From the NCBI GenBank assembly GCA_002713215.1, contig PAVO01000055.1, forward strand, positions 1 through 64,000: a stretch of DNA of 64,000 nt, given 5' to 3'. Made by a program: the position numbers and the translations under genes. Shown one piece after another: positions 1 through 64,000 of the stretch. The stretch's first letter is position 1, and each line of letters opens with the position of its first letter. The notes beneath the pieces were generated by a model. That model made no database searches. It had not been told where the DNA came from and worked only from the letters and a program-made list of their open reading frames with translations. This stretch comes from Crocinitomicaceae bacterium (GTDB lineage Bacteria > Bacteroidota > Bacteroidia > Flavobacteriales_G > Salibacteraceae).

Positions 1-80
1 TCAGCAACACGCGGACGCAGGAATGACGTTTCTTTTTAATTAGGTAATATTTCTAACCCACATTATTCTTTAATAGCGCC

Positions 81-818
81 TTAAATATTACTCACTACAT
101 TAAAAAGGTTGTGAGCAACGACCGACGGATATATACTTCCTGTTTTTTCCCTCATCCAGCAGAATATAGCCCCAAAAAAACCGGTTATGAGTATCGGTAT
201 TGCATTAAAGTGCAGTTCCAGGTTAGGGTCAATGGAAATTCCGTGTATGGCTCCAAATAATACCGTTGTAATGATAAATCCCCAACCAATTTTAGCGCCA
301 AAAAGGTTCCAGTTCTTTCCCAGGGATCGGTTGAGCAAGGTAAGGAAGATACCACGAAAAGTAAGCTCCTCAGCCAATCCCGGCATGGTGGACTGAAAGA
401 TGATGTATTCGGCACTTTTGGTTCCAAAGGGATCGAAAAAATAATGATAGGTAAGCAAACAAACCGCAATGACAATTGTACTGATCACCACTGGTTTTAA
501 TGAACCTGGATTCCATTGAAAGGTTAATCCAAACTCTTTAAGGGATATGGGTTTAAATGTAAAAACGAATGCCAATCCCCAGAAAATACTGGCGAGTTTA
601 ATCTGCCACCAACCCAACTCACTCAGGGCAAACACCCCAATATTTAAATACTTCTGGGCCAATACCATCAGCATGCCATTTAGAATAAAAACAGCAAGAA
701 AAATCAGAAAATAAGACCACACAACCTTCCTGTTGCGGATATATGCAACCAACACCAGCGGTAGCGCCAGGCTAGCTATTAAACCAAAAGTCAATATCCA
801 ATGTAACATCCCATACAC
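81..818 (-). CDS. CPBP family intramembrane metalloprotease
   Basis: This 245-aa multi-pass membrane protein belongs to the CPBP (CAAX protease and bacteriocin-processing, Abi) family, which cleaves or processes peptides within the membrane. Visible motifs are E150-E151-x3-R155, H192 in an FGAIHG segment, and H236/N240 in an HNLFN segment; together these form the family's predicted metal site. About six hydrophobic segments are visible, and the length is normal for the family. The ATG start follows no strong Shine-Dalgarno site. It is transcribed away from the plus-strand genes that follow and has no operon partner in the window. The substrate is unknown. In other bacteria members process prenylated proteins or give bacteriocin self-immunity, but nothing here points to one role. 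Confidence 0.88.
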   Translation of the reverse strand: MYGMLHWILTFGLIASLALPLVLVAYIRNRKVVWSYFLIFLAVFILNGMLMVLAQKYLNIGVFALSELGWWQIKLASIFWGLAFVFTFKPISLKEFGLTFQWNPGSLKPVVISTIVIAVCLLTYHYFFDPFGTKSAEYIIFQSTMPGLAEELTFRGIFLTLLNRSLGKNWNLFGAKIGWGFIITTVLFGAIHGISIDPNLELHFNAIPILITGFFGAIFCWMREKTGSIYPSVVAHNLFNVVSNI

Positions 819-977
819 GGTTTGAACTCAACATTGGCCCTTACGAATGTAGACATTCTCAACAATAACTGCCATTGAGTTTATTAGAACAGACCAATTA
901 CAGGTCGATTATATGTTTGCTTGAAAAAGGTAAATTTGAAGCTCTCGGATAGAAAATTAGTATACAGATCAGGGACT

Positions 978-1406
978 ATGATACGTACATTAAAGAGGTT
1001 TGGAATCATAGGTTTTCTATCAATACTAATCGTTGGATGTTTCCCTGTTAGAACCGATAATCCAGATAAAGCCTGGAAATATTGGTCAGGAAGCGAACCC
1101 CCTGCTGAGGTTGAACTTATAAAGGGCGAATATTATCAATCACCGCATTTTTCACTGGAATATGAGCTATTCTTAAAGTTCAAAACCAACAAAGAATGGT
1201 TTATTGAGTTTGTTACCTACAACAACTTGCGAATTGACACCATAGGTAACGACTGGACCCGTTGGACTGAACTACCCATTTGGTTCAATCCTAATCAAGA
1301 CTTTATAAAATATTCGGCTGATCAAGCTGATGAATTTGAACGCTCAAGGTACTTCTTCAATCCTGAGACAAGTGAAACATATATATATGAAACGGTTGGA
1401 ATGTAA
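978..1406 (+). CDS. hypothetical lipoprotein
   Basis: A small predicted lipoprotein of about 142 aa. An open frame runs back to a TTG at 921, but I prefer the ATG at 978. It is preceded by AGGGA at 971-975, and from it the protein begins with a positively charged run, a hydrophobic stretch and a lipobox ending at Cys21 (LIVGC). The mature part is rich in Trp, Tyr and acidic residues and shows no domain I recognise. Its gene stands alone, 110 bp before the aspartic protease gene. Function unknown; the location is probably the outer or inner membrane surface. Confidence 0.65.
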   Translation: MIRTLKRFGIIGFLSILIVGCFPVRTDNPDKAWKYWSGSEPPAEVELIKGEYYQSPHFSLEYELFLKFKTNKEWFIEFVTYNNLRIDTIGNDWTRWTELPIWFNPNQDFIKYSADQADEFERSRYFFNPETSETYIYETVGM

Positions 1407-1516
1407 TAATTTTGGGTGCCAGCCATTGAATTTGAACGCATTGGTTACAAAAAATGATAGTGTAAAAACGCATGTGGCTTTATCTGATCGATAGCGTGTT
1501 ATTAAATTAATGATTT

Positions 1517-2341
1517 ATGAAAAAGTATTTGATTGGATGTTTATTGATTGCCTTATTCTCAGTAACCAAATCGCAGACCATAATTTCTTTGTCTGATTAT
1601 GAAGGCCATTCAAAGCTCAAAAAAATTGCGGTCAAAATTGAAGGAGTTAATTACAATTTTTTGTTTGATACCGGAGCAGGTGTAACCTTAATTTCTCCGG
1701 AGGTTGCAAAAAAAATAAATAGAAGAGAATATGGCAGAAGCGTTGGTTACCGAATGCTTGGCGAAAAAGTTGAATACGCAAAATGTGATAGTGTAGAAGT
1801 TCTAATTGGAGATTATAAATTCTTTCATTCTACCGTAGGTGTTTGGGATCTAAACCAGGTATTGCCCAAAGGATGGCCCAAAATAGACGGCGTTATTTCA
1901 CTCGGCTCTTTTCAAGGTCAATGCGTTACACTTGATTTATCCGCGAATACAATAACGGTTGAATCGGATTCAACCTGTAGGACAAAAACCAATTCGATGC
2001 AACTGGTTGAATCCAGGTTTGTTAATGGGTTTACTGGTTTGGAAACGGGAATTTTTTTAAACCTGGATCAAGTGGGAAGGAAATGGTGGTTCTTAATGGA
2101 TTCTGGTAATCTGGATAAAAACAAGATCTCACATACAACTGCCAAAGAATGGAATATTAAATCCACTGCAGATAGTGGAAGGGTTGATATGGGCAACGTA
2201 AATTATAAACTTGCCGGAATTTCAAAAGATTTACCTACCGTAGCTGATGAAATAATTTATGATGGTGTGTTGAATTTTGACTTTCTCTCGCAAATTATTA
2301 TTACCCTATCGTTTGCCGAAGAAAAAGTATGGATAAAATAA
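1517..2341 (+). CDS. secreted retropepsin-like aspartyl protease, two-lobed
   Basis: A 274-aa exported protein with a signal peptide (about residues 1-19). The catalytic motif FDTGAG carries D51, followed by hydrophobic strands as in retropepsin-like proteases. A second motif, MDSG with D195, occurs in the C-terminal half. Each half also ends in a similar run: DGVISLG followed by VTL near 124-139, and DGVLNFDF followed by ITL near the C-terminus. The protein therefore looks like two fused lobes, where most bacterial members are single-lobed dimers. An active protease is likely in the periplasm or outside the cell; the substrate is unknown. It is followed 90 bp later by an unrelated hypothetical gene. 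Confidence 0.8.
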   Translation: MKKYLIGCLLIALFSVTKSQTIISLSDYEGHSKLKKIAVKIEGVNYNFLFDTGAGVTLISPEVAKKINRREYGRSVGYRMLGEKVEYAKCDSVEVLIGDYKFFHSTVGVWDLNQVLPKGWPKIDGVISLGSFQGQCVTLDLSANTITVESDSTCRTKTNSMQLVESRFVNGFTGLETGIFLNLDQVGRKWWFLMDSGNLDKNKISHTTAKEWNIKSTADSGRVDMGNVNYKLAGISKDLPTVADEIIYDGVLNFDFLSQIIITLSFAEEKVWIK

Positions 2342-2431
2342 ACGAACTCACGTTAGGATTTAGGGATGAATATTTAAAACCTGCAAATGAATATTGCTTG
2401 AATACTAATTGCAACCTACAATTACGCCAAA

Positions 2432-3097
2432 ATGAAAATTAAATTAGGAAACTATCAATCATACACCTTTTCTGAAGTAATGAAGTTGCAAGGAAACCAT
2501 GGAAGGTTTGTGACCTTCCAATGGATTATTCCATTGCCCATGTTTCTTCCGGTAAAGAGGTTATCCAACGTATACTTTATAGAAAGTGATACGAATATTA
2601 AAAGGTACGCCCGTAAGTATAATCTTTTAAACTACCTGTTTGGGTGGTGGGGCTTACCCTTTGGTCCCGTTTATTTATTTAAATCGATCCACCTTAATAA
2701 CCGAGGTGGCATAGATGTGACAGATGACGTCTATTTAAATTTAAATGAATCGGATTTTAAGAATGGAACGGTTGACATAATTAAAAAATCAACAATTTAT
2801 ATTCATCCCAAAAAGAGTGAATCGAAGGAATTTGAAAAAGTATTTAATGAGGTTATTACCAGTGGGATTATTAGTTCTCCGCCAATAATTGGCCTATACA
2901 TAGACACAAAAGAAAATGAGTCTCCTTACTATCTTATCGGAATAGATCAAGAGGTAACAAAAGAAATGGAGGAAAAAATATCGAAATCGATTTATAAGCG
3001 TTTCTACAAACAATTAAAATTTAATATCGTTGAAGTAGACTCCCTAGGTGAAAACAAGTCTAAATTCATACAGCAAGGACTTAAAATAAATCAATGA
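2432..3097 (+). CDS. hypothetical protein with GWWG-x-P-x-GP motif
   Basis: A 221-aa protein of unknown function. Residues about 68-90 hold a hydrophobic stretch with the order GWWGLPFGP, then an Asn-Arg-Gly-Gly and an acidic DVTDDV. Motifs of this kind occur in small membrane-associated proteins of several phyla, where the aromatic segment precedes a short loop. No signal peptide is visible. The C-terminal half is a mixed alpha/beta, Lys- and Glu-rich region. The stop codon overlaps the start of the archaemetzincin gene by 4 bp (ATGA), so the two genes are probably translationally coupled and may act together. I cannot assign a reaction. Confidence 0.6.
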   Translation: MKIKLGNYQSYTFSEVMKLQGNHGRFVTFQWIIPLPMFLPVKRLSNVYFIESDTNIKRYARKYNLLNYLFGWWGLPFGPVYLFKSIHLNNRGGIDVTDDVYLNLNESDFKNGTVDIIKKSTIYIHPKKSESKEFEKVFNEVITSGIISSPPIIGLYIDTKENESPYYLIGIDQEVTKEMEEKISKSIYKRFYKQLKFNIVEVDSLGENKSKFIQQGLKINQ

Positions 3098-3711
3098 TAA
3101 AACTCCTCTGGTTTGCCCTTTGTTTTTGTCTGCTCTCGTGCAACCAAATACAAGTAAATAAAATTGCCATTCAACCTTACGGAAATTTTAATTCTGCCAT
3201 AGTCGATACCGTTAAATCAACCCTGGAGCAGGTATATGGTGTGGAGGTGGTGGTTTTAGCCCCCTCCGACCTCCCCCAATCTGCTTTTATTAATATCAAG
3301 TCGCCCCGATACCGGGCTGATTCGCTTATCCAAATCTTACGAAGGGAAAAACCGGATTCGGTAGACTGTGTGATTGGCCTAACCAACCTAGATATTTCTA
3401 CTACCAAAACCGATCAGTGGGGAAACATTAAAGAACCGGAATCCAAATACGGTGATTGGGGCGTTTTTGGCTTAGGCTATCGACCAGGAGCCAGTTGCGT
3501 GGTTTCTACTCATCGTATCCAAAACTCCGATTACAAACTCTTTATCAGCAGGTTTAAAAAAATTTGCATGCACGAAATCGGGCACAACCTGGGGTTAAAA
3601 CATTGTACGGACGGTAAGACATGCGTAATGCGTGATGCAGCTGAAAAAATCAGTACGGTGGATGGGGTTGAATTGGAGTTGTGTGAGACCTGTTGGGCAA
3701 GGATTAATTAG
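3094..3711 (+). CDS. archaemetzincin family metalloprotease, predicted lipoprotein
   Basis: A 205-aa zinc metalloprotease of the archaemetzincin family. The active-site signature is complete: HEIGH, a Gly two residues on, then Cys, then CxM, and a CxxC exactly 17 residues after the Met, close to the C-terminus. The spacing between the first Cys and the CxM is five residues, where the family pattern is four. The N-terminus is hydrophobic and ends in LLSC, a lipobox at about Cys16, so this copy is predicted to be a lipoprotein; family members usually lack an export signal. It overlaps the previous gene by 4 bp. A decayed copy of its 3' end lies at 6424-6654. Confidence 0.85.
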   Translation: MIKLLWFALCFCLLSCNQIQVNKIAIQPYGNFNSAIVDTVKSTLEQVYGVEVVVLAPSDLPQSAFINIKSPRYRADSLIQILRREKPDSVDCVIGLTNLDISTTKTDQWGNIKEPESKYGDWGVFGLGYRPGASCVVSTHRIQNSDYKLFISRFKKICMHEIGHNLGLKHCTDGKTCVMRDAAEKISTVDGVELELCETCWARIN

Positions 3712-3756
3712 GCAAGAGCTTAGTTCGTAGGTAGGCCATGAATAATATATAACTTT
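3520..3756 (+). repeat. direct repeat copy A (3' end of archaemetzincin gene plus downstream flank)
   Basis: About 235 bp covering the last third of the archaemetzincin gene and some 45 bp beyond its stop. The same sequence, with many substitutions and small indels, recurs at 6424-6654. The match continues through the untranslated flank (GAGCTTAGTTCGT, then TAG, ATGAATAAT and ATAACTTTG blocks). The two segments therefore share ancestry as DNA; convergence of protein motifs would not explain the flank. Confidence 0.8.
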
Positions 3757-3900
3757 GAGTCCAAACCTCTGAATATAAACTTGCTACTCGCTAAACGATT
3801 TACCAAATTGGATAGACCATCCATAAAAACAATTACAGAAGGAATATTTCATATGTAAAAAAGCAAAACAGAGTTCTGATACTTATGATGAATTGAAAAA

Positions 3901-4932
3901 ATGAAAAACGTATTACTAGTAATTTTTGTTCTAATTGGTTCAAGTGTATTGGGTCAAAACCTTCAAAAGATTCTTGACCAATACAAAGACTCACTATCCA
4001 ATTACGGAATTGTTGCTTTGGTTGACAACGGGAAAAGTATCCAAACTGCTCAAATTGGTTGGGCAAGTGAAGAATCACCCATGCAAATTGATCATAGGTT
4101 TTGTATTGGTAGCGTGACTAAACTTTATACAGCAACCATTATCCTAAAACTAAATGAATTAAAATTATTAAGTATTGATGATAGCATAGCTAAATTCATT
4201 CCACCCCATAGGTTTATTGATGGTTCGATTACCATTCGACAGCTTTTGAATCATACAAGCGGTATCAAGGACATTGTGGACGCCAAACTTTCCAATGCTT
4301 CATTACTAGACCCCTATTTCGATTACTCAGAGAGCTATATTTTAAATCTCATTGACACCATTGACTTTGCTAAAGGAACAAAACATTCCTACTCAAACTC
4401 CAATTATTTTTTGCTGCGAAAAATTATTGAGCGAGTAACTGACAAACCCTATGAATCTGTATTGGATGAGCTAATCATAAAGCCATTAAACCTGACCAAT
4501 ACCTTTCCATATCACTCTAACAATATTGACTCATTAGCCCATCCAATTCTTGGCAAACAAGATTTTCACGACCTGCCTAAGATCGGAGTAAATCAAATTT
4601 CAATTGGAATCGGAAATGTTGTTAGCACCGCAGCCGACGTCAATGCGTTTATTCGTTCTCTATTCATGGACAATAGAATACTGAATTCAAACTCGTTAAA
4701 AACAATGACAACCTTTAAGACCTTTAACGAATCAACCGTTGGGTTGGGAGTATTCCTGGAGAATTTTGGTGGCAGAACCGTACAAGGGCATTCCGGACGA
4801 ACAATAAGTTATATTGCCTATGCTTTTGTTGACAAGCCTAAAAGAATAAGTTTTGTCCTCATTTGTAACAATGCCAATGATCCATACATTGACAAACTGA
4901 TTGAAAAGGTGTGTGATAAAGGAAAATGGTGA
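3901..4932 (+). CDS. serine hydrolase, beta-lactamase/DD-peptidase (class C) family
   Basis: A 343-aa exported serine hydrolase with a signal peptide ending near residue 19 (VLGQ). The three motifs of the class C beta-lactamase fold are present: S71-V-T-K74 (nucleophile and base), Y164-S-N166, and H297-S-G299 in place of KTG. The HSG form is typical of the esterase/peptidase branch (Pfam Beta-lactamase) and less so of true AmpC beta-lactamases. Likely roles are D-amino-acid peptidase, esterase or cell-wall peptidase in the periplasm. It opens a run of four closely spaced plus-strand genes (3901-6408) lying between the two archaemetzincin repeat copies. Resistance to beta-lactams is not implied. 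Confidence 0.85.
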   Translation: MKNVLLVIFVLIGSSVLGQNLQKILDQYKDSLSNYGIVALVDNGKSIQTAQIGWASEESPMQIDHRFCIGSVTKLYTATIILKLNELKLLSIDDSIAKFIPPHRFIDGSITIRQLLNHTSGIKDIVDAKLSNASLLDPYFDYSESYILNLIDTIDFAKGTKHSYSNSNYFLLRKIIERVTDKPYESVLDELIIKPLNLTNTFPYHSNNIDSLAHPILGKQDFHDLPKIGVNQISIGIGNVVSTAADVNAFIRSLFMDNRILNSNSLKTMTTFKTFNESTVGLGVFLENFGGRTVQGHSGRTISYIAYAFVDKPKRISFVLICNNANDPYIDKLIEKVCDKGKW

Positions 4933-4953
4933 ATACAAAAAATCTAAATTTCC

Positions 4954-5565
4954 ATGAAATACTGCTCAATCATACTATTTCTACTCCTTCCCATACTCCT
5001 CTTTGGTCAGAACGATTCCATTGAACTGGCCTTTGAAAAAGTTGAAATCGATACGACATCCGTTGATCCGTTTAAGGGTTCTTTTGAAGCTTCCTTCAAA
5101 TTGGATTACTACAATTCAACCGGTTATTCTTTTAGAGACCGATATTGGTATGAGGTAATCATTTTAGATTCGTTGGTTATCCTCAATTTTAAATCTCCCG
5201 ATAACGACGACTGGGATTATGTCAGTTATCAAAAAAGGTTCGTTCTGGGACCCGATGAACAAAAAGAAATTGAAGACCTGGTGATTGAATGTGGGATCAA
5301 ACAAAAAATTAAAGGCAGGCCACTACCACCGGCATCTGGTTATGGAGCCGAAAAGCTATTCATTGAAACTCCTGAATTAAAAGTTGCCGGTGGCCTTGTT
5401 TACGTGGCCATAGGAGACGGCTCTGAGCAGGATGATATTCGAATGCAAAAAGAAAGGCAACTTTCGTCTACCATTGAAGGAGATTACGATCGATTCTTTA
5501 AAGCACTTGAAACCTTGTTTAAGGATTTGAATTATTTGATAGAGTCTAAGGACAAGGAATTTTGA
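4954..5565 (+). CDS. hypothetical secreted protein
   Basis: A 203-aa protein with a clear signal peptide (MKYCSIILFLLLPILLFGQ, about 19 residues) and an acidic mature part. It contains an aromatic segment DRYWYEV and a central DDWDY run. I recognise no family. It begins 21 bp after the serine hydrolase and is followed by another small gene after 3 bp, so the three are probably co-transcribed. Function unknown. Confidence 0.6.
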   Translation: MKYCSIILFLLLPILLFGQNDSIELAFEKVEIDTTSVDPFKGSFEASFKLDYYNSTGYSFRDRYWYEVIILDSLVILNFKSPDNDDWDYVSYQKRFVLGPDEQKEIEDLVIECGIKQKIKGRPLPPASGYGAEKLFIETPELKVAGGLVYVAIGDGSEQDDIRMQKERQLSSTIEGDYDRFFKALETLFKDLNYLIESKDKEF

Positions 5566-5568
5566 CCA

Positions 5569-5961
5569 ATGACTAAATCCCAATATTTCCGACTGATTGA
5601 CACCACCATTAGTTTAGGGGTTGACCTTATATTCAATAGATTCAGCACGGTGAAGTTCAACCAATTTAAAAAGAATAAAGACACCATTGTACAAAATGGA
5701 AAGGAACTTTTATCTGGGTTTACCCAACTTCGAACATGTGAAATACTTGAATCAAAGGAAGTGGAGCAATTCAAATTAAGTCCATACGAAAGTTGGATAA
5801 GTCTTCCGGACAAGAACTACATGGGTAAAATCAAATCAACCAACAAGGGGAAAAATACTGAGAAGAGATTCATTGCTGATGTGATTGCCTATTTGCCAAT
5901 TTTAAAATCACAGTCAAATAACAACTTTTATAACATGGATACTAATAACAGTACAGTTTGA
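5569..5961 (+). CDS. hypothetical protein
   Basis: A 130-aa protein without a signal peptide, rich in Lys, Asn, Ser and Phe. It starts 3 bp after the previous stop, which suggests the same transcript. The C-terminus is low in hydrophobic content (a run of Asn near the end) and may be disordered. No family is recognised. The tight spacing to both neighbours supports a real gene, although the codon pattern is less convincing than in the flanking genes. Confidence 0.5.
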   Translation: MTKSQYFRLIDTTISLGVDLIFNRFSTVKFNQFKKNKDTIVQNGKELLSGFTQLRTCEILESKEVEQFKLSPYESWISLPDKNYMGKIKSTNKGKNTEKRFIADVIAYLPILKSQSNNNFYNMDTNNSTV

Positions 5962-5967
5962 AAATAC

Positions 5968-6408
5968 ATGCCTCGAATAAACGTTCTGGATACTAAAAAC
6001 GAGATCATAGAATTGGTCAAACAACGATCTGGCTACTCCAAGGTTAATGCAGAATCGGATATATTTCATGAGGTCGGTATGGTTGGTGATGACTTTCATG
6101 AATTAATAGAAGAATATGCCGAAAAATATCAGATAAATATGGATGACTACCTGTGGTATTTCCATGCTGACGAAGAAGGTCAGAATTTTGGTGGCCTATT
6201 TTTTAAGCCGCCGTATGACAGGGTCGAAAGAATTCCAATTACTCCCAATATGCTAGCTGAAATTGCAGTTATAAAAAAATGGAATATCAATTATCCGGAG
6301 CATACCCTTCCGAAATACCGGTATGATCTCTTAATCAATGCGATCTTTGGAACAATTGGTATTGGAATAGCCATATTCTTTATTGTTAGGTCTATGTTGG
6401 ATGGTTAA
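5968..6408 (+). CDS. DUF1493-like protein with C-terminal membrane anchor
   Basis: A 146-aa protein. The first 110 residues fit the DUF1493 pattern: an N-terminal helix, a DIFHEVGMVGDDFHEL block with paired Asp residues like the phosphopantetheine region of acyl carrier proteins, a central YLWYF segment, and a closing ITPNMLAEIA(V) helix. No Ser replaces the Asp pair, so carrier function is doubtful. Unlike most family members it ends in a transmembrane helix (about 122-142, IFGTIGIGIAIFFIV). DUF1493 genes often sit in accessory regions with unknown roles. It closes the four-gene run that begins at 3901; the spacing to the previous gene is 6 bp. Confidence 0.6.
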   Translation: MPRINVLDTKNEIIELVKQRSGYSKVNAESDIFHEVGMVGDDFHELIEEYAEKYQINMDDYLWYFHADEEGQNFGGLFFKPPYDRVERIPITPNMLAEIAVIKKWNINYPEHTLPKYRYDLLINAIFGTIGIGIAIFFIVRSMLDG

Positions 6409-6423
6409 CTTAATGCCCACAGA

Positions 6424-6654
6424 GAAACTCCCATTACAAGCTCTTTATCAATCGGTTTAAAAAATATCTGCATACACGAAATCGGCCACAATCTGGGACT
6501 AAAACATTGCGCTAACCATGAAACATATGTGATACGAGATACAGCTAAAAAACAGTACGCTTATGGGGTAGGAATTTGTGTAAGGCTAGTTTGGGAAGTG
6601 TTAAATAAGGTAAGAGCTTAGTTCGTGGGTAGACTATGAATAATCCATAACTTT
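6424..6654 (+). pseudogene. decayed 3' fragment of an archaemetzincin gene (repeat copy B)
   Basis: This stretch matches 3520-3756. Read in the right frame it still gives CIHEIGHNLGLKHC, but the CxM motif has become TYVI and the CxxC is gone. One extra base in the A-rich run before the HEIGH codons breaks the frame relative to the upstream LFI.RFKK segment. The match continues into the sequence beyond the former stop. It is the remnant of a second gene copy. It contains no functional ORF, and it fills most of the gap between the DUF1493 and DUF4062 genes. Confidence 0.8.
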
Positions 6655-6683
6655 GGCTACTAACCATTCTTACTCATCAATAA

Positions 6684-7706
6684 ATGAAAATTAAATATCA
6701 AATATTCGTATCATCTACATATGAAGATTTAAAAGAAGAAAGAGAGCTCGTTATTAAATCGATATTAGAAATGGGGCATATTCCAGTCGGAATGGAAATG
6801 TTTAGTGCAGGGGATGAGCAACAATGGGAATTAATCAAAAGCCAGATAGATGATTGCGATTATTATATAGTTATTTCAGCATTTCGATATGGTTCACTTG
6901 ATGGTGAAATAAGCTACACAGAAAAGGAGTATGATTACGCCGTTTCCAAGAATATTCCCACGTTAGGATTTGTAATCAACGAGGGGGTAAGTCGACCGGC
7001 AAACAGCATTGACAAAAATCAAAATAAAATAAAAAAACTAGAGCTTTTTAAGCAAAAAATTAGAAGTAAAATCGTAAGCTTTTGGAATGACAAAAATGAC
7101 CTGTATGGCAAGGTTTCAATTTCACTAATGAAACAGTTCAATACAAACCCAAGAGTAGGATGGGTCAAATCTTCGGAGCATGTCGGGCCTGAAGTCTTAA
7201 CTGAAATTTCCAGACTAAGTAATGAAAACTCTCTATTAAGAAGGACAATTAAAGAAATTGAGGATCAAATCGAAAAGGAGAATAAAGAGGCATTTCAAAA
7301 AATCTTAAAGACACTTAAACATAATAAGCGTAAATTATCTTTTCGTTATATAGGTAATTCAGATTTTGTTGATGAATCAGAGTTCACCTTATTAGAAATT
7401 TTTAATATCTTAGCACCAGAATTGGTGATAGAAAATTCTACAAAACATTGTATTCACTTTTTAGGTTTTATGTTAAGACTTGATAGGAGCAAAAAAATAA
7501 ACTCTAAATCGGCCATGCCAGTAAATCAAATTAGATCAATTCTGGCAGATTTAAATGCTTTGGAGATTATTCAACCTTCAAATAAAAAGCATAGCGTAAA
7601 AGATGACAATGAGTATTGGTCTTTAACTGATGAAGGAAAAAAATTATTTAAAGAAGTCCGAAGAGAAGTAATGGAAAAAAATCTTTCTGAATCCTCAGAC
7701 AAATAA
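6684..7706 (+). CDS. DUF4062 domain protein
   Basis: A 340-aa cytoplasmic protein. Residues 1-100 match DUF4062: YQIFVSSTYEDLKEERE, then GHIPVGMEMFSAGDEQQWELI, then a DDCDYYIVI strand and a YTEKEYDYA helix, a TIR/nucleoside-deoxyribosyltransferase-like fold. Residues about 170-205 form a coiled coil. The C-terminal 130 residues resemble a winged-helix-like domain (NQIRSILADLNALEIIQ, then YWSLTDEGKKLF). DUF4062 proteins are often found in bacterial conflict or signalling contexts, with the domain acting as sensor or nucleotide-handling module. It is AT-rich compared with its neighbours and is followed after 12 bp by a small gene. Function here is unproven. Confidence 0.82.
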   Translation: MKIKYQIFVSSTYEDLKEERELVIKSILEMGHIPVGMEMFSAGDEQQWELIKSQIDDCDYYIVISAFRYGSLDGEISYTEKEYDYAVSKNIPTLGFVINEGVSRPANSIDKNQNKIKKLELFKQKIRSKIVSFWNDKNDLYGKVSISLMKQFNTNPRVGWVKSSEHVGPEVLTEISRLSNENSLLRRTIKEIEDQIEKENKEAFQKILKTLKHNKRKLSFRYIGNSDFVDESEFTLLEIFNILAPELVIENSTKHCIHFLGFMLRLDRSKKINSKSAMPVNQIRSILADLNALEIIQPSNKKHSVKDDNEYWSLTDEGKKLFKEVRREVMEKNLSESSDK

Positions 7707-7718
7707 TATTCAACTCAA

Positions 7719-8054
7719 ATGAGAAAACCAATAGAAATAATAGAAAACCAAAAAACTAAGGTAGTCCTAGAATCAAACATTGAAGTTGAAGCAATACTAT
7801 CCATAGGTTTAGTGGAAGGAGGAGATTTTAGCCTTAAAATTGAATTTAAAAACCTACAGATTAATTTATTTAAACAATTAATCAATCTATCCAAATTACC
7901 AAGAGAAATACAAATTTCTAGTCCAGTATTCGAAAAGGAAAAACTAGCAATAACTCATATTGTAATTACTGATTTTGTAGCTAAAAGTGATTCTTCAATA
8001 TTTTGGAATTGTCTTTCAGATGATCCAAACTTTAATCTTTCTATCGAAAGTTGA
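7719..8054 (+). CDS. hypothetical protein paired with DUF4062 gene
   Basis: A 111-aa protein with no signal peptide or transmembrane segment, probably an alpha/beta fold of alternating strands and one amphipathic helix (INLFKQLINLSKLP). It starts 12 bp after the DUF4062 gene and shares its AT-rich codon use, so the two look like one transferred module. I recognise no family. Partner or regulator of the DUF4062 protein is the simplest guess from position alone. Confidence 0.55.
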   Translation: MRKPIEIIENQKTKVVLESNIEVEAILSIGLVEGGDFSLKIEFKNLQINLFKQLINLSKLPREIQISSPVFEKEKLAITHIVITDFVAKSDSSIFWNCLSDDPNFNLSIES

Positions 8055-8151
8055 TATTTGGTTAGGCGAACTCACCTAAATTCCAATTCCACTCCACCTT
8101 AAACATCCAAGACTCTCCCCTAATCACTTCTTTGAAGTAGAGAACAACCCC

Positions 8152-10095
8152 TTACTCCTTTTCCAACAAAACCATTCCTTTATTAAAGTCGGCAGCTGAA
8201 TTTATCACAATCCTGTATTGATCGTAATACACATTATCGATATTGACTTTGGAATAAAACTCGTAGACATTAATTTTTAAGCTCCTCCCTTTTAGTTCAA
8301 CCGTCGATTTGAATCCGGCAATTATATTATCATCATCATCAACCAGTTCATTGTCAATATCCAGGCTCTCGGCGCCGGAATACTTGTAACCCTCCGGAAT
8401 TGGAATCGTAATTTCAAAACGATAGCTTTTGTTGTATGCAGTAGTTATGGGCTGTACCCGTTTTAATTCGGAATACATTTCTACCTGGGGGCCTAGTAAA
8501 GTACCAACCTTAAGCAATAGCTTATTTCCCACTTTTTCATAGAACGTGGTTGATTTCACTTTCGCTTTATACGCTCTTTTACAGCTATAGTCTTTGCATT
8601 CCGAAATCTTCCCCCATTTTTCCGGGTCAACCATTTCCATTGAAACGATTTGCGCATCTGGATACCTCCAATCGACAAGATCCCTTAGCTTACCATTCGT
8701 CTCTGCCTCAGTTTCAGAATAGTATACAATCCGATTGTAGTTTCGAGCCAAATGGCCCGTTCCAAAACCATCAATATCCAACACCGTATTAGAACCTGCT
8801 AAGTCCAGGTTTACATCAATTTTCAAATCGGTTCTATTGCTGTCAGGGTGCTTATCCAGCACCTCTTTGAATTCAACCTCACTTCCATTTTTAGGAATCA
8901 CCAGGGCAGTACTTCCAACAATCCAAGATGGTGCTAGTCCAAATTGAACGAGTTGACCAGACGCATACAAGTATGAATCATGCTTGGGAAAATACAATAT
9001 GAACTCATTTAACGAATGCCGTGAACAGTAATCCTCCCTCAACCTGTTATCGTATTTGTTACAGGTAACTTGTAATTCATAATCGATATTTAAATGGTCC
9101 AAACAAATGCAATAAACTTTCATGAGTCCCCTATCATTACCAACACCGGATTTTACAATAGCCATTACATCTCGGTATTCCGGGCTATAATCCTCTTTAT
9201 AAACCAGTTTCTCTTTTAAAAATACCGTAAGGTTTCTCAACGTTTGTTCCTCATTCCCCTCAATTTTGCCATTGAAATCTTTAAGAAGCCCTACCGTTTT
9301 ACGTACCTCTTTCGTTCCAAATTGGTGAAAGTCCTTTTGCAAACTCTTTATTGCTAATGGATAGCTTGAATAGGGAGCCATATTGGTGGAGTTACCAAGA
9401 ATTTTAAACTCAACCGAAACCCGGTTAGCTCGCGGTGTAGAGTATTTTTCCTCAGCAATCGGAGCTATGTTTTTATATAGGTATTTATGTTCTTCCTTGG
9501 TTTTTATCTTTTCAGAGGCCCAGTTGAAAGATCTTGAATCGAATTTGTACTGAGAAACACATCGAATGAGAACACATGCGTTTAATGTTCTGTAGTTCAT
9601 AGAAAGCAATTCCTTTCCCGAATCATACAAGGGTGTATGCAAGGTATAGGTGAATTCAATTTGTCCTCCAACTTCTGCCCCTTCAATGGCAAACATTTTT
9701 ACATCGCCACCTTGCTTGTAATCCTTCATTACTTTAATGTCATCTTGTGAAATCTTCACCACCTCACCTTCGGCTGAAATACTCCTGGCCTTTACATGTA
9801 ACACCTCTCCTCTATTGGGCACATGAATGACTACCTTGTTATTAGCATCAAGCCCTTCCTGGGTCTTAATGTGAATGATTTTATGGCGTGTTATTTCTCT
9901 GTAAAAGCTATTAAATGCTATATATCGATTGTCCTGTATAATGGTGACATCCCCATATTCAATAGCTTTCTCATCAACTTCTATAAACCGGGCCTTCGAC
10001 CTCCAAAACGTGGTATCGTTTAATGCATAACCGGTGAAAGATAAAAATTGAAACGCGGCTGTAAAGACAACAAAAAGTAGAAAATTATTATTCAT
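8152..10095 (-). CDS. DUF3857/transglutaminase-like protein, catalytic residues lost
   Basis: A 647-aa exported protein (signal peptide about 1-24) with an N-terminal DUF3857-like beta domain, a central transglutaminase-like domain and a C-terminal beta domain. It aligns with the upstream neighbour (10098-11984) across the catalytic core. The catalytic Cys of GDC is Arg322 (NDR), the His of NHLIL is Glu364 (NEFIL), and the Asp of ILDAT is Ala378 (LYASG); the following FG-x7-G segment is conserved. It is therefore predicted to be a pseudoenzyme, perhaps a binding or regulatory partner of the active sister. The genes are 2 bp apart in one operon, active gene first. The location is likely periplasm or outer membrane. 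Confidence 0.8.
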   Translation of the reverse strand: MNNNFLLFVVFTAAFQFLSFTGYALNDTTFWRSKARFIEVDEKAIEYGDVTIIQDNRYIAFNSFYREITRHKIIHIKTQEGLDANNKVVIHVPNRGEVLHVKARSISAEGEVVKISQDDIKVMKDYKQGGDVKMFAIEGAEVGGQIEFTYTLHTPLYDSGKELLSMNYRTLNACVLIRCVSQYKFDSRSFNWASEKIKTKEEHKYLYKNIAPIAEEKYSTPRANRVSVEFKILGNSTNMAPYSSYPLAIKSLQKDFHQFGTKEVRKTVGLLKDFNGKIEGNEEQTLRNLTVFLKEKLVYKEDYSPEYRDVMAIVKSGVGNDRGLMKVYCICLDHLNIDYELQVTCNKYDNRLREDYCSRHSLNEFILYFPKHDSYLYASGQLVQFGLAPSWIVGSTALVIPKNGSEVEFKEVLDKHPDSNRTDLKIDVNLDLAGSNTVLDIDGFGTGHLARNYNRIVYYSETEAETNGKLRDLVDWRYPDAQIVSMEMVDPEKWGKISECKDYSCKRAYKAKVKSTTFYEKVGNKLLLKVGTLLGPQVEMYSELKRVQPITTAYNKSYRFEITIPIPEGYKYSGAESLDIDNELVDDDDNIIAGFKSTVELKGRSLKINVYEFYSKVNIDNVYYDQYRIVINSAADFNKGMVLLEKE

Positions 10096-10097
10096 AA

Positions 10098-11984
10098 TTA
10101 CTCGTATTCGATGGTAGTTCCATAGACTTTTGCAAGTTCTTTAAGGAACAAATTCCAGGTTTTAAATTCAGATGGCACTACAACTAAAGTTTCGATGGAT
10201 ATGGCTCGGTTATAAGTGATTTTATTACCGTCAATCTTGAAATTAGCCGTACAACTTCCGTGTGGAGATTTGATGTTGATGTCCTTGGGCAATTCTTTTA
10301 CTTGTTTTCCTGCTGGAAGTGTAAAGACAACCGTACTAACGTACTTTGATTTATATGGGATTTTAAAAGCAACTTTTCTCTCCTTTCTTACCACATATTC
10401 TGAAGTAGGCCTTGTCAGGTTTAAATTCAAATAATAGGTATTGCCAAAGTTCCTGATGTAAGAGGGTAAAGAAAAATTAAAAGTAAATAAGCCTGTAGTT
10501 CGGGCCTCCTTGTCTCGGAGTTCTCGTTTATCATATTCTATATTGTTCTGTCCAAGCTCTAGGTATTCATCTAGGAATTTGTCTTTTTCAACATTTGCCG
10601 AACCATATTTTTTATGAAAAGTGGCATACTCAAATGTTTCAATGGTTTTATATCCTTTTCCAAGCATCGTCGTCCCATCGGATGTAACTTCAATCCTATT
10701 GGAGTTAACACAGTCTTCAGCAGAATAGCTCGGAATCTGATATATCGCAGCTTTGCCTTCCGAGTTTTTATACAAAGCTTCTTTACCTAAGATAAAGGTC
10801 GACGGTATTCCAAATGGGGTGTGAGCTTCCGTGGCATCAAGGATGTAATGTTTCCCATCTATAAATGCACTTAGTATAAGGTGATTGTCGACACTGGGAC
10901 AAGGGGTGTCGTCATATTTGTACGGGAGTTTTCTCGTACCAATCCAGGAGTGTTCTGCCCTAATACCAGCAAATTTCATCATCTGGTACATAATATGCGT
11001 CATGTCCTTACAATCTCCATATCTCTTCTCACATATTTCAGAAGCCGGGAATGGAATAAAGCCTCTCCAACCATCTTCAATGGCTATATACCTAATGTTA
11101 TCCTGTACCCACTCAAAAATTCTTTTTGCTTTTTCCAGGTCGTTTTCACTTCCTTCGATAAGTTCCTCGGTAATTTTTTTTAGTTCTTCATCAGACGAAG
11201 GTGAAATTTTGTCAATAAGGGTTTGATACCATTCAAACAGATTCTGAGTTGAGTTTAACACCGGTACAACCTTATCGCCGGCCTTATAGCTTTTTATAAA
11301 AAGGACAAGATGGGTTACTTTGTGCAAGTAGCCTAGCTCATTGTCTTCATAAACCAGGGGTTCTCCCTGTTGCAACTCCCAGGAATAAGTGACTTTACCA
11401 TTTACAAGTTCCTTATTGTACTTTACCTGGTCCTTTTGTAAACCATATATTTTCCAGCCTATTTCAATGTTCTCATTGGCAATCAATTCGAATTTGGCCT
11501 TTTTCACCGGCATATATTCAGTAAAGAAAAATCTTCTTAAGAAATGTTCATCCGGTATTGCAACATCATAACTTAATTCAGAAAATGCATTTTCTGCAAT
11601 CGCAGGATACTCTACATTAAAATAATTGTGATCGTCGTAAAATGTACCTCCCGAAAAGCCGTCCTTTACCTGAATATTTTCTATTGATTTGGCTTTATAC
11701 TTACCCTTTTTATTAAGGGTACTGACACTCGCCCTAATGTTATAGGCTTTAGCAAAATAACCCGTGTATACCCGGTCTGGAAGGTAGTTTGCACCAACTG
11801 CTTTGTTGTACTTCTTTTTTTCGTAAACGTTCTGTCTAATGGTTAGGTTCGAACCCGTTTGAGTAATTGTTACCGATTCCTTTTTCGATTCATAATAAAC
11901 CTTGGATTCCTCTATAACCGCATTTTGAAAAAAGGTACTTATTGTAAAAAAAAGGCCAAGCGCAATACAGGATATGACTTTCAT
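10098..11984 (-). CDS. DUF3857 domain transglutaminase-like protein, catalytic triad intact
   Basis: A 628-aa protein with a hydrophobic N-terminus (signal peptide about 1-18), a DUF3857-type N-terminal beta domain, a transglutaminase-like core and a C-terminal domain. The triad is visible as C325 (YGDCKD), H368 (NHLIL) and D383 (ILDATE), with the usual W-x-x-D-N-I-R-Y lead-in before it. Proteins of this type are common in Bacteroidota as periplasmic or surface enzymes. They may cross-link or hydrolyse peptide bonds, but few have a known substrate. It is the first gene of a two-gene operon with the inactive sister. No strong promoter box is visible in the 50 bp upstream. Confidence 0.85.
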   Translation of the reverse strand: MKVISCIALGLFFTISTFFQNAVIEESKVYYESKKESVTITQTGSNLTIRQNVYEKKKYNKAVGANYLPDRVYTGYFAKAYNIRASVSTLNKKGKYKAKSIENIQVKDGFSGGTFYDDHNYFNVEYPAIAENAFSELSYDVAIPDEHFLRRFFFTEYMPVKKAKFELIANENIEIGWKIYGLQKDQVKYNKELVNGKVTYSWELQQGEPLVYEDNELGYLHKVTHLVLFIKSYKAGDKVVPVLNSTQNLFEWYQTLIDKISPSSDEELKKITEELIEGSENDLEKAKRIFEWVQDNIRYIAIEDGWRGFIPFPASEICEKRYGDCKDMTHIMYQMMKFAGIRAEHSWIGTRKLPYKYDDTPCPSVDNHLILSAFIDGKHYILDATEAHTPFGIPSTFILGKEALYKNSEGKAAIYQIPSYSAEDCVNSNRIEVTSDGTTMLGKGYKTIETFEYATFHKKYGSANVEKDKFLDEYLELGQNNIEYDKRELRDKEARTTGLFTFNFSLPSYIRNFGNTYYLNLNLTRPTSEYVVRKERKVAFKIPYKSKYVSTVVFTLPAGKQVKELPKDINIKSPHGSCTANFKIDGNKITYNRAISIETLVVVPSEFKTWNLFLKELAKVYGTTIEYE

Positions 11985-12189
11985 TAAAACCGCAGTTGGT
12001 ATATTTTTCGAAAATAATCAAAAGAAGTCAAATTGAGATATTATGGATCTTCCATATAATCACTTCCTTGTTATCCAAAGCACTTATCTGTTTTAATTCA
12101 CCACGACAGTTTTTCAAAAAGAGTTGTCAATCTGAGTGATTTATTTGACCCGATTAATATCGGTGAAAGAAATTGTATCGGATGGGCTT

Positions 12190-12420
12190 CTACTTGTTTT
12201 TCTCCTTTGAGTATACAATGGGTCCAAAATCATAGACCTCTTCATTATCAGGAACCTGTAAGGAATTAAAACTTGCGAATGAGTATTTCTGAGAAGAACT
12301 GAATTGAATAAGTATAACGACGACAATCAGAAGCAAATAACTCATTAATAACTTAATGTTCAACAATTGACCTTGGGTGTACATTTTGTTCATAGGAAGT
12401 GGATCATTAAACATTTCCAT
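12190..12420 (-). CDS. possible small membrane protein
   Basis: A 76-aa frame with one transmembrane helix (about 24-41, LLMSYLLLIVVVILIQF) and a polar C-terminus. The start could be ATG at 12420 or the ATG at residue 9 or 12. It sits alone between two larger genes, with no clear Shine-Dalgarno site and no recognised family. The intact helix in an otherwise empty region makes it plausible, but it could be a chance frame. Confidence 0.35.
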   Translation of the reverse strand: MEMFNDPLPMNKMYTQGQLLNIKLLMSYLLLIVVVILIQFSSSQKYSFASFNSLQVPDNEEVYDFGPIVYSKEKNK

Positions 12421-12782
12421 GAATCAAACCTAGGTCAGATTTATGCGATAACTAGGCAGATCGTTCCCAATGAAGCGAATTGGGTTACGAAATAGCTTAA
12501 ATGAGGTCTAAGCCGTTGAGAAGGTACTCCTGGCAATTTTTGACAATGCGGAGGCATTCCTGGTCTACCGCCAATACTAACTTCCACCTCAAATTCATTC
12601 TTTTACAGAAACTGCGGTGAAATAAACGATTATTATTTGGGCAAAAATGTAAGTTCATTTTTATTAGTTGATCAGGAATTATTTAGTTCCTAAATCGCTT
12701 AGAGAGGATTATATTTGCACCCCTCAAAATTGAGAGGTTAAATTCGGCTATTTAGCTCAGGTTTACGTTAGGAAAAAATTCA
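12421..12782. other. 362-bp intergenic region
   Basis: This stretch holds a probable promoter for the nitrilase gene at 12710-12717 and a short hairpin just after it (CTCAA-AA-TTGAG, about 12723-12734, in the 5' untranslated region). Around 12516-12580 a short frame reads like protein but has no start and ends after about 20 codons; it may be a remnant or chance. Nothing else is seen. Confidence 0.5.
12710..12717 (+). promoter_or_regulatory. -7 promoter box for the nitrilase gene
   Basis: TATATTTG fits the Bacteroidota consensus TAnnTTTG. It lies 65 bp before the ATG at 12783, and a transcription start a few bases on would give a leader of about 60 nt. The -33 element is weak. Confidence 0.55.
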
Positions 12783-13694
12783 ATGACACCATTTTCGATC
12801 GCAGGAATTCAGATGAAGGTAAGAGCTGGAAACAGCAATGTACCCGTGATGAAACACAAACTGGATGTACTCATGTCGGTTTATCCCTGGGTGGACATGG
12901 TAATGTATTCTGAGCTATGTCCATTTGGACCTCTAACGCACAACGCCATGGAGTTTCCTAACTCCATTGAGGACGAGTTTCGGGCAATGGCTAAAAAACA
13001 TAAAATCTGGTTGATCCCGGGCAGTATGTTCCAAAAGAAACATGGTCGGGTTTATAACACCGCTTCAGTTATCAATCCTATGGGAGAAATTGTAGGGCGT
13101 TATGACAAAATGTTTCCCTTTTTGCCCTACGAAGAAGGAGTTACGGGAGGCGATGAATTTTTAATTTTTGATGTCCCTAAAGTGGGGCGATTTGGGCTTT
13201 CCATTTGCTACGACATGTGGTTTCCCGAAACGTCAAGAACCCTGGCGGTGCAGGGAGTAGAAGTTATTCTTCACCCGAGCCTTACTGGAACCATTGACCG
13301 CGACATTGAATTGGCCAATGCCCAGGCAACTGCAGCAATCAATCAATGTTTTGTGTTTGATATTAATGGACTGGCCGATGGCGGTACGGGTAGATCTATC
13401 GTTTGTGGACCTGACGGCAGGGTAATGTACCAGGCGAGTACCGGACCTGAAATGATTCCCATTGAAATTGATTTGGACCGGGTACGAAGCAGCCGAGACC
13501 GAGGAGTATTACGACTAGGACAGACCTTGAAATCGTTCAGGGACCATAAAAAGGTTTTTGATATTTACGATAGCGATAAAAAGCTTCCTTACCTGGATTC
13601 TTTAGGACCTTTACAAAAACCTACTGAGACCACCAGGCAACTTAAGCTGGAAGTATTGGAACAACATCCCAACAAAGAAGACCTGGACAAATAA
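12783..13694 (+). CDS. carbon-nitrogen hydrolase (nitrilase superfamily)
   Basis: A 303-aa cytoplasmic amidohydrolase of the nitrilase superfamily. The Glu-Lys-Cys triad is visible as E44 (MYSELCPFG), K109 (GRYDKMFPF) and C142 (SICYDMWFPE), with an additional Glu near 117-118. The length equals a single CN-hydrolase domain. The YDMWFPE context resembles aliphatic amidase/omega-amidase-like branches, but the substrate cannot be read from sequence. It is a single-gene unit with its own promoter (12710) and a strong terminator at 13716-13748. In the wider region it is one of several enzymes that make or break amide bonds (ATP-grasp, C45). Confidence 0.88.
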   Translation: MTPFSIAGIQMKVRAGNSNVPVMKHKLDVLMSVYPWVDMVMYSELCPFGPLTHNAMEFPNSIEDEFRAMAKKHKIWLIPGSMFQKKHGRVYNTASVINPMGEIVGRYDKMFPFLPYEEGVTGGDEFLIFDVPKVGRFGLSICYDMWFPETSRTLAVQGVEVILHPSLTGTIDRDIELANAQATAAINQCFVFDINGLADGGTGRSIVCGPDGRVMYQASTGPEMIPIEIDLDRVRSSRDRGVLRLGQTLKSFRDHKKVFDIYDSDKKLPYLDSLGPLQKPTETTRQLKLEVLEQHPNKEDLDK

Positions 13695-13715
13695 AGATTC
13701 AATTCTATAAAAAGA

Positions 13716-13748
13716 AAAAGCCCTCGCGTCGAAACGCAAAGGCCTTTT
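13716..13748. terminator. bidirectional intrinsic terminator
   Basis: AAAAGCC and GGCCTTTT flank an inner GCG/CGC pair. The A and T tracts allow termination from both sides, serving the nitrilase gene (plus) and the T9SS cargo gene ending at 13771 (minus). Confidence 0.75.
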
Positions 13749-13770
13749 CATACCACAGGAATTAATCGTA

Positions 13771-14838
13771 CTAATGGGAATCAACTATCACCTTGTGATT
13801 CAATATATTGTCGTCGCCAGCAACTATTCTCAGGTAATAAGCTCCGGAGCTAAGTCCTTCGAGGTTTAATGTTGCTGAATGACTGTCAATCGTTCCAGGT
13901 ATTGCCATTACGGTTTTTCCAGTTAAATCAATAACTGTAATTTCCCTTAAGGTTTCCCCCTCCAGCTTTACGGTCAATCGATCGTTTGTCGGGTTAGGAA
14001 ATACCGTAACCCGATTGGAAAGGCTGGCGAATTCCGTTGTGCCCGTTGAGGGTTCTTTTAAATCCTTAAGCTCTTCTGCAGCCATAGCATAACCAATGTA
14101 CCTATTGGCTCCTCCGCCGGAATTAACTTCTTCTACTATAGCGAATATTGGAAAAGGAATTGTGGGTACGTACCACTCATGAAGTTTTCTTTCGACAACA
14201 CCAGTGCTTGAACCCTTAGTTCGAATGTATTTCCTGGTTCTTTTTACCCGTAGAACATCGTAAATTATTCTACTGGGAAGCACCAATTTACCGATTGCAT
14301 CAACCTCATAATCATTCTGCCCGGCACTCCAGGTTGTCATACCTGTGCTAGTGTTATAACCACCATTCCAGGCATCCAAGTTTTTAGCCCCAAACTCCAT
14401 TGGAAACTTCATTTGTATTTCTTCATCACCGAACTTGTTTATATAAATTATCGTTCCCCCGGTGGGTCTGGTTTTATCAACCCTTCCAATTTTTGTAAGG
14501 GTTGAAGATCCTGTTTTGTAATAATGGGTATTATACGCACTGATTTTACTGGCACCAATGGAGTATCGGATTACTGCAATATCAGCACTTGAAAAATTAT
14601 TTCCCTCTGGTTCTTTTTTAGGATCGACCACTTCGAAATCAAAAGTGTCCTGATAGTTTAGGGTAGAAAAATCCCAGGTTTGATCCTTTCCGGCTCCTCC
14701 AACGGCCATACCTGAAGCATCGAAAACATGCATGGTGTACGTATCACCGATTTTAGGTACGTCTGAGAATTTCACCTGTGCTTCCATGTTCAGCATTCCT
14801 AAGCAGGAAGCCATTGCAACTAAATAAAGTTTTTTCAT
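13771..14838 (-). CDS. T9SS type A sorting domain-containing protein
   Basis: A 355-aa secreted protein. It has an N-terminal signal peptide ending near residue 20 (EAQ), a beta-rich central part of unknown function, and a C-terminal type A sorting domain of about 75 residues (FPNPTNDRL, then ITVIDLTGK, then LSSGAYYLRI, ending in a short basic/polar tail). It is therefore exported by Sec, sent through the T9SS, and attached to the surface or released. It is about the same length as, and closely similar to, the upstream gene at 15002-16078, so the two are tandem duplicates. Each gene has its own terminator. No enzymatic domain is visible. Confidence 0.88.
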   Translation of the reverse strand: MKKLYLVAMASCLGMLNMEAQVKFSDVPKIGDTYTMHVFDASGMAVGGAGKDQTWDFSTLNYQDTFDFEVVDPKKEPEGNNFSSADIAVIRYSIGASKISAYNTHYYKTGSSTLTKIGRVDKTRPTGGTIIYINKFGDEEIQMKFPMEFGAKNLDAWNGGYNTSTGMTTWSAGQNDYEVDAIGKLVLPSRIIYDVLRVKRTRKYIRTKGSSTGVVERKLHEWYVPTIPFPIFAIVEEVNSGGGANRYIGYAMAAEELKDLKEPSTGTTEFASLSNRVTVFPNPTNDRLTVKLEGETLREITVIDLTGKTVMAIPGTIDSHSATLNLEGLSSGAYYLRIVAGDDNILNHKVIVDSH

Positions 14839-14945
14839 AGTTATTTATTTAAATATTAATAGTGTCTACTTGACGATTGCATAATGGCTGGGATGCCTGT
14901 AAAATCAAACATTAAGAAAGTTTTAAGATTTGAACTGGCACCTAA

Positions 14946-14979
14946 AAAAGCCCTGACAATCGAAATCGCCAAGGCTTTT
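14946..14979 (-). terminator. intrinsic terminator after the 15002-16078 gene
   Basis: AAAAGCC and GGCTTTT form a stem around a loop of about 20 nt, located between the tandem T9SS cargo genes. Read on the minus strand it ends in a T tract. The element resembles the terminator at 13716-13748. Confidence 0.65.
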
Positions 14980-15001
14980 CATTCTACCCGAACAAATCCT
15001 T

Positions 15002-16078
15002 CTAGTTAGAGCTAATCACTATTTTGTAATTTGATATTTCATTATTAGCGTTGCTCACCCTTAAATAATATATCCCAGGTTTAAGTTGCGTAGTGTTGAG
15101 TGTTACAGGTTCATTGCCTATTGTTTCAGAATCAGGTACATTCAACATCGTTTTTCCGGTTAAATCAACAATGGCAACCTTCTTAACAGAGGCTTCTTTA
15201 TCCATTGCAATGGTTATGTGATCACTTGCTGGATTGGGGAAAACTTTTACATCCGATTTCTGTTTTGCAAGTTCTCTTGTACCTATGGTTTGATCCAGGT
15301 TTTTATACTCTTTCTCAGCCATAACGTAACCTTCCTTGGTATTACCAGCCGATACCACGTTCTCCACTATTGTTAGTAATGGAAATGGAATACCGGGTAC
15401 ATACCATTCGTACATCTTCTTTTCCACCACGCGAGTACCGGTAAATGAATTTGTTGAAGTGTATTTTCTGGTGCGCTTTACCCTCAGTACATTATTAATG
15501 GTTTTTCCTGGAAGTTTTAATGTGCCGGTTGCATCAACTTCATAAGCATTCTGACCCGCACTCCAGGTTACCGGAGAACCCAAAGAGGTAAATGAACCAT
15601 CCCAGGCATCCAGGTTTTTTGAACCATATTCTATTGGGAACTTCATTTGTATTTCTTCATTGCCAAACGTGTTGATGAAAATGATTGATCCACCGGTTGG
15701 TTGGCTTTTATCTACCCTTCCAATTTTGGTTAAGGTTGAAGAACTGGTCTTATAGTAATGAATGTTCAGGTCATGCCTGCTAACACCATTAGCACCAAAG
15801 TAATTGTTGGTAATAGCAATATCAGCATCCGTATAACTGCTTGCTTCAGGCTGGTCTTTTGGGTCACCTACCTTTAGATCAAAGCTGTCCGATTTGGCCA
15901 TAGTGGAGTAATCCCAGGTCTGCCCCTCTCCTGCTCCAGATACAGTTATTGCTGATGCATCAAAAACATGCATGGAATAACTATCCCCAATTTTTGGCAT
16001 GTCTGAGTATTTCACCTGGGCTTCTGCATTCAACATTCCCAGACAAGATGCCAATGCAACTAAATACAATTTTCTCAT
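15002..16078 (-). CDS. T9SS type A sorting domain-containing protein (paralogue)
   Basis: A 358-aa secreted protein with the same plan as its neighbour: signal peptide (about 1-20), a beta-rich body starting VKYSDMPKIGDSYSMHVFD, and a C-terminal sorting domain (VFPNPASDHITI, then VAIVDLTGK, then LKPGIYYLRVSN). The two paralogues align along their full length with a few indels, which shows tandem duplication followed by divergence. The gene has its own terminator at 14946-14979. Upstream lies a 200-bp gap before the response regulator. The role is unknown; a surface or secreted structural/binding protein is likely. Confidence 0.88.
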   Translation of the reverse strand: MRKLYLVALASCLGMLNAEAQVKYSDMPKIGDSYSMHVFDASAITVSGAGEGQTWDYSTMAKSDSFDLKVGDPKDQPEASSYTDADIAITNNYFGANGVSRHDLNIHYYKTSSSTLTKIGRVDKSQPTGGSIIFINTFGNEEIQMKFPIEYGSKNLDAWDGSFTSLGSPVTWSAGQNAYEVDATGTLKLPGKTINNVLRVKRTRKYTSTNSFTGTRVVEKKMYEWYVPGIPFPLLTIVENVVSAGNTKEGYVMAEKEYKNLDQTIGTRELAKQKSDVKVFPNPASDHITIAMDKEASVKKVAIVDLTGKTMLNVPDSETIGNEPVTLNTTQLKPGIYYLRVSNANNEISNYKIVISSN

Positions 16079-16284
16079 AGTTTAAACTTTTTAAATTATT
16101 CGTAGTGACTTTCTGACGGATGCAAAAAGTCGGAGATGCCTGTAAATTAGAACTTTAAGAAAGTTTTAAGACTCTGGTGCAGTTGATTTTTAACAAGTAA
16201 CTACCCGCACGAACTCAAATAAATTCCTGGTAATTAACAATTTAGAATGGACTTATGATTCCTGCAGTTGGTTGTCTGTATTAT

Positions 16285-16968
16285 TTACTCCAGCATAAAA
16301 CCAAAGGAGTGAATGGTCTTTAAGGTTAGGTTGGTTTCCTTCTTAAGCACCTTCCTTATTCGGTTGATGTACACGTCTAAACTTTTTGAAATGTAATAGT
16401 CGCTTCTTCCCCAAACTTCCTTCATTACCCTTTCCCTGGAAATGGGCTGTTCGAACTCGGTAAAAAACAGAAATAAAATCCCAATTTCCGTATTGCTTAA
16501 GTTAAGATCACCATTTGGTGTGGTAAACACCTTAGTTACGCTATTCACTGTATAATTTCTAACGGTTACACTCTGGGTAATTGCCGCTGAACCTGTATGG
16601 CTCCTTTGTAGAATGGCTTTTATTTTTACAAATAACAGATCAAAGTCAAATGGCTTGGTTACGTAATCATCGGCTCCTAATGAATATCCTCTTAACTGAT
16701 CCTTTTTTAGATTTCTTGAGGTAAGGAATATCAACGGGATCTTTTGGTCAATTTTTTTCACTTTTTGAGCCAGGCGGTATCCATCAAAATCGGGCAGTTG
16801 AATATCGAAAATGCAGAGATCGAAGAGACGCTCCTTAAATGCTTCCAATCCAGAAAGACCTGTTGTACAAACCACGGTCTTAAATCGATATTCATTCAAT
16901 TGTTCCCGAATTAAATACGCCAAATTTTGATCGTCTTCTACCAGTAATATTTGTCTTTCACTAACCAT
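16285..16968 (-). CDS. OmpR-family response regulator
   Basis: The start is taken at the ATG at 16968, giving MVSERQILLVEDDQN. A longer frame to 17013 exists but lies inside the kinase gene. Receiver-domain residues are visible: D12/D13, phospho-acceptor D55 (FDIQLPD), T/S near 83 and K106 (VTKPF). The C-terminal half is a winged-helix DNA-binding domain (NLSNTEIGILFLFF, then DYYISKSLDVYINRIRKVL). The start overlaps the kinase stop by 8 bp (ATGGTTAG), so the two proteins are made together. It should act as the transcriptional output of the 16961-18451 kinase. The regulon is unknown; the T9SS cargo genes just downstream are possible targets. Confidence 0.92.
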   Translation of the reverse strand: MVSERQILLVEDDQNLAYLIREQLNEYRFKTVVCTTGLSGLEAFKERLFDLCIFDIQLPDFDGYRLAQKVKKIDQKIPLIFLTSRNLKKDQLRGYSLGADDYVTKPFDFDLLFVKIKAILQRSHTGSAAITQSVTVRNYTVNSVTKVFTTPNGDLNLSNTEIGILFLFFTEFEQPISRERVMKEVWGRSDYYISKSLDVYINRIRKVLKKETNLTLKTIHSFGFMLE

Positions 16969-18451
16969 GTGGTAACCTAATTTCGAAATGGGCACCCCTG
17001 GAACCGGAAGCAATTAACTGCATGGTTCCGTGATGCATTTCAATTATTGTTTTTGAATAATATAACCCTAGTCCAAAACCTTTTCGCGATCCTCGATTGG
17101 TTCGTCCTCCAAACTTTTCGAAAACGGACTTCGCCTGAGCCGGTTCGATTCCCTTTCCATCGTCCTTAAACTGAACTATAATTTTACCATCAGAATAATG
17201 GGTATCAATCTGCAAATTGGAAGCACCACTGTGCTTCAAAACATTATTGAAAAGGTTTTGAAATACATTTTCCATGTGGAAAATATCACCTTGACAAATC
17301 GGTAGTTTTTCCGAAAGCTTAAGGTCAACGTCAATTCCCTCTTGCTCAAATAAACCCTGCTGTTTGTTGACCATTTTAGCCAATAACGCGTTTAAGTCAA
17401 CATCCTCTTTTTGCAAGAGAATCTCTTTCTTTTCGATCAGTGTGGTGGTCAATACCAGGTTAATTCCCGTTTGAAGTTTTTTCCCTTCCTCATGCAATAT
17501 TCTTCCTGAATTATGCAGCGACTGATCGGTTGAACTAAGTAATTTCTGAGCAACTAATTTTATACTTGAAAGTGGGGTATTAAACTCGTGAGTCATGCTA
17601 TGCACAAAGTCCTCTTGAGTGGACATGAGCCTTTTTTGATACAAATGCATCCAACCCATATATATAATCAGAATTAAGGCTATGGAGACCAGAATGCCCG
17701 AATTCAGGTAAAGGCTTTTTATAGAGTCAGAAAACAGGGTGCTCCTATTGGGAATGGCAACGGATATTAATAAATCAGGAACTTTATCGTCTTCCTCATA
17801 AAGCGTGAAAGAAAGGTCCGGTTCATCAAAAGGAAGCATGGTTGCCAATTCGTTGCTGTAAATTAACTCCTGGTTGCCTGGTTTTCCAATGGTATAGGCA
17901 ACCTGGGCATCGGGATTAATGTTATAGACCACCTTCTCTATTATCGAATCCAAACGAACGGGATCCGCCAAACGGTTCCCTTCCGAATCGACCAGGCAAT
18001 TTTTATAATAGGATCGAATAAATTTCTCTGCACCCGTGAGTTCACTATCGTGCTTTACCTTAGGAATCACGTCAAATTCAATCAGAATTTTCAGATTTAC
18101 CCTTCCTGCTGAATAGATAGGGATTTTATCGTAGGGGCGTTTTTCACCTTCAGACTCATGGATGATTTTAATGGTATCCTGACTAACCGAATCTTTATGT
18201 ACTCGGTACGGATTAAACAATCCAAACCGATCTGCCTGGGAAAAATAGGAATTGGCCTCAAATTCAAAACAGTAGTATGAAGACTCGTATTGGGCTATTC
18301 CCAGGTCCAGGTCTTTCTTGACCCGATCTATAAATAAATCCTGGCGTAACTCAACCGTTTCCCAGGCCCAACTAATTAATAGAAGTAGTAAGGCAACCAG
18401 TGTTGCTACCAACACGGTTGCAAGCGGTAAAATATTTTTCTTTAGTACCAA
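16961..18451 (-). CDS. membrane sensor histidine kinase
   Basis: A 496-aa sensor kinase. TM1 spans about 7-29 and TM2 about 250-268, enclosing a periplasmic sensor region of about 220 residues with no recognised fold. The HisKA phospho-accepting His is H288 (SMTHEFNTP). The HATPase region has the N box (LFNNVLKH, about 400-407), the DDGKGIEP G1 box (about 430) and a GFGLGLYYSK G2 box (about 458). The gene is first in a two-gene operon with the OmpR-type regulator. The large extracytoplasmic domain suggests sensing of an external or envelope signal. No promoter box is clear. Confidence 0.92.
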   Translation of the reverse strand: MVLKKNILPLATVLVATLVALLLLLISWAWETVELRQDLFIDRVKKDLDLGIAQYESSYYCFEFEANSYFSQADRFGLFNPYRVHKDSVSQDTIKIIHESEGEKRPYDKIPIYSAGRVNLKILIEFDVIPKVKHDSELTGAEKFIRSYYKNCLVDSEGNRLADPVRLDSIIEKVVYNINPDAQVAYTIGKPGNQELIYSNELATMLPFDEPDLSFTLYEEDDKVPDLLISVAIPNRSTLFSDSIKSLYLNSGILVSIALILIIYMGWMHLYQKRLMSTQEDFVHSMTHEFNTPLSSIKLVAQKLLSSTDQSLHNSGRILHEEGKKLQTGINLVLTTTLIEKKEILLQKEDVDLNALLAKMVNKQQGLFEQEGIDVDLKLSEKLPICQGDIFHMENVFQNLFNNVLKHSGASNLQIDTHYSDGKIIVQFKDDGKGIEPAQAKSVFEKFGGRTNRGSRKGFGLGLYYSKTIIEMHHGTMQLIASGSRGAHFEIRLPHG

Positions 18452-18672
18452 TCCTTGCAGCTTAATGACATAAAATTAGCGCAGGGTTAATGGGTTAGAA
18501 AAGTGCCTTTCATTAACCAATGTTATCAGTTGGTTGAAAAATTGTTTGAGTTGATTAAAAAAAAACCGAATTTGAAACCTCTCTCACCCTAATTCAATAA
18601 ATGCCTTGGTCTACTGTTGAGTTTTGTTTGGCATTAGCAATTGATTAATAGCAACTGACTTTTTAAGTTTTC

Positions 18673-18680
18673 TATTTTTG
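18673..18680 (+). promoter_or_regulatory. -7 promoter box for the PLP decarboxylase-like gene
   Basis: TATTTTTG fits TAnnTTTG exactly. It lies about 26 bp before the TTG start at 18707, leaving a very short leader. This supports the TTG start. Confidence 0.5.
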
Positions 18681-18706
18681 GATGTTCACATTTAAAGCCC
18701 GGTCTT

Positions 18707-21415
18707 TTGAATATTGAAAAGCAGATTGCAGATAACACCAGAAGTATTGAAAAAAACTACTACACCATTGCTCAATTGCGATTTGAAAGATGGGGAGAGT
18801 TAAAAGAGAATGCAAGTAAGCTTCGAAAACCAAAAAATGGGTTTAATGAAACGCTTAAATCTCAGACCGATGAAGTAATTCAAGACCTGCAAATTATTGA
18901 GCGATATTGGGCATATCCGGGACTTGACTCCGTAAAGGAGCTTAAAAAACTATTGAACAAAGAAGATTACGCTAAGTTGTACTCAAAGAGTGCATCAATT
19001 GGTCGGCATTTGGTTAGTGAAGCATTTAGGTACAACCCAAAAGAGGTTAAGGGGATTGAACTCTTTGATGATCAGGAAGAACATGAAGAAAGCCTGAATC
19101 AGCACTATTTTGAAACACTGATAGTAGACAGCATAAATCAGGAAGAGGAAGCAGAGCTGATTCTAAAGCTTGGTGAGCTCAGAGAAAAAAGCGATCAATT
19201 TGTTTACAACCCAGTTGTAGTAAGAAGTTTTGAAGATGCCATTATAGCCATATTGTTTAATTACAACATTCAGGTAGCGGTCATTCGCTACGACATGGTG
19301 GTTAAATCGACCAACAAACTCAAATTGCTTAGACCTTTTATTTCAACACTGTCCAGGTTAGATTATACCAATCTCGACAGTGAAGCCCTGGCCATTGCAC
19401 TTGCTAATGGAATCAAAAAAATTAGACCAGAAATTGACTTGTACTACGTTACCAGTCATTCGCTTATGGATTTGGGAGATGAAGTGGTAGGGAATTTTCG
19501 ACGGATATTTTATCGGCAGGAAGATTTACAAGAGTTGCATTTGAGCATCCAACGGGGAATTTATGAGCGATACCAAACTCCATTTTTTTCCGCATTAGTT
19601 GAGTATTCTCAAAAACCAACATCGGTATTTCACGCTATGCCAATTTCCAGGGGAAACTCCATCTACAAAAGTTTCTGGATCAGAGACTTTGGGGAGTTTT
19701 ATGGAAAAAACCTATTTCTCGCAGAAACTTCTGCAACAACAGGGGGGCTGGATTCATTACTACAACCAACTGGTACTCTAAAGCAAGCACAGGAAATGGC
19801 GGCTAAAGCTTTTGGTTCCAGAGACACTTTTTTCGTTACCAATGGGACCAGCACGGCCAATAAAATTGTTCAGCAAGCCCTGGTTCAACCCGGAGATTAT
19901 GTACTTATAGATCGTGATTGCCATAAGAGTCATCACTATTCCCAGGTGCTGTCGGGGGGATACCCCATTTACCTGGATAGTTACCCTATCGAAAAATACA
20001 GCATGTATGGAGCAGTACCTCTTACTGAAATAAAAGAGAAACTGCTATTGATGAAGGAGAAAGGCCAATTGGATAATGTTAAAATGTTGGTTCTTACCAA
20101 TTGCACATTTGATGGATTGGTCTATAACGTGGAAAGGGTAATGGAAGAAATTCTGGCCATTAAACCGGATATGATATTCCTGTGGGATGAAGCATGGTTT
20201 GGATTTGCGGCATTTACCCATGTGTATAAAAAACGGACCGCCATGTATGTTGCACGAAAGTTGCGACATAAATATGACACAAAAAAATATAGGACTGAAT
20301 ATCGAGATCATTTAAAAACCATTGGTGATGATGAACTTCCTTTATTGCCTGATCCCAAAAAAGTAAAAGTCCGTGTCTACTCTACCCAATCAACTCATAA
20401 AACGCTCTCATCGTTGCGACAAGGGTCCATGATCCATATCTATGACGAAGATTTTCCAAAAAAGAAAGATGCATTTCTGGAAGCTTATATGACCCACACT
20501 TCTACCTCAGCGAATTACCAAATATTAGCGTCAATGGATGTAGGCAGGCGCCAGGTACAGTTTGAAGGATTCGAAATGGTAGAGAAATGCATCGAATTGA
20601 GTATGATTCTTCGGGCCAAAATAAACGACCATCCGCAACTCAAAAAATATTTCGATGTACTAACGGTGGAAGACTTCATTCCAAAGGAATATCGGGAATC
20701 AGGCTTGACTGAATATTACGACCCTAAGAAAGGCTGGAATCGACTGGAGAAAGCATGGAGTCATGACGAATTTGTGCTCGACCCTACCAAAATTAATCTC
20801 CATATTGGAAGGACCGGTGTAGATGGAGATACCTTTAAGAATCGATTTTTAATGGATAAGTTCAATATCCAAATCAACAAGACATCAAGAAATTCGGTTC
20901 TGTTTATGACCAACATTGGAACTACCAGGGGAAGTATTGTCTATCTGGTTCGGGTGTTATTGCAGATTGCCCAGGAGCTTGACGAAGAACAGAAAAGCTG
21001 GACCAAAACGGAAGAAAAAATTAGAAAAAACCAAATTAACAGCTTGTGCAATTTCAAACTTCCTCTCCCCGATTTCAGTTATTTTCACGAAGCTTTCAGG
21101 CATCTGCCAGATGTACCTGGTGGTGATATAAGAAGCGCCTATTATTTGGCGTACGACGAAGACAACTATGACTTTGTTGAACTGGAACGTTGTATCCAAT
21201 TGGTTAAAAAGGGGGAAATTCTGGTAAGTTGCACCTTTGTAATTCCATATCCTCCGGGATTTCCTGTTTTGGTCCCAGGCCAGGTTATTAGTGTTGAGAT
21301 TCTGGAATTTATGAAGGCTTTGGATGTCAAGGAAATTCATGGGTACCAGGCGGATTTGGGATTGCAAATTTTTAATAATGAAGCACTTGAGGAGCATAAT
21401 TCCAAAAAACATTAA
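18707..21415 (+). CDS. PLP-dependent decarboxylase-like enzyme (Orn/Lys/Arg decarboxylase family)
   Basis: A 902-aa fold-type I PLP enzyme. A TTG start at 18707 is chosen because no ATG lies near and a promoter box sits just upstream. Residues 1-340 are a family-specific N-terminal region, largely helical. The catalytic core shows TNGTSTANKIV (phosphate region, about 384), HKSHH (about 406), D494 in LWDEAWFG (pyridine nitrogen) and K565 in STHKTLSSLRQGS (Schiff-base lysine). This context matches Orn/Lys/Arg decarboxylases. The C-terminal part (about 740-895) includes the PYPPGFPVLVPGQ motif typical of that family. It should remove CO2 from a basic amino acid to give a diamine or similar amine. 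Downstream lie a membrane protein, a GT9 gene, an ATP-grasp ligase and a C45 hydrolase. Confidence 0.85.
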   Translation: MNIEKQIADNTRSIEKNYYTIAQLRFERWGELKENASKLRKPKNGFNETLKSQTDEVIQDLQIIERYWAYPGLDSVKELKKLLNKEDYAKLYSKSASIGRHLVSEAFRYNPKEVKGIELFDDQEEHEESLNQHYFETLIVDSINQEEEAELILKLGELREKSDQFVYNPVVVRSFEDAIIAILFNYNIQVAVIRYDMVVKSTNKLKLLRPFISTLSRLDYTNLDSEALAIALANGIKKIRPEIDLYYVTSHSLMDLGDEVVGNFRRIFYRQEDLQELHLSIQRGIYERYQTPFFSALVEYSQKPTSVFHAMPISRGNSIYKSFWIRDFGEFYGKNLFLAETSATTGGLDSLLQPTGTLKQAQEMAAKAFGSRDTFFVTNGTSTANKIVQQALVQPGDYVLIDRDCHKSHHYSQVLSGGYPIYLDSYPIEKYSMYGAVPLTEIKEKLLLMKEKGQLDNVKMLVLTNCTFDGLVYNVERVMEEILAIKPDMIFLWDEAWFGFAAFTHVYKKRTAMYVARKLRHKYDTKKYRTEYRDHLKTIGDDELPLLPDPKKVKVRVYSTQSTHKTLSSLRQGSMIHIYDEDFPKKKDAFLEAYMTHTSTSANYQILASMDVGRRQVQFEGFEMVEKCIELSMILRAKINDHPQLKKYFDVLTVEDFIPKEYRESGLTEYYDPKKGWNRLEKAWSHDEFVLDPTKINLHIGRTGVDGDTFKNRFLMDKFNIQINKTSRNSVLFMTNIGTTRGSIVYLVRVLLQIAQELDEEQKSWTKTEEKIRKNQINSLCNFKLPLPDFSYFHEAFRHLPDVPGGDIRSAYYLAYDEDNYDFVELERCIQLVKKGEILVSCTFVIPYPPGFPVLVPGQVISVEILEFMKALDVKEIHGYQADLGLQIFNNEALEEHNSKKH

Positions 21416-21447
21416 ATCACTTTATACTGAACTTTCGGGAGAATAAA

Positions 21448-24294
21448 TTGGAAGTTGAGGTGAAACATCAATCCGCAAATAAGGGCCTGGTTGGCGAATT
21501 GGTTTTTGTAGCCCTTTTTCTGTCATTAACGGTTATCTATTTCCTTTTTGGTGAAATTGATCTGGCGCTGAGTGACTTCTCTAAGGTCCAGGTTAGTCAA
21601 GCAACCAATGAAGGAATTGCCATAAGTAAAAGGGTCTCCATTTTCTATAAAATTATCGGTGTTTTTACACTGCTCTTGCCCTCTTTCTATTTTCTATTAA
21701 AAGAGGTGAAAGTTAGGTTTCGAATTGCCAGGCCCGATTTACAACTCGTTGCCATTTTTTCTTGTTCGGGCATTGGCTTATTACTGAGCAATGCTTATGG
21801 AATGGCCGCAGAAAAAGGAGTAATAACCCTATTTGTATTGGTTATTTCATTTCTGGTTCTATTCATACTCAAAAAAAGAAAACCAATATTTCGCCTGATC
21901 TCCAATAGAACCTTCATTGGAGGATTTATGATTGTCTCCATAATTCTGCTGGGAACATTTCAATTTCTCGGAAATTCAAGCAAGATCATTGTCGAAAATG
22001 GAGTGCTTTGTTATCTTTTGATACTGGTTACGCTAATACTCATTGCCTTAATGACCAAACGTTTCGCAGGGATATCCATCAATCAACAATTTAACCTCCT
22101 TCTTCCCCTATCCCTGGCACCCATCCTTCTATTTGCATCTACTGAAGCCCTCTTTTGGGTGAAGCAACAAACTGGTGATTTTATTGCTTACAAATGGATA
22201 TTCATGGGGTTATTGGCTTTATTCATGCTAGGCTATTGGGGCCTCCGTTATTTCAAGCCGGTTAGAATTTCGTCGCACTGGTTATTTACGGTTTTTTATG
22301 CACCGTCGGCGTTATTGATGTTTTTGTTGTACTCGCACTATTCTCCTATTTTACCTCAATCCTATGAGCTTTTTGAGCTAGCAAACCCGGCAAATGCTCA
22401 GCTCCGAATGTTCTCCTTTGGCGAGATTCCTTTTGTCGATTTTCTTACCTCACACATGTTTGCCGAGCAGTTTTATGGAGTAATATATAATTTGATGTTT
22501 GAATTTAACGGAACGTTGGATTTCTTGGTCTATCAGTTTTTCTATACTGTGATTTTCTTCTTCATCGTATATCACTTTCTGGTAAAACTGCTTAAATCAC
22601 CTTTTCTTGCCTTATTATTCATAATCACCTTTCCCCTGATTACCAATCTATTTCACGAGGTTCTTTTTTTTACAGCGCTCTGTTTTTTTGCCATTAAGAA
22701 CCTAGTAGCCAATCAATCCATTAAAAATTTTCTGTGGCTTTTCGTGTTGCTTGCTGCATTGTGCATTTGGCGCCTGGATACTGGAGTCGCTGCTATTGGC
22801 GGGTCATTGTTGTTCCTTCCAATTCATTATTTCACTGAAAAGAGGAAGATACAATTTGGAACCCTCACTAAGGGGTTAGCCCTGTTCGCTGGTCTTATTC
22901 TTGGAACTTTACTGCTGTTAATATTACTCAGCTCAGTAGAGCACATAATCAGTTCCATTCGTAGTGCATTGCACTATTTTTCCGGGAGCCAGGCTCATGG
23001 ATTCTCAACGATAACCCTAGAGTACAATCAGCAGTTCTTTCTTTTCCATGTGGTTTACCCACTTGCGAGTATTCTCATCATTTGTTACACCATCTATTAT
23101 TTGAGGACAACCAATTCATCGCATTCCAGGTTCAACCTAAATACCTCGCTTTTCTTTTTACTTGTTTATTTGGTCAATTTCCAAAGGGGGCTGGTTAGGC
23201 ATGGGTTTATTGAGAGTGTTGACTTTTTTCTTATGGCAACCTTCTATATTGGAATTGCCTTATTTGTTCTTTCATTTATGCAACAGAAAGGGTTAAATTG
23301 GAAGTATGTTCAATTCTACTCCATTTCTTTTTTACTCATTCTGTGCATTAAATATTTTCCCTTTCACAAGGAAGATACGCGTGTGAACAGGTTCTTCGAA
23401 ACTTCGTCCCTTGCATTCCTTGATTATAAATTCAATGATTCCTTTAAAGGACGAACCACGGGTAAAGAGGAATTTGCAGAAAAGAAATACCTGGAGATAA
23501 AGCAATTTCTGGACGCCAATTTGACTAATGACCAAACATTTCTGGACTTTTCAAATACACCAACACTTTATTTCTACTGCCAACGTAAAGTACCTTCCTA
23601 TTTTTGTCAAAGCCTTCAAAACACGGTTGATGATTACCTGCAGAATGAACAACTGGAAAAAATTAATATGGAGAGTACACCTGTGGTAATTTATTCAAAC
23701 TATCCTCCAAATTGGTGGGATAACACCGATTACATTTCCAACTCGATGCGCCAGAATCTAATTGCCGAATACATTTATTCGAATTACAAGCCTTATCGGA
23801 TTATGAATGATCATAGCATTTGGATCGGTAAAAACTTTAATGCTACCACTTCAATTGAAGAAAAGGACACCTTAATTGGCCGACCACGGATCTACCACTA
23901 CAAACACGCTGCCGTATTACTAAACAAATACTTCGACCAGGATGGTAAATCAAGAGTTGAAAAACTTCAAGAGGTAAATCCTGTTTTGGCAGATACTTCC
24001 AACTGTTACAAGGTAGAAGTAAACGATGAAGTTTCTGGTTCTTCATTAGTATTGGCTAAAATCGAGTTAACTACAAATGGGCAAGAAGAAATCAACCTTG
24101 AGCTTTATAGTGACTCTACTTTCTTGGGGTATTCTACCTTCATGGCAAGTAACACGGAATCGGAATATCTTGTTCCATTGAGTAACCACTATTTGTGGCA
24201 TAGTAAAAACGTCAATTCCATTTGGGTTTCAACTCATGAAGGAGTTGAAGTAAATAAAATTACATTTTACAGAGATATTAGAAATGAATACTAA
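21448..24294 (+). CDS. large multi-pass membrane protein, glycosyltransferase-like
   Basis: A 948-aa protein. The TTG start is supported by a GGGAG Shine-Dalgarno site about 7 bp upstream (cgggagaataaattg). The first 650 residues contain roughly 14-16 hydrophobic segments, and the last 300 are soluble. The layout resembles GT-C type mannosyl/glycosyltransferases (multi-TM plus extracytoplasmic tail), and an Asp-Phe-Leu-Thr segment sits in a loop near residue 330, but no signature is conclusive. Its 3' end overlaps the GT9 gene by 11 bp, which supports a shared role in building a surface polysaccharide or glycolipid. It begins 32 bp after the PLP enzyme and may share its transcript. Confidence 0.65.
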   Translation: MEVEVKHQSANKGLVGELVFVALFLSLTVIYFLFGEIDLALSDFSKVQVSQATNEGIAISKRVSIFYKIIGVFTLLLPSFYFLLKEVKVRFRIARPDLQLVAIFSCSGIGLLLSNAYGMAAEKGVITLFVLVISFLVLFILKKRKPIFRLISNRTFIGGFMIVSIILLGTFQFLGNSSKIIVENGVLCYLLILVTLILIALMTKRFAGISINQQFNLLLPLSLAPILLFASTEALFWVKQQTGDFIAYKWIFMGLLALFMLGYWGLRYFKPVRISSHWLFTVFYAPSALLMFLLYSHYSPILPQSYELFELANPANAQLRMFSFGEIPFVDFLTSHMFAEQFYGVIYNLMFEFNGTLDFLVYQFFYTVIFFFIVYHFLVKLLKSPFLALLFIITFPLITNLFHEVLFFTALCFFAIKNLVANQSIKNFLWLFVLLAALCIWRLDTGVAAIGGSLLFLPIHYFTEKRKIQFGTLTKGLALFAGLILGTLLLLILLSSVEHIISSIRSALHYFSGSQAHGFSTITLEYNQQFFLFHVVYPLASILIICYTIYYLRTTNSSHSRFNLNTSLFFLLVYLVNFQRGLVRHGFIESVDFFLMATFYIGIALFVLSFMQQKGLNWKYVQFYSISFLLILCIKYFPFHKEDTRVNRFFETSSLAFLDYKFNDSFKGRTTGKEEFAEKKYLEIKQFLDANLTNDQTFLDFSNTPTLYFYCQRKVPSYFCQSLQNTVDDYLQNEQLEKINMESTPVVIYSNYPPNWWDNTDYISNSMRQNLIAEYIYSNYKPYRIMNDHSIWIGKNFNATTSIEEKDTLIGRPRIYHYKHAAVLLNKYFDQDGKSRVEKLQEVNPVLADTSNCYKVEVNDEVSGSSLVLAKIELTTNGQEEINLELYSDSTFLGYSTFMASNTESEYLVPLSNHYLWHSKNVNSIWVSTHEGVEVNKITFYRDIRNEY

Positions 24295-25498
24295 GCTGCA
24301 GATATTCTTAGACAATTATGTAGCAAAACCTGCTGCATTCTTGCTCAATTTTTTAGCAAGAATGATTGGCCAGGTTCTTTCCATTAACCATGATCTAAGC
24401 AGGGATTTTAAAACCATTGCCATTTGTAAGTTCAAAGGAATGGGCAGTATTATACAATGCACCCCCATGTTGGCTGCCATCAGAAATCAATATCCGGATG
24501 CGGAAATTATTTTCGTTAGTACCAAATCGAATAAAGCCATTCTGGAGAAAATTGATTTAATCGACACTGTTCTAACCGTAGATGATAGTGGAATGTTCAA
24601 TTTTATCCGAACCAACATTGGCACCCTGTTAACATTGATCAAAAAACGTCCCCAGGTATACTTCGATTTGGAAATCTATTCGGATTACAGCTCCATATTT
24701 ACCTTGTTCACCTTGTCAGTAAACCGAATTGGTTTTTATCTGAGATCGAGCTCTTTTAGAATGGGGATTTATACCCACATGATGTTTTTTAATCCCCGAG
24801 TTTCCATATCCAATGTGTATCTACATCTAACTCAATTGATCGGCTGCCAACCCAAACATGAAGGAATTTACGGGCTTAAGAGTGAACAAAAGGGCTCGGA
24901 GTATTCAGAAAAACCTTATCTGGTTGTTAACCCCAACTCATCCGATTTAAGGTTGGAAAGAAGATGGGATCAAAACAATTTCATTGAACTCGTACAAAAA
25001 ATTCTAACCGCATTTCCAGAATACAACATCCTCCTAATTGGAAGCAAGGGCGAACAAAGTTACACTCAAGAAGTAGCAGATAAAATCAATTCTGATCGGG
25101 TAATTAATACTGCCGGAAAAACAAGCATTGACGAAGCCATTGGAATCATAGAAAATGCGCAATTAATGATCACCAACGATACCGGGCCCATGCACATTGG
25201 GTTCAGTGTTAAAGTTCCGGTTATTTGCCTGTTTGGACCATGTTCTCCTGATCAATACGGCATGAGTGAGAATGCCCACATTATCTACAAAAATGCCTAT
25301 TGTAGTCCCTGCGTTCATGATTTTGAAATTGCTCCTTGCAACGGAAATAACGTATGTATGAAATTGATTCAGGTTGATGAGGTATTCGATAAGGTGGTGG
25401 ACGTATTAGATCAGGAAAAATCCAATATCAATCTCAAAGAAAATTCTGGAATTGTTTTTACCAGGGACGAAAATGTGCTGGGAATAGTTAACCGATAA
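24284..25498 (+). CDS. glycosyltransferase family 9 (heptosyltransferase-like)
   Basis: A 404-aa GT-B glycosyltransferase of family 9. It shows the N-terminal KFKGMGSIIQCTPMLAAIR motif, a PNSSDLRLERRW segment, and the C-terminal NDTGPMHIG and FGPCSPDQYG motifs that bind the nucleotide sugar. GT9 members add heptose or related sugars to lipopolysaccharide core or other surface glycans on the cytoplasmic face of the membrane. It overlaps the 948-aa membrane protein gene by 11 bp and ends in front of a terminator at 25531-25566. The exact sugar is unknown. Confidence 0.87.
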   Translation: MNTKLQIFLDNYVAKPAAFLLNFLARMIGQVLSINHDLSRDFKTIAICKFKGMGSIIQCTPMLAAIRNQYPDAEIIFVSTKSNKAILEKIDLIDTVLTVDDSGMFNFIRTNIGTLLTLIKKRPQVYFDLEIYSDYSSIFTLFTLSVNRIGFYLRSSSFRMGIYTHMMFFNPRVSISNVYLHLTQLIGCQPKHEGIYGLKSEQKGSEYSEKPYLVVNPNSSDLRLERRWDQNNFIELVQKILTAFPEYNILLIGSKGEQSYTQEVADKINSDRVINTAGKTSIDEAIGIIENAQLMITNDTGPMHIGFSVKVPVICLFGPCSPDQYGMSENAHIIYKNAYCSPCVHDFEIAPCNGNNVCMKLIQVDEVFDKVVDVLDQEKSNINLKENSGIVFTRDENVLGIVNR

Positions 25499-25530
25499 AC
25501 CCACTACAATTTCCTGAAATAATAGGCTCC

Positions 25531-25566
25531 AAAAAGAGAACGTCAATTTAAGCTCTTTTCATTTTT
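25531..25566 (+). terminator. intrinsic terminator after the GT9 gene
   Basis: AAAAGAG and CTCTTTT form a stem followed by CATTTTT. It separates the GT9 transcript from the ATP-grasp operon, which has its own promoter at 25578. Confidence 0.6.
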
Positions 25567-25577
25567 ACATTATACTT

Positions 25578-25585
25578 TAGATTTG
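25578..25585 (+). promoter_or_regulatory. -7 promoter box for the ATP-grasp/C45 operon
   Basis: TAGATTTG fits TAnnTTTG and lies 19 bp before the ATG at 25604, directly after a terminator. The leader would be about 12 nt. Confidence 0.6.
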
Positions 25586-25603
25586 TTGCCCTAATTTACC
25601 CCT

Positions 25604-27112
25604 ATGGCTAAGAAAAAAGTTAAAAAAGGAAGCAAGGTTACTGAGGCTCTAAAACCTTTAAACGGGCTATCTGATATTCGTAGATTCTTTTATAAGAATG
25701 AAACCCCTATTTATTTTATCAGCGCAACTAATTTCAATTTACTCGGCGCCGATGAATGGGTACGGAATTTTAAATTCATTTGCTATATTGAATGTTTTGA
25801 CGGTCTTCATCCTAATGTATTCTCACCAGATGAAATTCCACATGATGAGTTTCAGAGCATTGAGGACATCAACAACTACATGCTTGAACACAAGCAAGTA
25901 GTTGATTACATCCAAAAAAGAGCCAAGGGTAAGAACAAAGGCAAGGCGCTCTTCCTCATGTTTGATGAACAAACGGAAAAGCTCGCTAAAAAAATAGGAC
26001 TGGATGTTGCCTTCCCTTCTGCTAAACTTAGAAACGACCTGGACAACAAGGTGATTACAAATCGTGTAGCCAATAAAGCAGGTGTTCCCTGTGTACCCAA
26101 TATTCTAACTAAGATTAGCAGTTATAAAATGCTGGAGAAAAAAGCATCTCACTTAGGACACGACTGGGTAGTACAAACTCCTTATGGAGATAGTGGACAT
26201 ACCACCTTCTTCATAAAAACCGAAGCGGATTACGATAAACACGCCGAAGAAATTGAAGCGGAGAAAGAGGTTAAAGTAATGAAGCGCATCAATTGTATGG
26301 GTTCGGCTATAGAAGCATGTGTAACACGGCACGGAACCATAGTAGCACCATTAATGACAGAGCTGGTAGGTTTTAGAGAACTTACACCCTATAAAGGCGG
26401 ATGGTGCGGAAACGAAATCTATGCAGATTGCTTTACCAAAAGCATTCGCGATAAGGCAAGAAAATATACCAGACAATTTGGAGATCAATTGCTGAAAGAA
26501 GGTTACAAAGGGTATTTTGAACTTGACTTTTTAATTGATACCGATACCAATGATTTGTATCTGGGTGAATTGAACCCAAGGGTTACGGGAGCTAGTTCCA
26601 TAACCAACCATGCCGTATTTGCATTGGCTGATATTCCACTGTTTATGTTCCACATTTTGGAGTATATGGATATTGATTATAAGATCAATGTGAATCAAAT
26701 TAATCGCCGCTGGGCACGTCCAGAAAACATTGATTCATGGGGACAAATGGTTATTAAACACACCGCTGATACAATCAAACAAGTGACTCGGGCTCCTAAA
26801 TCCGGAATTTGGAGAATGCAGAAGGATGGTTCTATCGAATACGATCGAATGGATACTCACCGTAGGGCAGTTGAAGGAGAAAATGAAGCCTTCTTCCTCA
26901 GAATTATGAAGGAAGGAGAATATGTATACGAAGGCGCAGACTTGGGTATCCTGGTCATGAGAGGCAGAATGATGACAGACAACTTTAATTTGACTGAAAA
27001 ATCGAAAAAGTGGTTGGCAGCAATCCAGAATAAATTTGAATCGGTAGAACCTAAAAACCTGGCCCGTATTGAAAATCAAGTTGCCGAAATCGGTGGCTTT
27101 AAAATGATGTGA
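25604..27112 (+). CDS. ATP-grasp ligase (biotin carboxylase-like)
   Basis: A 502-aa cytoplasmic ATP-grasp protein. A Lys-rich tail (KKKVKKGSK) opens the protein. The ATP-grasp core runs from about 145 to 355, with PSAKLRNDLDNKVITN (pre-grasp helix), VQTPYGDSGHTTFFIK (flexible loop), and a metal-binding ELDFL then LGELNPRVTGASS segment. Related proteins are annotated as biotin carboxylase, but no biotin-carboxyl-carrier or carboxyltransferase gene is nearby. A carboxylate-amine ligase role is more likely. It has its own promoter and is followed by a C45-family Ntn-hydrolase, so the pair may make and cleave or transfer an amide. The substrate is unknown. Confidence 0.82.
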   Translation: MAKKKVKKGSKVTEALKPLNGLSDIRRFFYKNETPIYFISATNFNLLGADEWVRNFKFICYIECFDGLHPNVFSPDEIPHDEFQSIEDINNYMLEHKQVVDYIQKRAKGKNKGKALFLMFDEQTEKLAKKIGLDVAFPSAKLRNDLDNKVITNRVANKAGVPCVPNILTKISSYKMLEKKASHLGHDWVVQTPYGDSGHTTFFIKTEADYDKHAEEIEAEKEVKVMKRINCMGSAIEACVTRHGTIVAPLMTELVGFRELTPYKGGWCGNEIYADCFTKSIRDKARKYTRQFGDQLLKEGYKGYFELDFLIDTDTNDLYLGELNPRVTGASSITNHAVFALADIPLFMFHILEYMDIDYKINVNQINRRWARPENIDSWGQMVIKHTADTIKQVTRAPKSGIWRMQKDGSIEYDRMDTHRRAVEGENEAFFLRIMKEGEYVYEGADLGILVMRGRMMTDNFNLTEKSKKWLAAIQNKFESVEPKNLARIENQVAEIGGFKMM

Positions 27113-27113
27113 T

Positions 27114-27208
27114 TTCGACTTCACTCAATCACCTTATTTAAAGAATAATAATGTAATTGAAGTATCCGAGACGACCACTGAGCGAAGTCGAGGTGGAGTC
27201 GAAGGGTA
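27114..27208. repeat. REP-like inverted repeat between ATP-grasp and C45 genes
   Basis: TTCGACTTCACTCA at 27114-27127 is inverted at 27179-27192 (TGAGCGAAGTCGAG) with one or two mismatches, and CCAC at 27175-27178 pairs with GTGG at 27193-27196. GAGTCGAAGG follows. TTCGACTTCGCTCA-type palindromes are, as I recall, a widespread intergenic repeat in Bacteroidota genomes. Confidence 0.6.
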
Positions 27209-27216
27209 CGTAAAGA

Positions 27217-28212
27217 ATGTTCTTATACCTAAGAAGCATAGCGGAAGATAGTCCGGGAGAAAAATGGAAGAAAGCTTTTGATAAGGCCTGGCCCTATTAT
27301 AAAAAGTGGTTTGTTTCGGAAGGCTATAGTTCTCGACCAGGGTACCTCACATCAAGTGAAAAGCTAAAAGAGTTTATGCCGGAACTCTATCCCATCTACA
27401 AACAACTTTGTGAGTTGGCTGGAGATGGCGACCTCGAATCTCGTTTTTTGAGTCAGTATTCCCCTCCTCCTTTCATGTCAGGTTGTTCGCAAATAGCCTG
27501 GACAAAGGACGCTAATATGCTCATTCGCAATTACGATTATTCTCCTCGTTTGTTTGAGGGTATATTATTAAAGTCCAACTGGTTAAAACCCGTTATTGGC
27601 ATCAGTGATTGCCTTTGGGGCTTGCTGGACGGAATAAATGCCGATGGGCTTACTATTTCGCTCACTTTTGGGGGGCGAAATATTTCAGGAGACGGCTTTG
27701 GAGTTCCATTGGTTATGCGTTATGTACTGGAAACCTGTTCAACCATAGAAGAAGCCATTCAAGTTTTTCATCGAGTACCGGTTCATATGAGCTATAATGT
27801 GACCATACTGGACAAGAATAAGCACTTTGTAACTGTATTTCTATCCCCTGACAGACCGGTAAGTGTGGTTGCCACCTGTATAGGAACCAATCATCAGCAC
27901 AGTGTAGAGTGGGAAAATTATGCATCTATGTCAGCCACGCTTCCCAGAATGCAATTCCTCGAAAAATGCCTATACAATCCTGAGGAAACATCACGATCAA
28001 TCAAGCAAAAATTTATGCATGCTCCTCTGTACAACACCCAATTCGAAAAAGGATTTGGAACCTTGTACACGGCCATATACGATCTTGAAAAATTTGAATG
28101 CCAAATTCGCTGGCCCAATAAAAAGAAGACCTACAGCTTCGATAATTTTGAAGAAGAAAAGCTTCAGATCAATTTGAGTAAAATGTTCTTTGGCCAGAAG
28201 CTTGGGATTTAG
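27217..28212 (+). CDS. C45-family Ntn-hydrolase (acyl-CoA:6-APA acyltransferase/penicillin acylase-like)
   Basis: A 331-aa Ntn-hydrolase of peptidase family C45. The predicted nucleophile is C90 (MSGCSQIAW), which becomes N-terminal after autoproteolysis. It is followed by RNYDYSP (about 104-110), a DGINADGLTISLTFGG stretch with typical oxyanion residues, and an HMSYNVTILD segment. No signal peptide is seen, so the protein is likely cytoplasmic. Family members cleave or transfer acyl groups on amides. It is the second gene of the operon starting at 25604. The pairing suggests it trims, transfers or recycles the ligase product. Confidence 0.83.
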   Translation: MFLYLRSIAEDSPGEKWKKAFDKAWPYYKKWFVSEGYSSRPGYLTSSEKLKEFMPELYPIYKQLCELAGDGDLESRFLSQYSPPPFMSGCSQIAWTKDANMLIRNYDYSPRLFEGILLKSNWLKPVIGISDCLWGLLDGINADGLTISLTFGGRNISGDGFGVPLVMRYVLETCSTIEEAIQVFHRVPVHMSYNVTILDKNKHFVTVFLSPDRPVSVVATCIGTNHQHSVEWENYASMSATLPRMQFLEKCLYNPEETSRSIKQKFMHAPLYNTQFEKGFGTLYTAIYDLEKFECQIRWPNKKKTYSFDNFEEEKLQINLSKMFFGQKLGI

Positions 28213-28215
28213 TTC

Positions 28216-29844
28216 TTAGTTAACCATCAGTTTTTTAACACCTGCATCAGAATCTGTTGTCCACCTTATTAAATAAGTTCCACTTTTTATATGTGCAGGT
28301 AACGGGTAGGTAGAAGATTCATTCGCTACAACCTCGTAACTAGTAATTAATTGCCCTCGTAGGTCAACCAACTCAAGAGAGGAAAGAACCCTGGAACTTA
28401 ATACGCCAAAAGTGTTGGTTGCCGGGTTTGGATATACCGTAATCTCATACCCCAAATCATCAGGATTACTCACCAAACTATTAAGGCAACTGGCGGTTCC
28501 AATGGTTGAAGTTTCAAAATTTTGACCCTTTAAAAACGCCTTGGAAGCTGCAAAATTATCTCTGAGCGTATTTATGTTTTTTAAATAATTGGTCGAGTTA
28601 GCTGTATCATATCCATATCCAAATGCTACCGTAAATTGTTTCTCTTCTCCCTGATTCAAATTGAAAGCGGGCATAGACATTACCCCTCTCCTATCTGCGG
28701 GCAAATTACCTGCAGAAACCTCCGTCCAACCTTTTCTTGCAACAGGATCTCCAGTGTAAACGAAGTTGGAGCGTTGGGGACCAGCACCAGAGTTTAAATG
28801 CCCATTTTTCCCGTATACCAAATGAGTACTATCCTTCCACATTGATTTTAGATAGTTGTGATACTCGCTGGCAATACTTGGATCTCCGGTAACAGAAACA
28901 TCGTTATTGAAGTACATAAAACTGTTTAACGTATCGGTCATATACCCCATACCAACAACGGGTGGGGTCTTCCCAAATCCGTCATAACCGGAGCAGTCAT
29001 TATCATTAAAATCTCCATTGTAGACATACACTAAATTAGAAGACGAATCTGCCCCGATATAATCATCCAAAGGACAGCCTAAATCAAAGTCCGTAAACTG
29101 ACCTACAGTAACGGATTCCAGGTCATAAGGTGATCTGTTTTTTATAGTATAGTCAACAAAAATTGTTGAATTAACAGCATGGTTAGCGGATTTATTCCAG
29201 CCATAAACCATAACATGAATCTCCAACCCGATTTTTCGCCCATTACTACTTGTATGGTTTCGGGCTGAATCGTTGATAATAAAATAAATAGCCTGGTCTC
29301 CTTTAATAAATGGGTAATCGCCATTTGCCGGGTCATAACATCCGTTTGAGTTAACATCAATGTATGGAGCCAAATCGTCAAATTCACCAAAAGAACGATT
29401 CGCAACTGCTGGCCAATCTTTAATGGCATCAATCATGGCATAGCCTGACAGGTTGTAATTCTGTTTATGAAATTCAATTTCGGATTTGTTTAGTTTAATG
29501 ATTGATCGCTGGTTGTTGGTTATGTGTTTATTTACGGTGCCTGCAAAATAATCCCGACCAGAGTATTTATCTGCGGCGACCAACAGGGTTCCACTTTTCC
29601 TTTTCGCAGATATCCAGAGGCTGCTCTGAAAAATCCCATGTGCCCTTTTGCTTCCTTCCAATTCAAAACGGGAACCAAACCCCGAATCCATGGGCGCTGT
29701 AAAAAGTTTTCCATTGTCGTTTACGCATGCTTTGATGTTATTAATGTCCATGTATTTATGAGATTGAGCTCTCACATAATGGTCACCCAGTAATAAAATT
29801 AGTGTTGCAGCCAATATTCCCTTCCACTTAGTCAAATCAATCAT
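28216..29844 (-). CDS. T9SS type A sorting domain-containing protein
   Basis: A 542-aa secreted protein. The signal peptide spans about residues 1-27 (ending RAQ). The body contains Asp/Asn-rich turns such as DLAPYIDVNSNGCYDPANGDYP, suggestive of calcium-stabilised beta folds, and a YTIKNRSPYDLESVTVGQFTDFDLG segment common in large Bacteroidota surface proteins. The last 80 residues form a type A sorting domain (VYPNPATNTFGV, then SLELVDLRGQLI, then IKSGTYLIRWT). No catalytic motif is recognised. The gene converges with the C45 hydrolase, with only 3 bp between stops and no clear terminator. Confidence 0.85.
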   Translation of the reverse strand: MIDLTKWKGILAATLILLLGDHYVRAQSHKYMDINNIKACVNDNGKLFTAPMDSGFGSRFELEGSKRAHGIFQSSLWISAKRKSGTLLVAADKYSGRDYFAGTVNKHITNNQRSIIKLNKSEIEFHKQNYNLSGYAMIDAIKDWPAVANRSFGEFDDLAPYIDVNSNGCYDPANGDYPFIKGDQAIYFIINDSARNHTSSNGRKIGLEIHVMVYGWNKSANHAVNSTIFVDYTIKNRSPYDLESVTVGQFTDFDLGCPLDDYIGADSSSNLVYVYNGDFNDNDCSGYDGFGKTPPVVGMGYMTDTLNSFMYFNNDVSVTGDPSIASEYHNYLKSMWKDSTHLVYGKNGHLNSGAGPQRSNFVYTGDPVARKGWTEVSAGNLPADRRGVMSMPAFNLNQGEEKQFTVAFGYGYDTANSTNYLKNINTLRDNFAASKAFLKGQNFETSTIGTASCLNSLVSNPDDLGYEITVYPNPATNTFGVLSSRVLSSLELVDLRGQLITSYEVVANESSTYPLPAHIKSGTYLIRWTTDSDAGVKKLMVN

Positions 29845-30035
29845 TTTATTGAAGTTTGTTAATACCTGATTATTGTAAAATTCTATCTCAACAAACGTAT
29901 TGACCTGGGTCCTGCGAACTTTTGGAACTCACTTAATGGTTAGCTTAAATTATTCATTGGTAGTCCCCACCACTAAACAGAAGAACAGGACCTTTTAACT
30001 CCGTAATAAGACCATTTAATTTTCCAATAAATGAA

Positions 30036-30066
30036 CCAACTACTTGACCAATATGTTGGATATTTG
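30036..30066 (+). promoter_or_regulatory. probable promoter for the aldehyde dehydrogenase gene
   Basis: A TTGACC -33-like element and GATATTTG, one base from TAnnTTTG, are spaced about 19 bp apart, which matches the Bacteroidota pattern. It lies about 28 bp before the ATG at 30095. Confidence 0.45.
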
Positions 30067-30094
30067 CAGCCATTTCCAAGAATAATTGTCCGCT

Positions 30095-31534
30095 ATGTAT
30101 AGCAACATACTGAAAAACGAGAATTACATTAATAGTCAATGGCACGCAACCGGAAACGGCAAGTTTCTTCCTGTCACTGACAAATACACACAACAGGAAA
30201 TTGCACAGGTTCCATTCTGTACCAATGAGCAGATGGAAGAAGCTATTGCTGCTTCCGTAACCGGTTTTGAAGAATTAAAAAGCTGGTCAGCAGGCCAGCG
30301 CAGTGAAGCACTGGAAAAGATGAGGGTAGTCCTGGTTGAGCAACAGGAAGAGTTTGCGCAACTTATTGCCGCAGAAGCGGGAAAGCCTATTGGCTATGCC
30401 AGGGGTGAAATAGCACGTTGCATTGATACGTTAAAAACTGCGGTTTCAGAAGCCTTGCGTTTTGATGGCGAAATGGTACCCATGGATTATAACAATGGTG
30501 AAGGAAAGGTTGCTTTTACAAGACGGTTCCCCATTGGACCTATTGCGGCAATTTCTCCGTTCAACTTTCCGTTAAACCTGGCCCTACATAAAATTGCACC
30601 TGCCATTGCGTGTGGGTGTAGCATTGTTCTAAAACCGGCACCGCAAACTCCGTTGGTTGCTTTGGCTTTCGCGAAATTGGTAGATGACTTAAACTGTCTT
30701 CCTAAAGGAGCATTTAGTGTGTTAGTTGCCGATATTCCCGAAGCGGAAAAACTGGTTAGGGACGAACGTATGAAAATGTTATCGTTTACAGGAAGTCCCC
30801 AAATTGGATGGCACCTAAAAAATATCATTGGGAAGAAAAAAGTGGCCCTGGAACTGGGTGGTAATGCGTCAGTAATAGTTGACGAAAGTGCTGATTTGGA
30901 ACAAGCCGCCAAACTAACTGCAATAGGTGCTTATCTCTATGCCGGCCAAATTTGTATCTCAACCCAGCGGATTCTGGTACACCACAAGGTCTTTGACACT
31001 TTTAAACCCCTTCTGATTGCAGAAGTTGAAAGACTTCAGGTGGGTGACCCCCGGAATGAAAAAGTTATGGTTGGACCTATTATTCAACCGGTCCATGTTC
31101 AGCGAATAAAAGAATGGGTAGATGAAGCCATTGAAGGTGGTGCAGAATTGCTGACCGGAGGAAAAATTCTTAGTGAGGAAAATGGATTATATGCTCCCAC
31201 CCTTCTGACAAATACCAAAAAAGGAATGAAGGTTTGTGACCTGGAAGCTTTTGGCCCGGTGGCCACTCTAAAAAAGGTAGACTCTTTTGAACAAGCTGTT
31301 TCTATTAGCAATGATTCTACTTTCGGATTGCAAGCGGGTGTATTCACCAATCAGTTTGATCACGTTAAAAAAGCTCATGAAGAATTGGAAGTTGGAGGTG
31401 TTATGATTAACAACATTCCTGGCTTTAGAATAGACAGCATGCCCTATGGAGGTGTTAAGGATAGCGGATTGGGAAGAGAGGGTATAAAATACACCATGGA
31501 AGAAATGACCGAACCAAGACTTATAGTGTACTAG
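30095..31534 (+). CDS. NAD(P)-dependent aldehyde dehydrogenase
   Basis: The start is taken at the ATG at 30095; an in-frame TTG lies three codons upstream. The about 479-aa enzyme has the aldehyde dehydrogenase layout: nucleotide-binding SPFNFPLNLALHK, the catalytic Glu in LELGGNASVIV, and the nucleophile Cys in AGQICIS. It ends with the GLGREGIKYTMEEMT segment seen in the family. It oxidises an aldehyde to an acid with NAD(P)+. Substrate branches cannot be told apart from sequence alone; lactaldehyde/glycolaldehyde or succinate semialdehyde types are possible. It is a single-gene unit with a likely promoter just upstream (TTG at about 30036, GATATTTG at 30059-30066). Confidence 0.88.
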   Translation: MYSNILKNENYINSQWHATGNGKFLPVTDKYTQQEIAQVPFCTNEQMEEAIAASVTGFEELKSWSAGQRSEALEKMRVVLVEQQEEFAQLIAAEAGKPIGYARGEIARCIDTLKTAVSEALRFDGEMVPMDYNNGEGKVAFTRRFPIGPIAAISPFNFPLNLALHKIAPAIACGCSIVLKPAPQTPLVALAFAKLVDDLNCLPKGAFSVLVADIPEAEKLVRDERMKMLSFTGSPQIGWHLKNIIGKKKVALELGGNASVIVDESADLEQAAKLTAIGAYLYAGQICISTQRILVHHKVFDTFKPLLIAEVERLQVGDPRNEKVMVGPIIQPVHVQRIKEWVDEAIEGGAELLTGGKILSEENGLYAPTLLTNTKKGMKVCDLEAFGPVATLKKVDSFEQAVSISNDSTFGLQAGVFTNQFDHVKKAHEELEVGGVMINNIPGFRIDSMPYGGVKDSGLGREGIKYTMEEMTEPRLIVY

Positions 31535-31582
31535 TAACTTGGTTCACCGGCCTAATAATAAATCAAATACAAAACTTTTACA

Positions 31583-32350
31583 ATGAGACATTTAATACTA
31601 CTTTTTGCAATTGGCTCTTTTTTACTTACTTCATGTGGTAATATTGAGGAAGAATACGTAATAAATACGGACGGATCGGGTACTTATACCGTAAAGTCGG
31701 ATATGATACCAATGATGATCGATATGACAGTTTCAATGACCAAAGCATTCTCTAAAGATTCCACCCTTAACGAGGACAGTTTGAGAATGGCTGTTGAGGA
31801 AAAAGTTTGGAAAGACTTTGAAGGGTCAATAGATTCTACCATTGACTACAGTGACAAAATGCCGGACAGCCTCATGGAAAAACCGGAAGTTCAACATATC
31901 ATGAAAAACCTACGTGGTTTTATGCAGGGTAGCAAAAAAGAACAGCAGCTTTTTGTTGGTGCTACCTATAGTTTTTCGGACAATAAAGACCTGGAAGGGT
32001 TCTATAATTTCATGAATAAACAAAATCAAAATTCTGAAAATACAAAAGATCCTTTATCCTCTTTTAAATCACCTAACACTAAAACCAGTATTACCCTAAA
32101 TGGTAAGGTATTTACACGAAAAACTGTACTGATAAAAGAAGGGGATTTACCCGAAAACACTGAAAAAATTGTAACATCGATGACCAATGAAGCCAAGTAT
32201 CGAACTACGGTAATAATGCCTAGGAAAATTAAGACTGCTGAAGGGAATGGATTGGTGGAGTTTAAAGGGAAAAAGGCTGTTTTTGAATACGATTACATGG
32301 CTTATATGAAAGGAAAAGCCGATACTGATTTTATAATTACCCTCAAATAA
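31583..32350 (+). CDS. hypothetical lipoprotein
   Basis: A 255-aa predicted lipoprotein. The first 18 residues are hydrophobic and end in LTSC, a lipobox with Cys18. The mature part starts with VINTDGSGTYTVKSDMIPMM, a pattern seen in Bacteroidota lipoproteins of unknown function, then has acidic and Met-rich helical stretches. A C-terminal beta-rich segment follows. It begins 48 bp after the aldehyde dehydrogenase; a link between the two is unproven. Function unknown. Confidence 0.7.
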   Translation: MRHLILLFAIGSFLLTSCGNIEEEYVINTDGSGTYTVKSDMIPMMIDMTVSMTKAFSKDSTLNEDSLRMAVEEKVWKDFEGSIDSTIDYSDKMPDSLMEKPEVQHIMKNLRGFMQGSKKEQQLFVGATYSFSDNKDLEGFYNFMNKQNQNSENTKDPLSSFKSPNTKTSITLNGKVFTRKTVLIKEGDLPENTEKIVTSMTNEAKYRTTVIMPRKIKTAEGNGLVEFKGKKAVFEYDYMAYMKGKADTDFIITLK

Positions 32351-32393
32351 AGAGGTTAGAGTTCCTTCGATTCGATAAAATCAGGGGCAAAGC

Positions 32394-33632
32394 TTAGGTG
32401 TATACCAACTTAAAGTATAGGTAGTACAAGGCAAATCCCAATAAAATAACCAGGCTGATTTTTGTCCAGGCTGTTTTAAAATTGGAAAAATTGAGGTCAC
32501 TCTCTTTTCTTGCGTATTGAATGGCTTTAAAATTCAGAATGGCCAGTAACGGAGTTGTCAAAAAGGATACGGTGGTGGCAAAATCAACCATCTGCTTCAT
32601 GTTATCCATAAACAGATATACGATTACCTGAGAACCAATCCCAAGTATAATCAGGTATATAATGTAGGAGTTAACTGTAAACTTATTGGCTTTTTTAACC
32701 AGCAACTGAGATGCTTCGGAAACTACCCTTGGAAATGCGTCGAGGCACGTAATAATGGTGCTAAACATGGTCGTAAATGCGGCAATGGCTATAATCCAAA
32801 AAGCCCAATCACCCAACAAGCTAGAGTACAGATTGATAAGTTGTGCAGAGAACTGAATTCCCCCAGCCGCTAGCTCTTGCCCGCTTTTATAGAATACCCC
32901 AGCTCCTAAACTCAAAAACAATAACGCCAGAACTGCAGTTCCAATGAACCCAATATTAAAATCAATATTACTTTTTTGGCTTATCTCGGGCATAGTAGCC
33001 TGTTTTTCTACCTGCCAAACGGAATGCCAAATGGATATATCCATAGGGGCTGGCATCCAACCAATGAAAGCAATAAGAAAAAGAAGATGAGCTGGCTCAG
33101 ACCAATTAAAAACAGGTAAATCGCCTGGACTATCATGATTGATTCCGGTGGAAAGTAAAAAGGCGGTTACCGTTGTAACACTTAGCAACACAATTACCCA
33201 CTTAATTAATCGATCCAGAAGGGAATACTTACCAATTAACAATATTAACGTGCAGAATAAAATCAATACGCTGGTCCATAGTTTTACGTCAAACTGAAGG
33301 TGAAAAATATTTTCAGCCAATCCGGCTGTAACCACACTAATGGCTGCAATAACTGCAAACATAGAAGCGGCTGATAGTGTAATGAATGCCCACAAGGCCC
33401 AATTTCCAATCTGCTTATAACCCGACAAAATGGATTTACCAGTATGTTGAGCATACAATGGTCCCATTAAAAAGAAGGGGTATTTTACCAAATGAGCAAT
33501 AACAATTACCCAAATTAACCCATAACCAAATTGGGCACCTGCACGCGTAGATTGAACCAGATGCGAAACCCCAACCGCAGCACCAGCGTAGAGCAATCCC
33601 GGACCTAATTTTTTAATAATGGAGTTTAACAT
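32394..33632 (-). CDS. Nramp-family-like membrane transporter with altered metal-site motifs
   Basis: A 412-aa integral membrane protein with about 11 TM segments and the LeuT-like layout of Nramp (SLC11) carriers. TM1 begins GPGLLYAG and ends RAGAQFGYG, as in Nramp. The DPGN metal-binding motif between them is replaced by AVGVSHLVQ (about 19-27), and the TM6 MPHN motif appears as GWMPAPMDISIWHS. The canonical metal-binding Asp and Asn are therefore missing. The protein is likely a transporter of a different ion or small substrate, though NRAMP-like annotation is usual. It converges with the lipoprotein gene at 32350 and has no operon partner. Confidence 0.8.
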   Translation of the reverse strand: MLNSIIKKLGPGLLYAGAAVGVSHLVQSTRAGAQFGYGLIWVIVIAHLVKYPFFLMGPLYAQHTGKSILSGYKQIGNWALWAFITLSAASMFAVIAAISVVTAGLAENIFHLQFDVKLWTSVLILFCTLILLIGKYSLLDRLIKWVIVLLSVTTVTAFLLSTGINHDSPGDLPVFNWSEPAHLLFLIAFIGWMPAPMDISIWHSVWQVEKQATMPEISQKSNIDFNIGFIGTAVLALLFLSLGAGVFYKSGQELAAGGIQFSAQLINLYSSLLGDWAFWIIAIAAFTTMFSTIITCLDAFPRVVSEASQLLVKKANKFTVNSYIIYLIILGIGSQVIVYLFMDNMKQMVDFATTVSFLTTPLLAILNFKAIQYARKESDLNFSNFKTAWTKISLVILLGFALYYLYFKLVYT

Positions 33633-33694
33633 TACGAATGCTAAACAAATATGGTAAAAGTTGAATGAAATGGCTGATGAGCAATCCCAGAGGC

Positions 33695-34081
33695 TTAATT
33701 TCCTTTACTCGATGTAGATAGTTCAAATCGAGGAATGGCTACTTCCAAAATTTCATCTTCATTCTCTCTTTTAAACAGATAGGCTCCTTCCATCCAACCC
33801 AAATCGGATTTTAAGTCACAATAGGACTGGTACCTGTATATTTCTCCGGGAAGTAAAATGGGTTGCTCTCCAATAACACCCTTGCCTTTAACTTCACGCT
33901 TGGGTGCCAGGCTATCAAATATTAGCCACTGACGAGTTAGCAATTGAACAGAAAATGAATTTTTGTTTTGAATGGAAACATCGTAACCAAAAAGAAAATG
34001 GTTTTTATCAGGATCACTGTTTTGGTTTAAAAAACAGCTGTAAACCCTAATTTCAATTCCAGATGTTGTTAACGTTACCAT
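33695..34081 (-). CDS. apaG: ApaG family protein
   Basis: A 128-aa protein matching ApaG along its length: VTLTTSGIEIRV at the start, then YDVSIQNKNSFSVQLLTRQW, the GKGVIGEQPILLPGE block and a YQSYCDLKSDLGWMEGAY motif. ApaG is a small fibronectin-like beta fold linked to cobalt/magnesium resistance in enterobacteria and to F-box-associated proteins in eukaryotes; its biochemical role remains unclear. It lies 51 bp after the T9SS plug gene on the same strand, with a perfect palindrome between them. The start ATG at 34081 is conventional. Confidence 0.9.
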   Translation of the reverse strand: MVTLTTSGIEIRVYSCFLNQNSDPDKNHFLFGYDVSIQNKNSFSVQLLTRQWLIFDSLAPKREVKGKGVIGEQPILLPGEIYRYQSYCDLKSDLGWMEGAYLFKRENEDEILEVAIPRFELSTSSKGN

Positions 34082-34097
34082 TTATAATAATCTACCC

Positions 34098-34121
34098 GAA
34101 AGGTAGAAATTTCTACCTTTC
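34098..34121. promoter_or_regulatory. 24-bp perfect palindrome upstream of apaG
   Basis: The arms are GAAAGGTAGAAA and TTTCTACCTTTC, adjacent with no spacer, lying between the plug-protein stop (34132) and the apaG start (34081). It could be an operator, or a short terminator-like hairpin for the upstream gene, but there is no good T tract. Confidence 0.4.
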
Positions 34122-34131
34122 TTAATTATTA

Positions 34132-35442
34132 CTAACGCTGATTATTATTCAACGTTGGATAATCAGTTGAATTTAATCCAACTAATCGGACATAATCATC
34201 AGTAACTCCGCGGTAGTAAACCAGAATGGTATACTCGTTCAAGGTCTCGCTAAAAGACCCTTCAACAGGCCTAAGGTCGCCTACCTCACTACGTTCTGAT
34301 AAAAAATGGTAATGCCAGTTATAGACGCCCTGCTTCAAATAGACTCGTTGTTGATATCTTTTTTTATCGGCATTGTATTTCATCTTGAATTTAGGGCTGT
34401 GTTCGTGCTGTGAAAGCTCGCCAAAAATGTAAAAATCGCCACCTTTATCTTCATATTCACTTTCTATGTAGAAATAAACCATTGCGTATTCAGGATCAAT
34501 AGAAACATTACTTGGTCCGGTCATTCCAATTACCCGGGAGCCAAAAATGTTGGTATTTCTATCAATAAGCGAATGCTGAACTTTTGGTTTGACCTTGGTT
34601 GTAAATATGTGTACTGTATCAGGCCGTTTTAAACTACCTTCAACATTTTCTGAATTAATATTAAAATTAGATATATCGATAAACCGCTGCTCGTTTCCTG
34701 CCCAAAAAGTGTTTTGTTCATCATAATTATAGGTAAGCGAATTACCAGACATAAATTGCGGCTTTAAATCTGTAATAGCATTGTCCCATCGCCAGTTCTG
34801 CAAAACAGCCACCTTAACATTTTGATCGGGGTTTGAAATGTTCAGTTTCGGATGATTGATCACAAAATCAACCTCCTGTTTCGAAAATCGATAGGTTGGA
34901 TCAAAAGCTCTTCCAACATCCATTTCAATGGATACCAGATTTTCTACAACGTAGAATCTGCGGGTTAACAACACGTCATCAGGGTTATTGTTTTTGTACA
35001 CCTTAATGATATAATTACCGGAGGCAATAATCTGGATTTCATCGTTTGGAAAGCTTAATGAATAATTGATATACTGTTGATACATGGTCCGGCTGTAACT
35101 ATAATCCGTCAAATAACCTTCTTCTAGCCCATTTGCATATCGATAATAATCCAAATCGCTTTTTTTCCAACTCTCGTCGCAATGGATTATCGTATAATTG
35201 ACATCATACAGGTCCCTATTAAAATCATCGAACGACAGAACCAACTTACCCCCACCGCCTAAATAATGTACAGGCGGAGAACTGGGGTTACCTGCCTGGT
35301 ACATACTAACCGTATGAATATTATCCTTGTAAATCTTGTTCTTGTATTCTACTGGCGTCGGAATTAATTCATCGTCAAAGGACTCAACCTGAGCCTGTAG
35401 TTGCGTCGAAAGAAAAAGAAGAAACAAGGTGAGTACCCTCAT
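34132..35442 (-). CDS. type IX secretion system plug protein (DUF5103)
   Basis: A 436-aa exported protein with a signal peptide (about 1-17). It matches DUF5103, now known as the T9SS plug-protein domain: an N-terminal beta domain with HYLGGGGKLVLSFDDF, the YTIIHCDESWKKSDL motif, the DYSYSRTMYQQYINYSLSFPND segment, and a C-terminal beta domain (QGVYNWHYHFL, then EYTILVYYRG). In structural work on the SprA translocon the plug protein closes the pore from the periplasmic side. It fits the T9SS cargo genes in this window. A TACATTTG box sits only 4 nt upstream of the ATG, so the transcript may be leaderless. Confidence 0.88.
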   Translation of the reverse strand: MRVLTLFLLFLSTQLQAQVESFDDELIPTPVEYKNKIYKDNIHTVSMYQAGNPSSPPVHYLGGGGKLVLSFDDFNRDLYDVNYTIIHCDESWKKSDLDYYRYANGLEEGYLTDYSYSRTMYQQYINYSLSFPNDEIQIIASGNYIIKVYKNNNPDDVLLTRRFYVVENLVSIEMDVGRAFDPTYRFSKQEVDFVINHPKLNISNPDQNVKVAVLQNWRWDNAITDLKPQFMSGNSLTYNYDEQNTFWAGNEQRFIDISNFNINSENVEGSLKRPDTVHIFTTKVKPKVQHSLIDRNTNIFGSRVIGMTGPSNVSIDPEYAMVYFYIESEYEDKGGDFYIFGELSQHEHSPKFKMKYNADKKRYQQRVYLKQGVYNWHYHFLSERSEVGDLRPVEGSFSETLNEYTILVYYRGVTDDYVRLVGLNSTDYPTLNNNQR

Positions 35443-35446
35443 GAAA

Positions 35447-35454
35447 CAAATGTA
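35447..35454 (-). promoter_or_regulatory. -7 box 4 nt before the plug-protein ATG
   Basis: TACATTTG on the minus strand, then TTTC, then ATG. A start site 4-8 nt downstream would fall on or beside the start codon. This is one of three cases in the window. Confidence 0.5.
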
Positions 35455-35488
35455 GAATTAGAAACGGCAATATATGGCTATAAACAAA

Positions 35489-35540
35489 AAAAGCGCCACT
35501 TTCCGATTCCCGATAGCTATCGAGGCGGAAGGACGCTTTT
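35489..35540 (-). terminator. intrinsic terminator after peroxiredoxin gene
   Basis: AAAAGCG/CGCTTTT outer arms and CTTTCCG/CGGAAGG inner arms surround a CGATAGCTATCG loop palindrome. It lies after the stop at 35562 on the minus strand. Confidence 0.7.
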
Positions 35541-35561
35541 AAATTTAGAGTTTAATTTCTA

Positions 35562-36194
35562 CTAATGGCTTGCAAGGTAATCTGCAACACCTTCGTGCGT
35601 ATCTTTCATAGCATCGTCACCTTTGTTCCAGTTAGCTGGACAAACTTCTCCGTACTCTTCAAAATGTTGTAATGCATCAACCATTCTCAATGCTTCATCA
35701 ACGTTTCTTCCCAATGGAAAGTTATTTACGATTTGATGCATAACAACGCCTGACTTATCAATAAGGAAAAGACCTCGATACGCAATCATTGGGCCTGTAG
35801 CGATTAGATTTCCTTCCTCATCAACATCATAATCTCCAGCTAAAACACCATAGTTTGTAGCAATTGTTTTGCTGGTATCTGCAACGATAGGATAAGTTAC
35901 TCCTTGAATACCTCCCTGATTTTTTGACATTTGCAACCATCCCCAGTGAGTTTCCGGAGTATCAGTAGAACAAGCAACCACTTTTACACCTTTTGCTTCG
36001 AACTCAGCTAAACGCGATTGAAAAGCATGTAACTCTGAAGGACAAACAAATGTGAAATCTTTAGGGTAGAAAAAGAACAATACGTGATTTTTTCCAATAT
36101 ACTGGTCCAATGAAAAACCTTCCTGAACCTCACCTCCATTTACTACAGCTTTCTCACTGAATGAAGGGGCTTTTTTTCCAACTAATACTGACAT
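35562..36194 (-). CDS. 2-Cys peroxiredoxin (AhpC/Prx1 type)
   Basis: A 210-aa cytoplasmic peroxidase. It has the peroxidatic Cys C51 in FTFVCPSELHAF and the resolving Cys C185 in YGEVCPANW, followed by a C-terminal helix, as in typical 2-Cys enzymes. A conserved Arg (AYRGLFLI, about 140) and Thr of the active site are present. It reduces hydrogen peroxide, organic hydroperoxides and peroxynitrite, with thioredoxin or AhpF as the electron donor. It is a single-gene unit with a TACATTTG promoter box at 36230-36237 and a terminator at 35489-35540. Length and motifs are complete. Confidence 0.95.
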   Translation of the reverse strand: MSVLVGKKAPSFSEKAVVNGGEVQEGFSLDQYIGKNHVLFFFYPKDFTFVCPSELHAFQSRLAEFEAKGVKVVACSTDTPETHWGWLQMSKNQGGIQGVTYPIVADTSKTIATNYGVLAGDYDVDEEGNLIATGPMIAYRGLFLIDKSGVVMHQIVNNFPLGRNVDEALRMVDALQHFEEYGEVCPANWNKGDDAMKDTHEGVADYLASH

Positions 36195-36229
36195 GTTTTA
36201 TGTTTTTATCTGTTTAAATTTTCGGTCGA

Positions 36230-36237
36230 CAAATGTA
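36230..36237 (-). promoter_or_regulatory. -7 promoter box for peroxiredoxin
   Basis: TACATTTG on the minus strand, about 36 nt upstream of the ATG at 36194, fits TAnnTTTG. No convincing -33 element is seen. Confidence 0.5.
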
Positions 36238-36436
36238 CTATTTATTGCCCTTTCAGCAGAAGCTAAGGTGTTTAATTTAAGTTAAGAATCCTGTTGTTTG
36301 GCCCCCTTGAATATTAGACGGCTAGAAAAAAACCATTCTATTGGTATTTTGGAGTGTCTGTATTGAATCTGTTGATATTGCCACGTTTCTATTTTGATTT
36401 CTCCGTGTTTTTTGAATACGGGGCATTAACTCTTAG

Positions 36437-37266
36437 TTAATATTTCTCTAGATACTCTTGAGAATAAACTTTATACAAATGATGAGGGACTTCAGTCTCC
36501 CAATAATTCATGCCTTTCTTTTTTAAATACTCAACAACTTCCATTTTCAATTTATGTTCTTTCGATCCTAGTTTAAAGTAAAAACCTCGTAGGTAGTGAT
36601 GAAGAAATAAAGTATCTCCATTGCTATCTATTAACAGAGGCTTGCTAAAATCAGCATTGTTATCTATAACCAAATACTTAATAATTTCTATATTTTGAGT
36701 AGGGCAAGCTGCGTCTATTGCATTTCTAAAAACAAGTTCATTATAAAAGTTTAAATCCGCTCCATTTTCAACTAGAATTTTGACTGACGTTATGTTACCC
36801 GTTGAGGCTGCAATTAAAGGCGTTTTAAGGTATTGATTTTTACCATTTGAAGGCCTGGCAATTGCATTCACATTAGCTCCATATTTCAACAACAAAGTCA
36901 AATAGTCAGAAGTTTTTTTTTTTCAGAAGCATGAATAAAGGCAGATGTTCCATTAAAAGATTGAACATTTGGGTCAGCACCTGACTCAACCAATGCCTTT
37001 GAAGCTGCATACCTGTCCGTATAAACAGCCCACTCCAAAAGGGTTTGGCCAAATCGTTCTTCTTGATAGTCTAATAATTCAGGGTCTTGAGTTACCAATT
37101 CAATTATTCTTTCACCTTTTTCTTCCTCAACTGCCTTAGCCAATTCCCAAACAGGGCTCCCCTTATATAACCTTATATCATTTGCCAACATATTTGCCTC
37201 TTTTTGTTCATCTGTGCATGAACTCCCAATTCCTAATAAAAACAGAAAATAAACTATCCTAATCAT
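36437..37266 (-). pseudogene. ankyrin-repeat lipoprotein, frame broken at an A11 tract (likely immunity gene)
   Basis: Two adjacent frames, 37266-36898 and 36901-36437, together make one ankyrin-repeat lipoprotein of about 276 aa. The first opens MIRIVYFLFLLGIGSSC, a lipobox at Cys17, then carries repeats (GQTLLEWAVY, ALVESGADPNVQSFNGTSAFIHA). At the run of 11 A (minus strand, 36913-36923) the frame stops. Adding one A gives EKKKTSDYLTLLLKYGANVNA, a perfect continuation of the ankyrin pattern. Either the strain carries a frameshift, the base count is an assembly error, or slippage restores the frame. The gene begins 3 bp after the RHS stop, the position of an immunity gene for an RHS toxin. 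Confidence 0.75.
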
Positions 37267-37269
37267 ATG

Positions 37270-40200
37270 CTATTTAATTCCTTGTTCATGCATTTTTTGG
37301 ATCACCACGCCCATAGTATGGTTGTTTACTCTTTGATATATACTTAACAATCCTGTTCCGGTATAACTTGCCTCTATATCATGTCGTACACCTTCTGCAG
37401 TGGCTAATCCAGCCATTGATTGAGAATAATCAACGATTTCTCCTTTAACAATGAACGCATCAATTTTTGATTCACCTTCAATTTTAAATTCATTGACAGT
37501 ATTTTCATGTAACCCAGCAGCATTAAATGTAATTGCAGGCCTTTTAGTATATAATGAAGCTAAACTGACCATTCCACCGCCTAAAGAATGACCAACAAGA
37601 GTTACATTACTTTGTCCCAAAAACCTATCAATAATTCTTGAATTGTCAACTGCTAGCTGATACTGGGTTGTACTAAAACCTGCTGCTTGAAGTGCATCAG
37701 TTTTCGCGTCTTTAGCAAATTCTTTCGGCGACTCCGTATCTGTTCCTGCAATTGCGTATGCATATTCTGTAACTCCATCTATGTTGGTTCTCTCATATAA
37801 CGCTGATTTGAACCCAGATTCACTATCATTAAAAACCACTCCCTGTTTAGTCAATTCCGCCATTTTTGATTCCGATCTTTTCCAATCACCAAGGAGTTCG
37901 GTTGGATTCTCGCCTCCATACACATTGTCTGCAATTCGTGCTGCTTCTTCAAAAGTAATACTTTCGGTTACTGATATTTCGGGTAAATGAGCTGGTTTTG
38001 TTCGCGATTTATCTGGCTCAACAGTATGTAAATTTGGGATTGGGGCCAACTCGAATGATGGTTTATCAACTTGGTTTCCGCCGTCGTTTACCTTGGTATC
38101 ACCCCCTCCTTCCGTAGACGCAGTTTGCATCCCATCTATGTCGAAGTCTCCTATAGGCTCATTTCCTGCATTTTGGTACGGTGTTAGTTGATTGTATTCA
38201 GCCGCTAGTGGATCCACACTAATAAACCTTGCTGTCCAGGGTGCATAGTATCTTGCTCCATAGTAGTATAAACCACTCTCTTCATCTCGCTCCTTACCTA
38301 CATACTGATAACGCTTCTTGGCGTAGGAGCCGAAAGAGGTCTCTCCAAAAGGATAGTACTCCTGTTCATTGACCAACGCTCCTGTGTTGTCCAACATCAC
38401 CATACTCGATCCTATGTTGTTCTCCAAGACGTATTTTATTGCCGGGGTAGTATCGCCCATGGCTGCTCCAAGACGTATCGTAGCTATTCTCGATTTGTCG
38501 TCCATCACATGGATCGTATTCTGGGTGTTTGTTTCATCGGTATAATACTCAAACACTCCGTCTATATAGACTCTTATCTCGTAGGTTCCTCCTTGCTTCC
38601 TTGTTATCTTCTTTACTCTATTGCCTCCATTGTCATACAAGTATTGGGTGTAGATTGTGGGTTCACTCGTTCCTGCCTGATTCCTAAAAGCCCTCAATCT
38701 ATTGGCTGCATCCCAATCAAAAAAACGTTCGGTATTCTCCTGTGTTTGGTTTCCTACCTGATCATACTGGTAAGTGTAACTATTGGCTCCTATGGTTACA
38801 CTGTTTAAGTAGTTATTCGTACTTGTGTTGTAGGAATAGTTTCTATTGAAGTTGATTGTTCCTGTTTGCTTGAGTTGGAGTATGTTGCCTATCTCATCGT
38901 ATTCATACTTTCTTGTATAGGCTGTAGTTGTGTTTGCCGTAGTTGGCCTTGTCATATCTGTCCAACCCGGGAAGGGGTAATTCCCTCCTGATACATTCTC
39001 TCTTCCTGTGGCTGTTCTTAATCTGTAGAGTGGATCATAACTAAAGGTTCTGTCTAAACTATTGCTTCCTCCTACTCCACAACCGGTTGTTCTCTTGTTT
39101 ATCTCCAATATGTTACCCACCAGATCATATCCATAGCCATCGTCTTGTTTAGCCGTTCCTGATTGTGGTTCATAGGTTATCGTTTGGTAGTTTTTGGTAT
39201 AGGTATACTCTTCAGTACGTTGGCGTTTTAGTCGAAAGGTTTTTTCATCGTAGGCGTACCTAGTCATGGTATCGTTACCTAATGCTAATAGAATCCGCTG
39301 CCCCTTGGCATTATAAGCCAGGTGTTTTACATATTCTACACTATCGTAAGTAACTTTTTCTAAGGCTCCGGCTCTATTGTATCCGGGGGTTATGGTTTTT
39401 CGATTGCTGTTTACATCTTGGGGAAGGGTAAGTTGGGTTACCCTGTTTAAAGCATCGTATTGGGAATCGGTTTGGTAGGTGGTGCTTCCCAGTTGAGTAC
39501 CTATGGTGGTCCAATCTACCCTGTAAGGGGCCAGGTTCGTCCAGGGGGGTGAACCTGCAAAAGGAGTTTTTAGTTGAGCATCACTGATTACTTTTCTGGT
39601 TTTGCTTAGTAGGTTGCCTTTGAAATCAAACTGAAGGTTGGTTACCAATCCTGCTTCATCGTATTGTTCATAGAGTTTACCCAGCAGGTTATTGGTAATG
39701 GGGGTAGGTACTCCGGCATTGTCTCCATAGGTGCTTCGCATGGTCATGTAAAGAGGAGCTGCTGCGTTGTCCTGGCTCCAACCAAAGGTGGGACGTTGTA
39801 ATCTATCGTAAGTAGCCAGAGTTCTTGCTTGTTTGGCATCACTTCCCTCAATGGGTTTACCCAGGCTATCCAAAATAGCCAGGCTTACTCCGCTGTCGAT
39901 ATGAGAAGTATACCTCGCTTGTTTTTGAAGATCGTATTTGTAAATAAAGGCTATTTGGTTGATCGCATTGGTCACCTGGGTTAAATTACCCTGGATATCG
40001 TAATCGTATTCCATAACCACATCAGTAAACTGTTGGGGGTTACTGTAATCGGGTTGGCTTTTGTGGTCTATGGTTTTTATGATTCTACCTAGTGCATCAA
40101 TTAGCTCGCTTTTGGGAGTATTCCATTGGTGAGCATAGGAAGCACTTTCACTACGGTTGGTTATGCCTGCTAAATCGTTTTGGTCGTAACTGTACTTCTC

Positions 40201-40347
40201 CCAGGGTGAAGGAACAAAATCGCTTGGGGTGCCTATGGTTTTAGGTTTACCGTAGATTACTCTTTGCTCTGAACCATCAGGGTTAACCGTCTTAACCGGA
40301 CGGCCAGCAGCGTCATAATACATTTCTATTTTTTGGAGGCGAGGCAT
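37270..40347 (-). CDS. RHS-repeat protein with C-terminal lipase-like domain
   Basis: A 1025-aa protein. Residues about 1-700 are RHS/YD repeats (YYDAAGRPVKTV, YDEIGNILQL and similar). The RHS core end is marked by YYYGARYYAPWTARFISVDPLA (about 700-720). The variable C-terminus (about 760-1025) has an AIAGT segment and a lipase nucleophile elbow GHSLGG with S921; an Asp and His further on (VDYSQ, NNHTMG) could complete a triad. This is the layout of polymorphic RHS toxins carrying a lipase or phospholipase effector. No signal peptide, SpvB or PAAR part is visible, so the N-terminus may be truncated. The ankyrin lipoprotein follows after 3 bp. A 16-bp inverted repeat lies upstream. Confidence 0.85.
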   Translation of the reverse strand: MPRLQKIEMYYDAAGRPVKTVNPDGSEQRVIYGKPKTIGTPSDFVPSPWEKYSYDQNDLAGITNRSESASYAHQWNTPKSELIDALGRIIKTIDHKSQPDYSNPQQFTDVVMEYDYDIQGNLTQVTNAINQIAFIYKYDLQKQARYTSHIDSGVSLAILDSLGKPIEGSDAKQARTLATYDRLQRPTFGWSQDNAAAPLYMTMRSTYGDNAGVPTPITNNLLGKLYEQYDEAGLVTNLQFDFKGNLLSKTRKVISDAQLKTPFAGSPPWTNLAPYRVDWTTIGTQLGSTTYQTDSQYDALNRVTQLTLPQDVNSNRKTITPGYNRAGALEKVTYDSVEYVKHLAYNAKGQRILLALGNDTMTRYAYDEKTFRLKRQRTEEYTYTKNYQTITYEPQSGTAKQDDGYGYDLVGNILEINKRTTGCGVGGSNSLDRTFSYDPLYRLRTATGRENVSGGNYPFPGWTDMTRPTTANTTTAYTRKYEYDEIGNILQLKQTGTINFNRNYSYNTSTNNYLNSVTIGANSYTYQYDQVGNQTQENTERFFDWDAANRLRAFRNQAGTSEPTIYTQYLYDNGGNRVKKITRKQGGTYEIRVYIDGVFEYYTDETNTQNTIHVMDDKSRIATIRLGAAMGDTTPAIKYVLENNIGSSMVMLDNTGALVNEQEYYPFGETSFGSYAKKRYQYVGKERDEESGLYYYGARYYAPWTARFISVDPLAAEYNQLTPYQNAGNEPIGDFDIDGMQTASTEGGGDTKVNDGGNQVDKPSFELAPIPNLHTVEPDKSRTKPAHLPEISVTESITFEEAARIADNVYGGENPTELLGDWKRSESKMAELTKQGVVFNDSESGFKSALYERTNIDGVTEYAYAIAGTDTESPKEFAKDAKTDALQAAGFSTTQYQLAVDNSRIIDRFLGQSNVTLVGHSLGGGMVSLASLYTKRPAITFNAAGLHENTVNEFKIEGESKIDAFIVKGEIVDYSQSMAGLATAEGVRHDIEASYTGTGLLSIYQRVNNHTMGVVIQKMHEQGIK

Positions 40348-40484
40348 ATTTACTGATTTATTGGATTGTCATTATTTGCAATGAAGGTACGAATCTTCTA
40401 AACGCGAAAGTGAACCTCAAATTACCTGATAATGTACTGTTTTGCAATATCTGATTGATTGCTTGAAAGTTATGCTGTAATGTG

Positions 40485-40522
40485 CCTTAGAAAAACTAAG
40501 GTGTAGCTTAGTTTTTCTAAGG
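40485..40522. repeat. perfect 16-bp inverted repeat upstream of the RHS gene
   Basis: CCTTAGAAAAACTAAG and its exact complement CTTAGTTTTTCTAAGG flank a 6-bp loop (GTGTAG). It lies between the RHS start (40347) and the Smr stop (40576), both on the minus strand. There is no T tract on the expected side, so it could be a factor-binding site, a mobile-element end or a weak terminator. Confidence 0.6.
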
Positions 40523-40575
40523 TTGGGCTTAGTACCACTAACAATTCAATTTACATTAGTAATAGCGCAATAACA

Positions 40576-41145
40576 TTAGCCACGTAATTCAACTTTGGTA
40601 GCTCCCATTCCATATTCTCGCATGAAACCATCGTTGAATGTAAATCCGTATGACTTAATAATGTTGTGCAATTCTGAGCGAAGTACTCCCTTTCCCACTC
40701 CATGAATAAAAATTAGGCTGGGTTCTCTTTTCTTAATCACTTCTTCCATACAGTGAACGGCATAGTCGAGCTGATAATTAAGCATTTCTCCGGGAGTCAT
40801 GTGGTCGTGCTTAACCAACAAATCATGAATATGAAGATCGAATTCCAAGATTCCTTTTGAATTTCTTTTACCCCTTACTCTACCCAATTCTTCAATTCTT
40901 TCTTTTTCGGTCATGGGACGCAGCTTGGGCAAATCATCAGATTTTACATTTTTAGCTCGTGGAGTGTGCTTTTCGTAATGTTCCAGTAATTCTTCCTCAT
41001 TAGAATCAACTACTAGGAGATCCCTGATCTGATACGGAAAATCCATTCCCTCAATTTCAATCCATGCCGTGCTACCTTCCAATTTGGAAATCACACCCTC
41101 AGCATTTTCATTTATCACCCTAACGTTATCACCTACTTTCACCAA
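40576..41145 (-). CDS. Smr domain protein with N-terminal SH3/KOW-like domain
   Basis: A 189-aa protein. The N-terminal 65 residues (VGDNVRVINENAEGVISKLEGSTAWIEIEG) form an SH3/KOW-like barrel. The rest is an Smr (small MutS-related) domain, with FDLHIHDL and IHGVGKGVLRSEL motifs. Smr domains nick DNA or bind nucleic acid; in MutS2 they act in recombination or ribosome rescue. A family of this type (DUF2027 plus Smr) is widespread in Bacteroidota. It diverges from the Nudix gene, which lies on the other strand 87 bp away. Confidence 0.85.
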   Translation of the reverse strand: MVKVGDNVRVINENAEGVISKLEGSTAWIEIEGMDFPYQIRDLLVVDSNEEELLEHYEKHTPRAKNVKSDDLPKLRPMTEKERIEELGRVRGKRNSKGILEFDLHIHDLLVKHDHMTPGEMLNYQLDYAVHCMEEVIKKREPSLIFIHGVGKGVLRSELHNIIKSYGFTFNDGFMREYGMGATKVELRG

Positions 41146-41232
41146 TGCAAAAATAATGGATGCGCATAGTGGGTCTTTTGGAATTAACCACTTGTTTTGT
41201 ATCCATTAGCTCATTTCAAACAATTGAACAAA

Positions 41233-41808
41233 ATGCCTAACAGTTTGAAACCATTGCCTACTTATCCAAACCATTGGAAAACAATTGAATCCAAACCGGT
41301 GTATCAGACTCCCTGGATTAAAGTAACCGATCATAAAATCATTGATCCCGGAGGAAACCCTGGACAATACGGTGTGGTAACTTTTAAAAACCTGGCCGTG
41401 GGTGTTATCCCATTGGATCAGGAGAATAACACCTGGATAGTTGGTCAATTCAGGTACCCTTTGAATGAATACAGCTGGGAAATTCCGGAAGGCGGGGGAG
41501 CGCTTCAACTGCCTCCAATTGATTCTGCAAAGCGAGAACTTCTGGAAGAAACAGGAATTACGGCAAAGGATTGGGAGTTGATCTTAGAAATGGATTTAAG
41601 TAACTCGGCTTCGACCGAGAAAGCTTTTATCTATGTTGCAAGAGATCTGAATTTTCAAACCGCGGAACCGGATGAAAACGAAGACTTACAAATTTTAAAA
41701 ATCCCGTTTGACGAACTTTATAAACGTGTAGTTTCAGGAGAAATCAGGGATAGTTTGACGGTGGCCGGTGTACTAAGATTAAAACTAATGCTAAATGATA
41801 ATCAATAA
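41233..41808 (+). CDS. NUDIX hydrolase
   Basis: The start is set at the ATG at 41233 (MPNSLKPLP); a longer frame from TTG at 41197 is less likely. The 191-aa protein carries a Nudix box whose second half is intact (RELLEETGI). The early Glu of the G-x5-E motif is a Leu, which does not remove the metal-binding REUxEE core. The N-terminal part (KPVYQTPWIKVTDHKII) and the length match ADP-ribose/GDP-mannose pyrophosphatase-type enzymes, which hydrolyse nucleotide sugars or ADP-ribose in the cytoplasm. It ends in a strong terminator at 41808-41843. Confidence 0.87.
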   Translation: MPNSLKPLPTYPNHWKTIESKPVYQTPWIKVTDHKIIDPGGNPGQYGVVTFKNLAVGVIPLDQENNTWIVGQFRYPLNEYSWEIPEGGGALQLPPIDSAKRELLEETGITAKDWELILEMDLSNSASTEKAFIYVARDLNFQTAEPDENEDLQILKIPFDELYKRVVSGEIRDSLTVAGVLRLKLMLNDNQ

Positions 41809-41843
41809 AAAAGCCCAACTAATTCAAGATTAGTCAGGCTTTA
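41808..41843. terminator. intrinsic terminator between NUDIX gene and small ORF
   Basis: AAAAAGCC and GGCTTTATT form the outer stem, TAAT and ATTA an inner pair. It can serve the NUDIX gene (plus) and the small frame ending at 41874 (minus). Confidence 0.7.
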
Positions 41844-41873
41844 TTCCCATAGAAATGAATCGCTTAACCGCTT

Positions 41874-42020
41874 CTATTGAGACAATATCTGCAAGTTTGG
41901 ATATCTCTCTTTCCAAAATTCAAGGGCCTTAAGATTTGCCAATGTAATTACTGTTCTTTTGTCCAATCTCACCTTAATCTTTTTAATGGTTTCCTTTATT
42001 GGGTTTTCTTTATTTTCCAT
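41874..42020 (-). CDS. short ORF, 48 aa, possible peptide
   Basis: A 48-aa frame with ATG at 42020 and a stop at 41874. The sequence is basic at the front (KENPIKETIKKIKVRLDKR), then has TVITLANLKALEFW and ends YPNLQILSQ. The KVRLDKRTVITL stretch resembles the leader of Bacteroidota class I lanthipeptide precursors (a basic run before an LxKxT motif), but there is no Cys, Ser or Thr-rich core. It faces a terminator at 41808-41843. No Shine-Dalgarno is visible. It is real only if conserved elsewhere. Confidence 0.4.
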   Translation of the reverse strand: MENKENPIKETIKKIKVRLDKRTVITLANLKALEFWKERYPNLQILSQ

Positions 42021-42073
42021 AATATAGGTGTTTAAATGTTTCTACTTATATTCTTAATTAGACGATAGGGAGT

Positions 42074-42081
42074 TAGATTTG
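42074..42081 (+). promoter_or_regulatory. -7 promoter box for yaaA
   Basis: TAGATTTG fits TAnnTTTG and is 33 bp before the ATG at 42115. Confidence 0.55.
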
Positions 42082-42114
42082 TTCCTTTATTGCTGTTAAA
42101 GAAACTAAATTGTT

Positions 42115-42888
42115 ATGCTGCTTGTAATTTCTCCGGCTAAGAGCCTGAATTTCGATTCAAAATCAAATGCTAATTCCTTTTCCGAACCTCATTTTCTTTC
42201 AGACGCCGAACGAATAAATTCAGTGTTAAAAAAGAAAAGTGTAAACAAGTTGATGAAGATACAGGAGATTAGCAAAAACCTTGCTGAGCTTAACCATAAC
42301 CGAAATCAAAACTGGATCTCGAACAATACCGACCTTAACAGCAAGCAGGCAGTTTCTGCTTTTCAAGGAGATGTATACCTTGGGCTTAGTGAAGCTGATT
42401 TTACTAAGGAAGACTATTCCTTTGCGCAAAATCACCTTCGAATTCTTTCCGGATTATACGGAATTTTAAAACCCCTGGACAGAATTCAACCCTATCGACT
42501 CGAAATGGGTACGGCACTAAAAACCACCCGTGGTAAAAACCTCTATGAGTTTTGGAAACTTAGAATTACGAATTTCCTTAATGAAGAATTTGAGCAGGAA
42601 GAAAAACCGGTTCTAATTAACCTGGCAAGTGACGAATATTTCAAAAGCATTAAACCTACCAAGCTTAATGCAACCATTATTCAAGCTGTGTTTATGGATA
42701 AAAAGAATGGTAAGTACAAGGTGATTTCATTCTTTGCCAAAAAGGCAAGGGGAATGATGGCTCGGTTTATCATTAAAAATAGAATCACTACACCTGAGGG
42801 ATTAAAAGCATTTGATTCGGAAGGATATTTATACAACGAATCAATGAGCACGGACACAAAATGGGTTTTTGCTCGTGACACAGAATAA
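42115..42888 (+). CDS. yaaA: peroxide stress protein YaaA (DUF328)
   Basis: A 257-aa cytoplasmic protein matching the YaaA family over its full length: MLLVISPAKSLNFDS at the start, FQGDVYLGL and LSGLYGILKPLDRIQPYRLEMGT in the centre, then NLASDEYFKSI and the C-terminal KKARGMMARF. In E. coli YaaA lowers intracellular free iron and protects DNA from peroxide damage. It starts from its own promoter at 42074 and is followed after 12 bp by the SDR gene, probably on the same transcript. Confidence 0.93.
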   Translation: MLLVISPAKSLNFDSKSNANSFSEPHFLSDAERINSVLKKKSVNKLMKIQEISKNLAELNHNRNQNWISNNTDLNSKQAVSAFQGDVYLGLSEADFTKEDYSFAQNHLRILSGLYGILKPLDRIQPYRLEMGTALKTTRGKNLYEFWKLRITNFLNEEFEQEEKPVLINLASDEYFKSIKPTKLNATIIQAVFMDKKNGKYKVISFFAKKARGMMARFIIKNRITTPEGLKAFDSEGYLYNESMSTDTKWVFARDTE

Positions 42889-42900
42889 AACTGTAATTGC

Positions 42901-43611
42901 ATGGATTTAAAAGGTTCAAAAATATTAATAACCGGAGGCTCTTCGGGTATTGGCAAAGCGATAGCGGCTCTTGCAGTAAGCAAAGGTGCGCAGGTATTGA
43001 TTACAGGAAAAGATCCTGAAAAACTAAAACGGGTTGCCACAGAATTGGGTGCGGAATATCTGGCCGCCGATGTTTCTTCGAAAGAAGATATCAGAGCTAC
43101 CTATGACTGGATTAAGGAAAAGTGGAACAACGAGTTGGACGTACTAATTAATAATGCGGGAACCGGATATCGAAAAATGCTCAATGAAGTCGAATGGGAA
43201 GACTTCGAAAACATATTTCAGGTAAACGTATATGGTGCAGCCCTGATGGCTAAACATGCCGCCGAAATTTTTAAGAATCGGGGAAAAGGAAACATCGTAA
43301 ATATTGCATCAACGGGTGGTGTAAAAGGTTACCCAACGGGTACAGTATATGCGGCCTCCAAATTCGCGCTTCGCGGAATGACCCAGTGTTGGCAGGCGGA
43401 GTTACGCCCTCACAACATCCGTGTAATATTGATAAACCCGAGCGAAGTAACTACGGCATTTGCAAATCCGGATCGCGTAGAAAGAGAAAGCATTGCTAAT
43501 AAATTAACACCCCAGGAAATTGCACACGCAACGATATCTGCATTAGAAATGGATGACCGGGGATTTATCCCCGAATTAACCGTTTGGGCAAGCAACCCTT
43601 TTCAAAATTGA
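42901..43611 (+). CDS. short-chain dehydrogenase/reductase
   Basis: A 236-aa SDR oxidoreductase. The NAD(P)-binding TGGSSGIGKA, the NNAG structural motif, the catalytic Ser (NIASTGG) and the YAASK catalytic Tyr and Lys are all present. The length is that of the classical SDR group. It reduces or oxidises a carbonyl or alcohol with NAD(P)(H). The substrate cannot be told; related genes are often annotated as 3-ketoacyl-ACP reductase-like. It is 12 bp after yaaA and is likely co-transcribed with it. Confidence 0.9.
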   Translation: MDLKGSKILITGGSSGIGKAIAALAVSKGAQVLITGKDPEKLKRVATELGAEYLAADVSSKEDIRATYDWIKEKWNNELDVLINNAGTGYRKMLNEVEWEDFENIFQVNVYGAALMAKHAAEIFKNRGKGNIVNIASTGGVKGYPTGTVYAASKFALRGMTQCWQAELRPHNIRVILINPSEVTTAFANPDRVERESIANKLTPQEIAHATISALEMDDRGFIPELTVWASNPFQN

Positions 43612-43822
43612 CCCTGTGCTGAAACGCAGTTATTAACAAAATCAACCTTAGGTATTTAGCCAAAGTCCGTTATTGCTGAGTCCATTTTACTAGGGCTTTT
43701 AATAAGTTTATCGTAGAGTTTAATAAAAAGAATACGATTTCTTAACTTTATAGTGGATAAACGGGCCATTTAAATACTCAATAATGTAGTATTTTGCGGC
43801 TCCATTTTTTGGCAAGGTAAAA

Positions 43823-45160
43823 TTGAATAAGAAAGAACTAAATACCACCTATAAGCTATTTGGTGGAAGCTTGAAAAAGAGCTCCTTTTGGTTGGTTGTA
43901 ATTACTTCTATCGGTTCCTTAATTGCGGGTAGTGGATTTTACTATTCTTATCAAAGTCAAGAAAGTTACAAGTTGAATTTGAAAAAAAGCCAGGAAGATC
44001 GTTTGCTCGCACAAACGGTGCTTCAGATTAGTCTTCAAAGCGAACTTAGTGAAACTGAAAATACAGCAGTTGCTTCTAACTTACAAACACCTGTATCGGT
44101 TAACATAAACTCAGCCGCTTCGAAAAAAAGAACCATTGCCGTACCAACACGATCTAACTCATCCAACTCTGCTGTGCTTCTTGCTGCACAACTGACAGAA
44201 AAAGCTGCTAAAGAACCATTATCCAATACCAATAAACAGACGGTCTCAATAGACAATATGGAGTCGGGAGACATTGCAATTACTGAACACCAGTTGAATG
44301 ACAATATTACGCTAGAAGAGATTAGAACAAAACCGTTATCGTTTTCTTCGACCTATAACAACAGTCTGTTGAATCGAGACAACACGGAGTTTTCGAAACA
44401 AAAATTCTGCAAGCAACTAAAATGGTACATCGGAATTTCGGGAGGTATGGACTCCTACGTTGCGCAAAAGGACTTCTCAAATACAATTGAATCTCATCTT
44501 TCCCTCCTGCATTACAATTTGGAAAACTCCGAACTAATTTCGAGTCAGGTTAAAAACCGGGAACAGTTTAACTTCGGAATTAACGGCGGTGTGCGGCTTT
44601 TTAATCACCTGGACATTGAAGGGGGATTGATCTATCACCAAAACAGTTCAGCGTTTGAAAACATATACCAAAACCTCCTAATGGAAGAATACACCTATAT
44701 TGAATGGGTTCCTACGGGAGAATCCGGTGGTCCAAATGGTCAACCAATCTACGAACCAAAAAATGTGAAGGATTTCTATTATGTATCAAAACAAGACACG
44801 GTTACCACCCAAGCCAACAATTATCAACTTGAAGTTCCCCTGTTGATTCGGTACAATTTCCATTTTAATAAACTATCGATTTATGCCAGCATTGGAAGTT
44901 CTGCCTTGGTTTACAGTGAATATCGGGTAAAAACCCAGCACAAAACAAGTGGATATATTGCAAGCACCACTAAAAGCCAAACCGGCCTCGTTCAATTAAA
45001 TGCACTTGTGGGAGCGGGAATATCTTATCGTGTATTGGGAGGGTTGGAATTAAAGTTTGAACCGTTGTTTAGACCTGTGATTCAATCGAATGATGAGTTT
45101 CTTCCCAACTACAACTCCAATTCAAGCAGTTTTAATGCGGGTGTAACGTATCGATTCTAA
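43823..45160 (+). CDS. outer-membrane beta-barrel protein with N-terminal membrane segment
   Basis: A 445-aa protein. The TTG start has no close ATG alternative. A single hydrophobic segment (about 23-42) serves as signal or anchor. It is followed by a Ser/Thr/Asn-rich linker (about 60-185) and a C-terminal porin-like barrel domain (about 195-445) with alternating strands such as YIGISGGMDSYVA, NFGINGGVRLF and the closing FNAGVTYRF, ending in Phe. It fits the OMP_b-brl family. The cargo or ligand is unknown. It converges with TerC; the stops are 6 bp apart and no clear terminator is seen. Confidence 0.75.
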   Translation: MNKKELNTTYKLFGGSLKKSSFWLVVITSIGSLIAGSGFYYSYQSQESYKLNLKKSQEDRLLAQTVLQISLQSELSETENTAVASNLQTPVSVNINSAASKKRTIAVPTRSNSSNSAVLLAAQLTEKAAKEPLSNTNKQTVSIDNMESGDIAITEHQLNDNITLEEIRTKPLSFSSTYNNSLLNRDNTEFSKQKFCKQLKWYIGISGGMDSYVAQKDFSNTIESHLSLLHYNLENSELISSQVKNREQFNFGINGGVRLFNHLDIEGGLIYHQNSSAFENIYQNLLMEEYTYIEWVPTGESGGPNGQPIYEPKNVKDFYYVSKQDTVTTQANNYQLEVPLLIRYNFHFNKLSIYASIGSSALVYSEYRVKTQHKTSGYIASTTKSQTGLVQLNALVGAGISYRVLGGLELKFEPLFRPVIQSNDEFLPNYNSNSSSFNAGVTYRF

Positions 45161-45166
45161 TTCGAC

Positions 45167-45898
45167 TTATTCCCTGGATTTTACAGGTTTTATTCTCTTG
45201 CTCCGAATATTCATATTGATTAACTCCACCGCCATGGAGAAGAATACAGCGAAGTAGATGTACCCTTTAGGTACGTGCTGACCAGCCGCATCCAATACCA
45301 GCATAAAGCCAATAAGAATTAAAAACGAAAGGGCCAGTATCTCCAATGTTGGGTGATTGCCTATAAACTTCGCAATTTTTCCTGAAAACGCCATCATAAC
45401 AAACATGGCAATAATAACCGCCACAATCATAATTACTTTTTCCTGTGTTAATCCAACAGCAGTCAATATGGAATCAAAGGAAAAAATAACATCCATAACA
45501 ACAATTTGCCCCAGGATAGCTCCAACACTTCTTACCGTTTGTTTGGATTCGTGATGTTCTTCATCACCTTCCATTTTATGATGAATTTCACCTGTACTTT
45601 TGGCTATTAAAAAGAGCCCTCCCACCAACAAAATCAAATCCCGAATACTAACGTCGTGCCCAAGGACACTAAACAGCGGATCTGAAGCTGAAATAATCCA
45701 GGTGATACCAAGCAGTAGAGCAATCCTTAAAAACAATGCGAGAAACAAACCTGTATTTCTTGTTCTGGTTTGCTTTTCTTCGGGTAGTTTATTAGCCAGT
45801 ATAGAGATAAAAATGATATTATCAACTCCAAGTACAATTTCCAAAAACGTTAATGTGGCCAAGGCAACATACGTTTCGGGCTGTAAAAACATTTCCAT
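45167..45898 (-). CDS. TerC family integral membrane protein
   Basis: A 243-aa protein with seven or so TM helices. The conserved TerC signature is visible: FLEIVLGVDNIIFISIL (about 18-34) with the acidic pair that is thought to bind metal, and a repeat of the same motif in the second half (VVMDVIFSFDSILTAVG). TerC-family proteins were first linked to tellurite resistance; recent work links them to manganese export and metalation of secreted enzymes. There is no other ter gene nearby, so manganese handling is the better guess. A KGYIYFAVFFSMAVELINM helix closes the protein. Confidence 0.9.
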   Translation of the reverse strand: MEMFLQPETYVALATLTFLEIVLGVDNIIFISILANKLPEEKQTRTRNTGLFLALFLRIALLLGITWIISASDPLFSVLGHDVSIRDLILLVGGLFLIAKSTGEIHHKMEGDEEHHESKQTVRSVGAILGQIVVMDVIFSFDSILTAVGLTQEKVIMIVAVIIAMFVMMAFSGKIAKFIGNHPTLEILALSFLILIGFMLVLDAAGQHVPKGYIYFAVFFSMAVELINMNIRSKRIKPVKSRE

Positions 45899-45980
45899 GG
45901 TATCGTAGTTTTAATGATGTAATTCTTCCAATAATGAACCTATTATATTCCTATTGGCCAAACTTCGAATTTACAGTTAA

Positions 45981-46907
45981 CTAGTTTATTGCATTCAGGT
46001 CATTTTCCGCCTGAAATTGTTTGTCTTTTACTTTTTCAATGACCAGATTCTGATCGGCAAGCCTTTGCTTTACTGTTTCAGCATGCATATCTGACTTTTC
46101 TTTTTTTAATTCCAAATTTCTAATTTCATGTTCTAAATTGGAGGTTTTGCCCTGCATCTTTTTGTACTCCGACTTTAACTTTTTGTATTCACCTTCCAGG
46201 TTAGAGAGCTTTTGTTTTTCAGTTTCCTGATTTTCCGCACTAGTACCAGAAGAACTTGCAACAGTTAACTTTTGAGCCTCAATTTCAGTCAACTTGCTTT
46301 TTCGGTTAGATTTATTCACTTCCAGCTCCTCTTTTGTTAATTCAATTTCAACTTGGTTTTGCTTAATTTTATTTTCACTTTTATCACTTTCGTTGTAGGT
46401 AGATCGTAGTTCTTTTTCAATTGACTTTAATAGTTTCTGTTCCTGATCCATTTCATCGTCAATTGCATCCAGATACATGGCCAAGCCAAATCGTTTTAAA
46501 TACTTATTCAATTTAATGTCCAATTCGGGATGCGATATAGCCCCAACCGGTACCGAATCAAGATCTATTGCGAAATAACATAAGGTTGCGTTCTCAAGTT
46601 CCCTAACCTCAACAGAAATATTGAATGAATCAGTACCCAGTTCTTTATATACCACCTTTTCAATATTTAGGACGTTCTTAGTTACTGTTACCTCTTTTTT
46701 GGTCTTGGACTCCAGGCGCTTTTCCAATCCTTTAAGAACATCTTTCTGTTTGGCCTGCATTATGTGCAGTGCGTAGTAATTCCTGGTTTTAATCTCGTCA
46801 TGAGACCTCAATTCCTGGCTGAGTGTAATTCCGGATTGAGCCTGAACATAAAAGTGCGAATGAGCCAATAATACGACCACAAAAAATATTCTCATAGCGA
46901 GTAACAT
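45981..46907 (-). CDS. hypothetical exported protein with C-terminal coiled coil
   Basis: A 308-aa protein with a signal peptide (about 1-22, ending VQAQ). The first 140 residues are alpha/beta with no recognised domain. Residues about 155-305 are a long coiled coil with heptad Leu, Lys and Glu (EKELRSTYNESD, LKSEYKKMQGK and so on). Such proteins serve as spacers or scaffolds in the envelope, but no partner is visible here. It stands alone between TerC and the YbaB gene. Confidence 0.7.
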   Translation of the reverse strand: MLLAMRIFFVVVLLAHSHFYVQAQSGITLSQELRSHDEIKTRNYYALHIMQAKQKDVLKGLEKRLESKTKKEVTVTKNVLNIEKVVYKELGTDSFNISVEVRELENATLCYFAIDLDSVPVGAISHPELDIKLNKYLKRFGLAMYLDAIDDEMDQEQKLLKSIEKELRSTYNESDKSENKIKQNQVEIELTKEELEVNKSNRKSKLTEIEAQKLTVASSSGTSAENQETEKQKLSNLEGEYKKLKSEYKKMQGKTSNLEHEIRNLELKKEKSDMHAETVKQRLADQNLVIEKVKDKQFQAENDLNAIN

Positions 46908-47036
46908 AAATACCTGACCAAGTTAGTGCAAATCATCATTTATGGTCTATTGAACTTTGATTGGCTTGGATTTTCGATGTAAAGTAATTGTTCCGTAGTC
47001 GACAGCCTAAATACTGCGGCAGGCTGCTTACTGCTA

Positions 47037-47369
47037 TTACTTAAACATACTACCCAGATTGGGCATTCCCGGAATATTTGGCATGGCATCTTTTGCTACA
47101 GCAGCCATTTCAACCTCATAAATACCCCTCGCCTTTTCCAACGACTCATTGGTAGCAATTTGAATGTGTCTGCATAACTCATCCTGCGCAAATTCCTTGG
47201 CCTCATCGCTTACTATAATCTGCATAACACGACTATTGGCTGTTGATATAACCTTTACAAAATCGCCTGAACTTCCTTCAACGTATACCGAATCCAACCT
47301 AAGTTTAGTTTCTTCTGCTTTTCTCTTAGCCGCTTCCAACTTCTCCTTAAATCCTCCTAACCCTAACAT
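47037..47369 (-). CDS. YbaB/EbfC family nucleoid-associated protein
   Basis: A 110-aa DNA-binding protein of the YbaB/EbfC family. It shows the N-terminal helix LEAAKRKAEETKLRLDS, the central VEGSSGDFVKVISTANSRVMQIIVS beta strands and the C-terminal helix, the normal family length being about 100-110 residues. The protein forms dimers that bind DNA broadly and shape the nucleoid. It follows the large mutase subunit gene with a 3-bp gap, so it is in the same operon. Confidence 0.9.
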   Translation of the reverse strand: MLGLGGFKEKLEAAKRKAEETKLRLDSVYVEGSSGDFVKVISTANSRVMQIIVSDEAKEFAQDELCRHIQIATNESLEKARGIYEVEMAAVAKDAMPNIPGMPNLGSMFK

Positions 47370-47372
47370 GCC

Positions 47373-49523
47373 TTAATCTTTGTATGCTTTAATTAATATA
47401 TCAAGTATTTCTCCTGCCGCTTTAGGGATTTTGGTTCCCGGACCAAATATCCCAGCCACTCCCCGATCAAATAAGAAATCATAATCCTGAGCAGGTATTA
47501 CGCCACCGGCAATTACTAAAATATCTTCCCGGTTAAGCTTCTCCAATTCTTCAATAACTTGAGGGACTAGAGTTTTGTGTCCCCCTGCCAATGAGGAAAC
47601 TCCCAAAATATGAACATCGTTTTCAATTGCCTGTTTAGCAGCTTCTGCTGGTGTCTGGAAGAGCGGGCCTATATCCACGTCAAAACCAATATCGGCAAAC
47701 GAAGTAGCAATAACCTTGGCTCCCCTGTCATGACCATCTTGCCCCATTTTAGCAATCATTATTCTTGGTCTTCTACCATCAAGTTTGGCAAATTCATTCG
47801 CCTTATTTGTGGCTCCATTAAAATCCTGATCCCCCATAACTTCCTTTGAATATACTCCACTTACCGACTGAACACTGGCCTTGTAGCGCCCAAATGATTT
47901 TTCCATGGCATCGGATATCTCACCGAGAGAAGCTCTTTTTCTAGCACACTCAATGGCCACTTCCAATAAGTTTCCTTCACCTGACCTAGCAATTTCTGTT
48001 AGCTTGTTAAGCGCATTTTGTGTTTCCTGCTCATTCCTTTCTGCACGTAATTTTTTAAGGCGTGCAATCTGAGCATTTCTAACCTTGGTGTTTTCTACTT
48101 CTCGTATTTCTAGTTCTTCTTCGCTTGAGGTTTCATAACGATTAACCCCAACAATTACATCCTGATTGGAATCAATTCGGGCTTGTTTCCGTGCGGAGGC
48201 CTCTTCAATTCTTAACTTGGGCAACCCTGTCTCAATAGCCTTTGACATTCCGCCTAATTCTTCAATTTCCTGAATTAACTTCCAGGCCCGATGTGCGATA
48301 TCGTGGGTTAGCTTTTCTACATAATAAGAACCCGCCCAGGGATCTACTACCTTGGTAATATTGGTTTCGGCCTGAATGTATATTTGGGTATTTCGTGCAA
48401 TTCTGGCCGAGAAATCCGTAGGTAAAGCAATGGCCTCATCCAAGGCATTGGTATGCAAAGACTGGGTTCCACCAAGAGCAGCACCCATTCCCTCAATGCA
48501 AGTTCTCGCCACGTTGTTATACGGGTCCTGTTCAGTTAAACTCCAACCGCTGGTCTGGCAATGGGTTCGCAAGGCCAAACTCTTTTCATTCTTAGGATTA
48601 AATTGTTTTACAATTTTAGCCCAAAGCATGCGTGCAGCCCTCATTTTGGCAATTTCCATAAAATGGTTCATTCCAATGGCCCAGAAAAACGAAAGCCTTG
48701 GAGCAAAGCTGTCTATATCTAACCCCGCGTTAATCCCCGCCCGCAAATAATCCAGGCCATCGGCTAAGGTGTAGGCCAATTCAATATCGTTGCTCGCCCC
48801 TGCTTCCTGCATGTGATATCCCGATATGCTTATGGAATTGAATTTGGGCATATTCTTGGACGTGTATTTAAAGATATCCGAAATAATACGCATGGAAGGT
48901 TCGGGTGGATAGATATAGGTATTTCGAACCATGAATTCTTTTAGAATATCGTTTTGAATGGTTCCGGAGAGTTTTTCCTGCTTCACTCCTTGTTCTTCTG
49001 CTGCAACTATATAAAAGGCCAAAATGGGAATTACGGCTCCATTCATGGTCATACTTACAGACATTTTATCGAGGGGAATCTGATCGAACAGAATTTCCAT
49101 ATCCAATATGGAGTCAATGGCAACACCAGCCATTCCAACATCTCCAACAACTCTGGGATGATCCGAATCGTAACCTCTATGAGTAGCCAGATCAAATGCT
49201 ACTGAAAGTCCCTTTTGTCCGGCAGCTAAATTTCTTCTATAAAAGGCATTAGAATCCTCTGCGGTACTAAACCCGGCATACTGTCTGATTGTCCACGCCC
49301 TGGAAGCATACATGCTACTGTAGGGCCCCCGTAAGTACGGTGCCTTACCCGCACCAAAGTCAAGATGATCTAGTCCATCAAGGTCTTCCTTTCCATACAG
49401 ATTTTGTATTGGAATCTGCTCAGGGGAATTCCAATCTTCACCCGAGAATTTTTCCTTCCACTCCTGAGCAGAACGATCTGAGCCTACTGTACTAAATGGT
49501 ATATCTGAAAAATCTGCTCTCAT
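47373..49523 (-). CDS. methylmalonyl-CoA mutase, large (catalytic) subunit
   Basis: A 716-aa B12 enzyme. The N-terminal TIM-barrel substrate domain (residues about 45-560) includes [22 protein letters not shown] and the [24 protein letters not shown] stretch. The C-terminal cobalamin domain (about 580-716) has DGHDRGAKV, the base-off His, and [11 protein letters not shown]. It interconverts (R)-methylmalonyl-CoA and succinyl-CoA with adenosylcobalamin, for propionate use or synthesis. The 4-bp ATGA overlap with the small subunit gene upstream shows translational coupling. Length and motifs are complete. Confidence 0.95.
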
Positions 49524-50959
49524 GCTTCCACCTCCTCAATTTCTTTTTCCAATCGCTCTTCTTCCAGCTCACCAACTAACCTCACCAAACTAATGGGCTT
49601 AAATGACTGGATATTGTTGTTTTCCGCCGATTCTACTTCGTTTAATTGATCAAGCATTTTATCATCAGGATTCGGATATAAAGAAACCCCTAAAACCTGC
49701 AATTCATTCGAAGTCAATTTATTCAACTGAAGCTGATGGTCTTCTTTTAACTCACGATCCAGGTTCCCTGATTCCATTAATCCAATGAAACCTCCTTTCT
49801 TTTCAATCTTTCTGAACTTTTCCCAGGCTGCATTTCCCAATTCATTGGTCAAACGATCTATGTAGTAGGAACCTCCTGCCGGATCAATAACCTTATCCAA
49901 ATAAGACTCTTCCTTTAGCATGAGTTGTACATTCCTGGCAATTCTTCTAGAGAATTCACCTCCCCTACTCCAGGCAGTATCGTAGGGCAACACACGAAGG
50001 ATATCGCATCCACCGAGTACGGCAGACATAGCCTGTGTTGTACCTCGCAGCATATTAACGTACGGGTCGTACACCGTACTTAAATATTGAGATGTATGAG
50101 AATGAATAATTATCGATTTGCTACAAGAATACTTGGGATTGTATGTACTAATTAACTTAGCCCATAACATTCTAAAAGCCCGGACCTTTGCAATTTCTAA
50201 AAAGTAATCTCCACCTGATGCCAAGTCAATTTTAAACTGTGCAGAAGCATCGTCAATTGAATATCCATTTTCTAACAGGTATACGACGTATTCATGTGCA
50301 TGAGCCAATGTAAACGCCAATTCGGAAATAGCATTACCTCCAGCGTTATGGTAGTTGTGTCCGCTTACGCTAAATAACTTCGAAGAAGAATAATTCTTTA
50401 GACTGGCTAATGAATCCAACCATACCTGTAGTTCATTCGGTTGATTCCAATTTCCATTTATTGTGGCTGATCCAATGGGATCGTAATTGAAATAAATTTT
50501 GTAATCATTGATTTCATTTCCAAATGCGGCTTGAACTTCCTGAACCTGATCGCTTAACTTGCTATATCTCGAAAACCCAAGGTTTACGTGTTCCGGAAGA
50601 ACTCCTGCAAGCACTTCTTTTGCTACACTTCCGGAAAAAGAAAGTGAGGTCAGGCCCGAGTTTAACATTTTGAGGACTCTGGCGTTATCCGCTTTAACAT
50701 CGTTTGATGTTTCAAACATCTCATCGATAACCCATTCGTTATTGTTCACTTTAGAACCTCGCCTATAGGAACCACTTCCCGGTGACTCATTATCCAAATT
50801 CAGGTCTTCGGAGGTGTACACTGGTTCTACTTCAATTCCTGAGCCATTGACTGAAACCAGACTTTGGTAAGGTTTTCCTTTTAGATCTGTCTCAATTTTC
50901 TGTTTCCACTCTGCCTTGGAAAATCCGGAAAAATCGTCAAACAATTGCTCTTTTGCCAT
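49520..50959 (-). CDS. methylmalonyl-CoA mutase, small subunit
   Basis: The start is taken at the ATG at 50959 ([11 protein letters not shown]). An in-frame TTG lies 7 codons upstream. The about 479-aa protein is homologous to the TIM-barrel part of the large subunit ([44 protein letters not shown]) but has no cobalamin domain and no DxHxxG motif, as expected of the non-catalytic subunit. It forms a heterodimer with the large subunit. A promoter box is at 50978-50985. It is the first gene of the operon small subunit, large subunit, YbaB. Confidence 0.92.
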
Positions 50960-50977
50960 AGTCAACAAATTAGCCGA

Positions 50978-50985
50978 CAAAAATA
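50978..50985 (-). promoter_or_regulatory. -7 promoter box for the mutase operon
   Basis: TATTTTTG on the minus strand fits TAnnTTTG and lies about 18 nt upstream of the ATG at 50959. It supports the shorter start. Confidence 0.55.
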
Positions 50986-51036
50986 AAGAAATGGATTCCC
51001 TTCGGTTGACTTTATAGCAGCGAATTGTATTTGGAA

Positions 51037-51360
51037 TTACTGCTTGTCCGTTGAATCAACAATAACAAAAATATCTTCATTTTCCTTTTTCATGAAGTAT
51101 TTCTCCCGGGCATAACGCTCCAGGTTGTCATCGTTGGTAAGCAAATCGGTCAGGTCTTTTTGCGTAATATCTATTTGCTCTTTGTAGTATTCCTTGTTTT
51201 CTTCCAACTCGCCTAACTCCTGTTTAATCCGAATGAGGGATATTACATCGTTTTGATCAAAAAAAAGCATATAGGTAAAAAACACCAGTAGTGTAATGGA
51301 ATACTTGTTACGAATCCAGTGAGGGGTTTTAAGCCATATACCTTGAAGCTTTTTCAGCAT
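51037..51360 (-). CDS. septum formation initiator family protein (FtsB/DivIC-like)
   Basis: A 107-aa bitopic membrane protein. A short basic N-terminus is followed by one TM helix (about 22-36, ITLLVFFTYMLFF), then a coiled coil (KQELGELEENKEYYKEQI) and the family motif LERYAREKYFMKKENEDIFVI. Such proteins (FtsB in Gram-negatives, DivIC in Gram-positives) form part of the divisome that activates septal cell-wall synthesis. The gene stands alone; a TAACTTTG promoter box ends 4 nt before the ATG. The length is typical. Confidence 0.88.
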   Translation of the reverse strand: MLKKLQGIWLKTPHWIRNKYSITLLVFFTYMLFFDQNDVISLIRIKQELGELEENKEYYKEQIDITQKDLTDLLTNDDNLERYAREKYFMKKENEDIFVIVDSTDKQ

Positions 51361-51364
51361 TGTG

Positions 51365-51372
51365 CAAAGTTA
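51365..51372 (-). promoter_or_regulatory. -7 box 4 nt before the septum-initiator ATG
   Basis: TAACTTTG on the minus strand, then CACA, then ATG. This is the second of three near-leaderless arrangements in the window. Confidence 0.45.
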
Positions 51373-51505
51373 CAGTATGAGCAACACGAAGAAATGTGTC
51401 CCAATTTATTTATCAGAATAAAGCCGTTGAAAACGAAATCAACGATTTTTCCGGCCAATACTAAATAAAAGCTGATTCAAAGCCTTCCATGAAGAAACTT
51501 AGGGT

Positions 51506-51513
51506 TAATTTTG
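51506..51513 (+). promoter_or_regulatory. -7 promoter box for the cold-shock gene
   Basis: TAATTTTG fits TAnnTTTG and lies 23 bp before the ATG at 51537. No long 5' UTR like that of enterobacterial cspA is visible. Confidence 0.5.
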
Positions 51514-51536
51514 CTACCGTATTATAATTTATCAGA

Positions 51537-51731
51537 ATGAAAAAAGGAACAGTTAAGTTCTTCAATGAAACCAAAGGATTTGGTTTTATTACTGAGGACG
51601 AATCCGGAGAAGAGTACTTTGTACATGTCTCTGGTATTATCGATGAAATTCAAAAGGGTGACACCGTTGAATTCGATTTGAAAGAAGGTAGAAAAGGAAT
51701 GAATGCCGTTGATGTAAAACAGGCAGATTAA
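51537..51731 (+). CDS. cold-shock domain protein (CspA family)
   Basis: A 64-aa single-domain cold-shock protein. It shows GTVKFFNETKGFGFI (RNP1-like) and EYFVHVSGI (RNP2-like), the nucleic-acid-binding surface, and a full five-strand OB fold for its size. It binds single-stranded RNA or DNA and acts as an RNA chaperone. It is a single-gene unit with promoter box at 51506-51513 and a strong terminator at 51754-51788. It converges with the outer-membrane gene at 51794. Confidence 0.95.
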   Translation: MKKGTVKFFNETKGFGFITEDESGEEYFVHVSGIIDEIQKGDTVEFDLKEGRKGMNAVDVKQAD

Positions 51732-51753
51732 TTTATACGAATTCAAATTGTAA

Positions 51754-51788
51754 GGCCCTGTAGACCATGTTTGCAGGGCTTTTTTTTT
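51754..51788 (+). terminator. intrinsic terminator of the cold-shock gene
   Basis: GCCCTG and CAGGGC form the stem, with a loop of 13 nt, followed by nine T. It is 23 bp after the stop codon. Confidence 0.85.
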
Positions 51789-51793
51789 GCCAA

Positions 51794-52564
51794 TTACCAC
51801 GGCAGTACTTTAATTCCCATGGTCCACACTTTGGCCGATGGGGCTGCCCCGCTCTCCCAATAATCGATAAGCCCCAGATTGCCAAATATGTGAAAGTTAC
51901 CATAACCTAAACGCAACGTGGCATGTACCTGCCAGGGGTTTTGATGCATTGGCGATTTTCTTAGAATTTCATTTTTTAAGTTACCATTAATATATACTAC
52001 CTTTTGCTTTCCCGACAAACGATAACTCCCAATTACCCCAAATGCTATGTGATACGAGGTGCTATTTTTAGGAGAGGTATTAAAGGCCAGCAAAAGAGGA
52101 ACAGTTATATGCGCATTCTTCATGTTATTGTTGCAAAAGTTCCATACCGAATCTCTTACTTCAATCATTGAATCATTACGACTATACATGTATGAATTGC
52201 TACGCAGCTGGAAATTATTAAAATCAAAACCCAAGCCGGTTACCACCTTAATTAATTCGCCGTTGATTTGAAAATCGACTTCGAACAGGTTTAATCCGAA
52301 ATAAAATGATCGTCCGTAATCCAACTGCAAGTACTCATATCCACCTGGAGGAACATCAGTCCCATCTTCATACATTAATCCATTTATTCCGATGTCGAAG
52401 CCCTGCCAGTGTTTATTCTTACGATTTCTGAATTCATCGTAACTATCGTAGAACTCAATTTTTTCTTTGTCATCCAGGTCAACATCTCCAGCACCGGGAT
52501 TATCCTGCGCAATCAGACCTGTAACAATAATTGTAAATACCCAAACAATATAATACTTCTTCAT
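51794..52564 (-). CDS. hypothetical outer-membrane beta-barrel-like protein next to the RiPP cluster
   Basis: A 256-aa protein with a signal peptide (about 1-19, ending LIAQ). Its mature part has an acidic head and then alternating beta strands with aromatic ends (GFDIGINGLMYE, YLQLDYGRSFYFGLNL, AHITVPLLLAFNT, LRLGYGNFHIFGNLGL), the pattern of a small outer-membrane barrel; the last residue is Trp. It lies 62 bp after the DUF2063 gene on the same strand and may belong to the RiPP cluster, perhaps as an exporter or receptor part. That link rests on position alone. Confidence 0.6.
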   Translation of the reverse strand: MKKYYIVWVFTIIVTGLIAQDNPGAGDVDLDDKEKIEFYDSYDEFRNRKNKHWQGFDIGINGLMYEDGTDVPPGGYEYLQLDYGRSFYFGLNLFEVDFQINGELIKVVTGLGFDFNNFQLRSNSYMYSRNDSMIEVRDSVWNFCNNNMKNAHITVPLLLAFNTSPKNSTSYHIAFGVIGSYRLSGKQKVVYINGNLKNEILRKSPMHQNPWQVHATLRLGYGNFHIFGNLGLIDYWESGAAPSAKVWTMGIKVLPW

Positions 52565-52625
52565 TTTAACATGGCTTGTGCAAGCAAAAGTAAGAAAGCG
52601 GATGATAAGTCAGGAAATCTTAAGA

Positions 52626-53390
52626 CTACTTCCTGAATCCTAATATTAAATTGCGCTGAATCAATTCGTCAACAATCGGTATCGACTTGTCCACTAATTC
52701 AGATTTAGAAATATCTGTAAGTTTTTTTGATTGGTCGTAAAGAGCGCCCGACAACTGCCCACCGTAATCATTAATATTCATTAAAGCTTCACCAAAAAGT
52801 GGAGACAGTTGAATATACCTGACTTTAAGTTCGTCCAGGTTACGAAATACCGCCAGGTAATAGACACCTTTTAAATCTACCATGTCATCATATTGATTGG
52901 TAAAAACCGGATACGACAATTTTAGAGCTCTTCGGTGAGGGTTTAATACTGCTGTTCCATTCTCGAAATTACCATTATGGGGGGTATCAGCTATTTCAAT
53001 ATCGGGTTCACTGTACAATTCGATTTCAATCCATTCGAAAAGCAATAGATCAGCCAGAAACGGTATCTCCAATTGAACTTGTTTCTCGTGCTCAAGCACA
53101 TAATTCATAAACTCTCTGGGCATTCTCCATACCTGGTAGTTTTGGCAACTATGGCTTGAAAAAAACCGAGCTACCAAGCCCTTCCAGGAGTTTGAAACTA
53201 CCTTTCTGGCAATTGGGAAGGCAGAACTTAAGGTATCGAAAATCACGTTGAAAACCAATCGTCGATAATGAGGAAGTCTCTCTGGTCTTGCCCCGGTAAT
53301 ATCGGTCAGAATACCCGAACGAACGTATTCAGCCAATTCAGATTGAACCCTTTGGGTATCGTTTTTCAATTTTGAAGTTGAGGAGTCCAA
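52626..53390 (-). CDS. DUF2063 protein, HvfC/BufC-type RiPP partner
   Basis: A 254-aa protein. The start is a TTG at 53390, inside the maturase gene (25-bp overlap); no in-frame ATG is near and a stop lies just upstream. The N-terminal half matches DUF2063 (HvfC/BufC): a helical bundle with LAEYVRSGILTDITGARPERLPHYRRLVFNVIFDTL, followed by an FFSSHSCQNYQVW stretch and an acidic beta-rich C-terminus. In known systems this protein binds the precursor leader and the DUF692 enzyme, allowing cysteine modification. The tight overlap with the DUF692 gene supports the same role here. Confidence 0.88.
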   Translation of the reverse strand: MDSSTSKLKNDTQRVQSELAEYVRSGILTDITGARPERLPHYRRLVFNVIFDTLSSAFPIARKVVSNSWKGLVARFFSSHSCQNYQVWRMPREFMNYVLEHEKQVQLEIPFLADLLLFEWIEIELYSEPDIEIADTPHNGNFENGTAVLNPHRRALKLSYPVFTNQYDDMVDLKGVYYLAVFRNLDELKVRYIQLSPLFGEALMNINDYGGQLSGALYDQSKKLTDISKSELVDKSIPIVDELIQRNLILGFRK

Positions 53391-54193
53391 TGCTTCTTAG
53401 TTATGTTTTTTAATTGAGACAATTCTCCCTCCAATCTTTGCAATTCTGGAATATTAAAATCCCGCTCCAAGAGAACAGGAACCGGATTTATTCGCTGCAC
53501 TGTCCAATCAAATAATTCGAATACCGGATCTATAATGTCTTTTCCGTGTGTATCAATTATTAAATCCGATTCAATTTGTTCGTGTCCTGCCATGTGCACG
53601 TAGGCTACCTTTTCCAAGGGTAAAGAATTAATAAACTCTTTGGTATCATAGCCATGATTAAAGGCATTGACATAAACATTGTTAACATCTAAAAGCAATT
53701 TGCAACCGCTTTCATTAACAATGGAACTGACAAACTCAGCTTCTGTCATTTCTGAAGCTACTGCTGTATAATAGCTCACATTTTCAAGTACCAAAGGTCT
53801 TTCCAAAATATCCTGAACCTTATTGATTCTACCTACAATGTGCTTAACTGCGTCTTCTCTAAAGGGAATTGGTAGCAGGTCATATAAATGGGCGTTTTCA
53901 CATTTGCTGTAGGACAAATGCTCGGAATATATATCTACCTGATAATGATCGAGGAATATTCTTAGGTCTTTCAGAAATTCAAAATCCAGTTCTTCCGGGC
54001 TACCAATACTCAACGATAAACCATGGCAAACAAGCGGGTATTTTTCAGTTGCTAAATCAAATTGTTGCTTCCAGTAACCTCCCATCTTCATCCAATTCTC
54101 AGGGGCTACCTCAATAAATTCAGGTAATTCATTCTGAGACTGAATCATGTCTGCTGCTATATCTCTTCTAAACCCTAGTCCTATTCCTTGCAT
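53366..54193 (-). CDS. DUF692/MNIO enzyme, HvfB/BufB-type RiPP maturase
   Basis: The start is taken at the ATG at 54193 (MQGIGLGFRRD); a TTG three codons earlier is less likely. The 275-aa protein is a DUF692 TIM-barrel enzyme of the MNIO class (multinuclear non-haem iron). Conserved residues for the iron cluster are visible: H58 (CHGLSLS), E91-H92 (SEHLS), E137-N138 (LENVS), D169 and N171-N172 (DVNN), H200 and H204 (VHMAGHE), D214 and H216 (DTHG), E243 (LLERDF). MNIO enzymes turn precursor Cys into oxazolone/thioamide or thiooxazole groups with O2. It lies between the precursor gene and the DUF2063 partner. Confidence 0.93.
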   Translation of the reverse strand: MQGIGLGFRRDIAADMIQSQNELPEFIEVAPENWMKMGGYWKQQFDLATEKYPLVCHGLSLSIGSPEELDFEFLKDLRIFLDHYQVDIYSEHLSYSKCENAHLYDLLPIPFREDAVKHIVGRINKVQDILERPLVLENVSYYTAVASEMTEAEFVSSIVNESGCKLLLDVNNVYVNAFNHGYDTKEFINSLPLEKVAYVHMAGHEQIESDLIIDTHGKDIIDPVFELFDWTVQRINPVPVLLERDFNIPELQRLEGELSQLKNITKKHWTPQLQN

Positions 54194-54200
54194 ATTGAGC

Positions 54201-54228
54201 AAAAAAAACCCCGCTAATTGCGAGGTTT
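54201..54228 (-). terminator. intrinsic terminator between precursor and maturase genes
   Basis: On the minus strand AACCTCGC and GCGGGGTT (one mismatch) are followed by eight T. It lies after the precursor stop at 54247 and just before the maturase start at 54193. Partial read-through would give more precursor than enzyme. Confidence 0.8.
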
Positions 54229-54246
54229 AAATCAAATTCGATAATT

Positions 54247-54633
54247 CTAGTGTTCTCCACATTTACCTTCTCCGCACTTACCTTCTCCACATTTGTGTTC
54301 GGTAGCTTTTCCTTCAGTAGCTTTTTCTTCTTTCTTTTCAGCTTTCTTATCTTCTTTTGCTTCAGATTTTTTTTCTTCCGCCTTTTCAGCTTTTCCTTCA
54401 CCACATTTGGCTTCGCCGTCTTTTCCTTCTCCGCATTTAAGCTCAACTTCTGAGTTGCTTACAAATCCCGAAGGTGACTCAGTCAATAATTGACTTCTTA
54501 ACTCACCGGCAGTACCTAAATCGTTTACTTCAAATAGATCTACTCCATTTGCGTTTGCTCCAGCTGCAGATATTGCTAAGGCCCCTGTAGCTAATGCTGC
54601 TAATTTTTTTGAAATTCTTTTATCCTTCTCCAT
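54247..54633 (-). CDS. Cys-rich EGKCG-repeat RiPP precursor (HvfA/BufA-like)
   Basis: A 128-aa precursor with an N-terminal export signal (about 1-28, a KKLAALATGALAISAAGANA run). The acidic leader-like part has LFEVNDLGTAGELRSQLL. Five Cys lie in CGEG/CGEH motifs in two blocks: C67 and C77 (KCGEG...KCGEG), then after a Lys/Glu-rich spacer of about 35 residues C115, C120 and C125 (KCGEGKCGEGKCGEH). Known HvfA/bufferin precursors have EGKCG repeats near the C-terminus that DUF692 enzymes modify to metal-binding groups. It is followed by the DUF692 gene (past a terminator) and the DUF2063 gene, so the assignment is firm; the split core and charged spacer are unusual. Confidence 0.88.
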   Translation of the reverse strand: MEKDKRISKKLAALATGALAISAAGANANGVDLFEVNDLGTAGELRSQLLTESPSGFVSNSEVELKCGEGKDGEAKCGEGKAEKAEEKKSEAKEDKKAEKKEEKATEGKATEHKCGEGKCGEGKCGEH

Positions 54634-54661
54634 AATTAATAGTTTTCAATACTTAATTAAT

Positions 54662-54687
54662 CAAAGTACCAGAAATACCCTGACAAT
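54662..54687 (-). promoter_or_regulatory. probable promoter of the RiPP precursor gene
   Basis: On the minus strand a TTGTCA element (about 54681-54686) is followed 18 nt later by TACTTTG (54662-54668), one base short of TAnnTTTG. It lies about 28 nt before the ATG at 54633. Confidence 0.45.
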
Positions 54688-54747
54688 AATTGTCTCTAAA
54701 AATACATAATATTATTCTACAAATGCAAGTTATCGAAAGCTAATGAG

Positions 54748-55500
54748 TTATTGGTTGGTGCGCTGGCACTCCATAATACTCTTAACAATGTCATAATCAG
54801 TTGATCGATAGACATAGTCATCTTCCAAAGGGCAGTTCTTCATAAAGGCCTCAGCCTCCTCATCGCTGGTAATACCGGTTACCTTTTTTACCACTTCAAT
54901 GTTGTACCTCTCCCTTATTACCTGTTCGCGGTGATCTTGCTCTTTGGCTTTACCATGCCTCTTTTTTTCCTTGGCCTCTTTGCTAAACTTGTTATACAAA
55001 AACGTTATGGGCGATCCCAGAGGCACGTGAGCATTTAAATCTGTTTCAACATCTTCTAATTTCTCGGGCCCATCATAGGTAAATACTTCCTGGGGTTTCG
55101 ATTCAATGTCCTTGTTCGCAAATTCATCTGCAAACTCTTCCTTACTCCTAAAGGTTGAAACAGTGGCAGGGTCAAGTACGATGACTTCCTTTTTCATGTA
55201 GATGGTTATTTCGATTGCATCTGGCAGCAATAGTGAGCCCGTATAAATAAATTTATCCTTGTATCCGACGTATGAAAGTCTAATTGTATCTCCATGCTCG
55301 AAAGGCATTAAAAAAGTACCATCGGAATATGAATTGGTTGCATTTAAGGTGTTTAGGTTAACGATGTGCGCACCGATAAGGGCCGAAGAATCGGAATGAC
55401 TCAAAATCTTCGCAGAGAGTAATTTAATCTGGGCACTAACTTCCATATTGAAGCCACTAAATACCAGAACCAATAACGCCAGAAAAAGCCTCTTTAACAT
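54748..55500 (-). CDS. secreted protein with CarboxypepD_reg-like domain
   Basis: A 250-aa exported protein (signal peptide about 1-24). Residues about 25-110 form a carboxypeptidase-regulatory-like beta sandwich (SALIGAHIVNLNTLNATNSYSDGTFLM, then DTIRLSYVGYKDK), as in TonB-dependent receptor N-termini and other surface proteins. The C-terminal 140 residues are acidic, charged and probably helical. No TonB box or barrel is present. The ATG start is 4 nt after a TACCTTTG box. It lies upstream of the RiPP precursor with a 114-bp gap, so a shared function is unproven. Confidence 0.75.
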   Translation of the reverse strand: MLKRLFLALLVLVFSGFNMEVSAQIKLLSAKILSHSDSSALIGAHIVNLNTLNATNSYSDGTFLMPFEHGDTIRLSYVGYKDKFIYTGSLLLPDAIEITIYMKKEVIVLDPATVSTFRSKEEFADEFANKDIESKPQEVFTYDGPEKLEDVETDLNAHVPLGSPITFLYNKFSKEAKEKKRHGKAKEQDHREQVIRERYNIEVVKKVTGITSDEEAEAFMKNCPLEDDYVYRSTDYDIVKSIMECQRTNQ

Positions 55501-55504
55501 GAAA

Positions 55505-55512
55505 CAAAGGTA
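55505..55512 (-). promoter_or_regulatory. -7 box 4 nt before the CarboxypepD_reg-like gene
   Basis: TACCTTTG on the minus strand, then TTTC, then ATG. The spacing and TTTC spacer are the same as at the T9SS plug gene. Confidence 0.5.
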
Positions 55513-55550
55513 AGGAGATTTGACATGGAAACGCTTGGAATTATATTGGA

Positions 55551-57653
55551 TTATTGATTAAGGATATCTATGGCATCCTCAGAAGGAATGGTCTTTCCAT
55601 CGTATTCACCAGCAATAAATGCATCTGGAATTCCATTTGATTGCAGCTGATTTTTAAATGCTTCTGCTTCTTCCATAGTTGCAAAATCACCTACGAAATA
55701 GCGTGTTAATCCATCCAGGCCTTTTTCGCTTTTCACATCGCCAAGTTTTACAAACTTATTGAAGTCTTCCATTGGAATGGCCTCTTGATAAGAGCCCAAC
55801 TGAACCTTGAATCTTACTTTGGATTTATCTCTGGAAGAACCAGAACCACTTGGTGAAACATTTGCCGGTGGTATTTTAACATCTGATCCAGCGGAAGGTA
55901 CATTCGCTCCTTCTTCATCAAATGCTTTAATCATACAGTCTCCATATCCAGCATTTTTCAAGTCTTTTCTCGCATTCGCAGCTTCATCGTATGATTTGTA
56001 ATTTCCAGCGTAGTATCGGGTAATACCATCCGCGTTTTTAACCCCTACTACTTCCATTCCTTTGAAATATTTAGGGTCAGGCTTATTTCTAAATGCTCCT
56101 ACCTGTACCCTAAAAACAGTACCCGGTTTGGATTCATACCCAGGACCACTTGCGTCTCCAACAAACACCCCTTTAATATCTGCATTGACCACCTTACCTG
56201 TGGCCGTCTCTTCCACAATGGCCCGCGTTGCTATCCCCTTCGATTTAAGTTCTTTATCTGCAGCAATAGCTTCGTCAATGCTTTTGTAATCACCAACTAA
56301 TAAAGCCTGCTCGTCACCATCTTTAACCGTTTTCAATTCCCCTTCATCAATCAGGTTCTGAGCTTGCTCATTTGTTAATGAATCAGCTGCTACCTGAACA
56401 CTGTATTTTTTACGCTCCGCCCTTCTTGAAGGCAATTCGCTGGTGTAGATCGTATCTTCATAATAAGCAAAGACACCGTTGGAATCCAAGAACCGCAGGT
56501 AAATTCTCTCCAACTGTTCATCGGTAAGCGCAATTCCATTTGAATCTACTACCGCACTGGAATCAGTACCCAATTCCTTATCGCGATAGTCTGGAACACC
56601 ATCGTTATCTTCATCAAAAGGACATCCCTTTTCATCAACTTCAACTCCATGTGGGGTTTTCGGGCATTCGTCATCCAAGTCCCTTACTCCGTCAAAATCG
56701 GTATCACCTGTTGTCATAGCCGCTAATTCGGCATTAGAAATTCCATCGGTTTCTCCTGTATCGATCGACCCACTTCTTTTGGATAAGTCAAAGCTTAAAC
56801 CCAAATGGGTATACAGCAGTGCATCATTTTGGCTATTTCCTTCATAAATTCCCTTAGCGTCAGAAGATACACCATCAAGTTTATCGGTAAGTAAAAACAT
56901 ATAGGTAGCACCCAGCTTTACGTGCATTCTGTGCGACAAACGCATATTAACTCCTGCTCCAACAGGAATAGCAAAGCTGAATTTCTCGTAATAACCTGCA
57001 CCTGAAACATTACTTCTCCTAAAGTCCGTTTCATACTCATAATCCCTGTTTAATTCCTTAGCCGTATTTAAATTTTCAGGTGTTTCTTCCCTGTCTCTGA
57101 TTCGACCATCACTCCAGTAGTGATATTGACTTCCATTGACATCATACAAATCGGTTTTTGAGTTAAAAATCATAGCATCAAAACCTGCATGGATATATGG
57201 GTCAAGTACTCTTTTCTCACTCAAAAAGTGGTTGAAATTATAACTTATAGCCAAGCCAAAATTGGTTATCTGAGACTGAAAATTTCTGTTTTTATCTACG
57301 TCCCTTTCATTGGCAGAAGCTTTTCCGTAAAGTGCCTTAAACGTAATATAAAAGCTACGCTTAAGTGGAAAGCTGGCACTGAAGTCCATGGCCAAATTGG
57401 AAGTAAATACGGTGTTTGCGTTGTGTCCTGTTGAAATATCCCCAAAATAGGTTAACATTCCCCCATTAAGCCCAATAATTGGCCTAAAATCACTTACTTC
57501 TTCATCATCGGACGAACTTGAAACATTCTCATCAACAAATTCGTCATTTGCTTCGGATGAAGAGTCAGCGGGCTGTTCCTGTCCATAAATTGACAGGAAA
57601 GGTGCAAATACAATTGCAATTCCAATGAAAAATCTCTTTATCATATAGCCCAA
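55551..57653 (-). CDS. outer-membrane protein with thrombospondin type 3 repeats and SPOR domains
   Basis: A 700-aa exported protein. The signal peptide spans about 1-24. Residues about 50-295 form a beta-barrel-like region (IIGLNGGMLTYFGDIST, KLGATYMFLL). About 312-358 is a thrombospondin type 3-like Ca-binding stretch (DTDFDGVRDLDDECPKTPHG, DEDNDGVPD). From about 385 onward come three or four SPOR domains (KYSVQVAADSL, FRVQVGAFRNK, FKVQLGSYQEA). SPOR domains bind denuded glycan in the septal cell wall. The protein likely bridges outer membrane and peptidoglycan. Confidence 0.85.
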   Translation of the reverse strand: MGYMIKRFFIGIAIVFAPFLSIYGQEQPADSSSEANDEFVDENVSSSSDDEEVSDFRPIIGLNGGMLTYFGDISTGHNANTVFTSNLAMDFSASFPLKRSFYITFKALYGKASANERDVDKNRNFQSQITNFGLAISYNFNHFLSEKRVLDPYIHAGFDAMIFNSKTDLYDVNGSQYHYWSDGRIRDREETPENLNTAKELNRDYEYETDFRRSNVSGAGYYEKFSFAIPVGAGVNMRLSHRMHVKLGATYMFLLTDKLDGVSSDAKGIYEGNSQNDALLYTHLGLSFDLSKRSGSIDTGETDGISNAELAAMTTGDTDFDGVRDLDDECPKTPHGVEVDEKGCPFDEDNDGVPDYRDKELGTDSSAVVDSNGIALTDEQLERIYLRFLDSNGVFAYYEDTIYTSELPSRRAERKKYSVQVAADSLTNEQAQNLIDEGELKTVKDGDEQALLVGDYKSIDEAIAADKELKSKGIATRAIVEETATGKVVNADIKGVFVGDASGPGYESKPGTVFRVQVGAFRNKPDPKYFKGMEVVGVKNADGITRYYAGNYKSYDEAANARKDLKNAGYGDCMIKAFDEEGANVPSAGSDVKIPPANVSPSGSGSSRDKSKVRFKVQLGSYQEAIPMEDFNKFVKLGDVKSEKGLDGLTRYFVGDFATMEEAEAFKNQLQSNGIPDAFIAGEYDGKTIPSEDAIDILNQ

Positions 57654-57724
57654 TTACGGCTTATTAATCCTCAGTTGTAAGCGTCTAAAGTAAGCAAATA
57701 TCTGTATTTTCTACCTTTAAAATG

Positions 57725-59359
57725 CTACTTATACCATTTTTGGTTAGAAATCATTAAGGCTTCCTGGACTGTTATCCTAGTTCCCGAGTTGTATGCGGTT
57801 ACAAACGGGCCATCAAATTTATGGTCAGCAGCATTTATCGTTTCCCTGGAATCACGAGCATCTTTATATACGGAATATGAGCCGGTTGTATACTTCACCC
57901 ATCCCTGATGGTTTTCAATATTAAATTCGGTTTCAAAGTTGTGTCGAACTTTAAAATACTTGGGATTAACTACATTTTTACCAGCGGCAATTTGTACCCG
58001 ATATCTTACCCCGGTTGCCACAGTTTGTGTTTTACTCTCTACGGGATCAGCTTTCTCCTCTTTTTGAGCAACAACTGCTGCTGGTTCCTCTTTCTGTGTG
58101 TCGCCAGTAGCTTTAGCAGAGGCGCTCCGCGTGTCGCCAGTAGCTTCAGCGGAGGCGCTGGGTTCTACTGAAACAGGCTCTTCTTCAATTACTTCTTCCT
58201 CCACAACGTTATCATTGGCATCTACTGCTGGTTCAACCTGGGCAATTTCATCTGTATTGGTGTCTTCTATTGGATCACTCACCGGTTCATTTGGCTCTTC
58301 GTCTTTTGTAGATCCTTCAACTACAGCAACCTCATCAGGTTCTTCCTCTGTTTTTTTAACTGGGTCAACTATTACTGGTGCAACTACGGCAATTTTTTCC
58401 TCACCCGTTACAGGAGGGGCTTGATTAGCAGATTTTGAATTATCGGTTGATGTCTCCTGCTCTACGTCACTTTCTTCTTTTTTACTCTCTACAGGATCTT
58501 CTTTGGTTGATGTGGCAGCTGCAATAAGAGGTTGAGCATCTCCAAAATTGATATCTACCTTTTTTGAAACATCGTTTTCAAGGTAAGAAAAATCACCGGT
58601 AATGGACCTAATGTCCTTATCATTTGCATTGCTTAAATCCACAAAATAAGTAACCACATATGTCTCTTTCCTAGGCATTGCCATCCATACGTATTTAACC
58701 TTGTTCTTGATGCTACTAAATACTGCGTTTTCAAATTCACCCTTCTCTATCTTGGCTCCTAACGGAACAAATTCCTGAATTTTCCCAAAACCATCCAATC
58801 CGGTTTGGTTAACGGTTATTTCTATTTTATGAATGTTTTCTTTTGAACTTACTACCTTTCTGGTAACATTAACAACAGCATCTACCTGCAGCGCCTTGGC
58901 TGCTTTCTTATTTGCTAACGATTCACCCCCTACAACAACTTGTTTCTTAAAAACAGAGTACAGTCTTTTTTCATTGTTATCTAAATAAGAAAATTTACCT
59001 CCAAATTCCAGTATACCGCTTGCCGATTCAAGCACCTTGACCTTGTACTTTAATATTACCTCACCTGTCTCCGGAAAATTAACCCAAAGGATTTTTATTT
59101 GACCATTATCTGCAGTAAACGTAGCATCACCAATTTGGACTGCCGACGCTTCAGTACCTGCGGGAAGAACATCGACATATTTTGCAAAACCCTTGACCTT
59201 ACCACCGGTAATTTTAACTTCAACGATAAATTCACTTCCTGCTTCGGCGTTTCCCGGAGCCATTATTTCAACTTTCAATTCCTCAGTCTTTACTTCGGTT
59301 GTATTGAATAAAAACATGAACGGAAAAACACTGGCAATAAGGAATAAATATCGCAACAT
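57725..59359 (-). CDS. exported protein with acidic linker and SPOR-like C-terminus
   Basis: A 544-aa protein with a signal peptide (about 1-20). Residues about 25-270 form two similar Ig-like/DUF11-like beta units (GFAKYVDVLPAGTEA, GFGKIQEFVPLGAKI), each about 120 residues long. About 280-440 is an acidic Glu/Val/Pro-rich linker holding an 11-residue repeat (SASAEATGDTR, SASAKATGDTQ). The C-terminus (about 452-544) is SPOR-like (RYRVQIAAGKNVVNP, then KYTTGSYSVYKDAR). It lies directly upstream of the other SPOR gene on the same strand and may share its envelope role. Confidence 0.75.
   Translation of the reverse strand: MLRYLFLIASVFPFMFLFNTTEVKTEELKVEIMAPGNAEAGSEFIVEVKITGGKVKGFAKYVDVLPAGTEASAVQIGDATFTADNGQIKILWVNFPETGEVILKYKVKVLESASGILEFGGKFSYLDNNEKRLYSVFKKQVVVGGESLANKKAAKALQVDAVVNVTRKVVSSKENIHKIEITVNQTGLDGFGKIQEFVPLGAKIEKGEFENAVFSSIKNKVKYVWMAMPRKETYVVTYFVDLSNANDKDIRSITGDFSYLENDVSKKVDINFGDAQPLIAAATSTKEDPVESKKEESDVEQETSTDNSKSANQAPPVTGEEKIAVVAPVIVDPVKKTEEEPDEVAVVEGSTKDEEPNEPVSDPIEDTNTDEIAQVEPAVDANDNVVEEEVIEEEPVSVEPSASAEATGDTRSASAKATGDTQKEEPAAVVAQKEEKADPVESKTQTVATGVRYRVQIAAGKNVVNPKYFKVRHNFETEFNIENHQGWVKYTTGSYSVYKDARDSRETINAADHKFDGPFVTAYNSGTRITVQEALMISNQKWYK
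58098..58159. repeat. tandem 33-bp-period repeat inside the 57725-59359 gene
   Basis: Two copies start GTGTCGCCAGTAGCTT (58098-58126 and 58131-58159), with 27 of 29 bases identical. The local base content is more GC-rich than the flanks. They encode two 11-residue repeats in the acidic linker. Confidence 0.7.
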
Positions 59360-59591
59360 ACCTAAGGCATTGAATTATAGATAAACAAATCTATCTTTCA
59401 GCATAGCCGTTTATAAGGGGCATGGGTTGCTATTGCAAACAGAAGCATGTGAATAAGGCTGCTTTAGTTTAACTAAGTGACTGTATATTACTACATTACA
59501 GGTACTTATAATAACCTGACTATAAAGTCGGATTCTGAGCCCAAGCAAAGACTCATTTTAAATTTAAGATATTGATTTAGTATGACTTAAT

Positions 59592-60296
59592 CTAGAAATT
59601 GGGTCGTAACAAGTATTTGGTATAAAACTCAATGATACACTGAACGGCTTCTTCAGAGGAATCTACAACCCGAAATAATTCCAGGTCTTTTTCGCTAATA
59701 TTTTCTTCGTTTAACATGGTGGTTTTTACCCAATCCAACAATCCTTCCCAAAAAGACTTACCTACCAATACAATTGGAAAACGTCCAATTTTTTGTGTTT
59801 GTATTAAAGTTAAAGACTCAAAAAATTCATCCAGGGTTCCAAAACCACCAGGCATTACAATAAAACCTTGAGCATACTTTACGAACATCAGTTTCCTTAT
59901 AAAGAAGTAATCAAAGGTTATCAATTTGTCGTCATCGATATATGGGTTGTTGTGTTGTTCAAATGGTAAATCGATATTCAACCCAACTGATTTTCCACCA
60001 CCCAGGCTAGCCCCTTTATTAGCGGCTTCCATTATTCCGGGACCCCCTCCGGAAATAATCCCAAAACCTTCTTCAGTCAATCTTTTTCCAATGTCGACTG
60101 TCATTTGGTAATACTTATGATCTGGACTTGTTCTTGCCGAGCCAAATATGGATACGCAGGGACCTATTTTAGACAATTTCTCAAAACCATCAACAAATTC
60201 TGACATGATCTTAAATATCTGCCAGGAATCATTGGTTTTAATTTCATTCCAATCTTTCTCCTTGAATGCCTTTTTTACTCTCTCGTCATTTACCAT
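59592..60296 (-). CDS. LOG family (TIGR00730) Rossmann-fold protein
   Basis: A 234-aa protein of the LOG/lysine-decarboxylase-like family. The two hallmarks are GGGPGIMEAANKGA and PGGFGTLDEF. LOG proteins hydrolyse nucleoside 5'-monophosphates (in plants, cytokinin ribotides) to release the base; older annotation as lysine decarboxylase is incorrect for this group. The N-terminal 35 residues are a short helical extension. It has no operon partner and lies divergent from the DUF2807 lipoprotein gene. Confidence 0.9.
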   Translation of the reverse strand: MVNDERVKKAFKEKDWNEIKTNDSWQIFKIMSEFVDGFEKLSKIGPCVSIFGSARTSPDHKYYQMTVDIGKRLTEEGFGIISGGGPGIMEAANKGASLGGGKSVGLNIDLPFEQHNNPYIDDDKLITFDYFFIRKLMFVKYAQGFIVMPGGFGTLDEFFESLTLIQTQKIGRFPIVLVGKSFWEGLLDWVKTTMLNEENISEKDLELFRVVDSSEEAVQCIIEFYTKYLLRPNF

Positions 60297-60395
60297 AGCC
60301 TAAGTAATAATTCTTTTGCAATAATAATTCATTGAAATTAGCATTAGTTTGTTTGAAATAATCCTGTTGATTGAATTATTAGAAGAAACGTTAAA

Positions 60396-60403
60396 TATAT
60401 TTG
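60396..60403 (+). promoter_or_regulatory. -7 promoter box for the DUF2807 lipoprotein gene
   Basis: TATATTTG fits TAnnTTTG and lies 20 bp before the ATG at 60423. A TTG lies about 22 bp upstream as a possible -33 element. Confidence 0.55.
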
Positions 60404-60422
60404 CGCATATCGTAGACTCTGT

Positions 60423-61157
60423 ATGAGAACCTGGTACTATTTTCTTTTTATTTTACTCCTAACCTCGTTTTCAGGTTGCCAAAAAAACCCTTGGGATGAA
60501 TGTGACCTTGGAGAAGGCGGTAGTTTCGAAGAAATCCGGTATTTTGAGAATTTTCAAACGTTTAAGCTTGATATTCCAGGACAAGTAATCATCACTCCTG
60601 ACACCTTACTCAAAAGCAGTAAAATAGTAATTATAGGACAGAAAAATGTTATTAAGCAAATAACAACGAGTATCAACAACGGAACAGTTAGTGTCTCTTT
60701 TAACCAATGTTTTAAGAATCATGATGACATTGAATTTCACATATATACTCCGTTCTTAAGAAAAATTGTGATTAACACAGCGTCAAGGGTAACTTCCACC
60801 CGCGCTATTTACGGAGAAGATTTTACACTTGAGCTTAACAGCGGTTCTGCAGTTGAAATCAGTTGCAACCTCGATTCAATAACAACCTTTGTAAACAATT
60901 CATCTACCGTAAGTGTTGCTGGTTATGCCAGCAGACAAATGGTCTACCATAAATCTTCCGGTAGATATGAGGCCAAGGAGTTAATCTCCGACTCGGTAAT
61001 TGTTGATGTATCAGGCGCCGGATATGCAGGTGTATATGCTGTTGGGCATTTTATTGCAGACCTTAGTGGAAGTGGAACCATTGAATTTTCCGGCGAGGAT
61101 ACCTTGCATGTAACTACCAACATTTCAGGTAGTGGTCAAATTACCGATTTAAGGTAA
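60423..61157 (+). CDS. DUF2807 (head GIN-type) lipoprotein
   Basis: A 244-aa predicted lipoprotein. The hydrophobic N-terminus ends in FSGC, a lipobox at Cys19. The rest matches DUF2807 (GIN domain): an R-F-x-x-F-Q-T-F-K start, repeated beta-helix-like strands (LNSGSAVEISCNL, VSGAGYAGVY, LSGSGTIEFSG, NISGSGQI), each rung with Gly/Ser turns. Function is unknown; an adhesion role has been suggested for the family. It is preceded by a good promoter box and followed 69 bp later by purK, which has its own box. Confidence 0.85.
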   Translation: MRTWYYFLFILLLTSFSGCQKNPWDECDLGEGGSFEEIRYFENFQTFKLDIPGQVIITPDTLLKSSKIVIIGQKNVIKQITTSINNGTVSVSFNQCFKNHDDIEFHIYTPFLRKIVINTASRVTSTRAIYGEDFTLELNSGSAVEISCNLDSITTFVNNSSTVSVAGYASRQMVYHKSSGRYEAKELISDSVIVDVSGAGYAGVYAVGHFIADLSGSGTIEFSGEDTLHVTTNISGSGQITDLR

Positions 61158-61200
61158 ACATTAATAAGTCTTATTAGTTACCGAATGTGATCGCTTGAAT

Positions 61201-61208
61201 TATTTTTG
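61201..61208 (+). promoter_or_regulatory. -7 promoter box for purK
   Basis: TATTTTTG fits TAnnTTTG and lies 19 bp before the ATG at 61227. Confidence 0.5.
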
Positions 61209-61226
61209 GCGGCCTAATTCAGTGGT

Positions 61227-62366
61227 ATGAGTTTTTATGATAAAAATTTCCGATTAGGTATTTTAGGTGGAGGTCAATTGGGGCGAATGTTTATTCAGGA
61301 GGCCATAAACTACAACCTCAATACTTATGTTTTAGACCCATCACCTGATGCGCCATGCTCATCAATTGCAACAGAATTTCAATGCGGTGATTTTAAAGAC
61401 TATCAAACCGTGTTGGACTTTGGTAGCAAAGTAGACGTTGTTACCATTGAAATTGAACATGTTAACGTGGAGGCTCTAAAAAAGCTCCAATCCATGGGAA
61501 AGAAGGTCTTCCCACAGCCTGAAGTCTTAGAAATTGTAAAGGATAAAGGACTTCAAAAGGAGTTCTATGTTAAAAATAACATACCAACAGCAGGCTTTCG
61601 ATTAATCAATAACAAAAAAGAGATTGATCAGCATTTAGATGAATTCCCATTTATGCAAAAGGCCAGGACGGGTGGATATGATGGAAAAGGCGTTACTCCG
61701 TTGCGAAATTCCGATGACCTAAATAATGCCTTTGACTGTCCTTCTGTTCTTGAAAAAATGGTTCCATTCGAAATGGAGATTGCAGTTACCGTTGCACGAA
61801 ACGAGAATGGAGACGTTGAAACTTTTCCGGTTGTAGAATTGGATTTTAACCCTGAAGCTAACCTGGTTGAGTATTTATATTCACCGGCGCGGATTAGTGA
61901 TGACATAAAGGAAAAAGCCCGAAAAATTGCTATTGACACTGCAAATGCTTTTAACCTGGTTGGGTTATTGGCCGTTGAAATGTTCCTGACTCCTGATGGC
62001 GAAATATTGGTAAATGAAGTTGCACCACGAACCCATAACTCCGGCCATCATACCATTGAAGGAAATATTACATCTCAATTTGAGCAACACCTTCGGTCGG
62101 TATTGAATTTACCACTGGGAAAAACCGACATAGTATTACCAAGCGTTATGATTAACTTGCTTGGAGAAAAAGGATTCTCAGGGCCTGCAGTTTATGATGG
62201 TCTGGAAACTGTACTTAAAGAACCGGGAGTTCACGTGCATCTTTATGGCAAAACAGAAACGAAACCCTTTCGAAAAATGGGACATACCACCTGTACCGGA
62301 AACAACCTTGAGGACGCTTTGAGAAAGGCGAAGTTTGTCCAGAAAAATCTAAAAGTTAATGCTTAA
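61227..62366 (+). CDS. purK: 5-(carboxyamino)imidazole ribonucleotide synthase
   Basis: A 379-aa ATP-grasp enzyme of purine synthesis. It has the N-terminal LGILGGGQLGRMF, the central KARTGGYDGKG glycine loop, the EMEIAVTVARN segment and the VNEVAPRTHNSGHHTIEG motif that defines PurK. It uses ATP and bicarbonate to convert AIR to N5-CAIR, which PurE then rearranges; purE is not in this window. It is probably a single-gene unit. It lies 72 bp before the SulP gene on the same strand. Confidence 0.95.
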   Translation: MSFYDKNFRLGILGGGQLGRMFIQEAINYNLNTYVLDPSPDAPCSSIATEFQCGDFKDYQTVLDFGSKVDVVTIEIEHVNVEALKKLQSMGKKVFPQPEVLEIVKDKGLQKEFYVKNNIPTAGFRLINNKKEIDQHLDEFPFMQKARTGGYDGKGVTPLRNSDDLNNAFDCPSVLEKMVPFEMEIAVTVARNENGDVETFPVVELDFNPEANLVEYLYSPARISDDIKEKARKIAIDTANAFNLVGLLAVEMFLTPDGEILVNEVAPRTHNSGHHTIEGNITSQFEQHLRSVLNLPLGKTDIVLPSVMINLLGEKGFSGPAVYDGLETVLKEPGVHVHLYGKTETKPFRKMGHTTCTGNNLEDALRKAKFVQKNLKVNA

Positions 62367-62437
62367 TAACTTAAGTCGATTTTTAGTGTATTATTGGAAA
62401 TTTAATCCAAAAATGATCTGAGGTTCTTACTCAATAG

Positions 62438-64000
62438 ATGCCAAATAACTCATTTATAGAAAACCTGAAAAACGATCTTCCAGCAGGCTTGGTAGTCTTT
62501 CTGGTAGCTCTTCCACTCTGTTTGGGTATTGCTTCTGCTTCTGGGGCTGGAGATTTAGGCTTCTCACTTTTTAGCGGAATTATTGCAGGAGTTGTTGGCG
62601 GAATTATTGTTGGTTTTTTAAGTGGTTCATACATAGGTGCAAGTGGACCTGCAGCGGGTTTAGCTATAATTGTATTTACTTCCGTTCACGACCTGGGCTA
62701 TTCCACTTTTTTGGTTGCGGTAATTCTAGCCGGTTTCATTCAAATTCTTCTTGGTTTTTTAAAGGCTGGCTCAATTGCGTACTATTTTCCAAATTCGGTG
62801 GTAAAAGGTATGCTGGCCAGTATTGGGATCATTCTTATTCTTAAACAAATTCCACATGCCCTGGGTATTGATAAGGACCAGGAAGGTGATCTGACTTTTT
62901 TTCAAAGCGATGGACAAAATACACTGAGTGAAATTGCTAATGCTTTGGATCTATTCTCTCCTGGTGCCATTATAATTTCGGTTACCTGCCTCCTGTTTAT
63001 CATTCTTTGGGACCGGTTCTCAAAAGCCAAAGGAGGATTGTTGAAGTTGGTTCCAGGCGCTTTGCTAACTGTAGTTTTAGGAAGTTTAATCAATGAAATC
63101 TACATGGTTTACTTCCCAAATCTGGTAATTAGTGGAAATCACTTGGTAAGCATTCCTGTTTTTGATTCATTCGATGACATCAAAACCAATTTGGTATTCC
63201 CGGATTGGTCCTCCATTGGAAACAAAAGCATGTGGTTTACCGCAGTGACCATTGCTATTGTAGCAAGTTTAGCAACGTTAATGTGTCTGGAGGCCACAGA
63301 TAAAATTGATCCTAAAAAAAGAATTACTCCTGCCAATCGTGAACTAAAGGCGCAAGGTGTTGGAAACATTATAAGTGGTTTGCTTGGTGGCTTGCCCATT
63401 ACACAGGTTATTGTTAGAAGTAGCGCTAACGTTGATTCCGGTGGAATGACCAAAACGTCTACGATTTTTCATGGCTTTCTGCTTTTAATCTCAGTCCTGT
63501 TTGCCCCTCTCCTGCTCAACAAAATTCCACTTAGCGCGCTATCTGCGATTTTGTTTGTGATTGGATACAAACTGGCAAAGGTTTCCATTTTTAAGGAATT
63601 GTATTCTAGGGGCAAAGAACAGTTTATCCCCTTTATATGTACAGTTATTACCATTTTATTTACCGATCTGCTCATCGGTATTGGGATAGGCTTTTTAGTA
63701 GCCATTTACTTTATACTGAGACGAAACGTTGAGACCGATCACATTCAAATAAGTGAAGAAACCGAAGGAAAACACATTCACCGAATTATTCTGTCCGAGG
63801 AAGTAAGTTTCCTTAATAAAGGTGGGCTTCAGAATGCACTTAGGCATGTTAAGGCAGGAGAGGAAGTAATAATTGATGGCTCAAAGGCGGTGAATATTCC
63901 CTTCGACATTTTCGATTTAGTTAAAGAATTTGAAAGCACTTCGGGAGAAAAGGGAATTACTATTTTTCTAAAAGATTTTGACCGTCAGAAGGTTGGTTAA
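62438..64000 (+). CDS. SulP family anion transporter with STAS domain
   Basis: A 520-aa membrane protein with about 11-12 TM helices (residues 12-430) and a C-terminal STAS domain (about 430-520; IIDGSKAVNIPFDIFDLV). TM1 has DLPAGLVVFLVALPLCLGIA, and the SGPAAGLAIIV motif follows, as in SulP/SLC26. It carries sulfate, bicarbonate or a related anion, with STAS as regulatory module. The stop codon TAA occupies the last three bases of the window (63998-64000), so the gene is complete. In related genomes such genes sometimes sit beside carbonic anhydrase; the next gene is outside this window. Confidence 0.9.
   Translation: MPNNSFIENLKNDLPAGLVVFLVALPLCLGIASASGAGDLGFSLFSGIIAGVVGGIIVGFLSGSYIGASGPAAGLAIIVFTSVHDLGYSTFLVAVILAGFIQILLGFLKAGSIAYYFPNSVVKGMLASIGIILILKQIPHALGIDKDQEGDLTFFQSDGQNTLSEIANALDLFSPGAIIISVTCLLFIILWDRFSKAKGGLLKLVPGALLTVVLGSLINEIYMVYFPNLVISGNHLVSIPVFDSFDDIKTNLVFPDWSSIGNKSMWFTAVTIAIVASLATLMCLEATDKIDPKKRITPANRELKAQGVGNIISGLLGGLPITQVIVRSSANVDSGGMTKTSTIFHGFLLLISVLFAPLLLNKIPLSALSAILFVIGYKLAKVSIFKELYSRGKEQFIPFICTVITILFTDLLIGIGIGFLVAIYFILRRNVETDHIQISEETEGKHIHRIILSEEVSFLNKGGLQNALRHVKAGEEVIIDGSKAVNIPFDIFDLVKEFESTSGEKGITIFLKDFDRQKVG

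What the first reader, a model, noticed from the sequence alone, without database searches (positions are those of the whole stretch)
52626..54633. RiPP cluster with a two-block EGKCG core in a Bacteroidota genome
Seen: a signal-bearing precursor with five Cys in CGEG/CGEH motifs, split into a weak block (C67, C77) and a strong block (C115, C120, C125) by a Lys/Glu-rich spacer of about 35 residues, next to a DUF692 enzyme and a DUF2063 partner. Known: HvfA/bufferin systems with this gene set make metal-binding peptides by modifying EGKCG cysteines. Inferred: the two blocks could be modified to different extents or bind two metal ions, and the spacer could be a linker or be removed.
Basis: partly seen in the sequence, partly recalled or inferred. 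Interest (0 to 1): 0.82.

Follow-up and report, generated by a model that had tools for sequence, protein, structure and literature searches.

The report
Ordinary copper-peptide cluster, conserved hairpin inside
This is a Bacteroidota version of a known three-gene system that probably makes a secreted copper-binding peptide; its two cysteine blocks follow a common plan, and the less expected features are a conserved transcription-stop-like hairpin between the peptide and enzyme genes and relatives that keep the peptide without the enzyme.

Summary
In detail: a 128-aa precursor (54247-54633, minus strand; Cys 67, 77, 115, 120, 125; 37-residue Lys/Glu-rich spacer) is followed by an MNIO enzyme (DUF692, HvfB type) and a DUF2063 partner. 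It is of the known HvfA/oxazolin/captophorin kind (5-thiooxazole copper peptides), for which multi-block precursors are published. In the window's family, 20 of 20 loci with both enzyme genes have 2-4 Cys blocks; the five syntenic ones have two. A sixth syntenic locus, without enzymes, has one block. The 'weak' block is a repeat run whose middle Cys is Asp72 here. So the plan is conserved, not chance, and not new.

Two side results are more interesting. (1) A terminator-like hairpin lies between precursor and enzyme gene in 20 of 20 family loci, against 8 of 58 control gaps; all 20 stems differ, suggesting selection, perhaps for partial termination giving excess precursor. (2) One genus of the family (3 of 3 held genomes) keeps 2-3 EGKCG proteins with no MNIO found, one of them beside a GMC oxidoreductase pair. 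EGKCG motifs therefore do not prove modification. Modification, copper binding and termination are inferred, not shown.

The parts
54247..54633 (-). precursor gene (hvfA-like), 128 aa
   Evidence: NCBIfam NF050137 14.1 bits, below its cut-off 19.5
54550..54633 (-). putative Sec signal peptide, residues 1-28 (Ala-Asn-Ala at 26-28)
   Evidence: read by eye; family alignment shows the same layout; no predictor run
54496..54537 (-). conserved leader motif LFEVNDLGTAGELR (family LF..xDLGSGxELR and variants), residues 33-46
   Evidence: of 30 aligned sequences L39 is invariant and the columns of residues 40, 42 and 46 are Gly, Gly and Arg in 90% or more; the window itself has Ala at 42
54391..54438 (-). 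Cys block 1, residues 66-81 (C67, C77); the position of the middle Cys of relatives is Asp72 (codon GAC, 54418-54420)
54292..54402 (-). Lys/Glu-rich spacer, residues 78-114
54250..54294 (-). Cys block 2, residues 114-128 (C115, C120, C125)
54201..54228 (-). intrinsic-terminator-like hairpin (9 bp stem, 5-nt loop, run of T) between precursor and MNIO gene
   Evidence: stem at 54206-54228
53366..54193 (-). MNIO (DUF692) maturase, HvfB type
   Evidence: PF05114; NF003818 HvfB 392.8 bits, cut-off 360; conserved residues
52626..53390 (-). DUF2063 + RRE-like partner (PME type 1, HvfC-like)
   Evidence: PF09836; NF050145 111 bits, below its cut-off 142; predicted fold matches 3DEE and TglI

Best explanation
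A captophorin/oxazolin-type RiPP cluster. The precursor is made with a Sec signal and a conserved leader stretch; the HvfB-HvfC pair most likely converts Lys-Cys pairs in the KCG repeats to copper-binding 5-thiooxazoles before export; the peptide then most likely buffers copper in the envelope. The charged spacer is most likely a flexible linker that stays in place. Block 2 (three repeats at 5-residue spacing) should be modified fully; block 1, whose middle Cys is Asp72, perhaps only in part. A terminator-like hairpin between the precursor and enzyme genes most likely lets many transcripts stop after the precursor, giving much precursor and little enzyme. Shown here: gene set, enzyme signature residues, partner fold (predicted), conserved block plan, conserved hairpin. 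Inferred: modification, copper binding, export, partial termination.
For: Family models. In an 11-row HvfB alignment H57, H92, E137, D169, N172, H200, D214, H216, E243 and D245 are invariant; I recall these as the ligand and base positions of MNIOs. Counterparts are visible against 3BWW over most of the protein, and against TglH and an MbnB chain for the C-terminal half that phmmer aligned. The Lys-Cys-type marks named in PMC13097082 (Arg-Arg, Asp-Phe) are present as R9-R10 and D245-F246. HvfC model pLDDT 87.6, best PDB match 3DEE E 2.8e-6, then TglI. The precursor is directly upstream in all 20 family loci. Hairpin 20 of 20 against 8 of 58 control gaps (Fisher 1.6e-12); 20 different stems, median base-pair identity 0.27. 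The eight MNIO-free EGKCG genes examined also end in such a hairpin, so it appears to belong to the precursor gene, and the enzyme genes would depend on read-through.
Against: No product, expression or metal data. The precursor and HvfC fall below NCBIfam cut-offs. No DoxX gene lies in the cluster; the four DoxX hits are on other contigs. EGKCG proteins exist in family genomes without MNIO, so the motif alone does not prove modification. Hairpins are less frequent outside the family: 7 of 24 loci by the same criterion. The 20 loci are related, so the Fisher value overstates independence.
Confidence: 0.78

Rival explanations
1. Only block 2 is a working core; block 1 is decaying and stays unmodified, or serves only as part of the leader.
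For: Asp72 (GAC) stands where 4 of 4 syntenic relatives have Cys (TGC or TGT); a one-repeat FonA peptide was not modified in vitro (PMC13097082, section 12); first blocks with a single Cys occur in 4 of 20 family precursors; in the MNIO-free genus block 1 of the Sec-type protein is the degraded one in 2 of 3 genomes.
Against: A first block is present in 20 of 20 family precursors, with 2 or 3 Cys in 16 of 20, 26-35 residues after the leader motif. Characterised precursors with several cassettes are modified throughout (PMC13097082, PMC12538549).
Confidence: 0.3
2. The peptide works as a plain thiol metal buffer and modification is optional.
For: Four of 24 EGKCG-bearing genomes of the order lack MNIO, among them 3 of 3 held genomes of one genus with 2-3 EGKCG proteins each (relaxed search).
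Against: In the window and 19 other family genomes the MNIO pair is kept beside the precursor; in a phylum sample of 395 genomes all 8 EGKCG genomes also had an MNIO match.
Confidence: 0.12
3. The hairpin is not a partial terminator but an RNA end-stabiliser or a block to enzyme translation; or it is a full terminator and the enzyme genes have their own promoter.
For: The run of T lies 3-29 nt before the enzyme start codon in 19 of 20 loci; no transcript data.
Against: Little room for a promoter after the hairpin. No TAnnTTTG box (the flavobacterial -7 consensus, passages of PMC9723704) in any of 20 gaps; but the same box was found upstream of the precursor in only 1 of 20, so that scan has no power.
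Confidence: 0.3

Closest known systems
Oxazolin (HvfABC, Haemophilus influenzae)
   Same: Order precursor-MNIO-DUF2063 partner; Sec-type precursor with several KCGEGKCG blocks; HvfB model passed over its cut-off.
   Different: Host phylum; leader motif LF..DLGSGxELR; no DoxX in the cluster; hairpin between hvfA and hvfB (the H. influenzae gap was not examined here); precursor and HvfC below the NCBIfam cut-offs.
Fontiphorin (FonABC) and captophorins (PMC13097082)
   Same: EGKCG 5-mer repeats in separate blocks (FonA peptides with 2, 3 and 2 modified repeats); enzyme residues Arg-Arg and Asp-Phe.
   Different: Block 1 here has an Asp in place of the middle Cys; product unknown.
Bulbicupramide (MmrABC, Microbulbifer, PMC12538549)
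   Same: Core in cassettes set apart by Lys-rich stretches, 5-8 Cys.
   Different: Three two-Cys cassettes in the strain studied, against two unequal blocks here.
Buf_EGKCG/oxazolin precursor class (PMC12452194)
   Same: Repeated EGKCG motifs, Sec signal, PME type 1 partner; about 2,000 proteins of 31-506 residues, mostly Pseudomonadota.
   Different: Spacers between blocks run 13-44 residues in the family, not a fixed 17-residue repeat.

Membership tests
MNIO-PME1 (captophorin/bufferin) RiPP cluster | MNIO enzyme of family PF05114 with ligand residues | tested here: met
   344 bits; His/Glu/Asp/Asn positions invariant in 11 of 11, counterparts against 3BWW and, for the C-terminal half, TglH and MbnB; which residues bind iron is recalled
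MNIO-PME1 (captophorin/bufferin) RiPP cluster | PME type 1 partner: DUF2063 plus RRE domain | tested here: met
   PF09836 54.6 bits; C-terminal NGO1945_C only 17.9 bits, cut-off 27; predicted fold matches 3DEE and TglI over 212 and 274 alignment columns
MNIO-PME1 (captophorin/bufferin) RiPP cluster | gene order precursor, MNIO, partner | tested here: met
Lys-Cys (EGKCG) subgroup | Arg-Arg near the N-terminus and Asp-Phe near the C-terminus of the MNIO | tested here: met
   R9-R10 and D245-F246 in the window protein; second Arg in 8 of 11, Phe in 10 of 11 aligned rows
HvfA family (NCBIfam NF050188, NF050137) | score over the curated cut-off | tested here: not met
   15.8 against 95 and 14.1 against 19.5 bits; 30 of 30 aligned precursors match both models at E up to 1, cut-offs not listed per member
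HvfB family (NCBIfam NF003818) | score over the curated cut-off | tested here: met
   392.8 against 360 bits
HvfC family (NCBIfam NF050145) | score over the curated cut-off | tested here: not met
   111.4 against 142 bits; 3 of 9 HvfC proteins tested pass, the window's among the 6 that do not
Captophorin | 5-thiooxazole product that binds copper | not testable with these tools
   needs mass spectrometry or NMR
Captophorin | Sec signal peptide on the precursor | tested here: inconclusive
   typical layout by eye, conserved in the family; no predictor run

The most novel reading that the evidence does not exclude
EGKCG cysteine blocks have a function of their own that does not need the maturase. 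In one genus of this family (3 of 3 held genomes) two EGKCG proteins are kept by descent, one of a lipoprotein type, with no MNIO found and no DUF2063 match over the cut-off; at the likely positional counterpart of the hvfA locus (shared DUF2147 neighbour) the enzyme pair is absent and a Gluconate_2-dh3/GMC oxidoreductase pair lies downstream. The MNIO step would then be a later or dispensable refinement of a thiol metal buffer, or another enzyme replaces it.
Probability: 0.35. Interest if true: 0.68.

Novelty: new member of a known kind. Interest (0 to 1): 0.42.

Why it matters
It extends the copper-peptide class in a Bacteroidota family and gives a natural substrate with an internal Asp in place of a Cys, which tests whether these enzymes need adjacent repeats. 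The conserved hairpin offers a concrete, testable answer to how such clusters could make much precursor with little enzyme. The MNIO-free genus offers a natural knock-out in which the role of unmodified EGKCG cysteines can be tested.

Tried and rejected
Block 1 as chance: rejected, a first block is kept in 20 of 20 family precursors. A conserved single-block precursor in close relatives: one single-block case was found (G025, L086:4507-4761). It lies in the window's own synteny (the three upstream neighbours match at 43-54% identity) but has no HvfB or HvfC beside it, and its genome has no MNIO match; I count it as a reduced orphan, not as a refutation. A second precursor in the own genome: an exact DNA pattern for KCGE(G/A)KCG found only this gene; diverged copies could be missed. 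A Bacteroidota promoter box (TAnnTTTG) upstream of the precursor or in the gap: not above shuffled expectation, uninformative. Conserved operon partners: neighbours follow local synteny within sub-groups, not the cluster. Loci L062-L072, L002, L060 and L061 have a PF05114-type enzyme at 30-41% identity but no tblastn match to the window's HvfC and were left out; a distant partner could be missed. Sequence search of HvfC against the PDB found nothing at E up to 0.1; the fold comparison did. Literature: searches on terminators in RiPP, lantibiotic or bufferin operons listed nothing on this class, but only part of the hits was listed in three of them (12 of 12; 15 of 73; 12 of 20; 12 of 26). 'terminator' and 'hairpin' occur 0 times in the main texts of the four MNIO papers searched by 'find'.

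Alignment A1 held 30 of the 45 precursors; left out were L047, L050-L057 and L074-L079. Of 46 loci with HvfB and HvfC, L073 has no precursor upstream; its genome carries the motif on another contig. L028 and L030 precursors were trimmed to a later Met; L038 lacks an intact start in frame.

Full report
What is there. The three genes lie at the stated place on the minus strand: a 128-residue precursor, 53 nt later an MNIO (DUF692) gene whose likely start is ATG 54193, and a DUF2063 gene overlapping its end by 25 nt. Pfam and NCBIfam name the enzyme HvfB type (PF05114 344 bits; NF003818 392.8 bits, cut-off 360) and the partner DUF2063 (54.6 bits); the precursor and partner stay below the NCBIfam cut-offs for HvfA and HvfC.

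Relatives. The window's family is held with 35 genomes, of which 20 have PF05114. All 20 loci (window and L022-L040) have HvfB, HvfC and a KCG-repeat precursor directly upstream. Joining cysteines at most 10 residues apart, 8 of 20 precursors have two blocks, 10 three and 2 four; the first block has 3 Cys in 7, 2 in 9 and 1 in 4. The four loci that share the window's upstream neighbours and have the enzymes (L023, L026, L027, L035) all have two blocks: 3+3, 2+3, 3+1, 3+3. A fifth syntenic relative (G025, L086), without enzymes, has a single block. Where the window has Asp72, 4 of 4 of these enzyme-bearing relatives have Cys; in three of them block 1 reads KCGEGKCGEGKCGEGK against KCGEGKDGEAKCGEGK in the window. 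So the 'weak' block is most likely a triple repeat that lost its middle Cys. A leader motif of the type LF..DLGSGxELR precedes the first Cys by 26-35 residues in all 20.

Is the plan new? No. FonA gives peptides with 2, 3 and 2 modified repeats (PMC13097082: outline, sections 7, 12 and 14 and passages). MmrA has three cassettes with six thiooxazoles (PMC12538549: passages). HvfA has three AEGKCGEGKCG motifs and six modified Cys (PMC13419390: outline, introduction and passages). The class survey PMC12452194 (outline, sections 14, 15, 20 and 21 and passages) describes long repeated EGKCG precursors, mostly in Pseudomonadota. The modification of oxazolin has been reassigned to 5-thiooxazole (PMC13097082, PMC13419390).

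Enzyme and partner. In an 11-row alignment the positions that I recall as MNIO ligands are invariant, and the window has the Arg-Arg and Asp-Phe marks that PMC13097082 links to Lys-Cys substrates (second Arg in 8 of 11 rows, Phe in 10 of 11). The HvfC model (16 sequences, pLDDT 87.6) matches 3DEE (E 2.8e-6), TglI (8.9e-6) and, weakly, MbnC (0.1). In a tree of 43 HvfB proteins the ten Pseudomonadota rows stand apart (99/96); the window's family does not form one clade, nine rows joining Ignavibacteria-type rows (93/84, below the mark for firm support), which suggests transfer; the tool warns of long branches.

Hairpin. The gap between precursor and MNIO gene carries an inverted repeat followed by T (stem 54206-54228). 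With one criterion (at least 6 pairs, -9 kcal/mol or lower, at least 5 T in 8) it is found in 20 of 20 family gaps, against 8 of 58 other co-directional gaps of 40-130 nt from the same loci and the window (ORFs of at least 100 aa with ATG); with the run of T within 35 nt of the next start the figures are 20 of 20 and 5 of 58; 7 of 9 convergent gaps show it, as expected of terminators (Fisher 1.6e-12 and 2.7e-14). This criterion was loosened on T and stem after a first version had found 24 of 45 loci, 19 of the 20 family loci (L029 missed), and 13 of 450 shuffles. The 20 stems are all different, with a median base-pair identity of 0.27 (highest 0.9), and the run of T starts 3-29 nt before the most upstream in-frame ATG of hvfB in 19 loci; in L023 an in-frame ATG lies inside the hairpin. 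Outside the family it is seen in 7 of 24 loci: 3 of 5 Bacteroidales, 2 of 7 Ignavibacteria-type (L045 and its duplicate L077 both without), 1 of 10 Pseudomonadota, 1 of 2 others. All eight MNIO-free EGKCG genes examined end in such a hairpin as well. The reading: structure kept while sequence turned over, hence selected; it goes with the precursor gene; most likely partial termination with read-through into the enzyme genes. That is inference; the loci share ancestry and no transcript data exist here.

EGKCG without MNIO. Over the 42 genomes of the order, the exact KCGEGKCG DNA pattern occurs in 24 and PF05114 in 21; 20 have both, one (G041) has only an MNIO of another group, and four (G001, G014, G020, G025) have EGKCG without MNIO. 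A search at E up to 10 still found no MNIO in these four, with G017 as a positive control, and no DUF2063 match over the cut-off (weak hits: G001 E 0.3, G025 E 0.009). G001 is a single contig, listed as 97% complete; G025 is listed with 7% contamination. G001, G014 and G020 are one genus; each has a Sec-type EGKCG protein followed by Gluconate_2-dh3 and GMC oxidoreductase genes and preceded, divergently, by a DUF2147 gene (Pfam on representatives; the others by BLAST), plus a lipobox EGKCG protein (lipobox by eye); G001 has a third EGKCG protein. DUF2147 also lies beside hvfA in L029 and L031, which have the MNIO, hence the reading of positional descent. The C-terminal EHKCGEGKCGGQ is identical in all three Sec-type proteins while much of the rest has diverged, and block 1 is degraded in G014 and G020. 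PMC12452194 already counts 67 of 2,583 Buf_EGKCG genomes without MNIO (Table 3), so such orphans are known as rare cases; a conserved genus-wide set was not seen in the parts of the papers that I read. In a phylum sample of 395 genomes all 8 with the pattern also had an MNIO match, which speaks for a usual link between the two.

Verdict. The hairpin and the MNIO-free genus are the parts worth following.

Noticed in passing
window 54201-54228 and L022-L040, gap between precursor and MNIO gene: Terminator-like hairpin in 20 of 20 family loci, all stems different in sequence, against 8 of 58 control gaps.
   Followed up: yes
L133-L139 (G001, G014, G020): One genus without detectable MNIO keeps 2-3 EGKCG proteins per genome; one beside Gluconate_2-dh3 and GMC oxidoreductase genes, one of a lipobox type.
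   Followed up: partly
L086:4507-4761: Orphan precursor of 84 residues in the window's synteny, with leader and a single block (first Cys is Ser), a terminator-like hairpin after it, no HvfB or HvfC nearby.
   Followed up: partly
L028, L030, L032, L034, L036-L040, upstream of the precursor: A gene of one cluster (representative L037: Sigma70_r2 and r4_2) precedes the precursor in 9 loci, so an ECF-type sigma factor; in 7 of these 9 a small ORF with an H-x3-C-x2-C motif lies between, without a Pfam hit in the one tested, perhaps an anti-sigma factor. No member of that cluster was found near the window's precursor.
   Followed up: partly
HvfB tree: L028, L030, L032, L034, L036-L040: Nine family HvfB proteins join Ignavibacteria-type rows (93/84) rather than the window's part of the tree, suggesting transfer between distant groups.
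   Followed up: no
L038 upstream of 5586: The precursor frame has a stop between an apparent start and the signal-like stretch: sequencing error, other start codon or broken gene.
   Followed up: no
window 51537-51731: A cold-shock protein gene (PF00313) on the opposite strand downstream of the cluster, overlapped by a minus-strand ORF.
   Followed up: no
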